Source of the DNA: Ruminococcus sp. | Lineage (GTDB): Bacteria > Bacillota > Clostridia > Oscillospirales > Ruminococcaceae | NCBI RefSeq assembly: GCF_017549005.1 | Contig: NZ_JAFYYT010000009.1 | Coordinates: 1-64,000, forward strand | Reading direction: 5' to 3' | DNA: 64,000 nucleotides | Shown here: positions 1 through 64,000 of the stretch, piece by piece | How positions within the stretch are numbered: the first letter of the stretch is position 1 | Layout: every line of letters starts with the position of its first letter | Made by a program: the position numbers and the translations under genes | Notes under the pieces: generated by a model | What the model saw: only the letters and a program-made list of their open reading frames with translations | Database searches by the model: none | Told to the model about the DNA's origin: nothing

Positions 1-196
1 AGCTTTTCAGCTTACATATCTTTTAATCCTGTTCATAACGCTTGCGTTATTACTTTCGTGTTATTTTTCAGTCTTTTCTTGACCTTCTCTTCTCTCCACT
101 GTTTCCAGCTTCAAAAAGGAATCTCAAGGGTCGTTACTTTTTCTTCGCATTGTTCAATTTTCAAGATGCTGTTGTGTCTGTCCCTTTCGGGACAGC
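1..196 (-). other. Probable 5' leader of an rRNA operon lying beyond the left edge
   Basis: Read leftwards, this stretch follows two consensus promoters and has no credible reading frame with a ribosome binding site. It holds the phrase CTTGAAAATTGAACAATG, which resembles the boxA-like leader motif found before 16S genes of clostridia, and ends in AT-rich sequence with short inverted repeats. A GC hairpin (179-196) sits at the predicted transcript start. The 16S gene itself is outside the window, so the assignment is inferred from promoter architecture and leader resemblance. Confidence 0.6.
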
Positions 197-202
197 TTTA
201 AT

Positions 203-231
203 ATTATATCACTGTCTTTCGGATTTGTCAA
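203..231 (-). promoter_or_regulatory. Consensus promoter (proximal of a tandem pair, probable rrn P2)
   Basis: TTGACA (231-226) and TATAAT (208-203) on the minus strand are separated by exactly 17 bases. The predicted start is near 196, at a short hairpin. With the copy 97 bases upstream it forms a tandem pair typical of rRNA operons. Confidence 0.8.
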
Positions 232-299
232 GTACTTTTTCCAAATTTCTTTGAATTTTTTCGTTCTCGGCTCGTCCTTATCTGTCGGACAGTAATTAA

Positions 300-328
300 A
301 TTATACACTTTTTCTTGAATATTGTCAA
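300..328 (-). promoter_or_regulatory. Consensus promoter (distal of a tandem pair, probable rrn P1)
   Basis: TTGACA (328-323) and TATAAT (305-300) on the minus strand, spacer 17 bases. It is followed by a small CTGTCNGACAG-type dyad, much as the proximal promoter is followed by CTGTCCC...GGGACAG, so the two promoters look duplicated. Confidence 0.8.
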
Positions 329-390
329 GCATAAACTTTTCAACTTTTCCTGTATATTACTGTTGAAAACTTCTTATCAGCAGCCACCTT

Positions 391-427
391 AAAACAAAAA
401 AATTGCAGCCGCAACTGCGACTGCAAT
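391..427 (-). terminator. Intrinsic terminator of the first pilin gene
   Basis: A perfect 11-base-pair stem (402-412 with 417-427, loop of 4) lies just after the stop codon of the gene at 443 and is followed on the minus strand by a run of T residues. Confidence 0.85.
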
Positions 428-442
428 CAATAATCATATTTC

Positions 443-1015
443 TTATTCTTCCTCTGCTGGTTTTGCTGCCATGAGAGACATATTAATAGTGTTAATACTA
501 CCACTTCTTATAGTAGCTAAATCAGCATCCGTCAGCTCATCGGTTGTCAGCGGATATGTACCCTTGTAACGTCCCGACTCGAGGTTGCAATAAACAACCG
601 ACTGAACAATATAGTTATCAACAAGAACCTTATAAAAGCCCTCTTCGCCGGCAATACGGTTTATCGCTCTGCTGAAGCTCGCGTTATTAGCAGCGAACTT
701 ATCAGGAGTGATCGCTGCACCGCTGTCCTTTGCACACTTCTGTCCAACACCGTTATGAGAGTAAAAACAAAACTCACCATTTGATATGAATGCTTCGTCA
801 GACTTCATTGTGCGCTCTTTAGCCGCTATTCGTGTGACCTCCGTCTGTGCTGCTGTGAAAATGATCTTTGCCTTTGAGTTTGCGTTCCTTTCACGAGATT
901 TTGTTATAAAATATCCCCATGTCGGGATCATGACGGAGAGTAAAATGCCAATTATTGCAATAACGATAACAAGCTCCATGAGAGTGAAGCCCTTTTTCGA
1001 CCTATTTGTCTTCAT
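443..1015 (-). CDS. Type IV pilin-like protein
   Basis: Prepilin of about 190 residues. The basic leader MKTNRSKKG is followed by FTLMELVIVIAIIGILLSV, so cleavage by prepilin peptidase should fall between Gly and Phe, with the family's Glu at +5 of the mature protein. The start at 1015 is chosen because GGGAGG lies 9 bases upstream; upstream in-frame codons overlap that site. Compared with its four neighbours it is longer, lacks their IGVLAAILVPSMLGY helix and has a divergent body, but it keeps a late GRYKGTYP motif resembling their YTGTYPSG. Probably a minor pilin or pseudopilin; transcribed alone from its own promoter. Confidence 0.85.
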   Translation of the reverse strand: MKTNRSKKGFTLMELVIVIAIIGILLSVMIPTWGYFITKSRERNANSKAKIIFTAAQTEVTRIAAKERTMKSDEAFISNGEFCFYSHNGVGQKCAKDSGAAITPDKFAANNASFSRAINRIAGEEGFYKVLVDNYIVQSVVYCNLESGRYKGTYPLTTDELTDADLATIRSGSINTINMSLMAAKPAEEE

Positions 1016-1049
1016 CGTCATGCACCTCCCAATACAAATTTCCATTTAT

Positions 1050-1078
1050 ATTATATCAAAAAGTTCACAGTTTGTCAA
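1050..1078 (-). promoter_or_regulatory. Promoter of pilin gene 443-1015
   Basis: TTGACA (1078-1073) and TATAAT (1055-1050), spacer 17 bases, on the minus strand, with the predicted start about 30 bases before the start codon. Confidence 0.8.
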
Positions 1079-1188
1079 TAATAAAATGAGTTATCGGTAA
1101 CAATTTTTTTGTCTTCTTATTGTGCATTCAGTCTATTACGTACAAAAATTGGAAGTCCGGCTGTTGAATACTCAGCACTTTTGACCAT

Positions 1189-1701
1189 TTAATCAGGAAC
1201 CTTTGCCAGCGCGTCAGTCAGAGCTTTTTCGTAATCGCCCTTATATTCTTTGTAGTTGTCAACTGTAACAACTCCCGAAGGATATGTGCCTGTATACGTG
1301 CTGTTGGCGCATACTGCTACAGCTTTAACAGCTCCGCCATCGCATTGAGCCTTAAAGGTAGCTTTTCTGGATTTGTCAAGAAAATGCGTTATTTTATTCC
1401 ATACAACATCCTTCCCTATCTCTGTCTCAACAGATGATGGAGTTATCGTTACCTCGGTATCATCGACGTCTACGCGCTCGATGGTCATGATTTCCGATCC
1501 TGAATCATACTCTTCATCAAGCTCGATAAGTGCTGAATTTATCGCTTTTTGGTACGTATTTGCCTCCGAATTTGCCGACGAGACCTTCGACTTCTTTACA
1601 TAACCAAGCATAGACGGAACAAGTATAGCCGCCAGAACGCCAATAATAGCAATAACTACTATCAGCTCGATCAATGTGAATCCGCTTCTCCTTTTTTTCA
1701 T
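1189..1701 (-). CDS. Type IV pilin
   Basis: Prepilin of 170 residues: leader MKKRRSG, then FTLIELIVVIAIIGVLAAIL with Glu at +5 of the mature protein. The N-terminal helix is almost identical to that of the next three pilins. The body ends in the shared block YTGTYPSGVVTVDNYKEY and a short acidic-to-polar tail, and carries two Cys that could form the usual pilin disulphide. An AAGGGGGAA ribosome binding site precedes the ATG. Own promoter upstream; the terminator is weaker than for its neighbours (imperfect bulged hairpin before a T run near 1140-1175). Major versus minor pilin cannot be decided from sequence. Confidence 0.9.
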   Translation of the reverse strand: MKKRRSGFTLIELIVVIAIIGVLAAILVPSMLGYVKKSKVSSANSEANTYQKAINSALIELDEEYDSGSEIMTIERVDVDDTEVTITPSSVETEIGKDVVWNKITHFLDKSRKATFKAQCDGGAVKAVAVCANSTYTGTYPSGVVTVDNYKEYKGDYEKALTDALAKVPD

Positions 1702-1805
1702 TTTAATTCCCCCTTGAAATTACCTCAATCCTTTTTTTCTCAATCCTTTAAATTGCTCATTACCGTGCGTTATGAACAAAATATAAATAAACCTTACCCA
1801 CTTAT

Positions 1806-1834
1806 ATAATACTACATAATTAACATTTTGTCAA
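1806..1834 (-). promoter_or_regulatory. Promoter of pilin gene 1189-1701
   Basis: TTGACA (1834-1829) and TATTAT (1811-1806), spacer 17 bases, minus strand. The predicted leader is about 100 bases. Confidence 0.7.
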
Positions 1835-1894
1835 TATTAATGTTGATATTCGTACTACAAATCTGCTGATTAATAATTGTTGAAATTCACCATT

Positions 1895-1924
1895 AAAACA
1901 AAAGAGACTCCTTAAAGGAGTCCC
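1895..1924 (-). terminator. Intrinsic terminator of pilin gene 1942-2457
   Basis: GACTCCTT pairs with AAGGAGTC (1906-1922), followed on the minus strand by CTCTTTTGTTTT, 20 bases after the stop codon. Confidence 0.8.
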
Positions 1925-1941
1925 TTTATGTCGTTCTTAAA

Positions 1942-2457
1942 TCAAGTCGAATACTTAGTCATTGCGTCCTCGCAAGCCGCTTCGTAATCGCCTGCATATT
2001 CCTTGTAGTTCTCAACCGTAACTACACCTGTTGGACAAGTTCCTGTGTAAACAGTGCTGATACTTACTCCAACGTAATTGCATGAACCGCCTTCGCATAT
2101 GGCTTTGAAACGAAGCTTTCCTGACTTGCCTTTGTCAAGAAAATTCACAATCTTTCCCCAAAGATCTTCGTTGCTGACGATGCTTTCGATAGATGGTTCG
2201 GTTGTTACATAATCAGCACTTGAGGTTCCCGTCCTCTCAATATACTCGATTTCCGAACCTACCTCATACTGATCGTCGATTTCCTGCAGTACGGTATTTA
2301 TTGCTTTTTGTAATGAGGTTGCTGTTGAATTTGCTGATGATATCTTTGATTTTCTGACGTATCCAAGCATTGACGGAACAAGAATTGCAGCGAGTACTCC
2401 GATAATTGCAATGACAACGATGAGTTCGATAAGAGTAAAGCCTTTTTTGTTTTTCAT
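1942..2457 (-). CDS. Type IV pilin
   Basis: Prepilin of about 171 residues. Leader MKNKKG, then FTLIELIVVIAIIGVLAAIL, mature Glu at +5. The ATG at 2457 is preferred over an upstream in-frame GTG (2475) because AAAGGAGG sits between the two and 5 bases before this ATG. Two Cys appear in a CEGGSC segment and one in YTGTCPTG, where sibling pilins have Tyr, so its disulphide pattern may differ. Own consensus promoter and terminator. Close paralogue of the genes at 1189, 2702 and 3469. Confidence 0.9.
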   Translation of the reverse strand: MKNKKGFTLIELIVVIAIIGVLAAILVPSMLGYVRKSKISSANSTATSLQKAINTVLQEIDDQYEVGSEIEYIERTGTSSADYVTTEPSIESIVSNEDLWGKIVNFLDKGKSGKLRFKAICEGGSCNYVGVSISTVYTGTCPTGVVTVENYKEYAGDYEAACEDAMTKYST

Positions 2458-2550
2458 AAGATCCTCCTTTACCATTGTTTTCGCGGGTCAGACCCACAAA
2501 TTCTTTCCCATTCAATCCAGAACAGCAGCTTATTTCTAAGCTTGACATTT

Positions 2551-2579
2551 ATTATAGCAAATAAATATTGACGTGTCAA
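2551..2579 (-). promoter_or_regulatory. Promoter of pilin gene 1942-2457
   Basis: TTGACA (2579-2574) and TATAAT (2556-2551), spacer 17 bases, minus strand. The leader is roughly 85-90 bases. Confidence 0.8.
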
Positions 2580-2640
2580 TAACAATATTGCGATAAAATA
2601 TGAATTTTTTATACCTTTATTGCTATTTTTAATATTGTAT

Positions 2641-2673
2641 AAAAAAGCTTCTTCCAAACAGAAGAAGCTTTTT
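2641..2673 (-). terminator. Intrinsic terminator of pilin gene 2702-3226
   Basis: A 13-base-pair stem (2642-2654 with 2661-2673) with A/T-run flanks, 30 bases past the stop codon. The symmetrical flanks could let it work on both strands. Confidence 0.85.
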
Positions 2674-2701
2674 AACTCAAGTTGTACTAAAAATCGACAA
2701 A

Positions 2702-3226
2702 TTACCCTTCATCAGTTGCAGGAACCTTTGTCTTCGCTTCTGCTAAAGCATCATCAAGATCAGCTACGCCAGCAGGTGCACAATAATCCTTATAATTATC
2801 AACTGTTACAACGCCCGAAGGATAAGTTCCTGTATACTTTGAGTCAAGAGCAACTGCAACAGCTACAGCAGCACCTCCATCACATTCAGCAAGGAATGCA
2901 CAGCCCTTAGCCTTATCCATATAGTGCTGTATCTTCTTCCAGCAAGTACCATCATCTGTAAAACCATCTCCTGAAGCGACAGCAGGATCGCCCTTTTCAC
3001 GAGCAATTTGTGTTATATCTGCGCCGTTTTCCGTCTCCTCATCCATTTCGGTAAGTGCGGTATTGATAGCCTTCTGAATTGAGCTTGCAGCTGAATTTGC
3101 AGAAGATATCTTGGACTTTCTTACGTAGCCGAGCATTGAAGGAACGAGAATTGCTGCGAGAACACCGATGATAGCGATAACAACGATGAGTTCAATAAGC
3201 GTAAAACCTTTTTTTGCATTTTTCAT
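2702..3226 (-). CDS. Type IV pilin
   Basis: Prepilin of 174 residues, leader MKNAKKG, then the FTLIELIVVIAII helix with Glu at +5. It is the closest paralogue of the gene at 3469: both share MDEETENGADI, DGFTDDGTCWKKIQHYMDKAK, a CDGGA segment and YTGTYP.GVVTVDNYKDY. The two conserved Cys (DGTCW and ECDGG) probably form the fold's disulphide. It differs mainly in the C-terminal tail. Ribosome binding site AAGGAGA before the ATG; own consensus promoter and strong terminator. Likely arose from its neighbour by tandem duplication. Confidence 0.92.
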   Translation of the reverse strand: MKNAKKGFTLIELIVVIAIIGVLAAILVPSMLGYVRKSKISSANSAASSIQKAINTALTEMDEETENGADITQIAREKGDPAVASGDGFTDDGTCWKKIQHYMDKAKGCAFLAECDGGAAVAVAVALDSKYTGTYPSGVVTVDNYKDYCAPAGVADLDDALAEAKTKVPATDEG

Positions 3227-3305
3227 TTTTCATTCTCCTTTTAACTTCACTTTAGGTTATTATCTTTTCATTCACAAATACTCCATATTAATAACCTGTA
3301 TATTG

Positions 3306-3334
3306 ATTATATCATGTAATTATTACATTGTCAA
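3306..3334 (-). promoter_or_regulatory. Promoter of pilin gene 2702-3226
   Basis: TTGACA (3334-3329) and TATAAT (3311-3306), spacer 17 bases, minus strand; leader about 70 bases. Confidence 0.8.
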
Positions 3335-3403
3335 GACATATTTGGTAATTTTATATATATTTTTTTTATAGTCCTTCACGTTTTATTTATAACTCCTGCA
3401 TGC

Positions 3404-3436
3404 ATAAAAAAGCTCCTCCCTATTGGGAGGAGCTTT
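3404..3436 (-). terminator. Intrinsic terminator of pilin gene 3469-3981
   Basis: A perfect 12-base-pair stem (3409-3420 with 3425-3436, loop of 4) followed on the minus strand by TTTTTTATGC, about 33 bases after the stop codon. Confidence 0.88.
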
Positions 3437-3468
3437 GAATTGATTTAATTAAGCTATATAACTCTTAA

Positions 3469-3981
3469 TTAGTCTTCATCCTGAGGAACCTTAGCCTCTG
3501 CAGCTGTAAGAGCATCAGGAAGCTTCGCTTCGCCGCTGTAATCCTTGTAGTTGTCAACTGTAACAACACCAGCAGGATATGTACCTGTGTACTTAGCGTC
3601 GAGAGCTACAGCAACTGCTACAACAGCACCGCCGTCGCAAGATGCCTGGAATGCAGCATTCTTAGCCTTATCCATGTAGTGCTGAATCTTCTTCCAGCAA
3701 GTACCATCATCTGTGAAACCGTCGCCAGCAGCTACAGCAGCTTCACCCTTTGCACGAGTGATAGTTTCGATATCTGCACCGTTCTCTGTCTCTTCATCCA
3801 TTTCGATAAGAGCTGTATTGATAGCCTTCTGGATTGAGCTTGCAGCTGAGTTAGCTGAAGAAACCTTAGACTTCTTTACATAGCCGAGCATTGAAGGAAC
3901 GAGGATTGCTGCGAGAACACCGATGATAGCGATAACAACGATGAGCTCAATAAGTGTAAAACCTTTCTTTGTAGTTTTCAT
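3469..3981 (-). CDS. Type IV pilin, candidate major pilin
   Basis: Prepilin of 170 residues: leader MKTTKKG, cleavage before FTLIELIVVIAIIGVLAAIL, Glu at +5, conserved Cys pair (DGTCW, SCDGG) and the block YTGTYPAGVVTVDNYKDY. Ala-rich, with strongly biased codon use (GCT/GCA, ACA, AAG), a strong AAAGGAGG site and a consensus promoter, so it is probably highly expressed and may be the main fibre subunit (inference). In R. albus, pilins of this kind have been linked to cellulose adhesion; that function is known for the family and not shown here. Confidence 0.92.
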   Translation of the reverse strand: MKTTKKGFTLIELIVVIAIIGVLAAILVPSMLGYVKKSKVSSANSAASSIQKAINTALIEMDEETENGADIETITRAKGEAAVAAGDGFTDDGTCWKKIQHYMDKAKNAAFQASCDGGAVVAVAVALDAKYTGTYPAGVVTVDNYKDYSGEAKLPDALTAAEAKVPQDED

Positions 3982-4370
3982 AAGAAAACCCTCCTTTAAA
4001 AATATAGATTTGTGAAAGTCTTTGCTTTCACTCGATTTTTAGGTCCGGGGATTTTTTCTCCCTTTCCCTTCCCTGTGATTATAGTATATCACCTTATTCA
4101 TAATATGTCAACAGATTCCAAGAAAAAAATCCATATTTGGAGGCACTTTTTACATCAGAACGGTAAATCGGCATATTTTTTTTGGCGTTTTCGTCGAGTT
4201 GCACAAGTTTTTGTGAATAAATTAAATCTTTAATTTAGTATTTGTTATATTCACAACTTTTTATACAAAATGTAATTCATATTTTCAAGTAAAATTCAAG
4301 GTTTAAGACTTCATTTCGCCGAGAATTTTTTCATTGAAAAATTTACAGTTCTGTATTATTCCCTAAAAAT
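3982..4370. other. Intergenic region upstream of the candidate major pilin
   Basis: About 390 bases between the pilin start and the pilT terminator. It holds the pilin promoter and a purine-rich leader (G and A runs on the minus strand, about 4020-4080). The rest is AT-rich and shows no supported gene; short frames here lack ribosome binding sites. Confidence 0.6.
4083..4111 (-). promoter_or_regulatory. Promoter of pilin gene 3469-3981
   Basis: TTGACA (4111-4106) and TATACT (4088-4083), spacer 17 bases, minus strand. A second TATAAT partly overlaps downstream but is at the wrong spacing. The leader is about 95 bases and G/A-rich. Confidence 0.75.
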
Positions 4371-4399
4371 AATACCGTCGGTGTAATTCCGACGGTATT
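4366..4399 (-). terminator. Intrinsic terminator of pilB-pilT
   Basis: An 11-base-pair perfect stem (4371-4381 with 4389-4399) is followed on the minus strand by TATTTTTAGGG, right after the pilT stop codon. Confidence 0.82.
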
Positions 4400-4421
4400 G
4401 ATATATACATTGATTTTACAA

Positions 4422-5537
4422 TTAACCCTGAGTTGGCATAGGAGAAACCATTGGTCTTCCGCCGCCGCCGAACTGAGCAAGGAAACGATAGAACTCTGTC
4501 TTGTCGAGACACTTCTCGAGAGCGTCTACTTCGCTGATAACGTTTCTGGATACAAGTCTTGCAAGCTCCATATCCAGAGACATCATACCCTGCTGCTTAC
4601 CTGTCTGGATAGCAGACTGTACGAGGTGGATCTTATTATCACGGATCATTGCGGAAATAGCGTCTGTAACGTTAAGGATCTCCATACAAGCGATACGTCC
4701 GGAACCGTCCTTCTTAGGAATAAGTGTCTGAGAAATAACAGCTACGAGGTTGTTAGCGAGCTGTGTTCTGATCTGCTGCTGCTGATGCTCAGGATAAACG
4801 TCGATGATACGGTTGATAGTATCAGCTGCTGATGTGGTATGAAGTGTTGACATAACGAGATGTCCTGTTTCGGCAGCGGTTACGGCAGCCTGGATAGTCT
4901 CGAAGTCACGCATTTCTCCTACGAGGATAACATCGGGGTCCTCACGGAGAGCAGCTCTCAGTGAAAGGGCGAATGACGGTACGTCGTCGCCGATCTCTCT
5001 CTGGTTTACCATACATCTCTTATGGTCGTGAACGTACTCGATAGGATCCTCTACAGTGATTACGTGAGCGCTTCTGTTAAGGTTAACGAAGTCGATCATA
5101 GCTGCGAGGGTAGTTGATTTACCCGAACCGGTAGGACCTGTTACGAGAACGAGTCCACGGGGACGCATTGCGAAATCAGCGAGTATCGGAGGAAGTCCGA
5201 GATCCTCGAGAGTAGGGATATCGTTTCTCAGAAGACGGATAGCGATAGCAGGCTTACCCTTCTGGAAATATACGTTTACACGGTGACGGTAGCCGCTTCT
5301 TGTTGTGAACGAGAAGTCGGTATCGTGATGATTGTTTATGCTTGTCTGCTGAGCATCATTCGTCATCTGATGAATGATATTGAGTATCTCCTCTTCGTCC
5401 ATTTCCGGGTACTGTGAACGCATAGTTCTGAGTGTACCGTTAAGACGTACAACAGGAGCTATTCTGTCTGTAAAATGAAGGTCAGAGCAGCCGAGGAGTC
5501 TAACCTCGTCCAGTATTCTATGAATTTCGATTGCCAT
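4422..5537 (-). CDS. pilT: Type IV pilus retraction ATPase PilT
   Basis: Cytoplasmic hexameric ATPase that depolymerises pili and drives twitching. The protein has 371 residues, usual for PilT. Visible motifs are Walker A GPTGSGKST (about 134-142), Asp box VEDPIEYVH, Walker B-type DPDVILVGEMRD (about 200) and His box STLHTTSAADT; the C-terminal MELARLVSRNVI segment corresponds to the PilT AIRNLIRE region. There is no N-terminal GspE domain or zinc tetracysteine, which separates it from PilB next door. It follows pilB by 24 bases with a GGGAGG site, so the two are surely co-transcribed. It carries a Pro/Gly-rich tail (GGGGRPMVSPMPTQG). Confidence 0.95.
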   Translation of the reverse strand: MAIEIHRILDEVRLLGCSDLHFTDRIAPVVRLNGTLRTMRSQYPEMDEEEILNIIHQMTNDAQQTSINNHHDTDFSFTTRSGYRHRVNVYFQKGKPAIAIRLLRNDIPTLEDLGLPPILADFAMRPRGLVLVTGPTGSGKSTTLAAMIDFVNLNRSAHVITVEDPIEYVHDHKRCMVNQREIGDDVPSFALSLRAALREDPDVILVGEMRDFETIQAAVTAAETGHLVMSTLHTTSAADTINRIIDVYPEHQQQQIRTQLANNLVAVISQTLIPKKDGSGRIACMEILNVTDAISAMIRDNKIHLVQSAIQTGKQQGMMSLDMELARLVSRNVISEVDALEKCLDKTEFYRFLAQFGGGGRPMVSPMPTQG

Positions 5538-5561
5538 ATTAATTATCCTCCCTGCAAGCCA

Positions 5562-7244
5562 TTAAACTGTAAATGTAGTTCTTACGAGCTCGTCGATTGA
5601 TGTTTCGCCTGCCTGTACAAGCTCGGAAGCGTTGTCACGGAGAAGCTTGGTTCCCTGTTCCTTAGCTGCCTTTTCGATCTCTTCCTTGCTGCCGTTAGCT
5701 GCAATGATAGAAGAAACCTTTGCGGTACAGTGAATGATCTCGTGGATAGCAGTTCTTCCTCTGTATCCTGTATTATTGCAGACCGGGCATCCGCCTGGCT
5801 CAAATATCTGAATAGAATGGTCGATACCCATAAGGTCGTTCTCTTCGGGAGTTGACATTCTCGGCTTCTTGCACTCAGGGCAAAGAACCTTGAGGAGTCG
5901 CTGAGCGATAACGCCGATGATAGATGTAGCAACCATGTAAGGAGCTACGCCCATATCAACAAGACGTACAACTGTTGAAGCAGCGTCGTTGGTATGGAGG
6001 GTCGACAGAACAAGGTGTCCTGTGATAGCGGCACGGATACCGATATCGGCTGTTTCGGTATCACGCATCTCACCGATCATTACTACGTCAGGGTCCTGAC
6101 GGAGGATAGAACGAAGGGCAGCGGCGAATGTCATGCCGGCCTTTACGTTTACCTGACACTGGTTGATACCGTCGATAGCCTTTTCGACAGGGTCCTCAAC
6201 GGTAACGACGTTTACGTTCGGCTTAGCGATCTCACCGAGAGCCGCATAAAGGGTTGTTGTTTTACCGGAACCGGTAGGTCCTGTAACGAGGATAACGCCG
6301 TGAGGAACTCTCAGCATTGACTCGAACAGTGTATAGTTATAATCCGACATACCGAGGTCGGTGATCTTACGGAGTGCTATCTGTCCTGTTGAAAGGATAC
6401 GGATAACGATCTTTTCACCGTGTACCATAGGAAGTGAGGATACACGGACGTCAAGAGTTGTTCCGTCAACGACCTGTGTGAAACGGCCGTCCTGCGGGAT
6501 TCTCTTTTCAGCGATGTTCATACCGCTTATGAGCTTGAAACGTGTTGTGAGGGCGCTGTGAACTGCACTGGAAATATTCATGAGCTCTACGAGGTCGCCG
6601 TTTACACGGATACGGATTCTTGTGTACTTATCGAAAGGCTCGATATGTATATCGGTAGCGTCTGCTCTGTAGGAGTTCTCAACGATAGTAGTTGCGAGCT
6701 TAACGATAGGAGCGCTTTCAACTCTGTCCTTGGACTCAAGGTCAGCCTCGCTCATTTCACCGAGATCGCCGCCCATAGCGTTAACATTCTCAAGAACGCT
6801 GTCAACGTTCTGCATTGAGTAGCACTTACCGATAGCCTTGTTGATAGCAGATGTTGTTGCAAGAACAGGAACGGTGTCCATACCTGTGGAAACCTTGATG
6901 TCCTCAAGGACAATAAAGTTTACAGGATCGTTCGTTGCAACCGTGAGACGTTTACCCTGTACATTGATAGCAATTACAGTGTGCTTTCTTGCAAGCGCCT
7001 CCGGAACCATCTGTACAGCGTCGGAATTGATCTCAATGTTGTCAAGGTCAACGTACTGTACTCTCAGATTTCCTGCAAGAGCCTTTGCGAAATTAACTTC
7101 GGACATGAAGCCCAGCTCAACTACAACGTCACCGAATTTCTTGGAACCGTTGGAATTTCTCTGTGCGTCAAGAACCTGCTGAAGCTGCTCGCTTGTGATA
7201 AGCCCTTGATTGACTAAGTAGTCACCAATTCTCTCGTTTCTCAT
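5562..7244 (-). CDS. pilB: Type IV pilus extension ATPase PilB
   Basis: ATPase of the GspE/PilB family powering pilus assembly at the membrane. About 560 residues. The N-terminal GspE_N-like domain begins IGDYLVNQGLITSEQL and covers roughly the first 150 residues. The ATPase core has Walker A GPTGSGKTT, the Asp box VEDPVEKAI, Walker B PDVVMIGEMRD and His box STLHTNDAAST. A zinc-binding CPEC...CPVC tetracysteine follows, a mark of PilB rather than PilT. The ATG at 7244 is chosen for its GGAGG 6 bases upstream; an upstream in-frame extension lacks a site. First gene of the pilB-pilT operon, divergent from pilD. Confidence 0.95.
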   Translation of the reverse strand: MRNERIGDYLVNQGLITSEQLQQVLDAQRNSNGSKKFGDVVVELGFMSEVNFAKALAGNLRVQYVDLDNIEINSDAVQMVPEALARKHTVIAINVQGKRLTVATNDPVNFIVLEDIKVSTGMDTVPVLATTSAINKAIGKCYSMQNVDSVLENVNAMGGDLGEMSEADLESKDRVESAPIVKLATTIVENSYRADATDIHIEPFDKYTRIRIRVNGDLVELMNISSAVHSALTTRFKLISGMNIAEKRIPQDGRFTQVVDGTTLDVRVSSLPMVHGEKIVIRILSTGQIALRKITDLGMSDYNYTLFESMLRVPHGVILVTGPTGSGKTTTLYAALGEIAKPNVNVVTVEDPVEKAIDGINQCQVNVKAGMTFAAALRSILRQDPDVVMIGEMRDTETADIGIRAAITGHLVLSTLHTNDAASTVVRLVDMGVAPYMVATSIIGVIAQRLLKVLCPECKKPRMSTPEENDLMGIDHSIQIFEPGGCPVCNNTGYRGRTAIHEIIHCTAKVSSIIAANGSKEEIEKAAKEQGTKLLRDNASELVQAGETSIDELVRTTFTV

Positions 7245-7313
7245 AAAAAACCTCCGCTTATTTTCTGAATACCCGGATGTACCGTCATACATCGCGGTAT
7301 TCTAAAATTGTAC

Positions 7314-7341
7314 TTGAATTTTCCATAATTTATGTTATAAT
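7314..7341 (+). promoter_or_regulatory. Promoter of pilD
   Basis: TTGAAT (7314-7319) and TATAAT (7336-7341), spacer 16 bases, about 33 bases before the GGAGGGG site of pilD. Confidence 0.6.
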
Positions 7342-7380
7342 AATATTATGTACATTTTAATATGAAGGAGGGGTAAACTC

Positions 7381-8262
7381 ATGCTCTTTGGATTTGAGGA
7401 TATGCTCCACAGTGAATTTACCGAGCTGCCATTCAAGATCATGTTTTACGTCATAGTTTTTCTGTTCGGGATCTGTATCGGAAGCTTTCTTAACGTTGTC
7501 ATTTACAGGCTTCCGGATCCTGACAGTCCATCCATTCTCGGAATCGGACAAACAAAAGAAGATAAGGAAAAGGCTTCTCACTGCATGACCTGCGGTGCAA
7601 AGATCAGACCTATCGATCTGATACCCGTTTTCAGCTGGATAATGCTGAGAGGAAAATGTCACAGCTGCGGTTCAAAGATATCACCGCGGTATCCTATAGT
7701 TGAAAGCCTTAACGGTCTTCTTTATGTTCTGACGTTTTATGCACTGGATATCAATGTTAAATCCATAATAACCTGCGTTGTTATGTCCCTGCTTATATGC
7801 ATCGCCTTTATCGACTGGGACACAAAGGAGATATTCATCAGCATGATCGCTGTGATATTCGTCCTCACGATTCCGCTTCACCTTCTGCACTCACGCGAGT
7901 ATGAAGATGTTACGCTTAAAAGCCGTATCATCGGTGCGTTCATCATCAGCGTCCCCTTCTTTATAATAGGAGAAGTCAGCAGACCGATCATCAAAAAGAA
8001 GTTCGGTGAAGACTTCCGTGCTATTGAACTGGGTGATACATATCTGATGTTCGCTGCCGGAGCATTTCTCGGAACACAAGCTGTTATCGTTTCAACATTC
8101 ATCGGTATCATGGTCGCTGCACTCGGCGGAATAATCGTCAAGCGTGTGACCAAGGATTCAAAGTTCGCTTTCGGACCGTTCCTTGCGATCGGAATCGCCG
8201 TCGGCTCCCTTTGGGGCAATCAGATAGCTCAGTGGTATCTGAATATGTTATCTGCCAAATAA
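7381..8262 (+). CDS. pilD: Prepilin peptidase PilD
   Basis: Membrane aspartic protease that cleaves prepilin leaders and N-methylates the new N terminus. 293 residues. Near the N terminus is the family signature GSFLNVVIYRLP, then the cytoplasmic zinc-binding segment with two Cys pairs (CMTCGAKI and CHSCGSKI), with SPRYPIVE between it and the membrane domain. The catalytic Asp residues are visible in FIDWDTKEI and in LGDTYLMF. About eight membrane spans are expected. Divergent from pilB with a GGAGG site before the ATG. It should process every pilin-like protein in this locus. Confidence 0.95.
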   Translation: MLFGFEDMLHSEFTELPFKIMFYVIVFLFGICIGSFLNVVIYRLPDPDSPSILGIGQTKEDKEKASHCMTCGAKIRPIDLIPVFSWIMLRGKCHSCGSKISPRYPIVESLNGLLYVLTFYALDINVKSIITCVVMSLLICIAFIDWDTKEIFISMIAVIFVLTIPLHLLHSREYEDVTLKSRIIGAFIISVPFFIIGEVSRPIIKKKFGEDFRAIELGDTYLMFAAGAFLGTQAVIVSTFIGIMVAALGGIIVKRVTKDSKFAFGPFLAIGIAVGSLWGNQIAQWYLNMLSAK

Positions 8263-8278
8263 AAAGTGAAAAATAAGT

Positions 8279-8307
8279 ACAGGCAGCAGCATTTGACTGC
8301 TGCCTGT
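8279..8307. terminator. Bidirectional terminator between pilD and the pilC operon
   Basis: An 11-base-pair stem, ACAGGCAGCAG pairing with CTGCTGCCTGT, lies between converging genes. T-rich sequence follows on the plus strand and on the minus strand. Confidence 0.75.
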
Positions 8308-8320
8308 TCTTTAATTATTA

Positions 8321-9400
8321 TTATTCTACTGTGTCTCCCGGGACTAATTCGTCACGATAAGTATAAATGAAGTAGATGTCTTCGTCGCAGTTGATAGTAC
8401 TTGATATATAACTTGTATTTGAATCATCTGCCTTCTGCGTCATGAAAGAAAAACCTTCAAATGTTCCAAATGTCTGAAGAGCTACATCTTCGGTACCATC
8501 GGCTTTAAATGGTCTTCTCTCACACTTGTCTGCATCAGGATGCCTTTCCGATGCTGGATTTACAGTATTTATGGAAGTAAATGAAATAGGAGCAACCTGT
8601 ACTGTTGCGGGACATCTGAATGCTCTATATGTATTACCGTCAACTTCTACATCAATTGATCCCTGATTTTTTTTACCGGCCTTATCTATAACGATAGATA
8701 AGCAGCAATCAATTCTTGATATACCATGATACAGTGTTGCGTCGAAGTCCTGATCCAAAGCCTTATATGCCGAATCAGGGTCGCCGCCTTCAGGAACAGG
8801 GACATTAACAAACTTGTTCGAACCAAGAGCATAGGAATAATTATACTTTGCATCCCTCGCATTAAAAAATGCAGGATTCAAAGCAGGTTCTTCGTCAACA
8901 CTTGACGGATTGATAAGTGTAAAACCGTTATTTGATGAATCATTTGACTCGAACGGATAAACACTGTGCATTATCTGTCCTCTGTCATCACCGCTGTTGA
9001 CAAGTCTGAGAACATGTATATTTCCATCTACCCAGCATACATCTCCGAGCTTATCAAGCTCTGAAGATGACTTGCTTCTGGCAGTAACAATGTAATTGTA
9101 ATGTGTTCTTCCAAACTCTTCAACAAGAGCCTGCAACTCACTGGAATCAACGTCACCAGTACCGTCGCCAATATTATCAGATGTCGCAACTACAACCGCC
9201 TCTGCATACTCAAGATTTGTTTGCAGATAAGTCTGTATACTGTTGGCATTTGCATAAGTTCTTTCAGCTACTGCTGTATTCTTGTAAATACGTGACACAG
9301 GATCAATCAGTGACATTACTGCAACCATGATTATCGAAAAAATAGCCATTACCACTATCAATTCTGTTAGGGTAAAACCCTTTTTAATAATTCTTTTCAT
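8321..9400 (-). CDS. Pilin-like protein with large C-terminal domain (minor pilin, PilW-like)
   Basis: About 359 residues. Leader MKRIIKKG followed by FTLTELIVVMAIFSIIMVAV, with Glu at +5, so it is a prepilin peptidase substrate. The remaining 300 or so residues are far larger than in a major pilin, suggesting a minor pilin that primes or caps the fibre. The start at 9400 follows GGAGG by 7 bases; the site lies at the stop codon of the preceding gene (14 bases apart), so translation is probably coupled. Last gene of the pilC operon. PilW-type is a guess from size and operon position. Confidence 0.8.
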   Translation of the reverse strand: MKRIIKKGFTLTELIVVMAIFSIIMVAVMSLIDPVSRIYKNTAVAERTYANANSIQTYLQTNLEYAEAVVVATSDNIGDGTGDVDSSELQALVEEFGRTHYNYIVTARSKSSSELDKLGDVCWVDGNIHVLRLVNSGDDRGQIMHSVYPFESNDSSNNGFTLINPSSVDEEPALNPAFFNARDAKYNYSYALGSNKFVNVPVPEGGDPDSAYKALDQDFDATLYHGISRIDCCLSIVIDKAGKKNQGSIDVEVDGNTYRAFRCPATVQVAPISFTSINTVNPASERHPDADKCERRPFKADGTEDVALQTFGTFEGFSFMTQKADDSNTSYISSTINCDEDIYFIYTYRDELVPGDTVE

Positions 9401-9414
9401 GCTGCTACCTCCGA

Positions 9415-9903
9415 TCATTCAACCGGTGCTGCAACGGTCGTTGTTGTTGTCACCGGAGCTGCAGGTGCAGATGTCGTAAAACGTATAAACTTGAAATTTA
9501 TTCCGCTATTAGGACCTTCCTGAATAACTTTTCTTTCCTGAACTGAACGTCCGTCAAGAACGATTTCCTCGGTATTATATCTTTCAACACCAATATTTAC
9601 ACTTGGATCTGGATAAGAAATACCGTCGAACTCGAATGAACCATTTATACGAACAACTACAGTACCTGCCTCTGAAGCCAGCTCAACATTATTGCCCGCG
9701 TGATCATTGTAGTGATTAACCGCATTTGCAGCATAAGGCGATTCCTTTACAACCTTATCTTTAAGATTATTTGTCGCTCTTGTAGTAGCATCGATATTCT
9801 GACCGACCATAGCAAGTATTACACATAACATAGCCAATACTGCAATAGTGATTATCATTTCGATAAGAGTCATGCCCTTTAAAACTTTTTTACCTTTTTT
9901 CAT
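9415..9903 (-). CDS. Minor pilin-like protein
   Basis: 162 residues. The leader MKKGKKVLKG ends before MTLIEMIITIAVLAMLCVIL, a class III prepilin site with Met in place of the usual Phe and Glu at +5. The C terminus is a Thr/Ala/Pro-rich tail (APVTTTTTVAAPVE), suggesting an extended or glycosylated end. An AAAGGAGGAA site precedes the ATG. It lies 18 bases after the 965-residue gene and just before the 359-residue pilin-like gene, so the three form a translational unit at the end of the pilC operon. Confidence 0.82.
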   Translation of the reverse strand: MKKGKKVLKGMTLIEMIITIAVLAMLCVILAMVGQNIDATTRATNNLKDKVVKESPYAANAVNHYNDHAGNNVELASEAGTVVVRINGSFEFDGISYPDPSVNIGVERYNTEEIVLDGRSVQERKVIQEGPNSGINFKFIRFTTSAPAAPVTTTTTVAAPVE

Positions 9904-9921
9904 AAGAACATTCCTCCTTTA

Positions 9922-12819
9922 TCAACCTACTACGTATGTGAAGTCCCAATCACCATCAACAGTATGTGCTGTGCCTTCACCGCCGCTTGTCGAACCGCCG
10001 CCGCCTGTACCTGATTTGGTATATGCCAGGTTAAATCCGTTCATATTGCCCCACGGATCCTCATTAGTTCCTGTCCAGTCATAATGCTTTATCTTGCTGA
10101 TAAGAGCGTTTCCAATAATAATCGGCGTATAACCTGGTACAGAATCTCCTGATTCAGGCACATATGTAAAGCTGTCAGGTCCTTCGCCCTTCTTTGAGTC
10201 AAGTTCCATGTAAGGTGCCTTTATAGAACCTACGATAAGATTTCCATTATTATTGGTTATTCTTGACTTACTTATAAGTGAGCCGCTCTCATCTTCTTCT
10301 GCATAGCCATAATACTCAATACCGTAATCATCAAGATAGTTTATTATTGGCGGCATATTCTTAAGCGCAATTCTGCTGTTACCGTTCATCGTAAGGTTAC
10401 CCTTTATGAAGAAACGTATAATGCCTCCGCCATACTGCTTAGAGCCTGTATGCAATGAATCAGGCGCATCCTGAATATAGATATTGCTACCGCCGTTCAT
10501 ATTTAAGTTATCAAGAACATACCACTCAAATCCTTCAGAAGGACGTGTTATAATCAAATCATTTCCTTCATGCTCAATTGATGAACTTGAAATGCTTGAG
10601 AAATTACTTGATGTTATAACATGAGTAGCGGTCTCAACTGAAGGCTCTTCATACGGATATACCGTTTTATCGAATGCACCGTCAGTCTTATTCCAGCTAA
10701 GAGCTCTACGAGCATCATCAAGTGTGGTTACAAGTTTTGTATCGGAATGTGTTACAAACTTTCCATCCTGATATTCGCCGTATATTTTTTCACGGGTCAT
10801 ATTATCGGGATATGCATTTCCAAAAATAGCTACATACTGCTCATACGGAACTGCTCTGCTTGAACCTGTTGATATTTCATTCGCCTCTAAGAATCCTACA
10901 ATTACATCAGGAATTCCGCTCTTTATAAAGTAATCACCCTTGGCATCAGCCTTTGAACAACGATTATCTTCATCGTCGTAATACAGATACTGCTCGTTTG
11001 TTTTTTCAGGCTTTCCATCAGCGTCAAATACAAATTTTCCTTCTTTATCAACTACAAATCTTCCCTTAGGCTCTGTAGTGATAACAACAGGATCTGAAGT
11101 ATCGCCATATGTAGAATCTGAGATTGGTATTCTCTCTATATAAGGTATCGTGTCAAATCTCTGATCTCCAAGATCAGCGATCGTAACCAAATATTTACCG
11201 TCTGACTGAAGTAATACTTCAACTTCATCTATAAGTTGACGGTTTTCAATCTCATAGGATTCGACCTCGGTATATCCAGGGTAAAGCGAATCTTCGACCT
11301 TTTCATATCCGGGTTTCAGTGTAACTGTAACAGTATCACCGGCTGATGCATAACCTGTATTGTAAATCAGTCCCGACACTACTTCATCCACACTATAATG
11401 TGAATTATTGTGGATCGTACCAGCTACAACAAGATTGCCTTCAATAATTGGTCTGTCGCCGTCTGATGCAACATCCTCAAGGTAAAAATCTCCGTTGACT
11501 CTTACATCACCATGTATGATACCTGAGCCATAGTGGAAATTACCGTTGCAGAAAATGTTTCCGCCGTACGCATCATAGGTATCTTTCCTTGTAAATGTAC
11601 TTGAAGCCCATTTATAAAGCTGTTTAGACTGCCTTCCCGTTGTAGAAGTGTTACCGTTAACATCACAACCGTAATAGCTTTCGCCCTTTTTCAATTTTGT
11701 GTTTTCATTTGAAGCTCCACCGCTAAGCATAGTTGCATAAGGTGCTTCATACATTTCAAAACCGCCTGCTCCATCTGATACAGGTTCGTCCATAAGGTAA
11801 AGATCAGCCTTTGCCTGGAACTGCTCAGGATAATACATTGTACCTGCATAGATATTGAATGGCTGGAATTTTGTTGACTCCATACCGTCTTCAGGCTCTA
11901 CATATGGAGCACTTGTTCCCTGTCTTTCATAGATAAGTCTATCAATGTAAAGATATGGGATATCCTTCTGCTTAAAGTTCTTATTCATTGTATAAGAATT
12001 CTTCAGCGTTATAAATGCATTGTTCTTTATGGATAAATTACCCATGATAACAGTACCATTCACTGGCACTGCCGTGCTCTTTTCAACATTGACCTTGAAA
12101 GAACTTGTTAACATATAAACATTTGCATTAATAAAATTCAGTGTAGTATGAGTCTGGAATTTGTTGTTGAGTTCATATTCTCCAAGACCGTCCGCAGGAT
12201 CATCCGCAAGTGAGATACCAAGACCACCGTAGATATCGCCGCCGTTCATAAATGTATTACCGCCGGCCTCCTGAAGTCCTTTAACCTCAGAATCGGATAC
12301 AGGTGTATCTTCCGACCCAGGTTCAGTGTGCTTGCTTATGTAAGCCTGAACTGTTTCTTCCTCACGTCCAAGACGACAAGTAGCTGTAATACGAACTACA
12401 TTGTACGGAACCCACTTATCTCCTTTGTAAACCCATTCAATCCTGTCTGGAACAGATTCAAGCAAAATCTCATCATTTACCCAGTTGCCTGAACTGTCCC
12501 ATCGACCTATCCGACCCATAGTATTATCTCCGAGTCTGATAATAGGGTGCAGTTCATCTACTGACGATGTTGCAAGCGCATATACCGCTGCCACACAGCC
12601 TGCACCGTCGGTTGGATCTTCCATTGCAGCTTTGAACGACTTTATTGCCGTTCTTGCAGTATAACTTGCCTGAGATACGGAATACGACTTATGCGCTCTG
12701 CTGTTTGAAGCTGAAGCAAGTGCAAGTGTACCCGTCAGGAAAAGTATAAGAATCGCCATAACAGCAACTACTGTAAACAGCGCTGAACCGCGTAATGTTT
12801 TCCTCTTCTCTGTTTTCAT
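9922..12819 (-). CDS. Very large pilus-associated surface protein (possible tip protein)
   Basis: 965 residues. The N terminus is a short basic leader (MKTEKRKTLRG) and one hydrophobic helix, SALFTVVAVMAILILFLTG, similar to the PilX/PilV N-terminal region; the Glu at +5 is missing, as in some tip-type minor pilins. The exterior is Tyr-, Asn- and Gly-rich with many repeated beta-strand-like segments (LNMNGGSNIYI, LTMNGNSRIAL, LVVAGTIHNN), suggesting a beta-helix or beta-solenoid. The tail is a Gly/Ser run (GTGGGGSTSGG). It sits in the pilus operon between pilO and two minor pilins. I infer an extracellular tip or adhesion role and recognise no catalytic domain. Confidence 0.7.
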   Translation of the reverse strand: MKTEKRKTLRGSALFTVVAVMAILILFLTGTLALASASNSRAHKSYSVSQASYTARTAIKSFKAAMEDPTDGAGCVAAVYALATSSVDELHPIIRLGDNTMGRIGRWDSSGNWVNDEILLESVPDRIEWVYKGDKWVPYNVVRITATCRLGREEETVQAYISKHTEPGSEDTPVSDSEVKGLQEAGGNTFMNGGDIYGGLGISLADDPADGLGEYELNNKFQTHTTLNFINANVYMLTSSFKVNVEKSTAVPVNGTVIMGNLSIKNNAFITLKNSYTMNKNFKQKDIPYLYIDRLIYERQGTSAPYVEPEDGMESTKFQPFNIYAGTMYYPEQFQAKADLYLMDEPVSDGAGGFEMYEAPYATMLSGGASNENTKLKKGESYYGCDVNGNTSTTGRQSKQLYKWASSTFTRKDTYDAYGGNIFCNGNFHYGSGIIHGDVRVNGDFYLEDVASDGDRPIIEGNLVVAGTIHNNSHYSVDEVVSGLIYNTGYASAGDTVTVTLKPGYEKVEDSLYPGYTEVESYEIENRQLIDEVEVLLQSDGKYLVTIADLGDQRFDTIPYIERIPISDSTYGDTSDPVVITTEPKGRFVVDKEGKFVFDADGKPEKTNEQYLYYDDEDNRCSKADAKGDYFIKSGIPDVIVGFLEANEISTGSSRAVPYEQYVAIFGNAYPDNMTREKIYGEYQDGKFVTHSDTKLVTTLDDARRALSWNKTDGAFDKTVYPYEEPSVETATHVITSSNFSSISSSSIEHEGNDLIITRPSEGFEWYVLDNLNMNGGSNIYIQDAPDSLHTGSKQYGGGIIRFFIKGNLTMNGNSRIALKNMPPIINYLDDYGIEYYGYAEEDESGSLISKSRITNNNGNLIVGSIKAPYMELDSKKGEGPDSFTYVPESGDSVPGYTPIIIGNALISKIKHYDWTGTNEDPWGNMNGFNLAYTKSGTGGGGSTSGGEGTAHTVDGDWDFTYVVG

Positions 12820-12903
12820 TTTCCTAACCGCCTTTCAAGTTATATTTTTAATAACTCAGCGTTTGAAATTAGGTGTTTTTGCCATTTTGGACAGCCCTCG
12901 TTA

Positions 12904-13695
12904 TCAGTCAACATTAGGCGTATCCATTTCATATACTGAATAAAGTGTAATAATGATCTGAGCTGGTGTCGCATTTGATATCGTCTTATCACCGCCGATA
13001 TCAATCTTTCTTTCCTCCTCATCCATAGGATCTGGAGCCTCTACATTTGCTTTCTTTGCGTCATTCTTACCAAAAGAATAATCTCCAAGCTTTACACTCT
13101 TAACTGTGATAGACTTGTCGAACTGCTTTATAGCCTCAAGATAATCCCAGATGTTTTTCTTTGTACCGTATGCTGTTACAGCATAATCTGTCTGAAGGAT
13201 CTTTGTAACAGGTCTGTCCTTGAGTGCTACTCTGTCAGCATGGATCGTATCTTCAATTGCCTGAAGATTGCCGTTTACATCTGCACCTTTTCTTGCATCC
13301 TTGTACTTGTCGTCCTGATCAAAGTAATAATACTTGATCTCCTTGACAGATGCCGAATCAACTTTCACGGACTGAAGCTTTACTTTACTCTTTACTGCGA
13401 GATCCTGCATATACTTGTCAACAACTACAGGATTTTCAACGTTCTCTACAGGTACGAAAATCTTTGTGAGTTCGTTTGTAGACTCATGAGTGCTGAGGAT
13501 ATCCTTCTTTAAACCAGGAATCTCAGCTATTTCAGCTTCTATCTTTGCTTTTTCTTTTTCAAGCACTACGAGTTTATCTTCGTTTTCCTTCTTATTATTT
13601 ATAACTGGTCTTATAAGTGCAAAGAAGCCCAATGCCAGTATTGCTATTGCAAGTATGATAGCAGCAATTATCTTATCTCTGTATGTGAGTTTCAT
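12904..13695 (-). CDS. pilO: Type IV pilus alignment protein PilO-like
   Basis: 263 residues. A short cytoplasmic N terminus (MKLTYRDK) is followed by one membrane helix (about 9-30), a charged coiled coil (about 33-65: NNKKENEDKLVVLEKEK and on) and a ferredoxin-like extracytoplasmic domain, the PilO layout. Its start codon overlaps the stop of the pilMN gene by 4 bases (ATGA), so the two are coupled. The role is bridging the inner platform and fibre assembly with PilN. Sequence conservation of PilO is low, so the call rests on topology and position. Confidence 0.8.
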   Translation of the reverse strand: MKLTYRDKIIAAIILAIAILALGFFALIRPVINNKKENEDKLVVLEKEKAKIEAEIAEIPGLKKDILSTHESTNELTKIFVPVENVENPVVVDKYMQDLAVKSKVKLQSVKVDSASVKEIKYYYFDQDDKYKDARKGADVNGNLQAIEDTIHADRVALKDRPVTKILQTDYAVTAYGTKKNIWDYLEAIKQFDKSITVKSVKLGDYSFGKNDAKKANVEAPDPMDEEERKIDIGGDKTISNATPAQIIITLYSVYEMDTPNVD

Positions 13696-15284
13696 TTTTT
13701 CTTCTCCTCCTTTGAAGTTGAATCAGGATGATATGCGCTTTCATCAGGTACAAGATTTACACTTGCCTGGAAATTGATTATTTCCTTATCCTCTTGACCT
13801 TCCTGCTTTACAGTTGCTAAATTGAAGCCAGAGTATGAAGCTGCCATAAACATATCATTTTCCACAAGATTCTTTACAAAGTCAGAAGGCATTGTCTGAA
13901 CTTTAGTATCCTTATTAGCATCACAGGTAACAGAGAACTTGAGCAGACCGTCCTGATACTGAGGATTGATTATAGTTTTTTCCTCTATATGTTCCTTGTC
14001 GCAAGTCTCTGCAAGGATCTTTTCAATCTCATCATATGCAGCACCTGTGAGTACAGGCTGTGAACGATAAGCATCATATGCATTATTCATCTGGTTGTAA
14101 TATTCATTTACAGTATCCTTAAGAGATAAGAGTCTCTTACGGTGTTCACGCTGTGCATTTGTCTGAGGGCTGTCAATATAGTCCTGACACTCCTGAATAT
14201 CATTCTTAACACTATTATTAAGAAGAGTCATAATACCCCAGCCTGCGCCGACGATCACAAGAGAACCAAGAAGAGCAGCAAGCATTGCAATATTGCCTGC
14301 ATTATCATTTTTCATCTTGTTCTTTACGGCTGTGCTGAAGTCTGTTTCAAGAAGATTGATCTTTTCAATCTCTCTGTTTCTCTTGAACATAGCGCCGATA
14401 GCGTTAGCATAAAGTGAGAACTCAAGATTTTCATGACCGTGTATCTGCGGAGGAACATTGATAAGACTTGTCTTGAGGTCAAGCTTTTCGAGTTCGTCTG
14501 TAAGTCTTACATACTCGTGAGTATCTCCGTAGAAAATAACGTTCTCTATAGCCTCGCCTGTGTTACGGCTTCTGTGGAACTGAAGCATACGGAAGATGTT
14601 CTCATTAACAGCTTCGAATACGTAGTCATCAGAATAACCGTAGTCAGCAGCATCGATAGAAGCAAAACGTGAGAATGAAAGCTGTCCCTGCTCATAAAGG
14701 TTGAGAGATATAAAGTTGTTGTCGATCTGAACAGCAAGGAGAGGCATCTTCGATCTGATCTTTGTGTCAGCGAGAAGAACCTTTGTTATACAGTTGCATC
14801 CAATCATTACTGATCTGAGAGCAATTGTAAGAAGCTTGAACATCTCTCTGTAGCTGTTTACGATCTCATAAGGACAAGCTGTAGCAAGAATCCTGTATGA
14901 AGGCTCGCTTACCTCGCTGCTGTCAGCGTCGCCAACGATGATGTAGGATACGCTGTATGAATCATCAAGATTGAGCTCAGCCTGCATCTGGAGCTTAACA
15001 ACCTTCTGAAGATCCTGCCCCCTGTTGCTCTTTGCAACTGTCATTTCCTTGAATATCGTAAGGTTGGACGAGATCGATACGATAGCGTCCTTATCAGGCA
15101 TTCTGTGCATCTTGAGCACGTTATTGATGAGAGTTGCAACTGCGGGAACATCTCTTACGTGTCCGTTAACGATGAGTCCCTCTTCAACATTTACAGTAGC
15201 AGCGGAGCTGATCTTGATTTTTCCGTTGCTCTCAACGCCTTTAACAACTCGTATATTTCTATCGGTAATATCAAATGAAAGCAT
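13692..15284 (-). CDS. Fused type IV pilus proteins PilM and PilN
   Basis: 530 residues. The first 320 or so look like PilM, the actin-like cytoplasmic ATP-binding protein: it begins MLSFDITDRNIRVVKG and continues through segments such as VSISSNLTIFKEM and LLAVQIDNNFISLNLYEQG. A membrane helix follows at about 330-355 (AMLAALLGSLVIVGAGWGI), then a periplasm-type domain with a coiled coil (NAQREHRKRLLSLKDTVNEY), the PilN layout. In most bacteria these are two proteins that bind each other through the PilN N-terminal peptide; here they are one chain. The C terminus is Lys-rich. Second gene of the pilC operon. Confidence 0.85.
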   Translation of the reverse strand: MLSFDITDRNIRVVKGVESNGKIKISSAATVNVEEGLIVNGHVRDVPAVATLINNVLKMHRMPDKDAIVSISSNLTIFKEMTVAKSNRGQDLQKVVKLQMQAELNLDDSYSVSYIIVGDADSSEVSEPSYRILATACPYEIVNSYREMFKLLTIALRSVMIGCNCITKVLLADTKIRSKMPLLAVQIDNNFISLNLYEQGQLSFSRFASIDAADYGYSDDYVFEAVNENIFRMLQFHRSRNTGEAIENVIFYGDTHEYVRLTDELEKLDLKTSLINVPPQIHGHENLEFSLYANAIGAMFKRNREIEKINLLETDFSTAVKNKMKNDNAGNIAMLAALLGSLVIVGAGWGIMTLLNNSVKNDIQECQDYIDSPQTNAQREHRKRLLSLKDTVNEYYNQMNNAYDAYRSQPVLTGAAYDEIEKILAETCDKEHIEEKTIINPQYQDGLLKFSVTCDANKDTKVQTMPSDFVKNLVENDMFMAASYSGFNLATVKQEGQEDKEIINFQASVNLVPDESAYHPDSTSKEEKKK

Positions 15285-15304
15285 TTTTTACTTTTCCACC
15301 TTTC

Positions 15305-16504
15305 TTATTCGTTTTCGATAGTTCCGATTGAACCGTAAAGTGCAGGGTAGATACCCATAACTACCAGTCCAATGATAACGCCCATAAAAATAATGAGTAC
15401 AGGCTGTATCAAGTCAACAAGACGCTGAACTGCTGCGTCCGATTCTTCTTCATAGTAATCAGAAGATTTTTCCAGAATGGAGTCCAAAGCACCGGCTTCC
15501 TCACCAACGTAGATTACCGAGCAGAACATAGGCTCGAATATTTCCGTTCGCGTGATGGCGGCCGAAAGCGGTTCACCTTGTTTTACTTCGTCTATTACTT
15601 CTTCAAACTTTTTGTCAACGTAGCTGTTGCCAAGGATGGCGGACGCTCTCTCAAGGCACTCTACCATCGGAAGACCACTGGAGTAGAGTGAAGAAAGTGT
15701 ACGTGAGAACCGACCTGTATAAATCTTTGTAATAAGAGGGCCAAAGCCCGGACCCTTGACAAGCATCCGGTCAAATTTCAACCGGAAGCTTGGAACCTTC
15801 ATTGCATAAATGAAACCTGCAACCAGTGCCGCTATTATACCAACAAGTATGTACCATCTCTTCCTGAGAAAGTCGCTGATAGCCGAAAGAACTCTTGTAA
15901 GGAACGGCATATCTTCCTTGCTCTCGAACATATCAATGAATGTCGGCATGATGAATGTGAAGAGAAGAATAGTTACCGCCACACAGAGTACAAGAAGTAT
16001 GATAGGATATATCATTGCGCTCTTGATGGTGTTCTTGAGTTTGTTTTCCTTCGCATAGTGGTCTGACATTCGCTGCATAACGATATCCAGCGAACCGCTG
16101 CTCTCGCCCGCGCCTACCATTGAGATGAGGAACGGCGGGAACGAACCGGCGTGCATTTCCAGTGTGGACGAGAAGGATTCACCCTTCTGTACGTTCTCGT
16201 ACACGTCCTGCCATATAGCTCTTGCCTTTTCACCTTCCTGCTCTTTTGTCAGAATATCGATGGCTTTTACAAGTGTAAGACCAGAGGTCAGCATCGCCGC
16301 AAGCTGTCTGCAGTCGAATGCCAGCTCCTTGGTTTTGAACTTGTAGATCGATTTTGCTTCACTTGAATCGCTTTCCCTATAATCCTTGACATAAAGGCCC
16401 TTTTCCTTGGCTTTCTGTAAGAATTCCTGCTCATTCTCCGCAGTTATGATACCTTTCTTCTGCGCGCCTCTTGCATCCTGAGCAACGTAAGAAAAACTCC
16501 TCAT
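15305..16504 (-). CDS. pilC: Type IV pilus inner membrane platform protein PilC
   Basis: 399 residues, the standard size of PilC/GspF. It starts with the usual FSYVAQDARGAQKKGIITAE segment, then has two copies of the type II secretion F domain, each with GESSG- or GEEAG-type motifs (VGAGESSGSLD, VGEEAGALD), and three membrane helices (about 165-190, 215-235 and 370-392). It anchors the PilB/PilT motors. The start follows GGAGGTGG. First gene of the operon pilC, pilMN, pilO, 965-residue protein and two minor pilins; own promoter upstream. Confidence 0.93.
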   Translation of the reverse strand: MRSFSYVAQDARGAQKKGIITAENEQEFLQKAKEKGLYVKDYRESDSSEAKSIYKFKTKELAFDCRQLAAMLTSGLTLVKAIDILTKEQEGEKARAIWQDVYENVQKGESFSSTLEMHAGSFPPFLISMVGAGESSGSLDIVMQRMSDHYAKENKLKNTIKSAMIYPIILLVLCVAVTILLFTFIMPTFIDMFESKEDMPFLTRVLSAISDFLRKRWYILVGIIAALVAGFIYAMKVPSFRLKFDRMLVKGPGFGPLITKIYTGRFSRTLSSLYSSGLPMVECLERASAILGNSYVDKKFEEVIDEVKQGEPLSAAITRTEIFEPMFCSVIYVGEEAGALDSILEKSSDYYEEESDAAVQRLVDLIQPVLIIFMGVIIGLVVMGIYPALYGSIGTIENE

Positions 16505-16565
16505 GAAACCACCTCCATAAAATTATTACTTGTGATGAACGTTTCTCACTGCCTTAATAATAACA

Positions 16566-16594
16566 ATTATAACATTTTAAGTGTTACTTTTCAA
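16566..16594 (-). promoter_or_regulatory. Promoter of the pilC operon
   Basis: TTGAAA (16594-16589) and TATAAT (16571-16566), spacer 17 bases, minus strand, about 60 bases before the pilC start codon. Confidence 0.75.
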
Positions 16595-17013
16595 TCGCTT
16601 TTTTGACATAAATAATCTACCGTTTTTTATCAATATTAACTAAGTTATATACTCTCAGTAATACCACATAAAACAAACGGCTGATATTGTACAAAACAAA
16701 AAGCACGAAGACAGCACAATATCAGGTACTGACGCACCCGTACCAAACATTGTTAAACTTCCACAATAATTATATCACACTCACTTTCAAAATGCAACAT
16801 AAAATACCCTTTTTTTATCTTATTTTTACAGAATTGTGAACTGCGGCAATTTGCCTTATTCATATTTAGGCATTTTGCACGTTGTTGCACTAAAAACTTA
16901 AAACAAAAAGGTAAAAAACGAGGAGAAATCTGTGGACAGGTTCATTTTTTTAACAATACTGTATGCACCGCTTTACGTTATTTGCCTGCGTATACTATTA
17001 TAATATAGACTTA
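16595..17013. other. Intergenic region between pilC and uvrC
   Basis: AT-rich and without a gene of normal size. It holds a 10-base-pair inverted repeat (16681-16690 with 16716-16725), followed by a small GGTAC...GTACC dyad, and a 23-codon plus-strand frame with a ribosome binding site (listed separately). The stretch 16735-16915 shows nothing I can name. Confidence 0.5.
16932..17003 (+). CDS. Possible 23-residue hydrophobic peptide
   Basis: A GTG codon preceded by GAGGAG at 6 bases opens a 23-codon frame (MDRFIFLTILYAPLYVICLR, then ILL) that would form a single membrane helix. It is in a gene-poor interval, opposite the end of uvrC. Small hydrophobic peptides of this size include type I toxins and membrane-acting regulators, but no antisense RNA or clear promoter is evident, so chance is a real alternative. 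Confidence 0.25.
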   Translation: MDRFIFLTILYAPLYVICLRILL

Positions 17014-17014
17014 T

Positions 17015-17034
17015 TCTCCGGGGTATTCCGGAGA
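17015..17034 (-). terminator. Weak hairpin after uvrC
   Basis: A TCTCCGG/CCGGAGA stem directly after the uvrC stop codon; the following minus-strand sequence is AT-rich but has no clean T run. Confidence 0.4.
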
Positions 17035-17035
17035 C

Positions 17036-18859
17036 TCACATTTCGCGTATTACTTTCCATAGTTCTTCGGCTGTTTCAAGGCTCACTCCGGCTGCTGCTG
17101 CGAGCTCCCCGGGAGAGGCTTTTTTCAGATTTGCTATGGTCTTGTACTTCATGAACAGCTTCGCAGCTTTCTTTTCGCCTATTCCGCGTACTGTAAGCAG
17201 CTCCGAGCTGTACGTTTTCTTCTTGTGGCGCGAATGCATGAAGCTCACCGAAAACCTGTGCACCTCGTCCTGTATCCTCGTCACCAGGTCAAATACCGCT
17301 TTCAGGCTGTTTATCTGTATTTCCCTGCCACCCGTTGCGATAGCACGGGTGCGGTGCTTGTCATCCTTGACCATTCCGAACAGCGGTATATCCAGCCCGA
17401 GCTCCCAAAGCAGCGGTGCTACGGCGTTTACGTGTCCTTTTCCGCCGTCGAGAAGTATAAGGTCGGGAGTCCTCGTAAAGTACTCGTCGCCCTCCCCGGT
17501 AACTATGTGCATGAGTCTGCGCTTCAGTACCTCTCGCATACTTCCATAGTCGTTCTGGAGCTCCTGCTCTTTCACGGTAAAGCGCTTGTACGCCTTTTTC
17601 AGCGGTCTGCCGTCCTCAAAGACCACCATACCTGCGACCATTGACTCCGACGAAAGGTTGGAAATATCATATGCTTCTATATACCGCGGCGGCTTCGCAA
17701 GACCGAGACTCTGTCCCAGCTGTTCGAGGGCTATGACCTCTTTTCCCGTCCGCGAGTTCTTTATCGCCGCATATTCCGCACTGTTATTCTTTGCGAGCCT
17801 GAGCAGTTCCAGCTGGCGGCCTTTCTGCGGCACATGGAGCTTCACCTTCCGCTGCGCCTGTTCCTCAAGCATCTCAACCAGCAGTTCGCTGTCCGCAGGT
17901 ATATGGTCAACTATGATATTTCTCGGTATATCGGGCTTTTTGTAGTAAAACTGAAGCATGAACTGCCCCAGTATATCCTCGTCCTTATCAGGTATGGGCA
18001 GCTCAAAAACTGCCTTGTCAAAGAGCCTGTCCTCACGATACATGAGCACGGAAATATACAGTCCGTCATAAAATTCGGCAATTCCAACAACATCGGCAGA
18101 CTCGACTCCGCTGTTGATTATCTTCTGCTTCTCTGAAGCCTTTTTTACCGCTGTGATACGGTCTCTAAGCATAGCCGCCTTTTCAAAATCGAGCTCCTCT
18201 GCCGCCCGTTCCATTTCCGTCTGCATACGCTCCACAGACTCGGCGCTTCCGCTCTTTATAAACTCCACAGCCTGATCGACTGCGTTCCTGTAGTCAGCGG
18301 CACTTATCCTGCCGCGGCAGACGCCCATGCACTGCTTGATATGGTAGTTGAGGCAAGGTCTCCCTTTCCCGAATTCCTGGGGAAATTTCCGCTTGCAGGT
18401 AGGCAGCATGAACACGCGGTTCGCCTCATTTACGGCTTCTTTCGTGATAAAGCCGCTGGTATAAGGCCCGAGGTACGTACCGCTCTGCTTCGTGTTTTTT
18501 TCGTTGGTGATACGCGGGAACTCCTCATCGGAAATGCGGATATAGTGATACCCCTTATCGTCTTTCAGGAGGATATTATACTTCGGCTTGTGCTGTTTGA
18601 TAAGGCTGCATTCAAGCAGCAGAGCCTCGAACTCACTGTCGGTGACGATAAAATCGTAGTCGTATACATTTGAGACCATTGCCGCCACTTTCGGCGTATG
18701 GTCGGGATTTTCGCGGAAATAGCTGCTCACGCGGTTGTGGAGGTTTTTCGCCTTGCCGATATATATTATGGAACTGTCCTTTTTCCGCATGATATAAACT
18801 CCCGGCGAAGCTGTCAGTTTTGCAGTCTTTTCGCGCAGATACGGCAGTCTCGGATTCAT
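17036..18859 (-). CDS. uvrC: Excinuclease ABC subunit C
   Basis: Nucleotide excision repair nuclease that makes both cuts beside a lesion after UvrAB loading. About 607 residues, normal for UvrC. Domains in order: GIY-YIG nuclease (GVYIMRKKDSSIIYIGKAKNL, about 17-37), Cys-containing linker (CLNYHIKQCMGVC), UVR motif binding UvrB (ELDFEKAAMLRDRI), the RNase H-like C-terminal nuclease (YDISNLSS, LILLDGGKGHVNA) and a tandem helix-hairpin-helix end (TVRGIGEKKAAKLF). The ATG at 18859 is chosen for AAAGGAG 7 bases upstream; a longer in-frame start has no site. Confidence 0.96.
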   Translation of the reverse strand: MNPRLPYLREKTAKLTASPGVYIMRKKDSSIIYIGKAKNLHNRVSSYFRENPDHTPKVAAMVSNVYDYDFIVTDSEFEALLLECSLIKQHKPKYNILLKDDKGYHYIRISDEEFPRITNEKNTKQSGTYLGPYTSGFITKEAVNEANRVFMLPTCKRKFPQEFGKGRPCLNYHIKQCMGVCRGRISAADYRNAVDQAVEFIKSGSAESVERMQTEMERAAEELDFEKAAMLRDRITAVKKASEKQKIINSGVESADVVGIAEFYDGLYISVLMYREDRLFDKAVFELPIPDKDEDILGQFMLQFYYKKPDIPRNIIVDHIPADSELLVEMLEEQAQRKVKLHVPQKGRQLELLRLAKNNSAEYAAIKNSRTGKEVIALEQLGQSLGLAKPPRYIEAYDISNLSSESMVAGMVVFEDGRPLKKAYKRFTVKEQELQNDYGSMREVLKRRLMHIVTGEGDEYFTRTPDLILLDGGKGHVNAVAPLLWELGLDIPLFGMVKDDKHRTRAIATGGREIQINSLKAVFDLVTRIQDEVHRFSVSFMHSRHKKKTYSSELLTVRGIGEKKAAKLFMKYKTIANLKKASPGELAAAAGVSLETAEELWKVIREM

Positions 18860-18896
18860 GTTCTTACTCCTTTCCGCATTGTATGAATCAAATAAC

Positions 18897-18916
18897 AAGG
18901 CGCACAAAGTGCGCCC
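18897..18916 (-). terminator. Hairpin between the DUF5662 gene and uvrC
   Basis: GGCGCAC/GTGCGCC with a three-base loop, followed on the minus strand by TTGTTATTTG. Possible terminator for the gene at 18992, or a processing hairpin ahead of uvrC. Confidence 0.45.
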
Positions 18917-18991
18917 GAAATGTTTTTCTGTTTTCGGACGGATAATATCCGCCCCTGCTGACGGAACGCCGTGGCCGGCATTCCCTGCAAT

Positions 18992-19546
18992 TCACTCAGC
19001 TGATCGCTGCTTGTTTTTTCTGACCTGTTTCCGTATGTAACGGAAGGTATAGTCCTCCCCCTTATCGCGAAGCATGGTCAGCAGGAATTCCAGCTTCCAC
19101 GCCGTTTTTTTCTCGATGATACGGCGGTGCTTGACGCGGAGGTAGTACTCCAGCGGCATGGAATCGTTATACTTTTCCTTGTTGTATATTTTTGAAGCCG
19201 CAACCCGGTCGCAGAACATCTCGAAAACGAACACATCGGGCATTTCCACGGGCTCGAGCTGTTTGGTCTTCATGTTGTAGTCCGTCCAGTACTCGAAGTG
19301 GTGACGATTTCTGCCCTTATGGTGCATCCACGCCTTAGAATAGCCGTCTACCTCGCGTTCACGCTCGTTCGGACTGCGGTTCCCCTGGAAGTAGAGCACC
19401 CCCGGTATGAACTCCGTGGGCGAGAATTTCGACAGATCGTGAAGCATTCCCCTCAGCGGTATCCCTGCCTTAACGCAGTGTATAAAGACCTGATGTCTGT
19501 GCTGTAAAACTGTTTTTAAGTGTCCGATGAAATTCTTACAAAGCAT
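18992..19546 (-). CDS. DUF5662 family protein
   Basis: 184 residues, basic and His-rich. Motifs include LHDLSKFSPTEF, MHHKGRNRHHFEYW and a C-terminal Lys/Arg tail, matching my memory of the DUF5662 family found next to regulators and phage-like genes; its function is unknown. The conserved HD and HH pairs suggest metal binding, but no reaction is known. Its ATG lies within the last codons of the LacI-type gene (11 bases overlap, GAGGAG site inside that gene), so the two are translationally coupled. Confidence 0.75.
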   Translation of the reverse strand: MLCKNFIGHLKTVLQHRHQVFIHCVKAGIPLRGMLHDLSKFSPTEFIPGVLYFQGNRSPNEREREVDGYSKAWMHHKGRNRHHFEYWTDYNMKTKQLEPVEMPDVFVFEMFCDRVAASKIYNKEKYNDSMPLEYYLRVKHRRIIEKKTAWKLEFLLTMLRDKGEDYTFRYIRKQVRKNKQRSAE

Positions 19547-20591
19547 TTGAACGCTCCTCAGTGTAGCTACCGCTGATATCGAGGACGCTTTCCTTTTCGA
19601 TAAGCTTTCCGCTGATTATGCGTCTGCCCTCTGAATATGACGGATCAGCAAGCTTTTTCGCCATTATTCCCACTGATACCTCCGCCATTTTGGTGAGGTC
19701 CACCTCAACGGTAGTTATCGTCGGAATGCATATACTTGACACTGTATAATTGTCATATCCTACAACGCTGATATCCTCGGGAACTCTCACGCCCTTCGTC
19801 TTGAGAGCGGAAATAACACGGAAAGCCGTTTCATCGCAGTTGCACACAAAAGCTGTGGGCATTTCTGCAGGGAACTGCAGATCGTCGATGAGTATGCCCT
19901 GTTTTGTTCTGTCGCCGATTATCCACTCTATGCGGTACTCCAGATCGTTCTCCATAATGCACTTGAGATAGCCGAGATAGCGGTCGTTTATACTGCTTGT
20001 AGCATTGAGCGTGCCGAAGAATCCGATCTGCCTGTGACCCTTTTCCACAAGGTAATCCGTCAGCATATAGCCGCCGTTGAAGTTGTCCGAAAGGACAGCG
20101 TCCACCTTGTATCTGTTATCGTAGAAATCCACGAAAATAAGCGGAATAGTCAGCTTGCTGAGACACTCTATGTACTTCCTGTGCACCTGACCGATGACGA
20201 TAACTCCGTCGACTTTGCCCTCGGTGACCATGTTCGGAAGTATGCCGCTCTTTTCGTTTTCGGCGTTAACGCACTCGTATACCGTGCACACGTTTATCTG
20301 CGAGAGCTGGTTTGAGATACTGGCAGTAAGCTCCCAGTAGAAAGTTCCTCTTGCGCCCACGAAGCGCTCAGAAGTAAGAATGCCGACATTTTTCCCTGTT
20401 TTCGGCAAAGCTATCCTTTTCTTATCGCTCTTTGTGTTTGAGGGCTTGTAGCCCATTTTTTCTGCGGTCTCGCAGATCTTTTTCCTCATCTGTTCGCTTA
20501 CGCCGTCGCGACCAGCAAGAGCGTTTGATACCGTAACAACGCTTACTCCGAGCTTGTTGGCGATATCAAGCATTTTTACACCGTTTTTCAT
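19536..20591 (-). CDS. LacI-family transcriptional regulator
   Basis: About 351 residues. The N-terminal helix-turn-helix reads VKMLDIANKLGVSVVTVSNALAGRDGVSE, followed by the hinge region and a periplasmic-binding-type sensor domain (NVGILTSERF, GVIVIGQVH, LIFVDFYDN, GFFGTLNATSS, TAFVCNCDETA, SVVGYDNY, TTVEVDLTKMAE). Ligand unknown, usually a sugar in this family. The ATG at 20591 is used because GAGG is 9 bases upstream; the TTG three codons earlier abuts that site. The next gene downstream is DUF5662 rather than a sugar operon, so the target is not evident. Confidence 0.9.
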   Translation of the reverse strand: MKNGVKMLDIANKLGVSVVTVSNALAGRDGVSEQMRKKICETAEKMGYKPSNTKSDKKRIALPKTGKNVGILTSERFVGARGTFYWELTASISNQLSQINVCTVYECVNAENEKSGILPNMVTEGKVDGVIVIGQVHRKYIECLSKLTIPLIFVDFYDNRYKVDAVLSDNFNGGYMLTDYLVEKGHRQIGFFGTLNATSSINDRYLGYLKCIMENDLEYRIEWIIGDRTKQGILIDDLQFPAEMPTAFVCNCDETAFRVISALKTKGVRVPEDISVVGYDNYTVSSICIPTITTVEVDLTKMAEVSVGIMAKKLADPSYSEGRRIISGKLIEKESVLDISGSYTEERSNAL

Positions 20592-20611
20592 ATGCTTCAA
20601 CCTCTTTATAC

Positions 20612-20639
20612 CGGCTTTCGGACGCCTATTCCGAAGCCG
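20612..20639. promoter_or_regulatory. Inverted repeat before the LacI-type gene, possible operator
   Basis: CGGCTTTCGGA (20612-20622) faces TTCCGAAGCCG (20629-20639), an imperfect dyad some 20 bases upstream of the start codon, where an autoregulatory operator or leader hairpin would lie. Confidence 0.35.
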
Positions 20640-20691
20640 TTCTCCTCTTTTATCGTCTGAAACGAATTAAATTAACACAGACTATTATATC

Positions 20692-20716
20692 ATGCTTTAA
20701 GTAGTAAATAAAGCAT
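20692..20716. promoter_or_regulatory. Perfect ATGCTTTA...TAAAGCAT dyad upstream of the LacI-type gene
   Basis: An 8-base perfect inverted repeat with a 9-base spacer. A TATAAT (20689-20684, minus strand) lies immediately beside it, so a protein bound here would cover the -35 region. A single further TAAAGCAT occurs near 20798. Alternatively it is the terminator stem of the remnant frame listed next. Confidence 0.35.
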
Positions 20717-20819
20717 TTTCTATGATTTTTCTTTGAATTTCAGCACTTTCGTCAATTTCTTCGTATCTTGCTTGTGCATAATGATAAATCGGCAGCGGTA
20801 AAGCATAGATAGGAGCTTC
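20697..20819 (-). pseudogene. Possible gene remnant, 40 codons without a start
   Basis: An open stretch encodes EAPIYALPLPIYHYAQARY, then EEIDESAEIQRKIIENALFTT-like sequence, ending in TAA. Its amino acid usage looks like real protein, yet it has no start codon or ribosome binding site and is preceded by an in-frame stop. It may be the tail of a decayed gene. I do not recognise the parent family. Confidence 0.25.
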
Positions 20820-20913
20820 TTAAACAGCTGTTTTTGAATATCATTTAATAATTCCCGACTTCAAATCAGCTTTTGAGTACCCATATCACAGTTTGATTTC
20901 AGCACATTTTCTG

Positions 20914-20941
20914 TTGACATTTTGGGGTATATATGTATAAT
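20914..20941 (+). promoter_or_regulatory. Promoter of the Cys-rich secreted protein gene
   Basis: TTGACA (20914-20919) and TATAAT (20936-20941), spacer 16 bases, about 55 bases before the start codon. Confidence 0.75.
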
Positions 20942-20997
20942 ATAGTACATAAGGTTATAATATATGCCTTAAATATTATGTAAAGGACTTGATAAGA

Positions 20998-21408
20998 ATG
21001 AAAAAAACGCTCAGGAAGCTCGCCGCAGTAACTATGGTTTTTGCTCTCCTCGGTACAGGAGCAGTTATTACAAAACCAAGCTTCACAGCTACAGCTCAGG
21101 CGCTTTGCCAGTATCACCGCACAGATAACGTAACATGGCGAGACGGAACTCCCTACTGCAACTGCTGCGGTCAGATCAACTATGACGCTTGCTGCAAGCA
21201 TCAAGGACAAAGATACGCAGGCTATGATAACGACTGGAAATATGACCATTGCTACACAGTTTCGACGAGCAATTTGCCCGTATACTATTATGTTTATAGA
21301 CGCGATGAATACATTAAATGCTCCAAATGCGGCAAAAATGTCGGTAAAACAGGTCACTATCAGTATAAGGTTGTATGTTTAGGCTATGAAGAAATATTTA
21401 CACATTGA
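20998..21408 (+). CDS. Small secreted Cys-rich protein, unknown function
   Basis: 136 residues. A clear signal peptide (MKKTLRKLAAVTMVFALLGTGAVIT) is followed by a likely cleavage near TATAQA. The mature part holds about nine Cys arranged as CNCCGQ, ACCKH, HCY and a zinc-ribbon-like CSKCGK, plus many Tyr and His. It could bind metal or be disulphide-rich. The ATG at 20998 is used; the TTG three codons upstream sits against the AAAGGA site. Transcribed alone from a strong promoter. No family recognised. Confidence 0.65.
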   Translation: MKKTLRKLAAVTMVFALLGTGAVITKPSFTATAQALCQYHRTDNVTWRDGTPYCNCCGQINYDACCKHQGQRYAGYDNDWKYDHCYTVSTSNLPVYYYVYRRDEYIKCSKCGKNVGKTGHYQYKVVCLGYEEIFTH

Positions 21409-21470
21409 TAAAAGCTCTCCTATCGGAACGCTTTAAGCCTGTCAAAAAACGAATCATGCTCAATAATTAA

Positions 21471-21546
21471 TGGGCGCTCGGAAATTGCCCCTACATGATA
21501 TAAAAGCATATAATCAAATTGCAGGGGCGCTTTCCAAGCGCCCCTG
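21471..21546. repeat. Pair of inverted GTAGGGGC..TTTCC..AGCGCCC repeat units
   Basis: The segment 21472-21494, read on the minus strand, and 21521-21543, read on the plus strand, match at about 19 of 23 positions. The second unit is also a perfect hairpin by itself (AGGGGCGCTT/AAGCGCCCCT). It resembles dispersed palindromic intergenic repeats of clostridia. Confidence 0.55.
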
Positions 21547-21573
21547 TTGCTCAAAAATTAAAGCTTCCCTTTT

Positions 21574-21735
21574 TCATATTTCATCTTTGGTCTTTTCACC
21601 GCAGGAGCTCCTGTCGATTTTATCCCCGGCGGCAAAATTGATAAGTCCCGTCATATCGCCCCATGAAGCAGAGGGGCACTCGTACTCCTCCTTTTCGGGG
21701 TCAGGAACGGGTATCTTTTTCTTATTTTTGCTCAT
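21574..21735 (-). CDS. Small hypothetical protein of 53 residues
   Basis: Begins MSKNKKKIPVPDPEKEEYEC, has a PSASWGDMTGLINFAAGDKI-like middle and ends GEKTKDEI. A GGGAGA site precedes the ATG by about 9 bases and codon use matches neighbouring genes, so it is probably real. It is polar, has two Cys and no membrane helix. It lies downstream of the TPR gene but beyond that gene's terminator. No function recognised. Confidence 0.55.
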   Translation of the reverse strand: MSKNKKKIPVPDPEKEEYECPSASWGDMTGLINFAAGDKIDRSSCGEKTKDEI

Positions 21736-21787
21736 AAATATCATCTCCCGAGGGTATTATCCGCAGAAAAAGCGTTTTTATGCACAA

Positions 21788-21817
21788 AAAGTGCGCTTTC
21801 TGAGCGAAAGCGCACTT
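21788..21817 (-). terminator. Intrinsic terminator of the TPR gene
   Basis: A perfect 12-base-pair stem (21789-21800 with 21806-21817) followed on the minus strand by TTTTTGTGC, right after the stop codon. Confidence 0.85.
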
Positions 21818-21821
21818 GCGT

Positions 21822-22910
21822 TCAATTTTCGGGAGACTCGTTCACCGTCTGAGTTATCTTAGGACCTTCGCCTCTGCTCTCATGTTCTTCAGCCATGGTC
21901 TTTGCATCGGGCTCGTACTGAAGGATTATCTTCTTGACCTTCTCGTCGCGCGTGAGGTTATAGGTCATTTTAAGCGCTTTGAGCGCATTTGGGATATCCT
22001 CGTCCATAAGGTATGATGCGGAAAGGCGGGCGGCTACGGAAACGACGTCCTCATTGGGACCGAACTCGAAGTCATACTTCTTCATAGCCTCAACCATTTC
22101 TTCGCGTGTAGGCTGCTTTATAGGCGAGCCCTTGCGGTTCACAACATCTCTCATTTCATATGGAATGGCAGGGTGCGGAGCAAACAGAACGCTTGCCGTA
22201 AGGAAAGCAAAGGCGTCGTCGTACTCGCCCATATCCGTAAGCGCATAGCCTGCATTTGCGTAGCATCTTGCGATAGCCACCGGCGATGAAGCCACTTTAA
22301 GAGTTTCTCTTGTGGTCTGAAGCGTCATTCTCTTGTTTTTCAGGAGCTTATACACTTCCGCAAGCTCAAATCTCGGACCGCAGTCCAGAGGATTGTACTC
22401 CATAGCCTTTTCAAGGACAGGTATAGCGTCAAGGGGCGAACCTGTCTCGACCAGCAGATAGCCGTATGTAGTGATGAACGTACCGAAATCAAAGGGAGTT
22501 CTGTTCAGCACCTTATCAGTCTTGTATTTGAGCTGATAAAGGTTATCCTCAAATGGATTCCTGAGAGAAACGAACTTTGCTTTCTCAGTGTCCTTGTAAT
22601 CGACGATTATCTTCTTGTAAAGACGCTCGGCGAGGGACTTTGCCTCGTTCATATTCTTTTCCTTGATGAGCTGCATGATCTTCTCGTGCATTTCGTCAAG
22701 GCGCATTCCGTCAAGGTGAGTAAGTCTGTCTATCTCTGCTTTCTGTTCCTGGGGCATTATTTCGATAAGAAGCTGTGTTGCAGCGTCCACGCCCTCAAGA
22801 TTTTTCTCCTGTGCAAAGCGTTCAGCCTCAGCACGAAGGAATTTATTGTCGTCCTCGGCGGAGCCTGTGAGCTTTGCTCTCAGCTCCGCAAGGATCTTGT
22901 TTTCTGCCAT
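21822..22910 (-). CDS. Tetratricopeptide-repeat protein, unknown function
   Basis: 362 residues, no signal peptide or membrane helix. The central part has TPR-like helical pairs (FITTYGYLLVETGSPLDAI, ARCYANAGYALTDMGEYDDA, ASYLMDEDIPNALKALK), with the W/L/G/Y/A/F/A/P pattern of the repeat. The charged N terminus may be a helical bundle. TPRs mediate protein binding. It follows the 824-residue gene by 39 bases and probably shares its promoter, so the two products may act together (inference). Confidence 0.75.
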   Translation of the reverse strand: MAENKILAELRAKLTGSAEDDNKFLRAEAERFAQEKNLEGVDAATQLLIEIMPQEQKAEIDRLTHLDGMRLDEMHEKIMQLIKEKNMNEAKSLAERLYKKIIVDYKDTEKAKFVSLRNPFEDNLYQLKYKTDKVLNRTPFDFGTFITTYGYLLVETGSPLDAIPVLEKAMEYNPLDCGPRFELAEVYKLLKNKRMTLQTTRETLKVASSPVAIARCYANAGYALTDMGEYDDAFAFLTASVLFAPHPAIPYEMRDVVNRKGSPIKQPTREEMVEAMKKYDFEFGPNEDVVSVAARLSASYLMDEDIPNALKALKMTYNLTRDEKVKKIILQYEPDAKTMAEEHESRGEGPKITQTVNESPEN

Positions 22911-22949
22911 TATGATTTTTCCTCATTTCATCGGAAGTACTTTTTATGC

Positions 22950-25424
22950 TCAGAAGCCTCTCTTGGACATTTCCTTTCTGAACTTAGCGTCGATCTTGTC
23001 CTGCTTCTTCTTGTTCTTGAGCTCTGCCTTAGTCATGTAGCGTGCGTCCATTGGCTGCGGCTGCATGGGTCTGGGCGCTGAATTGCTTCTGAAGCCCTGC
23101 TTTGCAGGTGTCTTGTACTCGTCGAATACGGGAACGTTCTGCTGTGCCTGCTGAACCTGTCTTCTCTTGGCTGAATCGTCGCCCATTGTTGAGAGAACGT
23201 CCTCAACAGAAGTAAGTACGGGGCTGTTAGCCTTGAGTCCCTGTGTCTCGATGAGGTTCTTGTCAGCGTACTCTCTCGAGCTTGCGATAGCGTTGATGAA
23301 AGCCTGTGATGTAGACTTGCTGTGCGGATTTACTGCGATCTTGGAAATATTTGCAGTAGGTGTGCCGCTTGTCTGAACGGGCTTTCTCGGAACAGGAGAC
23401 TTTACGGGAGCCTGCTGAACGGGAGCTGCTGCCGCTCTCTGAGCCTGTGCAGCTGTCTGCTGTGCGGGAGCTGCGGGTCTCTGCTGTGCATTGAGCGGAA
23501 CGAAAACGGGCTTGCCGTTCTGGTCATATCCTGCAAGTCTCATCTGTACGTACTTGTATACAGGCTGGTTGTTTGCGTCATATCCTGCAAACTGCGGAAC
23601 CTTTACGATCTGAGGCTGCTGTGCCTGCTTCTGGTCTGCACCGTTTGGTGCTCCGTTATTATTAAAATCACTCATATAGTAATCATACTCCTCTTCTGCC
23701 TTAACAGGCTGATTTAATGTTGCTTCATAAATATCATCAAGCACTGCTGCTTCATCATCTCTCGCCTTAGAGTAACTCTCGAACGCAGGTGCTGACAAGT
23801 CGGGAACTACGGGGATATCGTCAAGCTCGGGAACCGAATTGCCCTCAACAGGGGGCAGGGTATCAAATTCGGGAGCTGTAATGTCCTCAACTGTGGGAAC
23901 TCCTTCGAGGGCTGCTGCCGCAAGGCTTTCAGCCGACGGGAGGGAAACAGTTTCGGGCGCTACGATATCGTCGACCTTCGGTGCTCCGTCAAGGGCTGCT
24001 GCCGCAAGGCTCTCAGCCGACGGGAGATCATCGACCTCGGGGGCGGCTATAGGCTCGGCGTGAGGAACGTTTGCCGCAGGCTGTTCCATTCCGTATGTAG
24101 CGGAAAGAACGCCGTTTCCGAGGTAAAGATTATTGTTTATGGGGTCAACATAGTTGTCTGACTCTTCCGTGAAATCAGCCATTTCATCGCTGTACGCCTG
24201 ATAAGCTTCGGGAGCTGCTCCATTGGCGCCGGCATCTTCGTTTATGCCGAAAAGCTGATCTGCGAGGTAATCCCAGTTATTCTCCTGAGGAACAGCCTGT
24301 TCGGGAACGGGCTGATAACCGTCGGCAGGAGTAACTATCGGACCCTCGATAAGGTTTCCGTTTGCGTCATACAGCGGCTGTGAGCCGTCGTAGATATTGA
24401 TGTCACCGTACATGGACTCGTCGTAAACGACCTCGCCGTATTCGGGCTCGCCGTAAACGGGCTGTTCATAGACAGGCTGCTCGTACACAGGCTGGCCGTA
24501 CTGAGGCTGCTCATATACAGGCTGCTGTACGGGATCGGTATTTATTGAGAACAGATTCATTATATCCTCGTCGGAATGGGACATATCAGGAGCCGCAGGC
24601 TGCTGGTATGCGTCGTCATATCCGCCCATATCAACGTATCCGCCCTCATTCTGAGGCTGATTGTAGTTCTGAGGCTGATTATAATTCTGAGCCTGATTGT
24701 AATAAGGCGTTGACTGCTCGGGAGCGCCCTGAGGATTCGGTATAGCAAACTGTGCGAGGAAGTCGTCCTGCGGAACAGCAGCCTTGGGCGCAGCGGCAGG
24801 AGCAGCATAGGGATTAACAGCCGCATCGGGCTTGTTAACAGCGAACTGTGCGAGGAAGTCGTCCTCGGCAGGCGCCGGCTGCTGGTTTTCGTGAGGATCT
24901 ATCGCAAACTGAGCGAGGCTGTCGTCCATAGGTACGCCCGTACCCGGGATAGTACCCTGATAGCCCTGTGCCTCGGGAGCCTGACCGTACTGGTTAGCCT
25001 CCGCAGCTCTCTGTGCTTCTTCCTCAGCAGCTCTTCTTGCTTCTTCAGCTGCCTGTTTTGCTTCTTCGACAGCCTTTCTTCTTGCTGCTTCTTCTTTGGC
25101 TTTTGCATTAGGGTCTCTTGTGATCCTTGCAGTAGTATTTCCGAGCGGAACTATACCCGCGTCGTTCATACCCATTTTTTCGCGCTTTTTCTCTTCCTTG
25201 AGAAGGAGCGCCATTTCCTTCTTGTCAGCTTTTATAAGCTTTTTCGCGAGACTCGCCTTACATTTTTCGCAGGTGATCTCTTTCAGGTCCGTCATTAGAG
25301 ATGTTCTGTGGAAACGAGTTACGTTTTCAGGCTTCATGAGGTTGATACCGCAGCCTGTTTTCTTCTCGTTCTCGGTTCCGTGAACGATCTTATCGAACGA
25401 GGACGTTACCAGTGTGATGTCCAT
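22950..25424 (-). CDS. Large low-complexity protein with repeated DDFLAQFA motifs, unknown function
   Basis: 824 residues. The first 60 or so hold a possible zinc site (GCGINL and CEKCK). A basic and Ala/Glu-rich helix follows (about 105-145), then a long disordered part rich in Pro, Gln, Tyr and Ala. Repeats seen: DDFLAQFA-type (three or four copies), QPVYEQPVYGEP-type, QNYNQPQNYNQPQN, and LPSAESLAAAALDG-type (two or three). The C terminus is basic (KKKQDKIDAKFRKEMSKRGF). No signal peptide. It could be a cytoplasmic scaffold that binds partners through the short repeats. I recognise no enzyme domain. Confidence 0.6.
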   Translation of the reverse strand: MDITLVTSSFDKIVHGTENEKKTGCGINLMKPENVTRFHRTSLMTDLKEITCEKCKASLAKKLIKADKKEMALLLKEEKKREKMGMNDAGIVPLGNTTARITRDPNAKAKEEAARRKAVEEAKQAAEEARRAAEEEAQRAAEANQYGQAPEAQGYQGTIPGTGVPMDDSLAQFAIDPHENQQPAPAEDDFLAQFAVNKPDAAVNPYAAPAAAPKAAVPQDDFLAQFAIPNPQGAPEQSTPYYNQAQNYNQPQNYNQPQNEGGYVDMGGYDDAYQQPAAPDMSHSDEDIMNLFSINTDPVQQPVYEQPQYGQPVYEQPVYEQPVYGEPEYGEVVYDESMYGDINIYDGSQPLYDANGNLIEGPIVTPADGYQPVPEQAVPQENNWDYLADQLFGINEDAGANGAAPEAYQAYSDEMADFTEESDNYVDPINNNLYLGNGVLSATYGMEQPAANVPHAEPIAAPEVDDLPSAESLAAAALDGAPKVDDIVAPETVSLPSAESLAAAALEGVPTVEDITAPEFDTLPPVEGNSVPELDDIPVVPDLSAPAFESYSKARDDEAAVLDDIYEATLNQPVKAEEEYDYYMSDFNNNGAPNGADQKQAQQPQIVKVPQFAGYDANNQPVYKYVQMRLAGYDQNGKPVFVPLNAQQRPAAPAQQTAAQAQRAAAAPVQQAPVKSPVPRKPVQTSGTPTANISKIAVNPHSKSTSQAFINAIASSREYADKNLIETQGLKANSPVLTSVEDVLSTMGDDSAKRRQVQQAQQNVPVFDEYKTPAKQGFRSNSAPRPMQPQPMDARYMTKAELKNKKKQDKIDAKFRKEMSKRGF

Positions 25425-25576
25425 ATAATTCTCTCCCCACCACTGCTAAACTGCAGTTCCCGCTTTACGGCAGCGGCAGCCGATTTCCCAGCTCGCAATC
25501 GCACTCCGCCAAAAGTCAGCGCAATTTAAAGGGAAATTACGCCGCAGAGCTTCTAATGCGATATCTATACAAGTAT

Positions 25577-25605
25577 ATTATACATGACATTTCAGAAAAA
25601 ATCAA
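25577..25605 (-). promoter_or_regulatory. Promoter of the 824-residue protein and TPR genes
   Basis: TTGATT (25605-25600) and TATAAT (25582-25577), spacer 17 bases, minus strand. The leader is about 145 bases. Confidence 0.6.
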
Positions 25606-25879
25606 TAGTTTCTTCTCAAATGGACCGAAAAAATATACGTATTTTAAAATTTTCAGTGAAAATAACAAATCGTTATTGATTTTTTTGTCAATTTTCCCTG
25701 TCATTGTTCACGTTTAATTAGGTAAAAAATAATACGGTTTATTGAGCGGTAAACGGCTTTTTGCCCACCCGGCCGTCACCGCTGTTCCACATTATTCTAT
25801 CAGATGTATCAAAATCACAGCATTGAACAGTCATTATTTTACATAGGTGTAAAAAATTATAAAAACAGTGATTTTGCTA

Positions 25880-25908
25880 TTGCATTATCCCCGATTTTGT
25901 TGTATTAT
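25880..25908 (+). promoter_or_regulatory. Promoter of the glycosyltransferase gene
   Basis: TTGCAT (25880-25885) and TATTAT (25903-25908), spacer 17 bases, about 70 bases before the start codon. Confidence 0.55.
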
Positions 25909-25984
25909 TAATAGTGTATTGGTAGGCTCGGGAAACTGTCTTCCGCGGTCTGCCGCAAGCTTCTTTTGAAGGAGAGGATTATTC

Positions 25985-26998
25985 GTGAAACTCGTTTCAG
26001 TAGTGGTTCCGTGTTACAATGAGCAGGAAGTGCTCCCCATGTTCTATGAGGAGATCACAAAGATATCGGCGCAGATGTCAAAAGACTTCCCCGAGCTCGA
26101 ATTCGAGTACCTGTTCATAAATGACGGCTCAAAGGACACAACTCTCGATCTGCTCCGTTCTCTCGCGGAAAAGGACAAGAGAGTAAGATATATTTCATTT
26201 TCGAGAAATTTCGGCAAGGAATCGGGTATGTATGCAGGCCTCAAGAACTCCAGGGGCGATTATATCGTCGTTATGGACGCAGACCTCCAGCACCCCCCTG
26301 CTTTTCTGCCCAAAATGTACAGCTACGTCAGGAACGGCGAGTATGACTGCGCTACTACGCGCCGCGTGAGCCGTAAGGGCGAATCAAAGGTGCGCTCATG
26401 GTTCGCAAGGCTGTTCTACAGGATAATGAACAGGATATCCCAGACCGAGATAGTGGACGGCGCACAGGATTTCCGCTTCATGACAAGACAGATGGTGGAC
26501 GCTATCCTCGATATGTCCGAGTACAACAGGTTCTCCAAGGGCATATTCAGCTGGGTGGGCTTCAACACCAAGTATATTGAGTACGAGAACGTGGAGCGCC
26601 CTGCAGGCACATCTTCCTGGTCCTTCTGGGGACTTTTCAAGTATTCCCTCGAGGGTATCATGGCATTCTCGACAGCTCCTCTGGCAATAGCCTCCCTGCT
26701 GGGAATACTCACCTGCGCTATCGCCTTTGTGCTCATAGTCGTGACCATAATCAGGTCCATATTCGGCTGGCTCGACGCCCCCGACGGATATCCGACGCTC
26801 CTCTGCCTCATATTCCTTTTCAGCGGCTTGCAGCTGTTCTGCGTGGGAATACTGGGACAGTACCTTTCCAAGACATACCTTGAGACGAAAAATCGTCCGA
26901 TATATATAACCAAAGAGACTGAGGACACCTACCGCCAGCGCAAGGCTGCGGCTCAGAACGATCAGTCTCAGCAGTCCGCAGGAACTGAAAACAAATAA
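25985..26998 (+). CDS. Family 2 glycosyltransferase (GtrB/DPM1-like)
   Basis: 337 residues. The N-terminal GT-A domain begins SVVVPCYNEQEVLPMFYEEI and has the DXD-type metal site in VVMDADLQHPP, with the FSRNFGKESG segment typical of polyprenyl-phosphate sugar transferases. Two membrane helices near the C terminus (about 228-260 and 270-295) anchor it, as in GtrB/CsbB. Such enzymes charge undecaprenyl phosphate with a hexose for cell-surface glycosylation. It starts with GTG after a GGAGAGG site. The next gene, 24 bases on, is a membrane-anchored protein of unknown role. Confidence 0.88.
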   Translation: MKLVSVVVPCYNEQEVLPMFYEEITKISAQMSKDFPELEFEYLFINDGSKDTTLDLLRSLAEKDKRVRYISFSRNFGKESGMYAGLKNSRGDYIVVMDADLQHPPAFLPKMYSYVRNGEYDCATTRRVSRKGESKVRSWFARLFYRIMNRISQTEIVDGAQDFRFMTRQMVDAILDMSEYNRFSKGIFSWVGFNTKYIEYENVERPAGTSSWSFWGLFKYSLEGIMAFSTAPLAIASLLGILTCAIAFVLIVVTIIRSIFGWLDAPDGYPTLLCLIFLFSGLQLFCVGILGQYLSKTYLETKNRPIYITKETEDTYRQRKAAAQNDQSQQSAGTENK

Positions 26999-27022
26999 CG
27001 GCATTCGGGAGGTGCGGAGACA

Positions 27023-28087
27023 ATGAATAGGAATATGAGACTTATTGTCTCCGTATTGTTCATAGTCATCATCGTCCTTGCAGTTGCAATAACGCGATTC
27101 TACTCGCGTTCCGAAAAAAGCGCCTACAGCGAGGATACGCAGCCCGTCATCGCGGACATCATCGACACCCGCGACGGCAACCACATTTTCAAGGACAACA
27201 AGGCACTCTTCGGTATCATTGACAGCAGCGGCAGAGTCATCGTTTATCCCGAATGGCAGGAGCTCACCTTTACCGGGGACAGCGGCTGCATAGCTTCAAA
27301 ACGCCTGAGGAGCAGAAGGCTGTTCGGCTGCATAGACTATGAGGGCAATATCACCGTTCCCTTCGTTTATTCGGAGATAGTGCCCGCGGAAGTGAAAGGC
27401 GCCCGGCTGCTTATTGCAAAATCCGCCGATAACGGCTCATATACCATTTACTACAGCGATTTCCGCCCATGCTTTGCGGAAACATGGACGTCCTGCTCGG
27501 CAGACGGCAGCGAGCTCACTCTACGCACGAAGAACGGCGAATATACCTACTCTGCCGACAATTCGGAGCTCGTGTTCGCAAAAGCATCGGTAAACGGCAA
27601 TGTGGGAGACCATATCCCCTACAGCTTCGAGATATCCAACAGTCATCTTCTCGGAAATCTCACACCGAAGCTCATAGAGATAATGTCCGCGGATCTCGGC
27701 GGCTACCTTGATTACGCCTACTCAAAGGGCAGAACGGTCCCCGACGAAAAGCTTGATCCGCGTTACAGGAAGTTCAGCGCGGTTTTCCCCGACGAAAAGG
27801 ATATAGAGGTCAGGATCACAGACCTCTCCGACTTCCAGATATACGGCATAAGCTCAAAGGAAGCAGCTATTACGGTCGGCGTTTCCCTGAAAGTCGGAAC
27901 GGACGTGAAATACATAGTAAACGGCATTCCGCGGCTCATACACAACAAGTACAAAGCAGACCTCAGATTTTCGGGCAGCTTTGAGACCGATTTCGGCATC
28001 AGCTATGCAAAATTCCAGAGATCAAAGCCGAAATATCCGGCTGCTGCCGCCGAAGAGCCGCAGGAAAACAGCGAACAGGCAGAGTGA
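27023..28087 (+). CDS. Membrane-anchored WG-repeat-like protein
   Basis: 354 residues. One membrane helix near the N terminus (about 6-26), then an extracytoplasmic part. Between about 60 and 125 it resembles WG repeats: ALFGIIDSSGRVIVYPEW and FGCIDYEGNITVPFVYSEI. The rest has no recognised domain, and the tail is Ala/Glu-rich. ATG after GGAGGTG. Follows the glycosyltransferase closely and precedes purE by 30 bases, so it may share the transcript that runs into the purine genes. Confidence 0.6.
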   Translation: MNRNMRLIVSVLFIVIIVLAVAITRFYSRSEKSAYSEDTQPVIADIIDTRDGNHIFKDNKALFGIIDSSGRVIVYPEWQELTFTGDSGCIASKRLRSRRLFGCIDYEGNITVPFVYSEIVPAEVKGARLLIAKSADNGSYTIYYSDFRPCFAETWTSCSADGSELTLRTKNGEYTYSADNSELVFAKASVNGNVGDHIPYSFEISNSHLLGNLTPKLIEIMSADLGGYLDYAYSKGRTVPDEKLDPRYRKFSAVFPDEKDIEVRITDLSDFQIYGISSKEAAITVGVSLKVGTDVKYIVNGIPRLIHNKYKADLRFSGSFETDFGISYAKFQRSKPKYPAAAAEEPQENSEQAE

Positions 28088-28117
28088 TCTGCACATAATC
28101 ATAAAGGAGAAAACATC

Positions 28118-28618
28118 ATGTCAAAAAAGGTTGCAGTTATCATGGGAAGCGACAGCGACTTCCCTGTTGTAAAATCAGCTCTCACAGAGCTCAAAAAATA
28201 CGGCGTGGAGTTTGAGTGCCGCGTGATGAGCGCACACAGAACTCCTGCGGAAGCCTGCGAATTTGCTTCAAACGCAAGAGCAAACGGCTTCGGCGCTATC
28301 ATATGCGCCGCAGGCATGGCTGCTCATCTTGCGGGAGTCGTTGCTGGGCACACCACTCTCCCCGTTATCGGTATCCCCATGAAGTCAAAGGCTCTCGAGG
28401 GAGTTGACGCTCTCCTCGCTACAGTTATGATGCCTCCGGGAGTACCGGTTGCTACAGTAGGCATTGACGGAGCAAAGAACGCAGCCGTTCTTGCTGTACA
28501 GATGCTGGCTATAGCTGATGAGGAGCTCGCTGCAAAGCTCGCTGCCGAGAAAAAGGCAATGGCTGAGGGCGTTATCGCCAAGGACAAGGCTCTCCAGGAG
28601 CAGATAGCAGCTCTCTGA
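28118..28618 (+). CDS. purE: N5-carboxyaminoimidazole ribonucleotide mutase
   Basis: Purine synthesis step that moves the carboxyl group of N5-CAIR to C4 to give CAIR. 166 residues, normal for class I PurE. Signature segments: [11 protein letters not shown] (phosphate binding), SAHRTPAEA with the catalytic His, [14 protein letters not shown] and [26 protein letters not shown] precedes the ATG. First purine gene in the cluster; purK is not in the window. Confidence 0.97.
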
Positions 28619-28656
28619 TAAGAACACACCGCATTTCCCCATAAGGAGGTAATATC

Positions 28657-29313
28657 ATGACGCCCGCCGAAAGAAAAGAACGCTCTGAAAAGATCATCTC
28701 AGCGAAGGGTATCGGTATAAACCCGAAACTTCCCCTTACAGAGCCTGCTTCACAGGTAAAGCTCAGGAGTCCCGACGACATATGCAGACGCGCTGTTGCA
28801 GCTCTGCTCTCAACACAGGTCGGCTTCGGAAGGAGCGAGCAGAACGATGAAGACGTCAACTATTTCGTCGGTCTCATGGACTTCTTCGGCGTCAGGGATT
28901 GCCTCAACGCAAAGGAAAGACGCCTTGTTGACGGCTCATATGTCCAGCAGGACATCATTGATGTCGTATGGGAATATGAATCCTACTGGGCTCTGGTATG
29001 GGCTCTGGGACTTGTTGAAGATATAACCGACGCAGAGAATATCTGCGACTGTCCTCAGGCTGTACGCTTCGTTTCACAGTGCGGCAGCTTTGAGGAATTC
29101 AAAAGCAAATGCACTCTCAGGAGCGCTGACGAGATAATGGATATGCTGGATCTCTACTACCGCTATCACTGGGCAGCAGTCCAGCATGAGAAGATAGACA
29201 GGAAATGCCCCATAGGCGGTCTAAACGCAGACGCAGTAGTCGAGCGCAGGCGCGGTCTTGAATGGCTCGTATGCGACACCGATGACTGGAACAGGATATC
29301 GCTCGATACATGA
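28657..29313 (+). CDS. DUF4272 domain protein
   Basis: 218 residues. The body has the pattern of DUF4272 proteins: [46 protein letters not shown] and a C-terminal [19 protein letters not shown]. No catalytic residues known for the family. Good AAGGAGG site. Its stop codon overlaps the start of the HAD gene (ATGATG), so the pair is translationally coupled inside the purine cluster. No link with purine synthesis is known to me. Confidence 0.8.
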
Positions 29314-29957
29314 TGAGAAACTACAGCACCCTGCTTTTTGACCTTGACGGCACACTTACGGACTCCACCGAAGGCATACTGAAATGCCTTGAAAACGCAA
29401 TAACTCAGATGGAATTTGAAGTCCCGGAGGATACCAACATCTTCCTCGGTCCGCCCATACGCCAGTCCTTTGCAGAGTTCCTCGGCATGAACGCCGGACA
29501 GGTCGATGAAGCGGTAAGGATATTCCGTGAAAGATACTCAACAGTCGGACTTTTCGAGAACCGCGTATACGACGGTATCCCAGAAATGCTCGAACGCCTG
29601 AAAAGCGGCGGCAAACGTCTCATGGTCGCCACAAGCAAGCCTCTGGTATACGCAGTCCGCATATTTGACAGGTTCGGACTTTCAAAGTACTTTGAATTTG
29701 TCGGCGGCGCGGAGCTTGACGGCACAAGAGACTACAAGGACGAAGTAATAGAATACGTTCTCGCACAGACGGGCATCGCTGACAGGAGCACTGTGCTCAT
29801 GATAGGCGACCGCAGACAGGACGTCCTCGGCGCCCATAAAACAGGTATCAAATGCATGGGCATACTCTGGGGCTACGGCTCGATCGAGGAGCTCAGGGAA
29901 GCCGGTGCGGACTATTTCGCAGAAACTCCCGGAAAAGCAGCGGATATGCTGCTCTGA
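29310..29957 (+). CDS. HAD-family hydrolase (phosphoglycolate phosphatase-like)
   Basis: 215 residues. HAD motif I FDLDGTLTDS with the nucleophile Asp, motif II in MVATSKP, a conserved Lys later, and motif III GDRRQDVLGA. The helical cap domain lies between motifs I and II, placing it in the subclass I phosphatase group with Gph and PpaX. The substrate is a small phosphate ester that cannot be read from sequence. ATG overlaps the DUF4272 stop. Confidence 0.88.
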   Translation: MMRNYSTLLFDLDGTLTDSTEGILKCLENAITQMEFEVPEDTNIFLGPPIRQSFAEFLGMNAGQVDEAVRIFRERYSTVGLFENRVYDGIPEMLERLKSGGKRLMVATSKPLVYAVRIFDRFGLSKYFEFVGGAELDGTRDYKDEVIEYVLAQTGIADRSTVLMIGDRRQDVLGAHKTGIKCMGILWGYGSIEELREAGADYFAETPGKAADMLL

Positions 29958-30056
29958 CATCAATTCATAATGCATTTATTTAATGCCTACAATATCCGCG
30001 ATGATGCGGAATTGCATATACAATCATTTATATAATTCTCAAGGAGGAATTTTAAA

Positions 30057-30776
30057 ATGTCAAACATCGAAAAGAAGGAACAGCTCTATGAGGGCAAGGC
30101 CAAGAAGGTCTTCGCTACAAATGATCCTAACCTCGTTATCGTTGATTACAAGGACGACGCAACAGCGTTCAACGGCGAGAAGAAGGGCACTATCACAGGT
30201 AAGGGCGTCATCAACAACAAGATGACCAATTATATGTTCAAAATGCTCGAAAAGGAAGGCGTTCCAACACATCTTGTCGAGGAGATCAGCGACCGCGAAA
30301 CTATCGTTAAAAAGGTCTCTATCGTTCCCCTTGAGGTCATCATCAGAAACGTTGCCGCAGGCAGCTTCTCAAAGAGAATGGGCGTTGAAGAGGGAAAGAA
30401 GCTCCTCTGTCCTATCCTTGAATTCAGCTACAAGAACGACGATCTCGGCGATCCGTTCATCAACGACTACTACGCACTCGCTCTCGGTATCGCTACAAAG
30501 GAGGATATCGACACTATCTCAAAGTACGCCTTCAAGGTGAATGAGTTCATGGTAAAGTTCTTCAAGGGCCTCAACATCGACCTCATCGACTTCAAGATCG
30601 AGTTCGGCAAGACTGCTGACGGAACAATAATCCTCGCTGACGAGATCTCTCCCGATACCTGCCGCTTCTGGGATTCAACGACCCACGAGAAGCTGGACAA
30701 GGACCGCTTCCGCAGAGATATGGGCGGCGTAGAAGAAGCATATCAGGAAATCATGAAGAGACTTATGGGAGAATAA
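30057..30776 (+). CDS. purC: SAICAR synthetase
   Basis: ATP-dependent ligation of aspartate to CAIR, giving SAICAR. 239 residues. Motifs: [10 protein letters not shown] with the phosphate-binding loop, [18 protein letters not shown], and [12 protein letters not shown]. An AAGGAGG site precedes the ATG by 8 bases. The purF start comes 3 bases after its stop codon, so purC and purF are coupled. Confidence 0.97.
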
Positions 30777-30779
30777 GCT

Positions 30780-32204
30780 ATGGGCGGTTTTTTCGGTGCA
30801 GCTTCCAAAAATGACTGCGTTACCGACGTATTTTTCGGAACAGACTATCATTCTCACCTCGGCACAAGACGAGGCGGCATGACCTCATGGTCGGAGGAGC
30901 ACGGCTTTCAGAGAAATATCCACAGTATCGAAAATTCTCCCTTCCGTACCAAGTTTGAAGACGATGTTGTGACAATGCGCGGAAAGATCTGTATCGGCTG
31001 TATCAGCGATACAGACCCCCAGCCTATACTCGTCCGCTCAAAGTTGGGCGTTTACGCTATCTGCTCAGTAGGTATAATCCGCAATGCCGACCAGCTCGTT
31101 GACGAGCTCCTTGAAAAGGGCTGTGCCAACTTTGAGTCCATGAGCAGCGGAAATATCAACTCGGGCGACCTTATAGGCGCTCTTATAGCACAGAAGAACT
31201 CATTTGTCGACGGTATACGCTACGCTCAGGAAAAGATAGAGGGAACAATGTCCCTTATCATACTTACGGACAAGAGCATTATCGCCGCAAGAGACAAATT
31301 CGGCAGACTTCCCATTATAATCGGTAAGAGAAGCGACGGCTTCTGCCTTTCCACAGAGTCATTTGCTTTCCAGAAGCTGGGCTATGCCACACACAAGGAG
31401 CTCCTCCCCGGCGAGATAGTCGAGCTCACTTCCGACGAATGTAAGACCATTGCAGAGGGCGACCCTTCAAAGATGAAGATATGCACCTTCCTGTGGACAT
31501 ATTACGGCTACCCCAACGCTGTATACGAGGGCGTGAACGTTGAAGTCATGCGTACCCGCAACGGCGAGATAATGGCTGAAAACGATATCAAGAACGGCAG
31601 ACTGCCCGACGTTGACTATATCTGCGGTGTGCCTGATTCGGGAACTCCCCACGCTATCGGCTACGCAAACAAGAGCGGCATCCCCTTTGCAAGACCGTTC
31701 ATCAAGTATACCCCCACATGGCCGAGAAGCTTCATGCCCACAAATCAGAGCATGAGGAATCAGGTGGCAAAAATGAAGCTCATACCCGTACATGAGCTCA
31801 TAAACGGCAAAAAGCTCCTCTTCGTTGACGACAGTATCGTAAGAGGCACTCAGATGAGGGAAACAGTAGAGTTCCTCTACGAGCACGGCGCTAAGGAAGT
31901 ACATATGCGCTCTGCCTGTCCTCCTATCATGTACGGCTGCAAATACCTCAACTTCTCACGCAGCACATCTGAAATGGAGCTCATCGCCCGTCAGATAATC
32001 GACGAGTTTGAAGGCCCTGTCGGCGTAAGACATATCGAGGAGTACAGCAACTCCGCAACAGAGAGAGGACGCAGGCTCAGAGATGAGATATGCAAGAGGC
32101 TCCGCCTCACCTCGCTCGAATTCCAGACCCTCGAGGGTACTGAAAAGGCAGTAGGACTCAATTCCTGCGGTCTCTGCACATATTGCTGGAACGGCAAAGA
32201 ATAA
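30780..32204 (+). CDS. purF: Amidophosphoribosyltransferase lacking the glutaminase cysteine
   Basis: First enzyme of purine synthesis, making phosphoribosylamine from PRPP. 474 residues. The C-terminal PRTase half is intact: YICGVPDSGTPHAIGYA, FIKYTPTWPRSFM, and the PRPP loop LLFVDDSIVRGTQM. The N terminus reads MGGFFGAASKNDC where active enzymes have MCGI/VFGI, so the nucleophile Cys is Gly. RGQ of the substrate loop is RRGG, and HNGN is replaced by GIIRNAD. As written it should be unable to hydrolyse glutamine and might use ammonia or a partner. Start is fixed by the GGGAGAA site in the end of purC. Confidence 0.9.
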   Translation: MGGFFGAASKNDCVTDVFFGTDYHSHLGTRRGGMTSWSEEHGFQRNIHSIENSPFRTKFEDDVVTMRGKICIGCISDTDPQPILVRSKLGVYAICSVGIIRNADQLVDELLEKGCANFESMSSGNINSGDLIGALIAQKNSFVDGIRYAQEKIEGTMSLIILTDKSIIAARDKFGRLPIIIGKRSDGFCLSTESFAFQKLGYATHKELLPGEIVELTSDECKTIAEGDPSKMKICTFLWTYYGYPNAVYEGVNVEVMRTRNGEIMAENDIKNGRLPDVDYICGVPDSGTPHAIGYANKSGIPFARPFIKYTPTWPRSFMPTNQSMRNQVAKMKLIPVHELINGKKLLFVDDSIVRGTQMRETVEFLYEHGAKEVHMRSACPPIMYGCKYLNFSRSTSEMELIARQIIDEFEGPVGVRHIEEYSNSATERGRRLRDEICKRLRLTSLEFQTLEGTEKAVGLNSCGLCTYCWNGKE

Positions 32205-32213
32205 ACTTATATT

Positions 32214-32242
32214 CTGTCTCCCTGCCTGCGGCAGGGAGACAG
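32214..32242 (+). other. Intercistronic hairpin between purF and purM
   Basis: CTGTCTCCCTGCC pairs perfectly with GGCAGGGAGACAG (13 base pairs, 3-base loop) directly after purF and before the GGAGG of purM. It has no T run, so it is more likely an RNA-processing or stability hairpin than a terminator. Confidence 0.7.
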
Positions 32243-32262
32243 GCAACTATGGAGGTAGATCA

Positions 32263-33300
32263 ATGAATAACAGTTTTTCCGAAAGCTACAAAAAGGCAGG
32301 CGTTGACGTTACCGCAGGCTACAAGTCAGTTGAACTGATGAAGGAGCACATCGCACGTACCATGATAAAGGGCACCCTTTCGGGTATCGGCGGTTTCGGC
32401 GGACTTTTTGAGCTCGATATGACCGGTATCAGCAAGCCTGTACTCGTTTCGGGCACAGACGGCGTCGGCACAAAGATAAAGCTCGCATTCATCATGGACA
32501 AGCACGACACAGTAGGTATCGACTGCGTTGCTATGTGCGTAAACGATATCATCTGCTGCGGTGCAAAGCCTCAGTTCTTCCTTGATTATATCGCCTGCGG
32601 CAAGAACTTCCCCGAGAAGATCGCCACTATCGTTTCAGGCGTTGCAGAGGGCTGCGTTCAGGCAGAATGCGCTCTCATCGGCGGCGAAACTGCCGAGCAC
32701 CCCGGTCTTATGCCCGAGGACGAGTACGACCTTGCAGGCTTCTCTGTAGGCGTTGTTGACAAGGACAAGATACTCCAGCCCGATACTCAGAAAGCAGGCG
32801 ACGTCCTCATCGCCATCAAGTCAAGCGGTGTCCACTCAAACGGATTCTCACTGGTAAGAAGAGTATTCGACGTTAACGAGCAGAACCTCAATATGCACTT
32901 CAACGACCTGGGTACTACTCTCGGCGAGTGTCTGCTCACTCCTACACGTATCTACGTAAAGGCTGTAAAAAGCCTCCTCGAGAGCGTTAACGTAAAGTCT
33001 ATCTCTCACATCACAGGCGGCGGATTCTATGAGAACATACCGCGTTCTCTCCCCAAGAACCTTGCTGCAAAGATCGAGAGGAACGCAGTACAAGTACTTC
33101 CGATATTCGACCTCATCCAGAGATCCGGCGACATTCCCGAGCGCGATATGTTCAATACATTCAACATGGGCGTCGGAATGGTCGTTTCAGTCGATAAGAA
33201 CGACGCTGACAAGGCTATCGCTGCTATCAAAGCAGCCGGCGAGGACGCTTATGTTCTCGGCGAACTCGTTGAGTCAGAGGAAGGCGTTATCATCTGCTGA
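32263..33300 (+). CDS. purM: Phosphoribosylformylglycinamidine cyclo-ligase
   Basis: ATP-dependent ring closure of FGAM to AIR. 345 residues, standard. Motifs: YKKAGVDVTAGYKSVELM near the N terminus, VSGTDGVGTKIKLA, VNDIICCGAKPQFFLDYIACG, LIGGETAEHPG, AIKSSGVHSNGFSLVR and HITGGGFYENIPR. A GGAGG site precedes the ATG. Downstream comes the expansin gene, then purN. Confidence 0.97.
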   Translation: MNNSFSESYKKAGVDVTAGYKSVELMKEHIARTMIKGTLSGIGGFGGLFELDMTGISKPVLVSGTDGVGTKIKLAFIMDKHDTVGIDCVAMCVNDIICCGAKPQFFLDYIACGKNFPEKIATIVSGVAEGCVQAECALIGGETAEHPGLMPEDEYDLAGFSVGVVDKDKILQPDTQKAGDVLIAIKSSGVHSNGFSLVRRVFDVNEQNLNMHFNDLGTTLGECLLTPTRIYVKAVKSLLESVNVKSISHITGGGFYENIPRSLPKNLAAKIERNAVQVLPIFDLIQRSGDIPERDMFNTFNMGVGMVVSVDKNDADKAIAAIKAAGEDAYVLGELVESEEGVIIC

Positions 33301-33421
33301 TACAGCACAAAACTCATTAAACATCATAGCAGAAGCCGCATAAATTATCCGAATTAAAGCCTTATGCTATACTTTCAAGGGATATGTGATTTGGACAGAT
33401 TTTAAAAAGACGGTGATGTTT

Positions 33422-34303
33422 ATGAAAAAACTGAAATTTATCGCCTCAGGACTTGCGATCGCAGTCCTGACGGCTACACCTTTATACAGCGGCGCGGCTG
33501 ACAGGATAGATATGGACTATAACTCCGACGGAGCTGTGGACTGCTTCGACCTTATAGCCGCACGAAAGAACGAAGAGATCTCACGGGCTGAGCTCAACGC
33601 TCTGCAGAAGTTCCTGCTGGGCGTTAACGGCAAGGCTCCCACAGAGTTCGAGATACCCGACCTGCCCATTGACGAGGACGCCATCCTCGAGCCGAAAGGC
33701 ACTGTACATACGGGCGAGGGCACCTTCTACGGCGGCGGATACACGGGCGGTCACGCTATGCTCGACCCCGTTTCCCATGATTACTGGATAGTCGCCATGA
33801 ACCACTCCGACTACAACGAGGCTCAGCTGGCAGGAGCATACCTCGAAGTAACAGGAGAGCTGGGAACTATAAAAATGCTTGTTACGGACGAGCTCCCCGA
33901 GGGCAAAAAGGGCGACCTCGACCTGTATACGGACGCATTTCCGCTTATCGCTCCCGTGGAAAAGGGACGAGTTCCCGTCAGCTGGAAGATAATCCCGCTG
34001 GATACTGCCGAGAATGCTCCCATATGCTTCAAGTACAAGGAGGGCAGCACCGAGTTCTGGTGCGGAGTACAGGTGCGGAACCACCGCTACCCCATAACAA
34101 AGCTTGAATATCTTAACGCCGACGGCGAATTCGTGGAGATACCCCGCCGTCCCTACAACTACTTCGAGTCAAGGGAAATGGGCGCAGGCCCCTTCACGTT
34201 CCGCATAACCGATATCTACGGACAAGTGGTCATAGACAAGGATATCCCCCTTTCCTACGACGATACGGAGATAATACAGGGACACGTTCAGTTCCCCGAA
34301 TAA
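33422..34303 (+). CDS. Expansin-like protein with N-terminal half-dockerin
   Basis: About 293 residues, secreted. Signal peptide MKKLKFIASGLAIAVLTA. Residues about 31-67 look like a dockerin: MDYNSDGAVDCFDLIAARKN is a full calcium loop, but the second loop is gone and only the LQKFLLG helix follows. From about 97 the protein matches bacterial expansins such as B. subtilis EXLX1/YoaJ: GTFYGGGYTGGHAMLDP, LAGAYLEVTG, LVTDELPEG (conserved Asp), EGSTEFWCGVQVRNHRYP and the end GHVQFPE. Expansins loosen plant cell walls without hydrolysis. One of three aromatic binding residues is Phe rather than Trp. Start: an in-frame ATG two codons earlier and a GTG at 33386 are possible. Confidence 0.88.
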   Translation: MKKLKFIASGLAIAVLTATPLYSGAADRIDMDYNSDGAVDCFDLIAARKNEEISRAELNALQKFLLGVNGKAPTEFEIPDLPIDEDAILEPKGTVHTGEGTFYGGGYTGGHAMLDPVSHDYWIVAMNHSDYNEAQLAGAYLEVTGELGTIKMLVTDELPEGKKGDLDLYTDAFPLIAPVEKGRVPVSWKIIPLDTAENAPICFKYKEGSTEFWCGVQVRNHRYPITKLEYLNADGEFVEIPRRPYNYFESREMGAGPFTFRITDIYGQVVIDKDIPLSYDDTEIIQGHVQFPE

Positions 34304-34341
34304 TATTCGCTCTTGCGATAAACCAACAGGAGGAAACACTC

Positions 34342-34965
34342 ATGAAGAATATAGTCGTGCTCGTTTCGGGCGGCGGCACTAATCTGCAGGCTCTTATAGA
34401 CGCCGAAAAGTCAGGCATCATCAAGGGCGGAAGGATAACCTGCGTAATATCCTCAAAGGAGGGCGTTTACGCTCTTGAACGTGCTTCTCAGAACGGCATA
34501 AAGAGCATCGTTATACCGAGAAAGGACTACACTGCCATTGCCGACTACACACGGGCGGTGACGGACGCTCTCATCGCAGAGAAGGCTGACCTCGTGGTAT
34601 ATGCGGGCTTCATGACAATACTCGACGAGCAGGTGGTAAAGGCGTTTCCCTACAAGATGATGAACGTTCACCCTGCGCTGATACCAAGCTTCTGCGGCAA
34701 GGGCTTCTACGGACTGCACGTCCATGAGGCTGCTCTCGAGGCGGGAGTAAAGCTCTCGGGCGCAACGGTACACTTCGTCACCGAGGAGTGCGACGGCGGT
34801 CCGATAATCCTGCAGAAGGCTGTCCCCGTAGAGAACAGCGACACCCCCGAGACCCTGCAGAAGCGTATAATGGAGCAGGCTGAGTGGAAGATACTCCCCG
34901 AAGCCGTTTCGCTGTTCTGTCAGGACAGGATAGAGATAATCGACGGAAAGGCATACGTAAAGTAA
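34342..34965 (+). CDS. purN: Phosphoribosylglycinamide formyltransferase
   Basis: Transfers formyl from 10-formyl-THF to GAR. 207 residues. N-terminal VLVSGGGTNLQALID, the folate and catalytic segment MMNVHPALIPSFCGKGFYG with the conserved Asn and His, and the Asp of ECDGGPIILQ. The AGGAGG site is clear. Only 4 bases separate it from the next gene, encoding a CmpB-like membrane protein. Confidence 0.96.
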   Translation: MKNIVVLVSGGGTNLQALIDAEKSGIIKGGRITCVISSKEGVYALERASQNGIKSIVIPRKDYTAIADYTRAVTDALIAEKADLVVYAGFMTILDEQVVKAFPYKMMNVHPALIPSFCGKGFYGLHVHEAALEAGVKLSGATVHFVTEECDGGPIILQKAVPVENSDTPETLQKRIMEQAEWKILPEAVSLFCQDRIEIIDGKAYVK

Positions 34966-34969
34966 CATC

Positions 34970-35593
34970 ATGGAAAAATTAAAGGGATTATTTGAAAAAC
35001 AAGTTATTCAGAAGCTCTTCCTCTGCTTCTGGATGTATGCGGTACTTGGCTGGTGCTATGAGGTCTTCCTTGAAACAGTGGTCTACCGCTGGGGATTTCA
35101 CAACAGAGGAAATATGTTCGGTCCCTACTGCCCGATATACGGCGTGGGAGCTCTCCTGTTCCTGCTGTGCTTCGGCTGGCTGATGAAGAAAAAGGACGTA
35201 AAATGGCTGAATATAGTCAAACCGCTCCTCATCTTCCTCGGGTGCATGACTATCGCCACCCTTGTTGAGCTTGCCGCCACGTATATACTTGAAGCAACAA
35301 CAGGCTCATGGCCGTGGCAGACCTATGCGCGGTACAAGTACAATTATCAGGCGCGTATCGCCCTCAGCACCTCTGTCCGCTTCGGACTTGGCGGCCTGCT
35401 GTTCATGTATATTGTGCAGCCGTTCTTCGATTGGCTCCTTGCAAAGCCGAAACGCAGAACTCTCAATATCATCGCACTTGCCGTGCTGGTAATAGTTCTC
35501 ACGGACTTTATATTCACAAAGGCTACAGGCTACACACCGAAATTGGCAGAAGCCGCTGTGTTCATTCATCACATCACAGCTATAACATACTAA
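34970..35593 (+). CDS. CmpB-like membrane protein (putative ABC-transporter type IV, PF06541)
   Basis: 207 residues with about five membrane helices. Characteristic pieces are FWMYAVLGWCYEVFLE, NRGNMFGPYCPIYGVGALLF and VELAATYILEATTGSWPW, matching my recollection of the PF06541 family. No transport function has been shown. The next gene is a paralogue sharing most of these segments. No strong ribosome binding site of its own; it follows the purN stop by 4 bases and may be translated by re-initiation. Confidence 0.8.
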   Translation: MEKLKGLFEKQVIQKLFLCFWMYAVLGWCYEVFLETVVYRWGFHNRGNMFGPYCPIYGVGALLFLLCFGWLMKKKDVKWLNIVKPLLIFLGCMTIATLVELAATYILEATTGSWPWQTYARYKYNYQARIALSTSVRFGLGGLLFMYIVQPFFDWLLAKPKRRTLNIIALAVLVIVLTDFIFTKATGYTPKLAEAAVFIHHITAITY

Positions 35594-35606
35594 GAGACAT
35601 ACTATC

Positions 35607-36173
35607 ATGAAAAAGATGAAGGAATTATTGGAAAAACAAGCTGTTCAGAAGCTCTTTCTCTGCTTCTGGATGTACGCGGTACTGGGCTGGTGCTACGAGG
35701 TATTCCTCGAAGTAGTGGTCTATAAATGGGGCTTTACAAATCTCGGAATAATGTTCGGACCCTATTGTCCGATATACGCAGTGGGAGCGCTTCTGTTCCT
35801 GCTGTTCTTCGGGAAATTCATGAAAAAAGAGGGTGGACTTCTTTTACAGATAACACGTCCCTTCATAATATTCTTCGGAAGCATGGCAGTTGCAACTGCC
35901 GTAGAGCTTGCCGGCACGTATATCCTCGAGTTTTTCACAGGCTCATGGCCGTGGAACACCTATGCGGATTACGACATCAACTTCCAGGCAAGGATAGCTC
36001 TCTCCCCATCCATGAGATTCGGCATGGGAGGACTGCTGTTCCTGTATTTTGTACAGCCCTTCTACAACTGGCTCCTTGCAAAGCCGAAGAAAAAGACTCT
36101 CAACATCATCACACTTGCGGTGCTGGTGATAGTTGTAACAGATTTCACGCTCACACTTATTTTAAGATATTAA
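35607..36173 (+). CDS. CmpB-like membrane protein, tandem paralogue
   Basis: 188 residues, clearly duplicated from the preceding gene. Both have QKLFLCFWMYAVLGWCYEVF, MFGPYCPIY.VGALLFLL, TGSWPW.TYA and RIALS.S.RFG.GGLLF. It lacks the longer C-terminal tail of its partner. The hydrophobic profile gives about five spans. Identity is high at both ends, lower in the middle. Function unknown; purO follows 32 bases downstream with its own AAAGGAG site. Confidence 0.8.
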   Translation: MKKMKELLEKQAVQKLFLCFWMYAVLGWCYEVFLEVVVYKWGFTNLGIMFGPYCPIYAVGALLFLLFFGKFMKKEGGLLLQITRPFIIFFGSMAVATAVELAGTYILEFFTGSWPWNTYADYDINFQARIALSPSMRFGMGGLLFLYFVQPFYNWLLAKPKKKTLNIITLAVLVIVVTDFTLTLILRY

Positions 36174-36205
36174 TATGAAACCATTACCCGAAAGGAGTTA
36201 TTATC

Positions 36206-36919
36206 ATGAAAAAGCTTGACTTGGCAAAGGAACTCAGCACAAACGCATACCCCGGAAGAGGTATCGTCATCGGTAAATCAGACTGCGGAAAGTACGCAGT
36301 TACCGCATACTTCATCATGGGCAGAAGCGAGAACAGCCGCAACCGCGTATTTATCGAGGACGGCAGAGGTATCCGCACAGAGGCTTTCGATCCTTCAAAG
36401 CTTACCGATCCGCACCTTATAATCTACGCTCCTGTAAGAGTTCTCGGCAACAAGCTCATCGTTACAAACGGCGACCAGACCGATACTATCTATGAGCTCA
36501 TGGACAAGCAGTACACCTTCGAGCAGGCTCTCCGCACAAGAGAGTTCGAGGACGACGCTCCAAACTATACTCCCCGTATCTCGGGTATACTCCGCTTCGG
36601 CGAGGAGGGCTTCAACTACGCAATGTCCATACTCAAGAGCGCTAACGGAAATCCCGATTCATGTCAGAGATACACATTCAGCTACACAAATCCTCTCGCA
36701 GGCGAGGGACACTTTATCCATACATATATGGGCGACGGTTCTCCCCTCCCCAGCTTTGAGGGTGAGCCCAAGCTCGTGGGCATAAGCGGCAATATCGACC
36801 AGTTCACGGATATGCTCTGGAACAACCTCAATGCCGACAACAAGGTATCTCTCTTTGTCCGCTATGTGAACCTCGAAAACAACACTGAGGAGACTCGTAT
36901 CGTAAACAAGAATAAGTGA
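36206..36919 (+). CDS. purO: IMP cyclohydrolase, archaeal PurO type
   Basis: Closes FAICAR to IMP. 237 residues. The N terminus AYPGRGIVIGKSDCGKYAVTAYFIMGRSENSRNR corresponds to the PurO (IMP_cyclohyd) family, and not to the MGS-like domain of bacterial PurH. Further segments FTFSYTNPLAGEGHFIHTY-type and PRISGI support it. Its partner, the stand-alone AICAR transformylase, is the next purine gene. AAAGGAG precedes the ATG. Confidence 0.88.
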   Translation: MKKLDLAKELSTNAYPGRGIVIGKSDCGKYAVTAYFIMGRSENSRNRVFIEDGRGIRTEAFDPSKLTDPHLIIYAPVRVLGNKLIVTNGDQTDTIYELMDKQYTFEQALRTREFEDDAPNYTPRISGILRFGEEGFNYAMSILKSANGNPDSCQRYTFSYTNPLAGEGHFIHTYMGDGSPLPSFEGEPKLVGISGNIDQFTDMLWNNLNADNKVSLFVRYVNLENNTEETRIVNKNK

Positions 36920-36940
36920 TCCTCACCTTTGTTCAGGAAT

Positions 36941-36980
36941 GAATAATTATGCATTATGCATTACGAATTATGAATTATTA
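36941..36980. repeat. AT-rich ATTATGCATTAYGAATTATGAATT-type short repeat
   Basis: A stretch of alternating ATTATGCATT and AATTATGAATTA words just before the transformylase gene, of a type seen between genes in many clostridia. Fragments of a similar kind occur near 29962 and 43397. It reads in frame with the next gene and so mimics an N-terminal extension. Confidence 0.5.
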
Positions 36981-36996
36981 TAAGGAGGACATGAAA

Positions 36997-38178
36997 ATGT
37001 CAAATGAAATGCAGTTAAAATACGGCTGTAACCCAAATCAGAAGCCTTCAAGAGTTTATATGGCTGACGGCAGCGAGCTCCCTATCGAGGTGCTCTGCGG
37101 AAAGCCCGGTTATATCAACCTGCTTGACGCCTTCAACGGCTGGCAGCTTGTAAAGGAGCTCAAGGCTGCAACAGGTATGTGTGCAGCTACCTCGTTCAAG
37201 CACGTTTCACCTGCGGGAGCCGCTATCGGCAGACCTCTCTCCGACGATCTCAAGAAGATCTACTGGGTCGACGATCTCGGCGAGCTCACTCCCCTTGCAA
37301 GCGCTTACGCAAGAGCAAGAGGAGCTGACAGAATGTCCTCCTACGGCGACTTCATTGCCCTTTCGGACAAGGTTGACGTATGCACTGCTAAAATGATACA
37401 GCGCGAGGTATCCGACGGAGTCATCGCTCCCGACTATGAGCCCGAAGCCCTTGAGATCCTCAAGTCCAAGAGAAAGGGCACTTACTGCATACTCAAAATG
37501 GACGAGAACTACAAACCCGCTCCTATCGAGACAAAACAGGTTTACGGAGTTTCCTTCGAGCAGGGACGCAACGAGCTTGACATCAACCGCGAGCTTCTTG
37601 CAAACGTAGTCACAGAGAATAAGGATATCCCTGACGACAAGAAGGACGATCTCCTTATCTCCCTCATAACTCTCAAGTATACACAGTCCAATTCAGTCTG
37701 CTACGTAAAGGACGGACAGGCTATCGGAATCGGCGCAGGACAGCAGTCCCGTATCCACTGCACACGTCTTGCAGGTCAGAAGGCTGACAACTGGTGGCTG
37801 AGACAGTCACCGCAGGTAATGGGACTTCAGTTCGTTGACGATATCCGCCGCGCAGACCGCGATAACGCTATCGACGTTTATATTGGCGACGAGTACGAGG
37901 ACGTTCTCCGCGAGGGCGAATGGCAGCGTATCTTCAAGGTAAAGCCTGCTGTATTCACACGCGAGGAAAAGAAGGCATGGCTCGCAAAGAACACTGGCGT
38001 ATGCCTTGGTTCCGACGCTTTCTTCCCGTTCGGAGACAACATCGAGCGCGCTAAGAAATCAGGCGTTGAATATATTGCAGAACCGGGTGGTTCTATCCGC
38101 GACGACAACGTTATCGAGACCTGCAATACGTACAATATTGCAATGGCATTCACAGGCATCCGTCTGTTCCATCACTGA
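36997..38178 (+). CDS. purH: AICAR transformylase, stand-alone (PurH C-terminal type)
   Basis: Formylates AICAR with 10-formyl-THF. About 393 residues, covering only the transformylase domain; the IMP cyclohydrolase domain of usual PurH is missing and supplied by PurO next door. Key motifs: SFKHVSPAGAA with the Lys-His pair, TQSNSVCYVKDGQAIG, GAGQQSRIHCTRLAG, and the C-terminal GSIRDDNVIETCN. The ATG at 36997 is favoured since GGAGG lies 8 bases upstream; an upstream in-frame stretch belongs to a repeat. Confidence 0.93.
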   Translation: MSNEMQLKYGCNPNQKPSRVYMADGSELPIEVLCGKPGYINLLDAFNGWQLVKELKAATGMCAATSFKHVSPAGAAIGRPLSDDLKKIYWVDDLGELTPLASAYARARGADRMSSYGDFIALSDKVDVCTAKMIQREVSDGVIAPDYEPEALEILKSKRKGTYCILKMDENYKPAPIETKQVYGVSFEQGRNELDINRELLANVVTENKDIPDDKKDDLLISLITLKYTQSNSVCYVKDGQAIGIGAGQQSRIHCTRLAGQKADNWWLRQSPQVMGLQFVDDIRRADRDNAIDVYIGDEYEDVLREGEWQRIFKVKPAVFTREEKKAWLAKNTGVCLGSDAFFPFGDNIERAKKSGVEYIAEPGGSIRDDNVIETCNTYNIAMAFTGIRLFHH

Positions 38179-38192
38179 TAACGATATCTTTC

Positions 38193-38224
38193 AGCTGCGG
38201 TCGGGAATGACCGCAGCTTTATTA
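38193..38224 (+). terminator. Terminator after AICAR transformylase
   Basis: A 10-base-pair stem AGCTGCGGTC/GACCGCAGCT, loop of 6, followed by TTTATTA, directly after the stop codon. The next gene starts 12 bases further on, so some readthrough may occur. Confidence 0.75.
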
Positions 38225-38235
38225 AGGAGAAAAAC

Positions 38236-38817
38236 ATGAAAAAATATACCTTCACAGCTGTTCTTTCATCAGCTGTACTTTTAGCGGCAATGTGCGGCTG
38301 CACAGCTCAGAATGCAGACAACACTGCTCATACCGAGCCTATACAGACAGCAACCATTTCGCTGAACAAGGAAAAGACAGATTATTTCAACGGCCATGTA
38401 AAATCCAACGACTTTTCATACTATGCAGACCCTAACCTCTGGGCATATGTCAATTCGCCCGAAGATACCTGCGAGCTCCGCATGATAACAGGCAAGGATA
38501 TCAATAACTGCGGACTCAGTCTCTTCATGTCCAATGAAAAGTCTCAGGGCGAAACTGCCGAATTAAAGGTATTATCCGTAGTAAACAAAGAAGAGATACT
38601 CTCTACGGGTACACTTGTTACTGCCGACAGGACGTTCTATTACTATGAATGGACGGTCGACGACGACCTCAACGCAAGAATGTATATTGCCGACTGCGGA
38701 GACAAATACATCTGCGCTTACGCAGAAAGCAACAGCTTCGGCTATGTTGAGAACAAGATAGCAGATGTCCTCAGCATGATAAAGCTTCCCGAAGAGGAAG
38801 ACAAAGCAGCTTTCTGA
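38236..38817 (+). CDS. Putative lipoprotein
   Basis: 193 residues. The N terminus MKKYTFTAVLSSAVLLAAMCGC is a lipoprotein-type signal; lipidation would fall on one of two neighbouring Cys, the second (AMCGC) looking better. The mature part shows SNDFSYYADPNLWAYVNSPED, a pattern seen in small extracytoplasmic proteins of unknown role in Ruminococcus, and a Cys pair (TCELR, NCGL). AAGGAGA precedes the ATG. Not linked to purine metabolism. Confidence 0.65.
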   Translation: MKKYTFTAVLSSAVLLAAMCGCTAQNADNTAHTEPIQTATISLNKEKTDYFNGHVKSNDFSYYADPNLWAYVNSPEDTCELRMITGKDINNCGLSLFMSNEKSQGETAELKVLSVVNKEEILSTGTLVTADRTFYYYEWTVDDDLNARMYIADCGDKYICAYAESNSFGYVENKIADVLSMIKLPEEEDKAAF

Positions 38818-38834
38818 GACACCGCATATCTGTC

Positions 38835-38863
38835 TTGAAATACTTCAGGCATTATGATATACT
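38835..38863 (+). promoter_or_regulatory. Promoter before the 173-residue membrane protein gene
   Basis: TTGAAA (38835-38840) and TATACT (38858-38863), spacer 17 bases, about 80 bases before the start codon. Confidence 0.6.
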
Positions 38864-38946
38864 ATAATTAATGTGTACTCAATAACTTAATTGGATCACA
38901 CACGCTTTTTGACCTGACTTTGTTGTTATTCTGGGGGGATCACAAT

Positions 38947-39468
38947 ATGGGCAGCTATAATTCAATCAAACTCGAAAAGCTTTACAAGACCGCCGCTGTT
39001 TTCTGCGGATTATACATTATCGGAGCTATACTTGCATATCTGCTGTCAGGCGCCGTATTCGGAGCTTTCACAGGCTCGGGCGACGACTACATACCCGCTC
39101 ATCCCGAAATGATGATCTCGGGGAAATGCAAGCTCCTGCTGTGCCTTACAGAACTGGCATGGGTGCCGTTTATCTCCTATATCATAAGCTGTACGGGCTG
39201 GGCTTTTTCCGCAAAAAGATGCAGGCGCACTCTCAAGGCAGCTCCGCTGCTGTGGATATTCGGATTCGTTGCCGAGCATTTACTGGCTGCGCTTATCTCG
39301 CATTCATCATTGCCGGTATACGCTTCTGAAAGCTGGCTGATACAGCACACGGAGTATATCACATTCTTTTTCAGCATAATCCTGACAGGTGCGCTGGTAC
39401 TGGTGTGTACTGCCGCAGCTCTCGGTATAGATGAGGACAGACACGTTAAGCATCTCAAGTACAAATGA
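38947..39468 (+). CDS. Hypothetical membrane protein
   Basis: About 173 residues with four predicted membrane helices (roughly 16-40, 65-90, 103-125, 135-162). It starts MGSYNSIKLEKLYK after a GGGGGGATC site; an upstream in-frame start lacks a site. Cytoplasmic loops are Lys/Arg-rich (AKRCRRTLK). No family recognised. It has its own promoter, and the next hypothetical gene follows 44 bases later. Confidence 0.6.
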   Translation: MGSYNSIKLEKLYKTAAVFCGLYIIGAILAYLLSGAVFGAFTGSGDDYIPAHPEMMISGKCKLLLCLTELAWVPFISYIISCTGWAFSAKRCRRTLKAAPLLWIFGFVAEHLLAALISHSSLPVYASESWLIQHTEYITFFFSIILTGALVLVCTAAALGIDEDRHVKHLKYK

Positions 39469-39512
39469 TCATTCAAAAATGATATAAGGGAAATTCAAGG
39501 GTGAAACTAAAA

Positions 39513-40496
39513 ATGAAAAAAGGGATCATTATCACAGGGGCAGTTATCGCACTGGCAGGAGCCGCTTTTTTAGGCTATGGCTGGTATCTGTCAGAACCGT
39601 CGGTAACTATCAGCACAGACAACTACAGCATCAAAGTTCCTAAGAGCTTCAAGCTGGAAGAGCAGGAAGGCGAGTCTAAGTTCACTTTCAAATGCCTCGG
39701 CGAGGATATCATTATCAGTGATGAGCATATGAACTGCAAGCCCGAACTGATAAGCGAATTCTTCCCTTATTACGCCGATGAAAAAAACAGGCAGCTTGAA
39801 AAGCTTGAGGGTTATCCTTACACAGGTTATTTCAGTTCATCGGAAGTAAATTCATTAGGAAAAACGAAAAACAATCTGTATTATATACTCGGAACAGATA
39901 CGCATTTTTTGTCAGTTGACTGTTACTATTGCAATTCTTTGAAGTCAAAGCTCATAAAAAAAGCAATGTCAAAAATTGCAAAATCGGCAGAATATACCTC
40001 GGATTTCCGCATCGCCACAAAGCCTGATGTATACGACTACGAATGGTTCAGCGTTGATACGGGATCAAAATATTATCTTATCGACCAGACGGAAGAATTG
40101 AAACCATTCAATGAAAACGGTCTGATCTGGGTCAAGGAATTTTATACAGAGGCTGACAGTGTTGACAAAGCGGCTTTCCCACGGGTCTCAATACATGTTG
40201 AGAAAAGTAATGATTCTCCTGCCGGCTGTGCAGATGAAATCTATAACAAGAAACTGGAAAAGAAAGAGAAATATCCTGTACTGACAAGGGATAAAAAGAA
40301 CAGGTTCGGTTTTGAATGTGAGCGCTTTTATTTTGAATATGCTTCCGAATCAAGTGACTTTAAGACATTCAGCGATACATACTTTTTCAGAAACGGCGAT
40401 CTTCTCTACACGATCAACGCATTATATGACACAGCCGAGAAAAAAGCCGATGCCGAAGAAATGCTTGACGGCATAACCATAAAGGATATCAAATAA
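39513..40496 (+). CDS. Hypothetical membrane-anchored protein
   Basis: About 327 residues. The N-terminal helix (MKKGIIITGAVIALAGAAFLGYGWY) anchors an extracytoplasmic region with the segments SVTISTDNYSIKVPKSF and FKTFSDTYFFRNGDLLYTI. Charged and Lys-rich, with no recognised domain. The ATG at 39513 is chosen with AAGGGTG 9 bases ahead; the GTG at 39501 is an alternative four codons longer. It sits between the 173-residue gene and purD; relation to either is unknown. Confidence 0.6.
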   Translation: MKKGIIITGAVIALAGAAFLGYGWYLSEPSVTISTDNYSIKVPKSFKLEEQEGESKFTFKCLGEDIIISDEHMNCKPELISEFFPYYADEKNRQLEKLEGYPYTGYFSSSEVNSLGKTKNNLYYILGTDTHFLSVDCYYCNSLKSKLIKKAMSKIAKSAEYTSDFRIATKPDVYDYEWFSVDTGSKYYLIDQTEELKPFNENGLIWVKEFYTEADSVDKAAFPRVSIHVEKSNDSPAGCADEIYNKKLEKKEKYPVLTRDKKNRFGFECERFYFEYASESSDFKTFSDTYFFRNGDLLYTINALYDTAEKKADAEEMLDGITIKDIK

Positions 40497-40523
40497 CTAT
40501 TTACATACAGGAGGAATACCCCA

Positions 40524-41810
40524 ATGAAAAACGTATTAGTAGTAGGCGGCGGCGGACGCGAACACGCTATCATAATGAAGCTGGCTGAAAGCCCGAAGGT
40601 CGGCAAGCTCTATTGTACTCCCGGAAACGGCGGTATATCAAAGTATGCCGAGTGCTTCAATGTTGCGGCGACCGATGTTGACGGCGTAGTCGCTCTCGCA
40701 AAGGAGCTCAGACCCGATATGGTAGTCGTAGCTCCCGACGATCCGCTGGTACTCGGTATGGTGGACGCCCTGCAGGCAGAGGGCTTCATGACCTTCGGTC
40801 CTAAGGCAAATGCAGCTATAATCGAAGGCTCAAAGGTTTTCTCCAAGGAGCTCATGAAGAAGTATGATATCCCTACAGCCTTTTACGAGGTATTTACCGA
40901 GTCCGACAAGGCTGTTGCCTATCTTAAAGAGCAGAACAGCTACCCTGCCGTTATAAAGGCGGACGGTCTCGCTCTCGGAAAGGGCGTTATCATCGCTCAG
41001 AACGAGGAGGAAGCTGTAAAGGCTGTCCACGAGATGATAGACGAGCTCAAATTCGGCAAGAGCTCTGCACGTATAGTTATCGAGGAGTTCCTTACAGGTC
41101 CCGAGGTATCTGTTCTCAGCTTCACAGACGGAAAGACCATAGTTCCCATGATATCTTCCATGGATCACAAGCGCGCTCTCGACGGCGACAAGGGCCTCAA
41201 TACAGGCGGTATGGGTACGGTCTCTCCCAATCCCTGCTATACCGACGATATCGCAAAGGAATGCATGGAAAAGATATTCATTCCCACTATGAACGCTATG
41301 AACGCAGAGGGACGCACCTTTGAGGGCTGCCTCTACTTCGGTCTTATGATAACTCCAAAGGGTCCGAAGGTAATAGAGTACAACTGCCGCTTCGGCGACC
41401 CCGAAACTCAGGTGGTTCTGCCTATGCTGGACGCCGACCTCTATGAGATATTTGAAGCCATATACAACCATGAGCTTGACAAGGTGGATATCAAGTGGCA
41501 TAAGGGCAGCTGTGCCTGCGTTGTCATGGCAAGCGGCGGCTATCCCGAAAGCTACCCGAAGGGCATCGAAATGAACGGCTTCGATGATAAGGGACAGGTC
41601 GAGGGCTGCTTCGTTTACCATGCTGGCACCAAGCTCTCAGAGGACGGAAAGTTCCTCACAAACGGCGGAAGAGTTATCGGTGTTACCGCAAAGGGCGATA
41701 CATTGCAGGCTGCTCTCGATAAGGCTTATGAGGGAGTTTCAAAGATAAGCTTTGAGGGAGCTCATTTCAGAAAAGATATCGGTCAGAGAGCACTCAAGGC
41801 TCTCGGTTAA
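40524..41810 (+). CDS. purD: Phosphoribosylamine-glycine ligase
   Basis: Makes GAR from phosphoribosylamine, glycine and ATP. 428 residues, full length. Motifs: VLVVGGGGREHAI at the N terminus, ATP-grasp segment YPAVIKADGLALGKGVIIA, VIEEFLTGPEVSVLSF, GGMGTVSPNPCY and IEYNCRFGDPETQVVLPML. An AGGAGGA site precedes the ATG. Last purine gene of the window; followed after 9 bases by a membrane protein gene. Confidence 0.97.
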   Translation: MKNVLVVGGGGREHAIIMKLAESPKVGKLYCTPGNGGISKYAECFNVAATDVDGVVALAKELRPDMVVVAPDDPLVLGMVDALQAEGFMTFGPKANAAIIEGSKVFSKELMKKYDIPTAFYEVFTESDKAVAYLKEQNSYPAVIKADGLALGKGVIIAQNEEEAVKAVHEMIDELKFGKSSARIVIEEFLTGPEVSVLSFTDGKTIVPMISSMDHKRALDGDKGLNTGGMGTVSPNPCYTDDIAKECMEKIFIPTMNAMNAEGRTFEGCLYFGLMITPKGPKVIEYNCRFGDPETQVVLPMLDADLYEIFEAIYNHELDKVDIKWHKGSCACVVMASGGYPESYPKGIEMNGFDDKGQVEGCFVYHAGTKLSEDGKFLTNGGRVIGVTAKGDTLQAALDKAYEGVSKISFEGAHFRKDIGQRALKALG

Positions 41811-41819
41811 GGAGTTCTT

Positions 41820-42440
41820 ATGCACGAAAGATTGAACTTCGGACTGAAACTGAGCTTTTTAGGCAATATACTGTTTATTGCTTTCGGCGTTATATGCTTC
41901 ATATTCTATAAGACCTATGATCCCGGATCGTTCCTCACAAGTTTTCTGAGCTTTATCGCTTATGCTGTGGAGATCGCAGGCTTTGCGCTGCTCCTCATGG
42001 GCGACTGGCTCATGGTGTCCTCAATGAGATTCAGAACAACTCTGAAAGCCGCTTGGACGTTTTATATCTTCCTTGAGGCGATAATGATGGTGCTCGAACT
42101 CAATTCCTACAAGATAGAGGCTTATAAGCCATACTCCCTTGCAGTTGCTATTGCACATTCCGTTATTTCGGGCTTTGTATGCCTTACATTCCTGCAGTTT
42201 GAAAAGGACAACAAAAAGCTGGAGGTAAAAGTGATAATCTGCATATCAATGATGTTCGCAGGTATGCTCGGAAATATCCTCGGTATAAGAGTTTATTTCA
42301 GTATCATCGTAAACGCTCTTGCTTTCGTTAGCATGTTCCAGTCCATAAGGAGCCTCGTCAAACACGGCGATATTGAGATCGACTGCCACGGCGACAGGGC
42401 TCGCGTTGCAGAATATAAAAGTACATTCGTCGACGACTGA
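41820..42440 (+). CDS. Hypothetical membrane protein
   Basis: 206 residues, five to six predicted membrane helices, for example LSFLGNILFIAFGVICFIF and ISMMFAGMLGNILGI. It starts MHERLNFG 9 bases after the purD stop with an AAGGAG site that overlaps the end of purD, so it is very likely co-transcribed with purD. The C-terminal tail is charged. No family recognised. Confidence 0.65.
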   Translation: MHERLNFGLKLSFLGNILFIAFGVICFIFYKTYDPGSFLTSFLSFIAYAVEIAGFALLLMGDWLMVSSMRFRTTLKAAWTFYIFLEAIMMVLELNSYKIEAYKPYSLAVAIAHSVISGFVCLTFLQFEKDNKKLEVKVIICISMMFAGMLGNILGIRVYFSIIVNALAFVSMFQSIRSLVKHGDIEIDCHGDRARVAEYKSTFVDD

Positions 42441-42590
42441 TTACGTCCTTTCATAAGGGGGCTGAAATAAGCCTCTATTAAACGGAAAACCGTTTAATAA
42501 GAAAAAAATAATTTTTGGATTCTCTGTTTTGCACAAAAAATACTTGTCTGCATTGTGCAGAGCGAGTGGTTGGTAAATAGTAATCAGTTG

Positions 42591-42621
42591 CGGGCTGCCT
42601 TTGGCAGCCCGTTTGTCTTTT
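42591..42621 (+). terminator. Intrinsic terminator after purD and its membrane gene
   Basis: CGGGCTGCC pairs with GGCAGCCCG (three-base loop) followed by TTTGTCTTTTC, about 150 bases after the stop codon of the membrane gene. A separate ATTAAACGG/CCGTTTAAT hairpin at 42478-42499 lacks a T run. Confidence 0.8.
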
Positions 42622-42623
42622 CA

Positions 42624-42652
42624 TTGACTTTTTTCAGGTTTTGCTGTATACT
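42624..42652 (+). promoter_or_regulatory. Promoter of the 223-residue hypothetical gene
   Basis: TTGACT (42624-42629) and TATACT (42647-42652), spacer 17 bases, about 44 bases before the start codon. Confidence 0.7.
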
Positions 42653-42695
42653 GATTACTAATATATGTAATTATTTATGATCAGGAGGGCATAAA

Positions 42696-43367
42696 ATGGA
42701 CTCAGAAGCAATCATGATTATTCTGACGCTTCTTTTTGTAGGCACAGTCTGCGGACTTATATGGCTGATACTTCTGATAATCGGCTGCGTAAAAAAGAGC
42801 AAAAAGCGCATTATACTGTCGTTTATCCCCGTCGGAGTTTTTGCGGTCATAGCAGGCGGCATATTTGCCCATGACGCTGTAAAAAGGCATGGATTCGAGA
42901 AGATACCATGCCTTGAGGTAAAAAATGATTCGGTAACTATCCTCATGCGTATCCATAAAGGTTTGAATCCCAATTTTCACTATGTTCTTGCGGAGGAAGG
43001 CGAAAAAGGTAATATAGTCGTCAGGAACACAGAAAGGAATACGCAAAAATACATTGGCAATTTCTTTATGACTTCCGATGAAAGCATTCTGACGGAAACA
43101 GATCATCAATTTCACATGAATCACAGCATGACAAAATCAGGGTATACGTTTAAAGTCAATAAGCCCGGAACTGCTTATGTATGCATTTTTGTCCGGGAAA
43201 ACGGACATTATGTATTTCTGGAAATCTATAAGGTCATTGCCGATGATAATAAATCAGTAACAGCTGAAAAAATCGAGCATATAGAGTGCAATGATAAGTT
43301 CAGTGAGGAATTGCCCGAGGAGTTTTCATTTCTTACGGAAGTATTTGATAAAATGAATAAAAGATAA
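42696..43367 (+). CDS. Hypothetical membrane protein
   Basis: 223 residues. Two membrane helices near the N terminus (about 4-28 and 40-60), then an extracytoplasmic domain of about 150 residues, with segments LEVKNDSVTILMRIHKG and HSMTKSGYTFKVNKPGTAYVCIFVREN. The latter resembles an immunoglobulin-like strand pattern, although no family is certain. AGGAGGGC site. Monocistronic between two terminators and convergent with groEL. Higher A+T than the purine genes beside it, hinting at a different history. Confidence 0.55.
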   Translation: MDSEAIMIILTLLFVGTVCGLIWLILLIIGCVKKSKKRIILSFIPVGVFAVIAGGIFAHDAVKRHGFEKIPCLEVKNDSVTILMRIHKGLNPNFHYVLAEEGEKGNIVVRNTERNTQKYIGNFFMTSDESILTETDHQFHMNHSMTKSGYTFKVNKPGTAYVCIFVRENGHYVFLEIYKVIADDNKSVTAEKIEHIECNDKFSEELPEEFSFLTEVFDKMNKR

Positions 43368-43394
43368 AAAAGGCGAACCTTCCGGTTCGCCTTT
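43368..43394. terminator. Bidirectional terminator between groEL and the 223-residue gene
   Basis: AAAGGCGAACC pairs with GGTTCGCCTTT (11 base pairs, 4-base loop). T-run follows on the minus strand (groEL) and a shorter one on the plus strand. Confidence 0.85.
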
Positions 43395-43403
43395 AATTAT
43401 GCA

Positions 43404-45044
<1,641 letters not shown>

Positions 45045-45059
45045 TTATATTTAGATCTG

Positions 45060-45087
45060 TAGGGAACGGCGCCCTCGGCGTTCCCTA
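45060..45087 (-). other. Hairpin in the groES-groEL gap
   Basis: TAGGGAACG pairs with CGTTCCCTA around a 10-base GC loop, between groES stop and groEL ribosome site. No T run, so partial attenuation or RNA processing is more likely than termination. The sequence also resembles dispersed clostridial palindromes (see 21471). Confidence 0.55.
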
Positions 45088-45096
45088 TAATAATTT

Positions 45097-45433
<337 letters not shown>

Positions 45434-45530
45434 TTATATTTTACCACCTTTTTACAATAAATCAAGCCTTTTCTGCAAGCTTTCACAATTTTTGGCGCTA
45501 TGTACAAATATCTGCTTTTGAAGTGAATTT

Positions 45531-46646
45531 TTATGTGCTGTAAGCCGAGCTTTCCCCGTTGTTCTTTCCGTATTCCAGCATGAGCATTATCACCATTATT
45601 ACAAGCATTACCGAGGGTATCGCCGAATCTGCGCCACGTTCGCTAACCCTTATGTCAGCCGCTTCCACCGCCTCGCCGAATATGAAATACGGCAGCAGAA
45701 AACGACATATCACAAAGCTCAGTACTGCCGCAGCCGCTCTCATTATTATAAAGGGCTTCAGTGAGAGCTTTCCTGCGGTCAGCGCCCTCAGCTGGAAAAA
45801 TACGCACAGTCCGCCGAATGAAACAGCTCCGCTCACGCAGGGCAGCAGCTCACCGCCGCCTGCGATACTTCCTGCATTTGTTATGTCTATGAGCGAGGCG
45901 ATAACAGTCTCACCGCTTTCACGGTCAAGACACAGGAGCTTCGCAATAAGCTCCCCTGCTGCTGACATAGCGCCTGTGCGGACAAGAAAGGCGGTGAACA
46001 CTGCAAATCCCACTATCATTATGCATATGTCCGCCATAGCCCTGCCGCTGCGGAGAACGCAGTCCGTCAGCATTTCAGCGGAGATACTCACAGAACGGCG
46101 TGTGCGGGGCTGCTTTTCATAAGCTCTGCGGAGAAGAAATGATACTCCGAACGCCATAACGATATTTGCGGATACAGTCGAGGTGAGTATGAGCAGCCCC
46201 ATGCGCTCAGAACTGAAAAACTGCGGCGCGATACAGCCGAATATAAAAGCAGGTCCTGCTCCGAAGCAAAGACCAGAGAGAAGCTCTGCACGGCGTTTGC
46301 CTATGCGCCCTGCGCTGTACAGCTCGCAGAGCATTTTCACTCCCACAGGATAGCCTGCAAGCATTCCGAAAGAGAATATGGGGAACTCCGCTTCGTCCAT
46401 GCCGAATATGAAGCGGCTTATCCGCCCGGACTGCCCGGGCAGAAGCTCCGCGATACCGCTGCGGACTATTAATGACGATATGGTCATCATCGCAAAGAGC
46501 GACGGTATCACCACATTTATACAGCGTAATACGCTGCCGTATACTGCCTGCGAAACTGCCGCCGTATCTGTGGCGCAGAACAGAAAAAACAGTATCATCA
46601 GCGCCGTTTTTGCGGCTTTTACAGCTTTTTTCCCGAGTTTTCTCAT
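45531..46646 (-). CDS. ylbJ: YlbJ-like sporulation membrane protein
   Basis: About 371 residues with eight or more membrane helices. The layout is that of YlbJ, a nucleoside-recognition/Gate-type protein of sporulation: a hydrophobic N terminus, INVVIPSLFAMM, then FGMLAGYPVGVKMLCELY and GLCFGAGPAFIFGC, and a second similar half. In spore formers it is needed for resistant spores. The ATG at 46646 follows AAGGGG by 8 bases; upstream GTG and ATG overlap the site. Divergent from yqfC, with 58 bases between the two start codons. Confidence 0.8.
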   Translation of the reverse strand: MRKLGKKAVKAAKTALMILFFLFCATDTAAVSQAVYGSVLRCINVVIPSLFAMMTISSLIVRSGIAELLPGQSGRISRFIFGMDEAEFPIFSFGMLAGYPVGVKMLCELYSAGRIGKRRAELLSGLCFGAGPAFIFGCIAPQFFSSERMGLLILTSTVSANIVMAFGVSFLLRRAYEKQPRTRRSVSISAEMLTDCVLRSGRAMADICIMIVGFAVFTAFLVRTGAMSAAGELIAKLLCLDRESGETVIASLIDITNAGSIAGGGELLPCVSGAVSFGGLCVFFQLRALTAGKLSLKPFIIMRAAAAVLSFVICRFLLPYFIFGEAVEAADIRVSERGADSAIPSVMLVIMVIMLMLEYGKNNGESSAYST

Positions 46647-46704
46647 AATCATCACCCCTTAAATCATATTATTGGAAGTGAAAAAATATACGGGAGTGGC
46701 TCTT

Positions 46705-47016
46705 ATGTTTGAACGGTTTGCGGAACTTGCCCGCGAAAAGCTCTGTCTTGAAACCAATATACATATTTCGGGGCGAAACGAGCTGATAATCGACGGCTGC
46801 CGAAGGATAGAGGAATGCAACGAGGTCTATATGCGTCTGCTGTCGGGAGATATCTTCGTGAATATCCACGGCTGCGGTCTGAGGGCTTACGATTTCAGGA
46901 CGGGCGGTCTTGTCGTCCGCGGCTGCATAGAAAAAATAGAATTCGAGGAGAGAAGCAAAAAACATGAAACTCAGACGGCTTGTAAGGATAAACGCTCGGG
47001 GGAAGAGACTCTCTGA
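46705..47016 (+). CDS. yqfC: YqfC-like sporulation protein
   Basis: About 103 residues, of the YqfC/YabP family of small forespore-associated proteins. The match is in LCLETNIHISGRNELIIDGCRRI and IHGCGLRAYDFRTGGLVVRG. The ATG at 46705 has GGGAG 8 bases ahead; the TTG upstream lacks one. Its 3' end overlaps the beginning of yqfD by 53 bases in another frame, larger than the usual overlap. Sits exactly where yqfC belongs relative to yqfD in spore formers. Confidence 0.82.
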   Translation: MFERFAELAREKLCLETNIHISGRNELIIDGCRRIEECNEVYMRLLSGDIFVNIHGCGLRAYDFRTGGLVVRGCIEKIEFEERSKKHETQTACKDKRSGEETL

Positions 47017-48121
47017 GTTCATCAACCTCATTCATGAGCGCAGGATAGAATGCAGGGAGGAGTTCTGCCGTGGAGAGGTGTTCCACGGGGACGTTTTCCG
47101 CAGGGAGCTCCGCGAAATACAGGATATAGCAAGAGAATGCGGTGTCGAGCTAAAAACCGCGGACTATGATACTCTCGGGGAGCGGCTTTTCCGCTACAGA
47201 AGACGCATCGGTCTGCTCATCGGACTTATCCTTGCGGCTTTTACCGCAGTCTGCTTCTCGGACGTCATCGTTACCATCGAGATAAGCGGCAATACCTCCA
47301 TAAGCGACGAGGTCATTCTCGCAGCCCTGGCTGAGCTCGATATAAAGCGCGGTACGCCCATTCACAGCGTCGACCTGGAAAAGTGCGGCAACAGGCTGCC
47401 CTTTCTCGTTGACGGCGTCGCATGGGTCGGTATGCACCGCACAGGGAACCGCATTGCCGTGCAGATAAGGGAAACTGCTCCCATACCACAAAAGGAAAAG
47501 GGACGGATACCATGCAATGTGGTCGCGGCTCACGACGCGGAGATAACCTATATCCTCGCGCGGAGCGGCTTTGCCATGTTCAGGGAGGGCGACTATGTCC
47601 CCAAAGGTGCTCTGCTCATCAGCGGCGTCGTTCAGTCGAAAACGGGGCGTACCTCCGTAAGCCATGCTATGGGCGAAGTACGCGGCATTTACAGCGAAAC
47701 TGTCAGCTTCTCGGGAGCTTACCGAAGCACTGAGCAGTCTCTCACGGGCAGGAGCAGCACTCAGCGTACTCTGAGGCTTTTCAGTCTGGATATTCCCCTG
47801 TATTTCGGGGGAGATAAGTTCATGAGCAGCACATCGGAGTACTCGGAAAGTCCCCTTGTGCTCTTCGGGAAGGAGCTCCCCATAAGCATAAAGCGACGAA
47901 AACTCTCGGAAACTGTGTGCAGCGAAAGGCTTTTCACGCCCGACGAGCTGAAAGACAGACTCATGGATAAGGTCAGCCTGTACGAGAAGAACTTTCTCGG
48001 TGACACTAAGATAATAAGCAGGGATATAAAGACTTCAAGGAACGATGATACGCTGACTCTCAACGTCTTTTACAGACTGGAGGGAGATATCGGCAGACAG
48101 CAGGAGGTATTTGTCAAATAG
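46964..48121 (+). CDS. yqfD: YqfD-like sporulation protein
   Basis: 385 residues. Sporulation stage IV family YqfD. The N-terminal LRRLVRINARGKRLSEFINLI precedes one membrane helix (about 82-99, RIGLLIGLILAAFTAVCF) and an extracytoplasmic domain with the sequences VTIEISGNTSISDEVIL (POTRA-like) and ARSGFAMFREGDYVPKGALLISG, typical of the family. In Bacillus and Clostridium it is sigma-E-controlled. GAGGAG site lies inside yqfC. The next gene starts 114 bases later behind its own promoter. Confidence 0.85.
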   Translation: MKLRRLVRINARGKRLSEFINLIHERRIECREEFCRGEVFHGDVFRRELREIQDIARECGVELKTADYDTLGERLFRYRRRIGLLIGLILAAFTAVCFSDVIVTIEISGNTSISDEVILAALAELDIKRGTPIHSVDLEKCGNRLPFLVDGVAWVGMHRTGNRIAVQIRETAPIPQKEKGRIPCNVVAAHDAEITYILARSGFAMFREGDYVPKGALLISGVVQSKTGRTSVSHAMGEVRGIYSETVSFSGAYRSTEQSLTGRSSTQRTLRLFSLDIPLYFGGDKFMSSTSEYSESPLVLFGKELPISIKRRKLSETVCSERLFTPDELKDRLMDKVSLYEKNFLGDTKIISRDIKTSRNDDTLTLNVFYRLEGDIGRQQEVFVK

Positions 48122-48176
48122 CAGTAGCAACAAATCACGCTGCCGTTTTTTGTAAAAAGTCACGAAAGCCCTCTTA

Positions 48177-48205
48177 GTGACAAAAATATAAAACTATGAT
48201 ATAAT
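48177..48205 (+). promoter_or_regulatory. Promoter of the Tim44-like gene
   Basis: GTGACA (48177-48182) and TATAAT (48200-48205), spacer 17 bases; the AGGGGGG ribosome site follows. Confidence 0.65.
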
Positions 48206-48234
48206 ATAGTTAATGTTTTTAAGGGGGGAATCCT

Positions 48235-49164
48235 ATGAAAAAATATCTGAGGATCATATCACTTTTGGCTTTTATATCAGCATTCGTACTCTTTCCATTG
48301 AAGCCTCTGTACACCGAGGCTTCGCCGAGACGTGCCGATTTCGGCGACTTTTCAGGCGATTCGGACTTCGGCGACAGCGGCTGGGACAGCGGTGGCAGCG
48401 ACTGGGACAGCGGCGGCAGCTGGGACAGTGACAGCGGCAGCTACAGCAGCAGCGGCAGTTCGGGAAGTGCGAGCTGGGGCGAAACGATCATTGTTTTAGC
48501 TGTTATCATCGTTATTATCATTGCTTCGGCTTCTTCAAACAAGAAAAAGAGCAGTTCTGCGCTCCCTCCGCCTGTGAATACTCCTGCTCTGCGCCGTGTG
48601 GAGGAATATACGCAGATAGACCCGAGCTTCAACGCGGAACAGTTCAGGGACAAGGTCTCAAATCTCTATGTACAGTTCCAGAACGCATGGCAGAAAAAGG
48701 ACCTCTCCCCTCTCAGACCTTACCTCACAGATACATATTATTCGCAGATGGATAACCAGCTCAGCAGATACCGCAACAGCGGTCAGACCAACATTGTCGA
48801 CAGGATAACCGTCCTGAAGACCGAACTCATGGGCTGGAAACAGGAAAGCGGCTTCGACGAGATGATAGTAAAGCTCGATACACGTATCGTTGACTACGTT
48901 GTTGACGACAATACGGGCAATATCGTCCGCGGCAGCAAGACCGCCGAGAAGTTCATGACCTACGAATGGACTCTCGTCCGCACTACAGGCGTGACTACCT
49001 CGCGCTCCACAGGCACGACGGGTCAGACCTGTCCGTACTGCGGCGCAAGCGTGAATATCAATCAGTCCGCTGTATGCGAGTACTGCGGCTCTGTCCTCAC
49101 AACGGACAAGTTCGACTGGGCTGTAAGCAATATCAAGGCTCTTGCACAGCGTACACGCCAGTAA
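48235..49164 (+). CDS. Tim44-like domain protein with zinc ribbon
   Basis: 309 residues. Signal peptide (about 1-29), a Gly/Ser/Asp-rich linker with repeats of DSGG and DWDSGG (about 38-75), a membrane helix (about 84-101, IIVLAVIIVIIIASAS), a Tim44-like domain (FRDKVSNLYVQFQNAWQKKDLSPLRPYLTDTYYSQM) and a C-terminal zinc ribbon CPYCGAS...CEYCGS. With a Tim44-like domain this protein family is membrane-tethered; its role in bacteria is not established. Strong AAGGGGGG site and own promoter. Follows the sporulation genes but need not belong to them. Confidence 0.72.
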   Translation: MKKYLRIISLLAFISAFVLFPLKPLYTEASPRRADFGDFSGDSDFGDSGWDSGGSDWDSGGSWDSDSGSYSSSGSSGSASWGETIIVLAVIIVIIIASASSNKKKSSSALPPPVNTPALRRVEEYTQIDPSFNAEQFRDKVSNLYVQFQNAWQKKDLSPLRPYLTDTYYSQMDNQLSRYRNSGQTNIVDRITVLKTELMGWKQESGFDEMIVKLDTRIVDYVVDDNTGNIVRGSKTAEKFMTYEWTLVRTTGVTTSRSTGTTGQTCPYCGASVNINQSAVCEYCGSVLTTDKFDWAVSNIKALAQRTRQ

Positions 49165-49236
49165 GCTTTCTGAACAGACCAATACGGGCTGCCCATCGGC
49201 AGCCCTTGCGATTATACTCCATACGAGGTGGGAAAC

Positions 49237-49920
49237 ATGAAGGAAAGGATACTTATCTGCGATATGTCGCCGAGTCTCGGCAGACTGTTAGTGCGTAGCT
49301 TCATAAATACAGGCATTCAGGCAGACTTCTGCCGCGGAAGCCTGTCCGCCATAAAAAACGCAATGTCAAAGAAAAAGTACAGCTCCCTGCTCTTTTTTGC
49401 TTTTTCTCCCGATGAACAGCTCCTTGACTTTGCCAAAGCCAGCGCTGAAAGCGGTATAAAGGTGTTTGTGGGACTGTATTCGGGCTCTGCCTCCGTACAC
49501 AGGAGCTTCCGCAGCGCAGGCGTCTCAGCGTCATTTACCATGCCCTGCTCCGTCAGAGGAATGTGCGTAAGCGTTCTCATGCGTATCGGAAATACAAAGG
49601 ATATCCTTTCACAGATAGAGATATTTCTCGAGGAAACAGGCTTTCCCAGGCGGCTGAAGGGCTTTGCCTACCTTGCAGGCATGAGTACGGCCTGCCTGAC
49701 AGCTCCGGAAAGACTGTGGGGCGGTTTGTCGGAGCTGTACAGCGAAACTGCGGAAAAGCTCTTCACAGAACCCTCTCTTGTGGAAAGGGCTGTGAGAAAT
49801 CTCAGCGCCCATGCCACCGAAAACGGCTCGGTATCACGCCTGACCGAGGGCAGGCTCACCGTAAAGCCAACAAATACGGAGCTCATTTGTGCAGTATGCG
49901 ATAAGTTTACTCGCCGTTAG
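49237..49920 (+). CDS. Spo0A-like DNA-binding protein with degenerate receiver
   Basis: 227 residues. The C-terminal half matches the Spo0A DNA-binding domain: RRLKGFAYLAGM (Spo0A HIKGYQYL), LYSETAEKLFTEPSLVERAVRNLS (the recognition helix, VERAxR kept) and KPTNTELICAVCDKF (Spo0A KPTNSEF). The N terminus has the size of a receiver domain, but the acidic pair is reduced to one Asp (LICDM), the phosphorylated Asp of LVLDIxMP is absent (LLFFAFSP), and the Lys of LKPF is Met (FTMPC). So it should bind DNA without Asp phosphorylation. The ATG is chosen for GAGG 8 bases upstream. It lies behind the yqfCD region and before a response regulator. Confidence 0.82.
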   Translation: MKERILICDMSPSLGRLLVRSFINTGIQADFCRGSLSAIKNAMSKKKYSSLLFFAFSPDEQLLDFAKASAESGIKVFVGLYSGSASVHRSFRSAGVSASFTMPCSVRGMCVSVLMRIGNTKDILSQIEIFLEETGFPRRLKGFAYLAGMSTACLTAPERLWGGLSELYSETAEKLFTEPSLVERAVRNLSAHATENGSVSRLTEGRLTVKPTNTELICAVCDKFTRR

Positions 49921-49995
49921 CACATTTTTAACACCTGTTTTTTGTAGAAAATAGCTTAAAATTATAACACTAATTCAAAAATTAGTGATTTTTGA

Positions 49996-50024
49996 TTGAC
50001 ATTTTTGTAAAACTGAGTTATAAT
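49996..50024 (+). promoter_or_regulatory. Promoter of the two-component operon
   Basis: TTGACA (49996-50001) and TATAAT (50019-50024), spacer 17 bases: full consensus. The leader is about 110 bases. Confidence 0.8.
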
Positions 50025-50138
50025 TATCTTAATATATCATAACCAGGCGTATTTGCCTGTATTGTGTCAAATGCTTTCTTTGCGAATTATGCAAATAAGG
50101 GGAAGTATATGTTGAATACGGAAGGAAGGTATTAAAAA

Positions 50139-50846
50139 ATGGCTAACGAAAAAAATCCAAAGGTACTTATAGTTGACGACGATAAGAACATCTGCGACCT
50201 TCTCCGCCTCTATCTTGAAAAAGACGGATACAGTGTTCTTCTCTGTCACGACGGCGACGACGCTGTTGTTAAGTTCAAGGCTCTCAGCCCCGATATGGTG
50301 CTGCTCGATATAATGCTGCCCGGTAAGGACGGCTGGCAGGTATGTCGTGAGATCAGAAAAATCTCAAACGTTCCGATCATTATGATCACTGCCAAGGGGG
50401 AAACTATCGACAAGGTAATCGGACTTGAGCTGGGCGCTGACGACTATATTGTAAAGCCTTTCGACGCCAAGGAAGTAATAGCCCGTATCAACGCTGTTAC
50501 ACGCCGCGTTGGCACTGGTATGGCTGAGCCCGAGCAGAAGGAAGTACACTACGATAAGCTTACTGTCAATATGGACAGCTATGAGCTGAAGGTAAACGGA
50601 AAGAATATCGACACTCCGCCTAAGGAACTGGAGCTTCTCTATTACCTTGCTTCCAATCCGAACAGAGTTTATACCCGTGACCAGCTTCTTGATGAAGTAT
50701 GGGGCTTTGAATACTACGGCGATTCACGTACCATTGACGTACATATCAAGCGTCTCCGTGAAAAGCTCGACGGTGTTTCCGACAAATGGACTCTCAAAAC
50801 AGTCTGGGGCGTCGGATACAAGTTCGAGGCTGATGAAGAGGAATAA
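50139..50846 (+). CDS. OmpR-family response regulator
   Basis: 235 residues. Receiver domain (VLIVDDDKNICDLLRLYL, phospho-Asp 57 in MVLLDIMLPGKDG, Lys in DYIVKPFDAKE) and winged-helix DNA-binding domain (PPKELELLYYLASN, RTIDVHIKRLREKL). Full set of conserved residues, in contrast to the Spo0A-like gene just before. Partner kinase follows 65 bases on, across a terminator-like hairpin. Belongs to the PhoB/WalR-type group; the ligand or signal is unknown. Confidence 0.95.
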   Translation: MANEKNPKVLIVDDDKNICDLLRLYLEKDGYSVLLCHDGDDAVVKFKALSPDMVLLDIMLPGKDGWQVCREIRKISNVPIIMITAKGETIDKVIGLELGADDYIVKPFDAKEVIARINAVTRRVGTGMAEPEQKEVHYDKLTVNMDSYELKVNGKNIDTPPKELELLYYLASNPNRVYTRDQLLDEVWGFEYYGDSRTIDVHIKRLREKLDGVSDKWTLKTVWGVGYKFEADEEE

Positions 50847-50869
50847 GCTTATAACAACTCCAGAAATTC

Positions 50870-50895
50870 AAGGGGACATCTGTCCCCTTATTTTG
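50870..50895 (+). terminator. Terminator or attenuator between regulator and kinase
   Basis: AAGGGGACA pairs with TGTCCCCTT (9 base pairs, two-base loop) followed by ATTTTGTATAG. It lies between the response regulator and kinase and ends 7 bases before the kinase ribosome site, so it may reduce kinase expression. Confidence 0.65.
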
Positions 50896-50911
50896 TATAG
50901 AGGTGATACCA

Positions 50912-52378
50912 TTGAAAGGCAGAAAAAGCTCATATGACAAGCTTTTTATTTTTATAATCGTCATTATCCTTTCGATAAATATCATACTGGGTATAGTTGC
51001 TATAACTGTCAGCTCCACTATATTCAAATCCAATAAGCTTGACGAGCTTCATAAAATAGGGGATCTTTTTATACTCTGTATGAAGGACAGCTATTCGGAG
51101 AATACCAATACCCGTTCAACCGCCATAAAAAATCTGCATAAGAGATTTTCAAGCAAATACCACCTGATAATCTATATATATGACACTAACGGCAACTGTG
51201 TCCTCTCTGACGCGGACTATGAGGACCAGCCGCAGAAGATAGTAAAAAACAGCGAAAAGATCTCGGAAAAAGAGCGCGAACGCCTTGGCAAGGACGATTA
51301 TCTCGCTCTCGAGACCAAAAGCATATCCGCAAACGAACCGTATATGCTGTACGCTTCATGCTTCTTCCTGCAGGGGAAGGACGATACGGTCCCTAACCGT
51401 ATGTATGCCAAGATATATTCCAACTCAAGCTCCGTAAACTCATTCTCGGTGAAGCTGATCGTGTTCTATACCCTGTTCTGTCTGCTGAATGTGTTCATAC
51501 AGGTGCTCATTCTCAGCCGCCGTTTCAAGGCGCTGTCAAATTACGAAACAACTTTCAGACGTATCAGCGAACAGTTCGCAAAGCGTGACTTCTCAGAGAA
51601 TATACCTACTTCTGTGCCGTATACAACTCCCGAGATAGCGGAATATGTAAATAAAGTTGCCGCTGACGTTGCAAAGAGCGAAGAGACCAGTAAGACCTTT
51701 ATCGCAAACGTTTCACATGAGCTGAGAACACCTATAACTACTATCGGCGGATTTGTTGACGGTATTCTTGACGGAACTATCCCGAAAGGCAGACAAAGAG
51801 AGTACCTCATACTCGTTTCCAAGGAAATAAAGCGACTGCGTATACTTATTTCTTCAATGCTGAATATGTCGCGCTTTGAAACCGGTACTCTCAGACCTAA
51901 TTTCCGCGACGTTAACCTGACAGATATAGTCATACAGACAGTTCTCATGTTCGAGAAGAAAATAGAAGACAAACACCTGGAGGTCGAGGGACTCGGCAGC
52001 GACCGTATGTCCGCTGAGGTAGACCCCGACCTTATCCAGCAGGTAATATACAACCTCGTCGAGAACGCCGTAAAGTTCATCAACGACGGCGGTATACTCT
52101 CATTCCGCTTTGAGCGTTCAGTTAACGGCTCCTGCACAATAGGCATAAAGAATACGGGCGAGGGTCTGAAAAACGACGAGATACAGCAGGTATTCGACCG
52201 CTTCTACAAGACGGATTCCTCACGCGGTAAGGATACTACGGGACTTGGTCTCGGACTTGCTATTTCACGTAAAATAGTTCATCTCCACCACGGTCATATC
52301 GTTGTCAAGAGCGTGTACGGAGAATATACGGAGTTTCTCATTCAGCTTCCCGAGAAACAGCCGAAAAAGAAAGGATAA
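50912..52378 (+). CDS. Sensor histidine kinase
   Basis: About 488 residues. One membrane helix (about 11-35), an extracytoplasmic sensor of about 140 residues, a second helix (about 177-200), a HAMP-like linker, HisKA (FIANVSHELRTPI with the phospho-His) and HATPase (N box VIYNLVENAVKFI, G1 and G2 TGLGLGLAISRKIV). Start: TTG at 50912, with GAGG 8 bases ahead; the GTG at 50903 overlaps the site. The sensor has no domain I recognise. Pairs with the regulator just before, and the HtrA protease follows 3 bases later. Confidence 0.93.
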   Translation: MKGRKSSYDKLFIFIIVIILSINIILGIVAITVSSTIFKSNKLDELHKIGDLFILCMKDSYSENTNTRSTAIKNLHKRFSSKYHLIIYIYDTNGNCVLSDADYEDQPQKIVKNSEKISEKERERLGKDDYLALETKSISANEPYMLYASCFFLQGKDDTVPNRMYAKIYSNSSSVNSFSVKLIVFYTLFCLLNVFIQVLILSRRFKALSNYETTFRRISEQFAKRDFSENIPTSVPYTTPEIAEYVNKVAADVAKSEETSKTFIANVSHELRTPITTIGGFVDGILDGTIPKGRQREYLILVSKEIKRLRILISSMLNMSRFETGTLRPNFRDVNLTDIVIQTVLMFEKKIEDKHLEVEGLGSDRMSAEVDPDLIQQVIYNLVENAVKFINDGGILSFRFERSVNGSCTIGIKNTGEGLKNDEIQQVFDRFYKTDSSRGKDTTGLGLGLAISRKIVHLHHGHIVVKSVYGEYTEFLIQLPEKQPKKKG

Positions 52379-52381
52379 CAG

Positions 52382-53974
52382 ATGGACGAAAGAGAAGATC
52401 TATATCAGGGATCCCCTGATAACGGCTCAAATGAGCCGTACATCCCAAAGCATGAGAAGCCTGCCTCCGAAAACGGCATGAACGGCTTCTACGGACAGCA
52501 GCAGAATAACAGCTACAGTCAGCAGGGCTATGGTCAGCAGCAGAACAACGGCTACATTCAGCAGGGCTATGGTCAGCAACAGAATAACAGCTACAGTCAG
52601 CAGGGCTATGGTCAGCAGCAAAACAACGACTACAGTCAGCAGGGCTACGGCCAGCAGAACAACGGCTACAGTCAGCAAGGCTACGGTCAGCCCCGCAGAC
52701 CTGTTTACGACCGCTTCATGTACGAGCCTATAGGATTCGAGGACACTGACAACAAGCAGCAGTCCGATACACTCGAGGCTGATCAGAAGCAGCGGTCTAA
52801 AAGCGAAAAGGGAATTGTCTTCCTATTTGCGATGATTGCCGGTATAGCCGCATTTTTGGCTGTTTTCGGTATCGTTTACGATGTTGTCAACAGCGACAAG
52901 ATAATAAAGAAGATAGGCAGCCCGAATCAAATAGTCATATATCAGGAGTCAAAGCCGGAGGGCGCAAACGACCTGGAAAACTTCAAGGACGAGAACGGAA
53001 AGTATACTCCCGAGGGAGCTGCTGCTCTCGTAAAGCCCTCCATCGTCAAGATCTACACCTATGAGAACTACCAGACCTACGCTGCGAAGAGACCTTTGGG
53101 CACGGGCTCGGGAATAGTTCTCAACGAGGACGGATATATCGCCACGAATGCCCATGTTCTCGAGGCTGAGGGATATCACAAGATAGAGACCTCGGACGGC
53201 AAGTTCTATGACGCTAAGGTCGTCGGCAGAGACACCAAGACAGATATAGCCGTTATCAAGGTGGAGGGAGCAGACCTCACACCTGCCGTTCTCGGCAACT
53301 CCGATGAGGCTATCGTGGGCGAGACGGTTATCGCTATCGGTAATCCCGCAAACCTTGCAGGAACCGTCACGGACGGTATAATCTCCGCCGTTGACCGTAA
53401 GATAAGAAGCGATTCCTCGGGCTTTGAAATGAAATGCTTGCAGACAAACGCTGAGATAAGCCCAGGAAACTCGGGCGGCGCTCTTGTCAATATGTACGGT
53501 CAGGTCATCGGTATCACTTCATCAAAGTACGTCAGCAGCGACCTTGAGGGTCTCGGCTTTGCGATCACCATAAACGAAGCTACTCCCGTTATCGAGGAGC
53601 TTATCAGGAACGGCTTCATCGCAGGACGTTTCAGGATAGGCATACACCTGCTCGATATGAGCTCTGAGGAAAAGATAGGCGCTATCGAGGAGCGTATGGG
53701 TATCACTCTCCCCGACGACTTCAAGGGAATATATATCGACGAGATCGACAAGGACTGCGATATCGCCAATACCGAGCTGAAAAAGGGCGACTTCATCATT
53801 GCTATCAACGGCAAATCCGTCAGCACCTACGACGAGCTCTACGATACCATAAGCGGTCAGTACGAGGCAGGCGATACAGTTCCTGCTACCTGCGCGAGCA
53901 TTGACAAAAATGGCAAGGTAAGCTACTATGAAATAGAATTCAGGCTCATGGAAGACAAGTCAGGAAATTACTAA
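52382..53974 (+). CDS. HtrA/DegP-type serine protease with repetitive cytoplasmic tail
   Basis: 530 residues. Residues about 36-103 are five or six imperfect repeats of the kind [11 protein letters not shown], rich in Gln, Asn, Tyr and Gly; this part is cytoplasmic. One membrane helix (about 144-166) follows, then the trypsin-like domain with catalytic His (ATNAHVL, 258), Asp (KTDIAVIK, 288) and Ser (SPGNSGGA, 364), and a PDZ domain (about 425-520, [17 protein letters not shown]). HtrA proteases handle misfolded exported proteins. Start follows the kinase by 3 bases, so it belongs to the regulator-kinase operon; the three resemble an envelope-stress unit (inference). Confidence 0.92.
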
Positions 53975-54369
53975 TCCATTAGCTTTTTCGGGCGTTTCGA
54001 GTTAACGCCTGCAACTCCTCCTGCTGCACCCGAAACGGTGAGCATGAGGAGTTTTTTTATGTCCGCAGGTGCTCCCAGTATAATAAGCCCTGCGATACTC
54101 ACAGCTCCGTACATGAGAGCTCCGCACAGAGAGCCGCCGAAAAGCCCATTTCTGCGGCGGTACTTGCCATGCAGGAATGCTCCTGTATATGCCCCTGATA
54201 CGAGGGCTGCCCCCGAAAAGGCTTTAATAAGCTTCATATCGCCCATAACAAAAAACAATATCCCACTGAGCAGCAGCCATGCCGCCCCTGTGGTCAAAAG
54301 TCCGCAGAATACAGCGGCAGCGGCACTCAGCGGAGCATTTGTCCATATACTACGTCTGTGTTTTCGCAT
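53971..54369 (-). CDS. TIGR04086 family membrane protein (YrzE-like)
   Basis: 132 residues with four predicted membrane helices, e.g. [20 protein letters not shown] and [14 protein letters not shown]. The size, Gly/Ala pattern and position next to yajC fit TIGR04086, of unknown function. Its ribosome site GGAGG lies in the 3' arm of the yajC terminator stem, so the terminator and this gene's translation signal overlap. It overlaps htrA's end by 4 bases on the other strand. Confidence 0.75.
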
Positions 54370-54374
54370 GAAAA

Positions 54375-54412
54375 AACCTCCGCATAGATTTTTTCAATTC
54401 TATGCGGAGGTC
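54375..54412 (-). terminator. Terminator of yajC, containing the next gene's ribosome binding site
   Basis: ACCTCCGCATAGA (54376-54388) pairs with TCTATGCGGAGGT (54399-54411), followed on the minus strand by TTTTTTC. The GGAGG in the 3' arm sits 7 bases before the ATG of the TIGR04086 gene. Confidence 0.85.
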
Positions 54413-54419
54413 ATATTTT

Positions 54420-54956
54420 TTATTCTTCTTCGTCAGCTTTCTTTTTCTTAGCCTTCTTGTCCTCAGCGTCATCATCGACTACTGCTGCGGATTCAAGCTT
54501 TGCAGATGAAGCGCTCTTGCCCGAAGCCTTTGCGTCCTTGATACGCTCTGCTGCTGTTACATTCTCGGTGATAGCCCAGTTCTTTATTCTGAGCTTGTGC
54601 TTTGCGCCGCCGGTCTCTATAACAACTGTGTCCTCGCCGACGCTTACTACGATACCAACGATACCGCCGCCTGTAACGACTTCATCGCCTACCTGTAAGC
54701 TCTCCTGCATTTCCTTGAGCTCCTTGTCACGCTTTTTCTGCGGTCTGATAGCTACAAAGTAGAGAAGTGCGAACATGATAGCAAGGGGGATGAGCATTCC
54801 GCCGAGACCCATAGCAGGCGTCTGCTGTGTGCCGTCAGCTGCAGCCGCTGTAGCTGCCTGTGCGTCGTCAGCAAAAGCCGTCATAGCCGTATATCCTGCC
54901 ATAGCAGCCGTTGAAGCAGCTGCTGAAATAACGCTTATCAACTTTTTCATATTCAT
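54420..54956 (-). CDS. yajC: Preprotein translocase subunit YajC
   Basis: 178 residues, longer than most YajC (about 90-110) because of added ends. The core is the YajC fold: one membrane helix (about 53-73, GGMLIPLAIMFALLYFVAI), RPQKKRDKEL, QVGDEVVTGGGIVGIV. The N terminus is an extra signal-peptide-like segment (MNMKKLISVISAAASTAAMAG) with an Ala-rich stretch, unusual for the family. The C-terminal tail is very Lys/Glu/Asp-rich. AGGAGA site. It associates with SecDF, which is not in this window. Confidence 0.88.
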   Translation of the reverse strand: MNMKKLISVISAAASTAAMAGYTAMTAFADDAQAATAAAADGTQQTPAMGLGGMLIPLAIMFALLYFVAIRPQKKRDKELKEMQESLQVGDEVVTGGGIVGIVVSVGEDTVVIETGGAKHKLRIKNWAITENVTAAERIKDAKASGKSASSAKLESAAVVDDDAEDKKAKKKKADEEE

Positions 54957-55096
54957 AGTTTTTCTCCTGTTCTGATGGGATTTATTTCATACAATGGTTA
55001 TTATAACATATATCCCGGGGTTTTGCAAGTACTTTTCTTCGATTTTCCGCAATTTTTATGGCATTTCTGCGATAATGCCGTTTTGCAGGGGATACG

Positions 55097-55129
55097 GAAA
55101 AGCCGCTCCCGTAAAGGGAACGGCTTTTA
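55097..55129 (-). terminator. Terminator of the ribosomal protein operon
   Basis: AAAAGCCG and CGGCTTTT with an inner CTCCC/GGGAA extension, located 16 bases past rplQ, followed on the minus strand by TTTTCCG. Confidence 0.75.
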
Positions 55130-55145
55130 TAATAATTATCTGCGA

Positions 55146-55487
55146 TCAAACGAGCTTGATGATAGCCATTTCAGCAGCGTCTCCGCGGCGGGGTCCGATC
55201 TTTACGATCTGTGTATAACCACCGTTCTTCTCTGCATACTTGGGAGCGATCTCGTCGATAAGCTTCTTAGCAACGGACTCCTTTGTGATGTATGAGAATA
55301 CCTGACGCTTGGAGTGCAGATCATCATTTTTACCGATAGTGATCATTTTTTCTGCAACTGCACGAACTTCCTTTGCTCTTGTTACGGTAGTTTCGATCTG
55401 ACCGTTCTCAAGCAGGAAAGTTACCATGCCTCTGAGCATAGCCTTTCTATGATCAGATGTTCTGCCCAGTTTTCTTGTACCCGGCAT
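55146..55487 (-). CDS. rplQ: 50S ribosomal protein L17
   Basis: About 113 residues. [21 protein letters not shown] is the diagnostic N terminus; C-terminal [20 protein letters not shown] fits. The ATG at 55487 has AAAGGAG 8 bases upstream; the GTG three codons before abuts the site. Last gene of the alpha operon. Confidence 0.97.
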
Positions 55488-55534
55488 TGTATTCACTCCT
55501 TTTTATAGTGGTGCGCTAACGCACGTTTTATGGT

Positions 55535-56500
55535 TTATTCCTCTTCTGAAGAAAGGTCGAAGCCCAGTGACTGGAGCTTTTCCTTTACCTCGTCGAAGGA
55601 TTTCTTTCCAAGGTTTCTAACCTTCATCATTTCTTCCTCAGACTTATTGATCAAGTCATCTACGGTATTGATACCTGCACGCTTCAAGCAGTTGAAGGAA
55701 CGTACAGATAAGTCAAGATCCTCAATGGTCATCTCAAGGATTTTTTCCTTACCCTTCTCATCCTTTTCAACAAGGACCTCAGCAAGTCCAGCCTCTTCCG
55801 AGAGGTCGATGAACAGCTTCAGATGCTCGTTGAGGAGATTGGCTGCCTGTGATAAAGCTTCCTTAGCGGAGATGGTACCGTCTGTCCATACCTCCATGGT
55901 AAGCTTATCATAGTCGGTGACCTGACCGAGTCGCGTATCCTCTACGGTGTAATTTACCTTCAGGACAGGAGTATAGATACTGTCTACGGCGATAACGTCA
56001 ACGGGGAGGTTGATCTGCTTCTTGTTTCTTTCTGCTGAAACATAGCCTCTGCCTCTGTCTATTGTGATCTCCATGTAGAGCTTAGCGTCCTTGCCAAGTG
56101 TAGCGATATGCATACCGGGATCGAGGATATTTACCTCAGAATCGGTCTTTATATCGCCTGCGGTGATCTCGCATTCGCCCTCTGCCTCTATATATACTGT
56201 CTTCGGGCCTTCGCCGTAGAGCTTAGCCGTCAGTCCTTTGATACTGAGGATTATTTCCGTAACGTCTTCTTTAACGCCAGGAATGGTTGACAACTCATGG
56301 TGAACCGTACCATCCTTGCCCGAAAGCTTTACAGATGTTACAGCCACACCAGGAAGTGAGGAGAGCAGCACACGTCTGAGGCTGTTTCCAAGTGTAATAC
56401 CATATCCACGCTCCAGCGGTGCTAAAACGAATTTGCCGTATTTGCCGTCACTTTTAAGCTCGACGATCTCAATATCAGGCTTATTAATTTTTTCCAGCAT
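55535..56500 (-). CDS. rpoA: RNA polymerase alpha subunit
   Basis: About 321 residues. N-terminal domain with [23 protein letters not shown] and [21 protein letters not shown]-terminal domain with [20 protein letters not shown] and [15 protein letters not shown], which contacts DNA UP elements and activators. ATG after AGGAGGG with 5-base spacing; an in-frame extension upstream lacks a site. Position between rpsD and rplQ is standard. Confidence 0.98.
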
Positions 56501-56566
56501 AAAAACCCTCCTATTTCGCAATTAATGTTGATTTCGAATACTGACGCTTCAAGTATATCAATTTGA

Positions 56567-57166
56567 TTACTTGGAGTACAGCTCGACGATGAGGTGAGTA
56601 GCTACCTCGTAGTCAATATCCTCAGCCAGTGGAAGACGTGTTACTGTTGCGGAGAAGTCGTCCTTTTTAGCTGTGAGCCATACAGGAACGAGTCTGTCCT
56701 TAGTCTCTTCAACTGTAGCCTTGAACTTCTCGGAAGTTCTGTCCTTTTCTCTGAGGGCGATAACGTCGCCAACCTTAACTCTATAGGAAGGAATGTTTAC
56801 CTTCTTGCCGTTTACTGTAAAGTGGCTGTGTACAACGAGCTGTCTTGCTTCTCTTCTTGTGAGAGCGAGGCCCATTCTGTAAACAACACTGTCGAGTCTG
56901 GATTCGAGGACTGTGATAAGGTTATCACCGGCCTTACCCTCCATTTTTTCAGCGATAGAGAAGTAATGTCTGAACTGCTTCTCGAGTACGCCGTAGATAA
57001 ACTTCAGCTTCTGCTTTTCCTTGAGCTGGAGTCCGTATTCAGATATCTTCTTTCTGTTATTAGCGTTCTTGAAGCGGATAGACTCCTTCTTTGAAACGCC
57101 CATTACAGCGGGGCTGATGCCCAGATATCTGCACTTTTTAAGAATTGGTTCTTTCTGTACTGCCAT
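56567..57166 (-). CDS. rpsD: 30S ribosomal protein S4
   Basis: 199 residues. S4 core: KLKFIYGVLEKQFRHYF, ESRLDSVVYRMGLALTRREARQLVVHSHFTVNGKKVNIPSY. The N terminus begins MAVQKEPILKKCRYLG instead of the zinc-binding or short usual MARYTGP start, so the first 25 residues are divergent. GGAGG site. Alpha operon. In many bacteria S4 is the operon's translational repressor. Confidence 0.96.
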   Translation of the reverse strand: MAVQKEPILKKCRYLGISPAVMGVSKKESIRFKNANNRKKISEYGLQLKEKQKLKFIYGVLEKQFRHYFSIAEKMEGKAGDNLITVLESRLDSVVYRMGLALTRREARQLVVHSHFTVNGKKVNIPSYRVKVGDVIALREKDRTSEKFKATVEETKDRLVPVWLTAKKDDFSATVTRLPLAEDIDYEVATHLIVELYSK

Positions 57167-57187
57167 ATTAATACACCTCCAATTTGA

Positions 57188-57592
57188 TCAGACACGACGT
57201 CTCTTAGGCGGACGGCAGCCATTGTGCGGGATAGGTGTAACGTCCTTGATCATTCTTACCTCAAGGCCTACGGTCTGAAGTGCTCTGATAGCTGCTTCAC
57301 GGCCTGCACCAGGTCCCTTTACGTATACTTCAACATTCTTGAGGCCGTGCTCCATAGCTGCCTTTGCAGCTGTCTCGGCAGCTGTCTGAGCTGCGAAAGG
57401 AGTAGACTTCTTTGAGCCTCTGAAGCCGAGCTCGCCTGCGCTTGCCCAAGAAATAGCATTTCCAGCTGTATCTGTGATCGTAACGATCGTGTTATTGAAA
57501 GTGGACTGGATATGAACAGCGCCGCTTTCGATATTCTTACGTTCTCTACGTCTTCTGACAGTAGTAACTTTTTTACCCTTCTGCTGTGCCAA
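57188..57592 (-). CDS. rpsK: 30S ribosomal protein S11
   Basis: 134 residues. Typical segments [40 protein letters not shown] and [21 protein letters not shown]. The start codon is TTG, 9 bases after GGAGG; the nearby ATG is out of frame. The rpsM stop lies 15 bases ahead. Confidence 0.97.
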
Positions 57593-57606
57593 AGCTCATG
57601 ACCTCC

Positions 57607-57975
57607 TTACTTCTTCTTGTTAGCGATAGTCTTTACAGGGCCCTTGCGGGTTCTTGCGTTTGTCTTGGTTCTCTGACCTCTTACGGGGAGACCCTTACGG
57701 TGACGAACGCCTCTGTAGCAGCCTATTTCAACAAGTCTCTTGATGTTAAGAGCAACTTCACGGCGGAGGTCACCCTCTACTGTGTAATGCTCGTCGATAT
57801 AATCACGAAGCTTAGCTACATCCTCTTCTGCGAGATCCTTTACTCTTACGTCAGGATTAACGCCTGTTGCTGCGAGGATATTTGTTGCAGTCTGACGACC
57901 GATTCCGTAGATATAAGTGAGACCGATTTCGATTCTCTTATTCTTTGGAAGGTCAACACCGGCTATTCTTGCCAT
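57607..57975 (-). CDS. rpsM: 30S ribosomal protein S13
   Basis: 122 residues, [27 protein letters not shown] at the N terminus, and the C-terminal [26 protein letters not shown] site. Standard position after rpmJ. Confidence 0.97.
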
Positions 57976-58008
57976 ATTATAATTGCACCTCCATTAATGC
58001 GTCGGGGA

Positions 58009-58122
58009 TCAGCCCTGGCGCTGCTTATGCTTTGGGTTTTCGCAGATAACCATGATTCTGCCTTTACGTTTAATAACCTTGCACTTTTCGCAAATAGGTT
58101 TTACTGAAGGTCTGACTTTCAT
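58009..58122 (-). CDS. rpmJ: 50S ribosomal protein L36
   Basis: 37 residues, [20 protein letters not shown] and on, with the zinc-binding CEKC, later Cys and His residues ([13 protein letters not shown]). AAAGGAGG precedes the ATG. Standard location between infA and rpsM. Confidence 0.95.
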
Positions 58123-58172
58123 TGAAAATACCTCCTTTAGCGGATAGAGGATATCTGTGATATCCTGTATTT

Positions 58173-58391
58173 TTACTTAACGCGCCATGTTATACGGCCT
58201 TTTGAAAGGTCGTATGGTGACATTTCAAGTTTTACCTTGTCACCGGGTACGATTCTGATATAATTCATTCTGAGCTTTCCCGATACATGAGATAATACCT
58301 CATGACCGTTTTCAAGCTGAACCTTAAACATTGCATTCGGCAGAGCGTCAGTTACAACGCCCTCAACCTCGATTACATCTTCTTTTGACAC
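58173..58391 (-). CDS. infA: Translation initiation factor IF-1
   Basis: 72 residues: single S1/OB domain, [29 protein letters not shown] and [11 protein letters not shown]. It starts with GTG, 9 bases after GGAGG; an ATG between is out of frame. Follows the KOW gene by 15 bases. Confidence 0.97.
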
Positions 58392-58406
58392 TTTGCATAA
58401 CCTCCT

Positions 58407-58649
58407 TTACTCAGCGCTGCTGAACTGTTTCAGCACATTTCTGAGTTTTTTATCAGTTATATCGTTTAGATCGATCATACTGTCTGTAATGCGGATATGT
58501 TTTATATTCTTACGCTTCGGGGCTGAGAGCTTTCTGCTCTTTCCGTCCGCGATAAGGCAATATTTTTCATCGGCTTCCACGACTGCGAAATACTTTCCGC
58601 CGTCACGTCCTGCCTCCGCTCTTACAACAGAGCCTTTCAGCAGCTTCAC
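58407..58649 (-). CDS. KOW-domain RNA-binding protein
   Basis: 80 residues. The N-terminal KOW motif is KGSVVRAEAGRDGGKYFAVVEADE, with a basic C-terminal half (KSRKLSAPKRKNIKHIRITD). This small RNA-binding gene usually lies between map and infA in clostridia and is thought to be ribosome-associated, with no proven role. Start is GTG after GGAGGG, 7 bases. Confidence 0.9.
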   Translation of the reverse strand: MKLLKGSVVRAEAGRDGGKYFAVVEADEKYCLIADGKSRKLSAPKRKNIKHIRITDSMIDLNDITDKKLRNVLKQFSSAE

Positions 58650-58663
58650 GATAATTCCCTCCG

Positions 58664-59416
58664 TCAGGGCTGTGTCAAAATGACGGGACCGTCAGGAGTT
58701 ATTGCGATAGCGTGCTCAAAATGAGCCGACAGTGAACCAGATTTGGTAACCACGGTCCAATTGTCCTTGAGAGTTTTTACATCATCGCCTCTGACATTTA
58801 TCATTGGCTCGATACATATCGTCATTCCCGCAACCAGTCTTGGTCCGTGACCTGCACGTCCCCAGTTCGGTACTTCGGGTGATTCGTGAACCTCTCTGCC
58901 GATTCCGTGGCCGCAGTAATTTCTTACGATTCCGTAGCCTCGTGAAGCACAATACTCTTCTACAGCATGAGAAATATCTCCGATTCGTGCGCCGACCTGA
59001 GCCTGTGCGATACCTTCATAGAGGCTCGCCTCAGTGACCTCAAGCAATGCTTTAGCTTCATCAGAAATTTTACCCACAGGGAAGGTCCAGCAGCTGTCTC
59101 CGTTGAAGCCTTTATAAGCAGCTCCCGTATCGATGCTTACTATATCTCCTTCTTTTAACCTGTGGCTTGCCTTCGGGATACCGTGTATAACTTCCTCATT
59201 TACTGAGATACAAGCGTTTCCGGGGAATCCATAAAGGCCTTTAAAGCATGATTTGCTGTTATGACGAGCGAAGTACTCGCCCACCAGCTTATCAACGTCG
59301 AGCGTTGACATACCAGGCTTTAATCTTTCGCCCGCATACCATATTGCGCCGCAGGTAATCCTACCTGCTTCACGCATTATGGCTAATTCGGACTTTGATT
59401 TAATGACTATACTCAT
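58664..59416 (-). CDS. map: Methionine aminopeptidase, type I
   Basis: Removes the initiator Met. 250 residues. The metal ligands are visible: Asp residues in VSIDTGAAYKGFNGDSCW, His in GHGIGREVHE, Glu in MTICIEPMI and the C-terminal Glu in HFEHAIAIT. The ATG overlaps the adk stop codon by one base (TAATG); its AGGAG site is inside adk. Confidence 0.97.
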   Translation of the reverse strand: MSIVIKSKSELAIMREAGRITCGAIWYAGERLKPGMSTLDVDKLVGEYFARHNSKSCFKGLYGFPGNACISVNEEVIHGIPKASHRLKEGDIVSIDTGAAYKGFNGDSCWTFPVGKISDEAKALLEVTEASLYEGIAQAQVGARIGDISHAVEEYCASRGYGIVRNYCGHGIGREVHESPEVPNWGRAGHGPRLVAGMTICIEPMINVRGDDVKTLKDNWTVVTKSGSLSAHFEHAIAITPDGPVILTQP

Positions 59417-60054
59417 TACTTCTCTACTCCTACTGCTGCGAGTGTGAGCTTGGAAGTTTCTGCGACCTCTTCCTGACCGATAACAGTGACAAGCTTGCCC
59501 TGCTTCTCGTAATAGTCCTTGAGAGGAGCTGTTTTTTCGTGATAAGTTGCGAGTCTTTCGAGAACTACCTCGGGCTGATCGTCCTTACGAACGATAGTCT
59601 TGTCGCCGCACTTATCGCAAACACCCTCGGCCTTGGTAGGCTTATACTCAACGTGGTATGAAGCTCCGCAGCCCTGGCAGACTCTTCTGCCCGAAACTCT
59701 CTGCTTGATAGTCTCGTCGGGAACGTGGATCTCGATTACCTTGTCGATACGGATGTTCATTTTATCAAGAGCTTCTGCCTGAGGCACCGTTCTTGGGAAA
59801 CCGTCGAGGATAAAACCGTTTTTGCAGTCATCCTCAGCGATCCTCTCCTTCAGGATACCGATAACGATATCGTCTGAAACGAGAGCGCCTGCGTCCATAG
59901 CAGCCTTAGCCTTAAGACCGTACTCTGTGCCGTTCTTTGCAGCCTCACGAAGGATATTGCCTGTTGAGATCTGAGGAATATTCAGTGCTTCGGAAACCAC
60001 CTCAGCCTGAGTACCCTTGCCTGCGCCGGGAGCGCCTAAAAAGATAAGGTTCAT
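59416..60054 (-). CDS. adk: Adenylate kinase
   Basis: 212 residues. P loop GAPGAGKGTQAE, AMP-binding PQISTGNILREA and GFPRTVPQAEAL. The lid has four Cys (CQGC...CDKC), so it binds zinc like many Gram-positive forms. AAGGAGG site. Sits between secY and map, as usual. Confidence 0.97.
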   Translation of the reverse strand: MNLIFLGAPGAGKGTQAEVVSEALNIPQISTGNILREAAKNGTEYGLKAKAAMDAGALVSDDIVIGILKERIAEDDCKNGFILDGFPRTVPQAEALDKMNIRIDKVIEIHVPDETIKQRVSGRRVCQGCGASYHVEYKPTKAEGVCDKCGDKTIVRKDDQPEVVLERLATYHEKTAPLKDYYEKQGKLVTVIGQEEVAETSKLTLAAVGVEK

Positions 60055-60069
60055 ATTGACGGTCCTCCT

Positions 60070-61425
60070 TTACTGTAAGAAGCCCTTATGATGACGCATC
60101 ATAAGATGTGATTCAAGTGTTCTTGTTGTTTCGAGAGCAACTGATACTGCAATGAGTATCGTTGTACCACCCATTGAAAGCTGCTGCAGCTCATGATCTG
60201 CCATAGCCATGAAGATCGGGATAACTGCAATGAAGCCGAGGAAGATAGCACCCACGAGAGAGATCTTGTTGAGTACTCTCTGGATATAATCAGATGTGGG
60301 CTTACCGGGTCTGATACCGGGGATACCGCCGTTTGACTGACGGAGATTGTTTGCTATCTCAATAGGATTGTACTGGATCGAAACGTAGAAGTAGTTGAAC
60401 GCGATAACGAGCAGGAAGTAAATTACAGCGTAACCCCAGCCTCTTGTGCTGAAGAAATCGCAGAACTTGCTGTAGAAGCTGCCGTCATGCGGATTCTGTT
60501 TGAACATCTGTATAGCAGATGGGAGAGACATAAACGACATAGCGAAGATGATAGGCATAACGCCGCTCATAATTACCTTTATCGGGATATGTGTCTTCTG
60601 TCCGCCGTACTGTTTTCTGCCGACTACGCGCTTTGCGTACTGTATCGGGATACGTCTTTCCGCCTCATTCATAAAGACGATAAAGCCGATCTCGAAGATT
60701 ATGAATGCAAGGTATGCAAGTGATATCCAGAGGTACTTACCGTTCTGTCCGGTCTTGATGCTGTCTCTTGTAAGTCTTATAAGAAGTGCAGCGTCATTCG
60801 GGAATCTTGCTGCAATACCTGCAAAGAGTATGATAGAGATACCGTTTCCGATACCCTTATCGCTGACTCTGTTACCCATCCATACAACTATGAGCGCGCC
60901 TGCAACGAACAGTGCGATGATTACGAAGGCTGCAAAAACGCCCTCGCCGCCCGTTTTATACTTCAGAGCATTGCCGATAACATTGCCGTCCTTGTCTTCA
61001 ACGCCGTTTGTATGCTTAAGAGTAAGATAATAAGCAAACGACATGAATACCGCAAGTACCATTGCTACGAAAGCAGTGATCTTTTCGATCTTCTTTCTTC
61101 CCTCTTCGCCCTCGTCGCGCATTCGCTCGAGAGGAGGCAGTGCATATGTCAGCAGCTGCATAATGATGGAAGCGTTGATGAACGGTGTTATCGAAAGTGA
61201 GAACACAGTTGCCTTTTCAAGTGCGTTACCTGTGATAGTATTCAGATAATCGAGGATACCGCCGTCCTTTGCGTTGTTCTCCATCCATGCCCTTACTACT
61301 TCGGTATTGATGAAGGGAACAGTTACGGCACATCCGAATCTGAACAGTATTATCATGAGTAATGTGTATAAGATCTTTTTGCGTATCTCGGGTACACCCC
61401 ACGCTTTTTTCAGCGTATGGAACAC
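60070..61425 (-). CDS. secY: Protein translocase channel SecY
   Basis: 451 residues, ten membrane spans. The N terminus is FHTLKKAWGVPEIRKKILYTLLMI; FINASIIMQLLTYALPPLERM, RRIPIQYAKRVVGRKQYGG and NLRQSNGGIPGIRPGKPT are the family blocks. Starts with GTG one base after the rplO stop, with GAGGTG inside the end of rplO. Confidence 0.97.
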   Translation of the reverse strand: MFHTLKKAWGVPEIRKKILYTLLMIILFRFGCAVTVPFINTEVVRAWMENNAKDGGILDYLNTITGNALEKATVFSLSITPFINASIIMQLLTYALPPLERMRDEGEEGRKKIEKITAFVAMVLAVFMSFAYYLTLKHTNGVEDKDGNVIGNALKYKTGGEGVFAAFVIIALFVAGALIVVWMGNRVSDKGIGNGISIILFAGIAARFPNDAALLIRLTRDSIKTGQNGKYLWISLAYLAFIIFEIGFIVFMNEAERRIPIQYAKRVVGRKQYGGQKTHIPIKVIMSGVMPIIFAMSFMSLPSAIQMFKQNPHDGSFYSKFCDFFSTRGWGYAVIYFLLVIAFNYFYVSIQYNPIEIANNLRQSNGGIPGIRPGKPTSDYIQRVLNKISLVGAIFLGFIAVIPIFMAMADHELQQLSMGGTTILIAVSVALETTRTLESHLMMRHHKGFLQ

Positions 61426-61426
61426 A

Positions 61427-61867
61427 TTACATCACCTCAGTCTTTCCGCCTGCCTTTTCTATCTTCTCAACAGCGCTCTGTGAGAATTTTGCAGCTTTAA
61501 CTGTCAGCTTAGCGGTAAGCTCTCCATTTCCGAGGATCTTTACTCCGTCATTTAACTTCTTAACGAGACCGGAAGCTACGAGGAGCTCTGTGTCTACTAC
61601 TGTACCGTCCTTGAACTTGTTAAGATCGGAAACGTTAACGATAGCATACTTTGTAGCGAAGATGTTGTTGAAGCCTCTCTTAGGGATTCTTCTTGCGAGT
61701 GGCATCTGACCGCCTTCAAAGCCGATCCTTACGCCGCCGCCGCTACGAGCATTCTGACCCTTGTGGCCCTTACCTGCTGTCTTGCCGTTACCCGAACCGT
61801 GGCCTCTGCCTATACGCTTTACAGCCTTGTTGGAATCGAGTGCAGGTGTTAATTCATGAATTTTCAT
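61427..61867 (-). CDS. rplO: 50S ribosomal protein L15
   Basis: 146 residues; Gly-rich start with [27 protein letters not shown] and [19 protein letters not shown]. Directly precedes secY. GGAGG site before the ATG. Confidence 0.97.
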
Positions 61868-61885
61868 ATCGTTGCACCTCCTTGT

Positions 61886-62062
61886 TTACGCTTCTGTAAC
61901 CTCAACGAGGTGTGAGATCTTCTTGATTTTTCCGTTTGTCTGCTCGTTGTCGGGCTGTGTTGTAACATCTCCGACTTTTCTGAGGCCAAGTGACTCAGCA
62001 GTAGCGATCTGGTCCTGCTTTCTGCCGATGAGGCTCTTTACAAGCTTGATATTCTTTGCCAT
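61886..62062 (-). CDS. rpmD: 50S ribosomal protein L30
   Basis: 58 residues: [38 protein letters not shown] and [14 protein letters not shown]. Typical short L30 with the LGLRK motif. GGAGG site. Between rpsE and rplO. Confidence 0.95.
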
Positions 62063-62076
62063 TTCTTACTGCCTCC

Positions 62077-62577
62077 TTAACCTAAAATTTCCTTAACAGA
62101 CTTGCCTCTCTTAGCTGCTACGTCCTTAGCGGAAGTGCAGTTTACGAGACCGTCGATAGTAGCTCTTACTACGTTGCAGGGATTGTTTGAACGAAGTGAC
62201 TTTGTTCTGATATCCTTGATGCCTGCAACCTCGATCACGGCACGAACAGGGCCGCCTGCGATAACGCCGGTACCGGGTGCAGCGGGCTTCATAAGAACTC
62301 TGCCTGCGCCGAATGCGCCAACGATTTCGTGTGGGATAGTAGTTCCCTTGAGAGCGACCTTTACAAGGTTCTTCTTTGCGTCCTCGATGCCCTTACGGAT
62401 AGCATCGGGAACTTCTCCTGACTTTCCGAGGCCAAAGCCGACTGTACCGTTTCCGTCGCCTACAACAACGAGTGCTGAGAACTTCATGATACGGCCGCCC
62501 TTAACTGTCTTTGATACACGGTTGATAGCAACAACCTTCTCAACGAACTCAGGAGCCTGTGTTTCGATATTAGCCAT
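62077..62577 (-). CDS. rpsE: 30S ribosomal protein S5
   Basis: 166 residues. S5 RNA-binding and C-terminal domains: [41 protein letters not shown], and the P-loop-like [16 protein letters not shown] site before the ATG. Confidence 0.97.
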
Positions 62578-62592
62578 TGTTTTACCTCCCTC

Positions 62593-62952
62593 TTAGAACT
62601 TTAATCCGTTTTCACGTGCGCCCTCTGCGAGTTCCTTGACTCTGCCGTGGTAGAGGTAGCCGCCTCTGTCGAAAACTACTTCGCTGATACCCTTGTCAGC
62701 TGCGTTCTTAGCGATCATCTCGCCGACCTTGCGAGCACCCTCAACGTTGCTGCCGTTGCCCTCAAAGCCCTTATCCATGCTTGATGCAGAAGCAAGAGTA
62801 ACGCCGTTTACATCATCGATAAGCTGAGCATAGATGTGCTTTGTCGAACGGAACACATTCAGACGGGGACGCTCGGGAGTTCCTGAGATCTTTGCACGAA
62901 CTCTGCGGTGTCTCTTTAATCTTGCCTTATTGCTGTCAAATTTCTTAATCAT
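62593..62952 (-). CDS. rplR: 50S ribosomal protein L18
   Basis: 119 residues, starting [19 protein letters not shown], with [20 protein letters not shown] and [26 protein letters not shown]. Binds 5S rRNA. AAGGAG site. Confidence 0.97.
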
Positions 62953-62971
62953 AGCAATTTGCTCCTTTTAA

Positions 62972-63517
62972 TTACTTCTTGCCCTTACCAGCTTTACCTT
63001 CCTTGCGGATGATATGCTCGCCTTCGTATCTGATACCCTTGCCCTTGTACGGCTCAGGTGGACGCTTTTCGCGTATCTCAGCTGCAAACTGACCTACAGC
63101 CTGCTTGTCGATACCGTTTACTATGATCTTGTTGGGCTGAGGAACTTCAAGCTTGATAGCGTCTGTATCCTCGAATACAACAGGATGTGAGAAGCCAAGG
63201 TTAAGAGTTACCTTGTTGCCGCTCTTTGCTGCACGGTAGCCGACACCCTCGATCTCGAGAGTCTTTGAATATCCGTTTGTTACACCCTCAACCATGTTGT
63301 GGATGAGTGTTCTTGTAAGACCGTGAAGTGAACGAAGACGCTTGTCGTCGTTAGGTCTTGTTACTGTTACAGTGCCGTTCTCGACCTCAATGCCGAGCTC
63401 TGTGCTGAACTGTCTTGAAAGCTGACCCTTAGGTCCCTTTACAGTGATAAGATTGTTTTCGTTCTTAACCTCTACACCTGCAGGAACGCTGATGGGCATT
63501 TTACCGATTCTTGACAT
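62972..63517 (-). CDS. rplF: 50S ribosomal protein L6
   Basis: 181 residues. [16 protein letters not shown] at the N terminus, LTVKGPKG-type motif, and [28 protein letters not shown] at the end. AGGAGG site. Between rpsH and rplR. Confidence 0.97.
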
Positions 63518-63532
63518 AATCAGTTTTCCTCC

Positions 63533-63931
63533 TTACCAGATGTATGCAAGGACTTCGCCGCCGACATTGAGCTCTCTTGCCTTCTTGTCAGTTACGATTC
63601 CCTTTGATGTTGAAACGATTGCGATACCAAGGCCTTTTCTTACCTTAGGCATATCCGCGCAGCTTGAATAGATACGCAGACCGGGCTTAGAAACTCTTCT
63701 AAGGCCTGTTATAACAGGAGACTTATTGTCGCCGTATTTAAGCGTGATCCTGATAACACCCTGCTTTCCGTCCTCAATGAGCTGGAAGCCCTTTACATAT
63801 CCCTCGTCTACGAGGATCTGTGTAATGTCCTTCTTTACTCTTGAAGCGGGAACGTCAACTGTGGCGTGCTTTGCAGTATTCGCATTGCGAATTCTTGTTA
63901 AAAGATCAGCGATTGTATCAGTTATCTGCAT
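63533..63931 (-). CDS. rpsH: 30S ribosomal protein S8
   Basis: 132 residues; [21 protein letters not shown] at the N terminus, and the C-terminal [39 protein letters not shown] site. In E. coli S8 represses the spc operon by binding the mRNA. Confidence 0.97.
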
Positions 63932-63955
63932 GCCGAATGACCTCCTTTTTGTATT

Positions 63956-64000
63956 TTACCAGCTTGCCTTTTTAACACCAGGAATCTGACCGTCGTGTGC
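63956..64000 (-). CDS. rpsN: 30S ribosomal protein S14, C-terminal part (cut by the window edge)
   Basis: The last 14 codons before the stop read AHDGQIPGVKKASW, the end of zinc-type S14, whose usual ending is GQIPGVKKASW. The rest is outside the window. The S8 start lies 25 bases further on. Confidence 0.85.
   Translation of the reverse strand, partial: AHDGQIPGVKKASW

Follow-up and report, generated by a model that had tools for sequence, protein, structure and literature searches.

Spo0A is the textbook target of the phosphorelay. Most spore-formers are said to possess a single Spo0A (PMC4890492), and pseudo-receivers are already a known kind, as set out in a review of atypical regulators (PMC12632262) and in the ALR survey (PMC4395418); HP1043 of Helicobacter pylori is described as phosphorylation-independent. 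The word Spo0A is absent from the main text of that review and occurs twice in the survey, once for a mutant with Glu in place of Asp and once in a reference entry.

The window analysed here, a stretch of 64,000 nucleotides from a Ruminococcus genome of 3.33 Mb and 93.8% completeness, encodes a Spo0A-family paralog that appears to have lost the residues of phosphorylation. It is referred to as SPOX, a label used for the product of the open reading frame 49237-49920 on the forward strand and for its counterparts in the genus. The frame starts with ATG at 49237 and its stop codon ends at 49920; there is also an in-frame GTG at 49228. The gene and the elements directly upstream are:

49237..49920, forward strand: SPOX gene, Spo0A-family pseudo-receiver regulator of 227 amino acids (open reading frame, Pfam match, relatives, AlphaFold)
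49225..49232, forward strand: ribosome-binding stretch GAGGTGGG (sequence)
49186..49205, forward strand: hairpin downstream of the Tim44-like gene and ahead of SPOX, a candidate terminator or attenuator with a poor U tract (folding)

When 12 upstream regions were folded, the G+C-rich hairpin was present in 8, being clear in the window and at loci L036, L037, L039, L041, L043, and L046 and weaker at L045; at L035 one is found farther upstream, L042 has another arrangement, and L047 and L048 have none. It was not reported by a terminator scan of the window, and it may act as terminator of the upstream gene or as attenuator of SPOX. The upstream gene (48235-49164) is Tim44-like with a zinc-ribbon tail; diverged tandem copies of it occur in several relatives (several of L038-L048). 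The gene next to SPOX on the other side, 50139-50846, encodes an OmpR-type response regulator, the promoter of which (49996-50024) is a 12/12 match to TTGACA-17-TATAAT.

The N-terminal half of SPOX has the following elements:

49237..49587, forward strand: pseudo-receiver domain, residues 1-117, five beta-alpha units (AlphaFold secondary structure, Foldseek receiver matches)
49261..49266, forward strand: residues 9-10, Asp-Met replacing the Asp-Asp metal pair (alignment with canonical Spo0A)
49396..49398, forward strand: residue 54, Phe at the position of the phospho-acceptor Asp, in strand beta3, residues 50-55 (alignment, AlphaFold)
49474..49476, forward strand: residue 80, Leu where Thr/Ser is conserved (alignment with canonical Spo0A)
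49540..49542, forward strand: residue 102, Met at the position of the switch Lys, MP versus KP (alignment, AlphaFold)

The receiver fold is assigned from the predicted structure only, not from sequence; the Response_reg profile PF00072, at E<=1, had no match in the window protein and, at E<=0.01, matched 4 of the 30 members of the SPOX alignment A2. The AlphaFold model, built with 15 sequences (the window protein and 14 relatives), reaches a mean pLDDT of 87.9, with about 90 across residues 1-110, and a pTM of 0.58. In residues 4-117 it predicts strands at 4-8, 28-32, 50-55, 75-80, and 98-101 alternating with helices at 12-24, 36-45, 60-71, 85-93, and 106-117, followed by a helical domain after residue 117. 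The top PDB match by Foldseek was the receiver of H. pylori HP1043, at 19% identity, with an E of 2.3e-6 and a TM by target of 0.86; many further receivers followed at lower ranks, and so the comparison with receivers proposed in the preliminary description came out in favor of this fold.

In the alignment with canonical Spo0A, the active site of the window protein reads D9, M10, F54, L80, and M102, that is, four of five positions are replaced by nonpolar residues and Asp9 is kept. The same description, made from the letters of the DNA, had held that the acceptor Asp, one residue of the acidic pair, and the switch Lys (to Met) were replaced, all of which is borne out by the aligned columns: Phe54 occupies the acceptor column, where no Asp is recovered, Asp9/Met10 the acidic pair, and Met102 the Lys column. 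Phe54 is invariant among the near relatives. Asp59, retained in nearly all near relatives, was considered as a relocated acceptor; this is unlikely, given that it lies five residues past Phe54, outside beta3, and is unconserved in the wider set. Judged by its active-site residues, SPOX would need no Asp-phosphate.

The C-terminal half, by comparison, can be placed by its sequence:

49621..49905, forward strand: Spo0A_C DNA-binding domain, residues 129-223 (Pfam PF08769, Foldseek 1fc3_A)
49780..49797, forward strand: recognition helix VERAVR, residues 182-187, with E213, R214, and R217 of B. subtilis kept (alignments)
49846..49851, forward strand: approximate place at which six residues, among them F-G-Y-T-V/I (B. 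subtilis 236-240), are deleted (alignments, between which the place of the gap varies)
49864..49875, forward strand: KPTN motif, residues 210-213 (sequence)

The Spo0A signature read earlier from VERAVR, KPTN, and KGFAYL is thus confirmed, the Spo0A_C profile matching the window protein at 3.4e-13 with 49.9 bits (51.7 bits in the genome scan; gathering score 25) and all 30 members of alignment A2. The equivalog model of Spo0A itself, TIGR02875, gives 41.4 bits and does not reach its cut-off of 200, and Foldseek lists the Spo0A C-domain 1fc3_A at rank 41, with 32% identity. A feature absent from the preliminary description is the loss of F-G-Y-T-V/I: the R217-N249 linker has 25 residues without F-x-Y in the window protein and 31 in full Spo0A. 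This segment is presumably the sigma-A activation surface of B. subtilis Spo0A, of which S231, F236, and V240 were reportedly found by Hatt and Youngman in 1998 to be needed for sigma-A-dependent activation; the B. subtilis sequence does have S, F, and V at these positions. The residues E213, R214, and R217, which we take to be base contacts of B. subtilis Spo0A, are mostly kept, at 43, 39, and 45 of the rows, respectively, in a 46-row SPOX set chosen by linker length and non-Asp acceptor; the R214 position is non-Arg in the other seven. Directly after the recognition helix, SPOX reads R-N-L and Spo0A R-H-A.

The two peculiarities go together in the genus. When SPOX was picked by the C-domain only (full-length genus rows with an R217-N249 linker <=28 and no F-x-Y/F, the receiver being ignored), 48 of 139 genus rows were obtained, rows being distinct sequences and not genomes, and none had the acceptor Asp: the acceptor column held F in 34, L in 3, T, N, and Y in 2 each, and V, G, I, S, and E in 1 each, and the Lys column M in 34, L in 8, V and F in 2 each, and A and T in 1 each, without a single K. 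Conversely, a pick by the receiver only (no acceptor Asp, Lys changed to M or L) gave 42 rows, the linkers of which were all <=27. The 48 rows are the 46-row set plus L026 and the contig-cut L032. The doubtful row L242 (G015), with acceptor Asp and a 38-residue linker, was left out of the SPOX counts, and L243 (linker 16, acceptor Ser) was kept because it stands at the purD locus. Among Spo0A rows of other genera, the linker has 31 residues in 49 of 49, and the acceptor is D in 38, E in 9, S in 1, and N in 1; the Glu is given as aligned. Rows of the canonical-pocket type with FFGYTVDT carry the acceptor Asp in 40 of 41 cases; 16 of these 41, namely L001 of the window genome and its orthologs from the R. 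flavefaciens group, have Arg for the switch Lys. SPOX cannot be told by the length of the linker alone, since 10 further genus rows with linkers of 26-28 keep F-x-Y/F, 7 of them with the acceptor Asp. A Spo0A-like group of the genus (L233-L239, L296, L297) has linkers of 26-27, mostly with F-x-Y, and many members with an acceptor Asp but no acidic pair.

Four Spo0A_C matches were found by the profile scan of the window genome, namely SPOX and three others. L001 (251 aa) is a Spo0A with intact Asp pocket (D, D, D, T, and Arg replacing Lys), so that the search for a canonical Spo0A suggested earlier was answered positively; L002 has Ala at the acceptor position; and L003 (C4:6202-6513) is a C-domain alone of 121 aa. 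The earlier view of SPOX as a second member of the family accordingly stood as regards an Asp-less protein separate from the genome's true Spo0A, and has to be corrected in number, SPOX being the fourth Spo0A_C gene. Among the matches listed, many genus genomes have Spo0A_C proteins that stand alone, with an open frame of about 110-190 aa and no room for a receiver. There is also a second group of Spo0A paralogs with full linker (L002, L207, L210, L211-L214, L219, L226, L230, L232), several species of which have A, S, E, Y, or N where the acceptor Asp would stand; as judged from the sequences, a phosphorylation-dead Spo0A has arisen here by another path.

According to a hand count from locus-to-genome lists, an SPOX-type gene is found in at least 30 of the 40 genus genomes that are >=90% complete (G000, 005, 007, 008, 009, 010, 012, 014, 018, 023, 024, 025, 029, 030, 031, 034, 037, 039, 040, 041, 043, 044, 045, 047, 048, 049, 057, 254, 255, and 256), G005 being the weakest call. 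Among the matches listed, the other ten (G002, 006, 011, 015, 026, 027, 038, 042, 051, 257) have no SPOX-type row, a weak copy being possible. SPOX is, then, carried beside a normal Spo0A by many rumen and gut Ruminococcus. A search with the window protein itself gave matches in 59 of 60 genus genomes, the weak ones being largely other Spo0A paralogs. The named-genome scan yielded 14 loci with 47-72% identity to SPOX; they belong to R. flavefaciens (strains or MAGs), to other MAGs of Ruminococcus, and to one MAG whose name says only Bacillota. In all 14, SPOX is preceded by a Tim44-like gene and followed by genes for the response regulator, a histidine kinase, and an HtrA-like protease. Members outside this near group share 23-30% identity with the window protein, and in other Ruminococcus species the surroundings differ, purD or the unknown gene c2 being nearby at 10 of the 20 loci fetched. 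Occurrence outside the genus was considered and rejected: among the matches listed, no SPOX-like best match was obtained with the SPOX profile in 193 other-genus genomes, the best other-genus match in the 198 genomes searched (5 of them Ruminococcus) scored 129 bits versus 293 for the window gene, and the 49 aligned other-genus rows all have the 31-residue linker.

By these sequences, SPOX is an old paralog of Spo0A that is widespread in the genus Ruminococcus. In a tree of 126 C-domains, which has few columns and long branches and in which the SPOX labels were assigned with knowledge of the receiver residues and include the doubtful L242, the 42 SPOX-labelled rows lie on one side of a branch with SH-aLRT 88. 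In a 96-row tree without the linker columns, the 46 SPOX rows take 2 changes, and a single clade, though not demonstrated, is compatible with the data (p-AU 0.38). Selection was estimated by Nei-Gojobori dN/dS on the closest 16 pairs of the 14 near relatives, 14 pairs having a finite dS; among these, the ratio is 0.13-0.28 for the whole gene, 0.14-0.34 for the N-domain, and 0.08-0.32 for the C-domain. The adjacent response regulator, with 0-0.018 in the same comparison, is 97-100% identical across the 14 loci. SPOX is thus fast-evolving but constrained in both halves.

With family placement and loss of phospho-chemistry well supported by the sequences compared, SPOX would be a phosphorylation-independent pseudo-receiver regulator and probably a repressor or antagonist of Spo0A, a reading to which we give a probability of roughly 0.45. 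The receiver of an old Spo0A paralog would have become a pseudo-receiver; the protein would dimerise or bind DNA without Asp-phosphate, with an activity that would depend on how much of it is present or on some partner; and it would read 0A-box-like sites through the E-R-x-x-R recognition helix. Because the F-G-Y-T-V/I segment is deleted, it should be unable to activate sigma-A promoters in the classical way, if the segment has the role ascribed to it above. Base-reading residues that are kept and a putative activation segment that is lost would, by the roles assigned to them, make SPOX mainly a repressor, or let it compete with Spo0A~P for sites used by both, and it may be a natural brake on sporulation genes. 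A more far-reaching version is rather doubtful: a natural dominant-negative Spo0A of Ruminococcus that occupies 0A boxes constitutively, blind to phosphorylation and without activation surface, and that sets the threshold of sporulation and, in some species, that of a domesticated phage-head cassette as well. If true, it could help to explain the restraint on sporulation in gut bacteria that retain spore genes.

The closest competitor of the repressor reading, somewhat less probable but to be taken seriously, is that SPOX stands alone as a regulator, active at all times and in charge of a regulon of its own, in the manner of HP1043 or ChxR; it would then use other activating contacts and not antagonize Spo0A. 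HP1043 is the top structural match, and many atypical regulators dimerise without phosphate (PMC12632262). R-N-L in place of R-H-A may mean that a different site is read, and 0A boxes are not in excess in the window, with 38 matches of the 0A-box type versus a chance mean of 37.24. Boxes in the window or near SPOX were rejected as targets, a point against the repressor reading too: the strong promoter of the downstream response regulator contains a 0A-like stretch, but only the nearest relatives share it, and no conserved 0A site emerged when the interval between SPOX and the next gene was compared across relatives. Speaking against a stand-alone role are the loss of F-G-Y-T, which does not fit classical activation, and the kept base-reading residues, which favor overlap with 0A boxes. 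That SPOX is a decaying paralog heading for loss would agree with its fast divergence and with the ten of 40 genomes lacking a copy among the matches listed, G042 having none at the syntenic place; it is nevertheless very improbable, as the frames are open (no internal stops among the matches listed), the dN/dS values denote constraint on both domains, and both contain invariant residues. The related proposal of a decayed Spo0A in a non-sporulating line finds no support. Besides the Spo0A with intact pocket, the window genome contains genes for SASP and SpoIVA and one resembling SpoIIE, which at 244 bits stays under the curated cut-off of 490.8, and the dN/dS is well below 1; SASP and SpoIVA are found in 39 and 40, respectively, of the 40 genus genomes >=90% complete. 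Sporulation genes are thus retained in the genus, and SPOX is not a remnant in a lineage that has shed them; R. bromii is reported to sporulate (PMC5814915).

Control of a conserved phage-head cassette is a further conceivable, though improbable, role. The cassette comprises small and large terminase, portal-like, capsid, and protease-like genes and four small genes, the portal and protease names being guesses, and is seen at G000:C41 (L149, L150), L084, L086, L093, L094, L098, L243, and L261. It is a candidate, by its genes, for the formation of gene-transfer-agent-like particles. In 4 of 20 distant loci, SPOX stands directly upstream of the cassette on the same strand (L084 in G024; L086 in G028, where the small-terminase frame is not called separately; L093 in G052; L094 in G008). 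It is near the cassette in L098 (G007), with one 468-aa gene in between, and in G005, with one gene in between and the cassette inverted. For Ruminococcus callidus, gene-transfer-agent-like packaging of 4.6-kb genome fragments in capsids is reported, and such operons are described for Faecalibacterium (PMC12946183). At E<=1e-10, the large terminase has matches in 57 of 60 genomes of the genus; its best match is 68-89% identical in 55 genomes (100% in the query genome; G039 with fragments only), while G006 and G021 reach only 50% and 37%. A role of SPOX as general regulator of the cassette is weakened because the terminase is family-wide, occurring at E<=1e-60 in 79 of 145 genomes of other genera, whereas no SPOX-like best match was obtained in any of the 193 among the matches listed. 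Moreover, SPOX and the cassette terminase lie on different contigs in the window genome, the latter on C41; in G042, the purD locus has the cassette but no SPOX; and the shared neighborhood may go back to one ancestral arrangement.

Should the repressor reading hold, a conserved phosphorylation-dead paralog without putative activation segment would be a brake on, or a rewiring of, the sporulation decision in fiber degraders of rumen and gut, and a case within the Spo0A family in which nature has parted DNA reading from activation; SPOX makes sporulation control in Ruminococcus directly testable. In the open-licence PMC literature on Spo0A paralogs, Asp-less regulators, and Spo0A in Ruminococcus, no description of such a protein was found, the nearest report among these papers being that on the second Spo0A of Clostridium thermocellum, Clo1313_0637 (PMC4890492). 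Like SPOX, this is an extra Spo0A homolog in one genome; it is 56% identical to the first homolog, and a loss of the phosphorylation site is not stated in the parts of that paper drawn on here. With HP1043, ChxR, and RitR (PMC12632262, PMC4395418), SPOX has in common a receiver fold without the residues of phospho-chemistry and a DNA-binding output, from which it differs in that the output domain is Spo0A_C. With Spo0A of B. subtilis and the Clostridia (TIGR02875, PF08769), it shares the two-domain layout, Spo0A_C, the E-R-x-x-R helix, and KPTN, but it lacks the acceptor Asp, the Thr, and the Lys as well as the F-G-Y-T-V/I segment, and remains far from the equivalog score.
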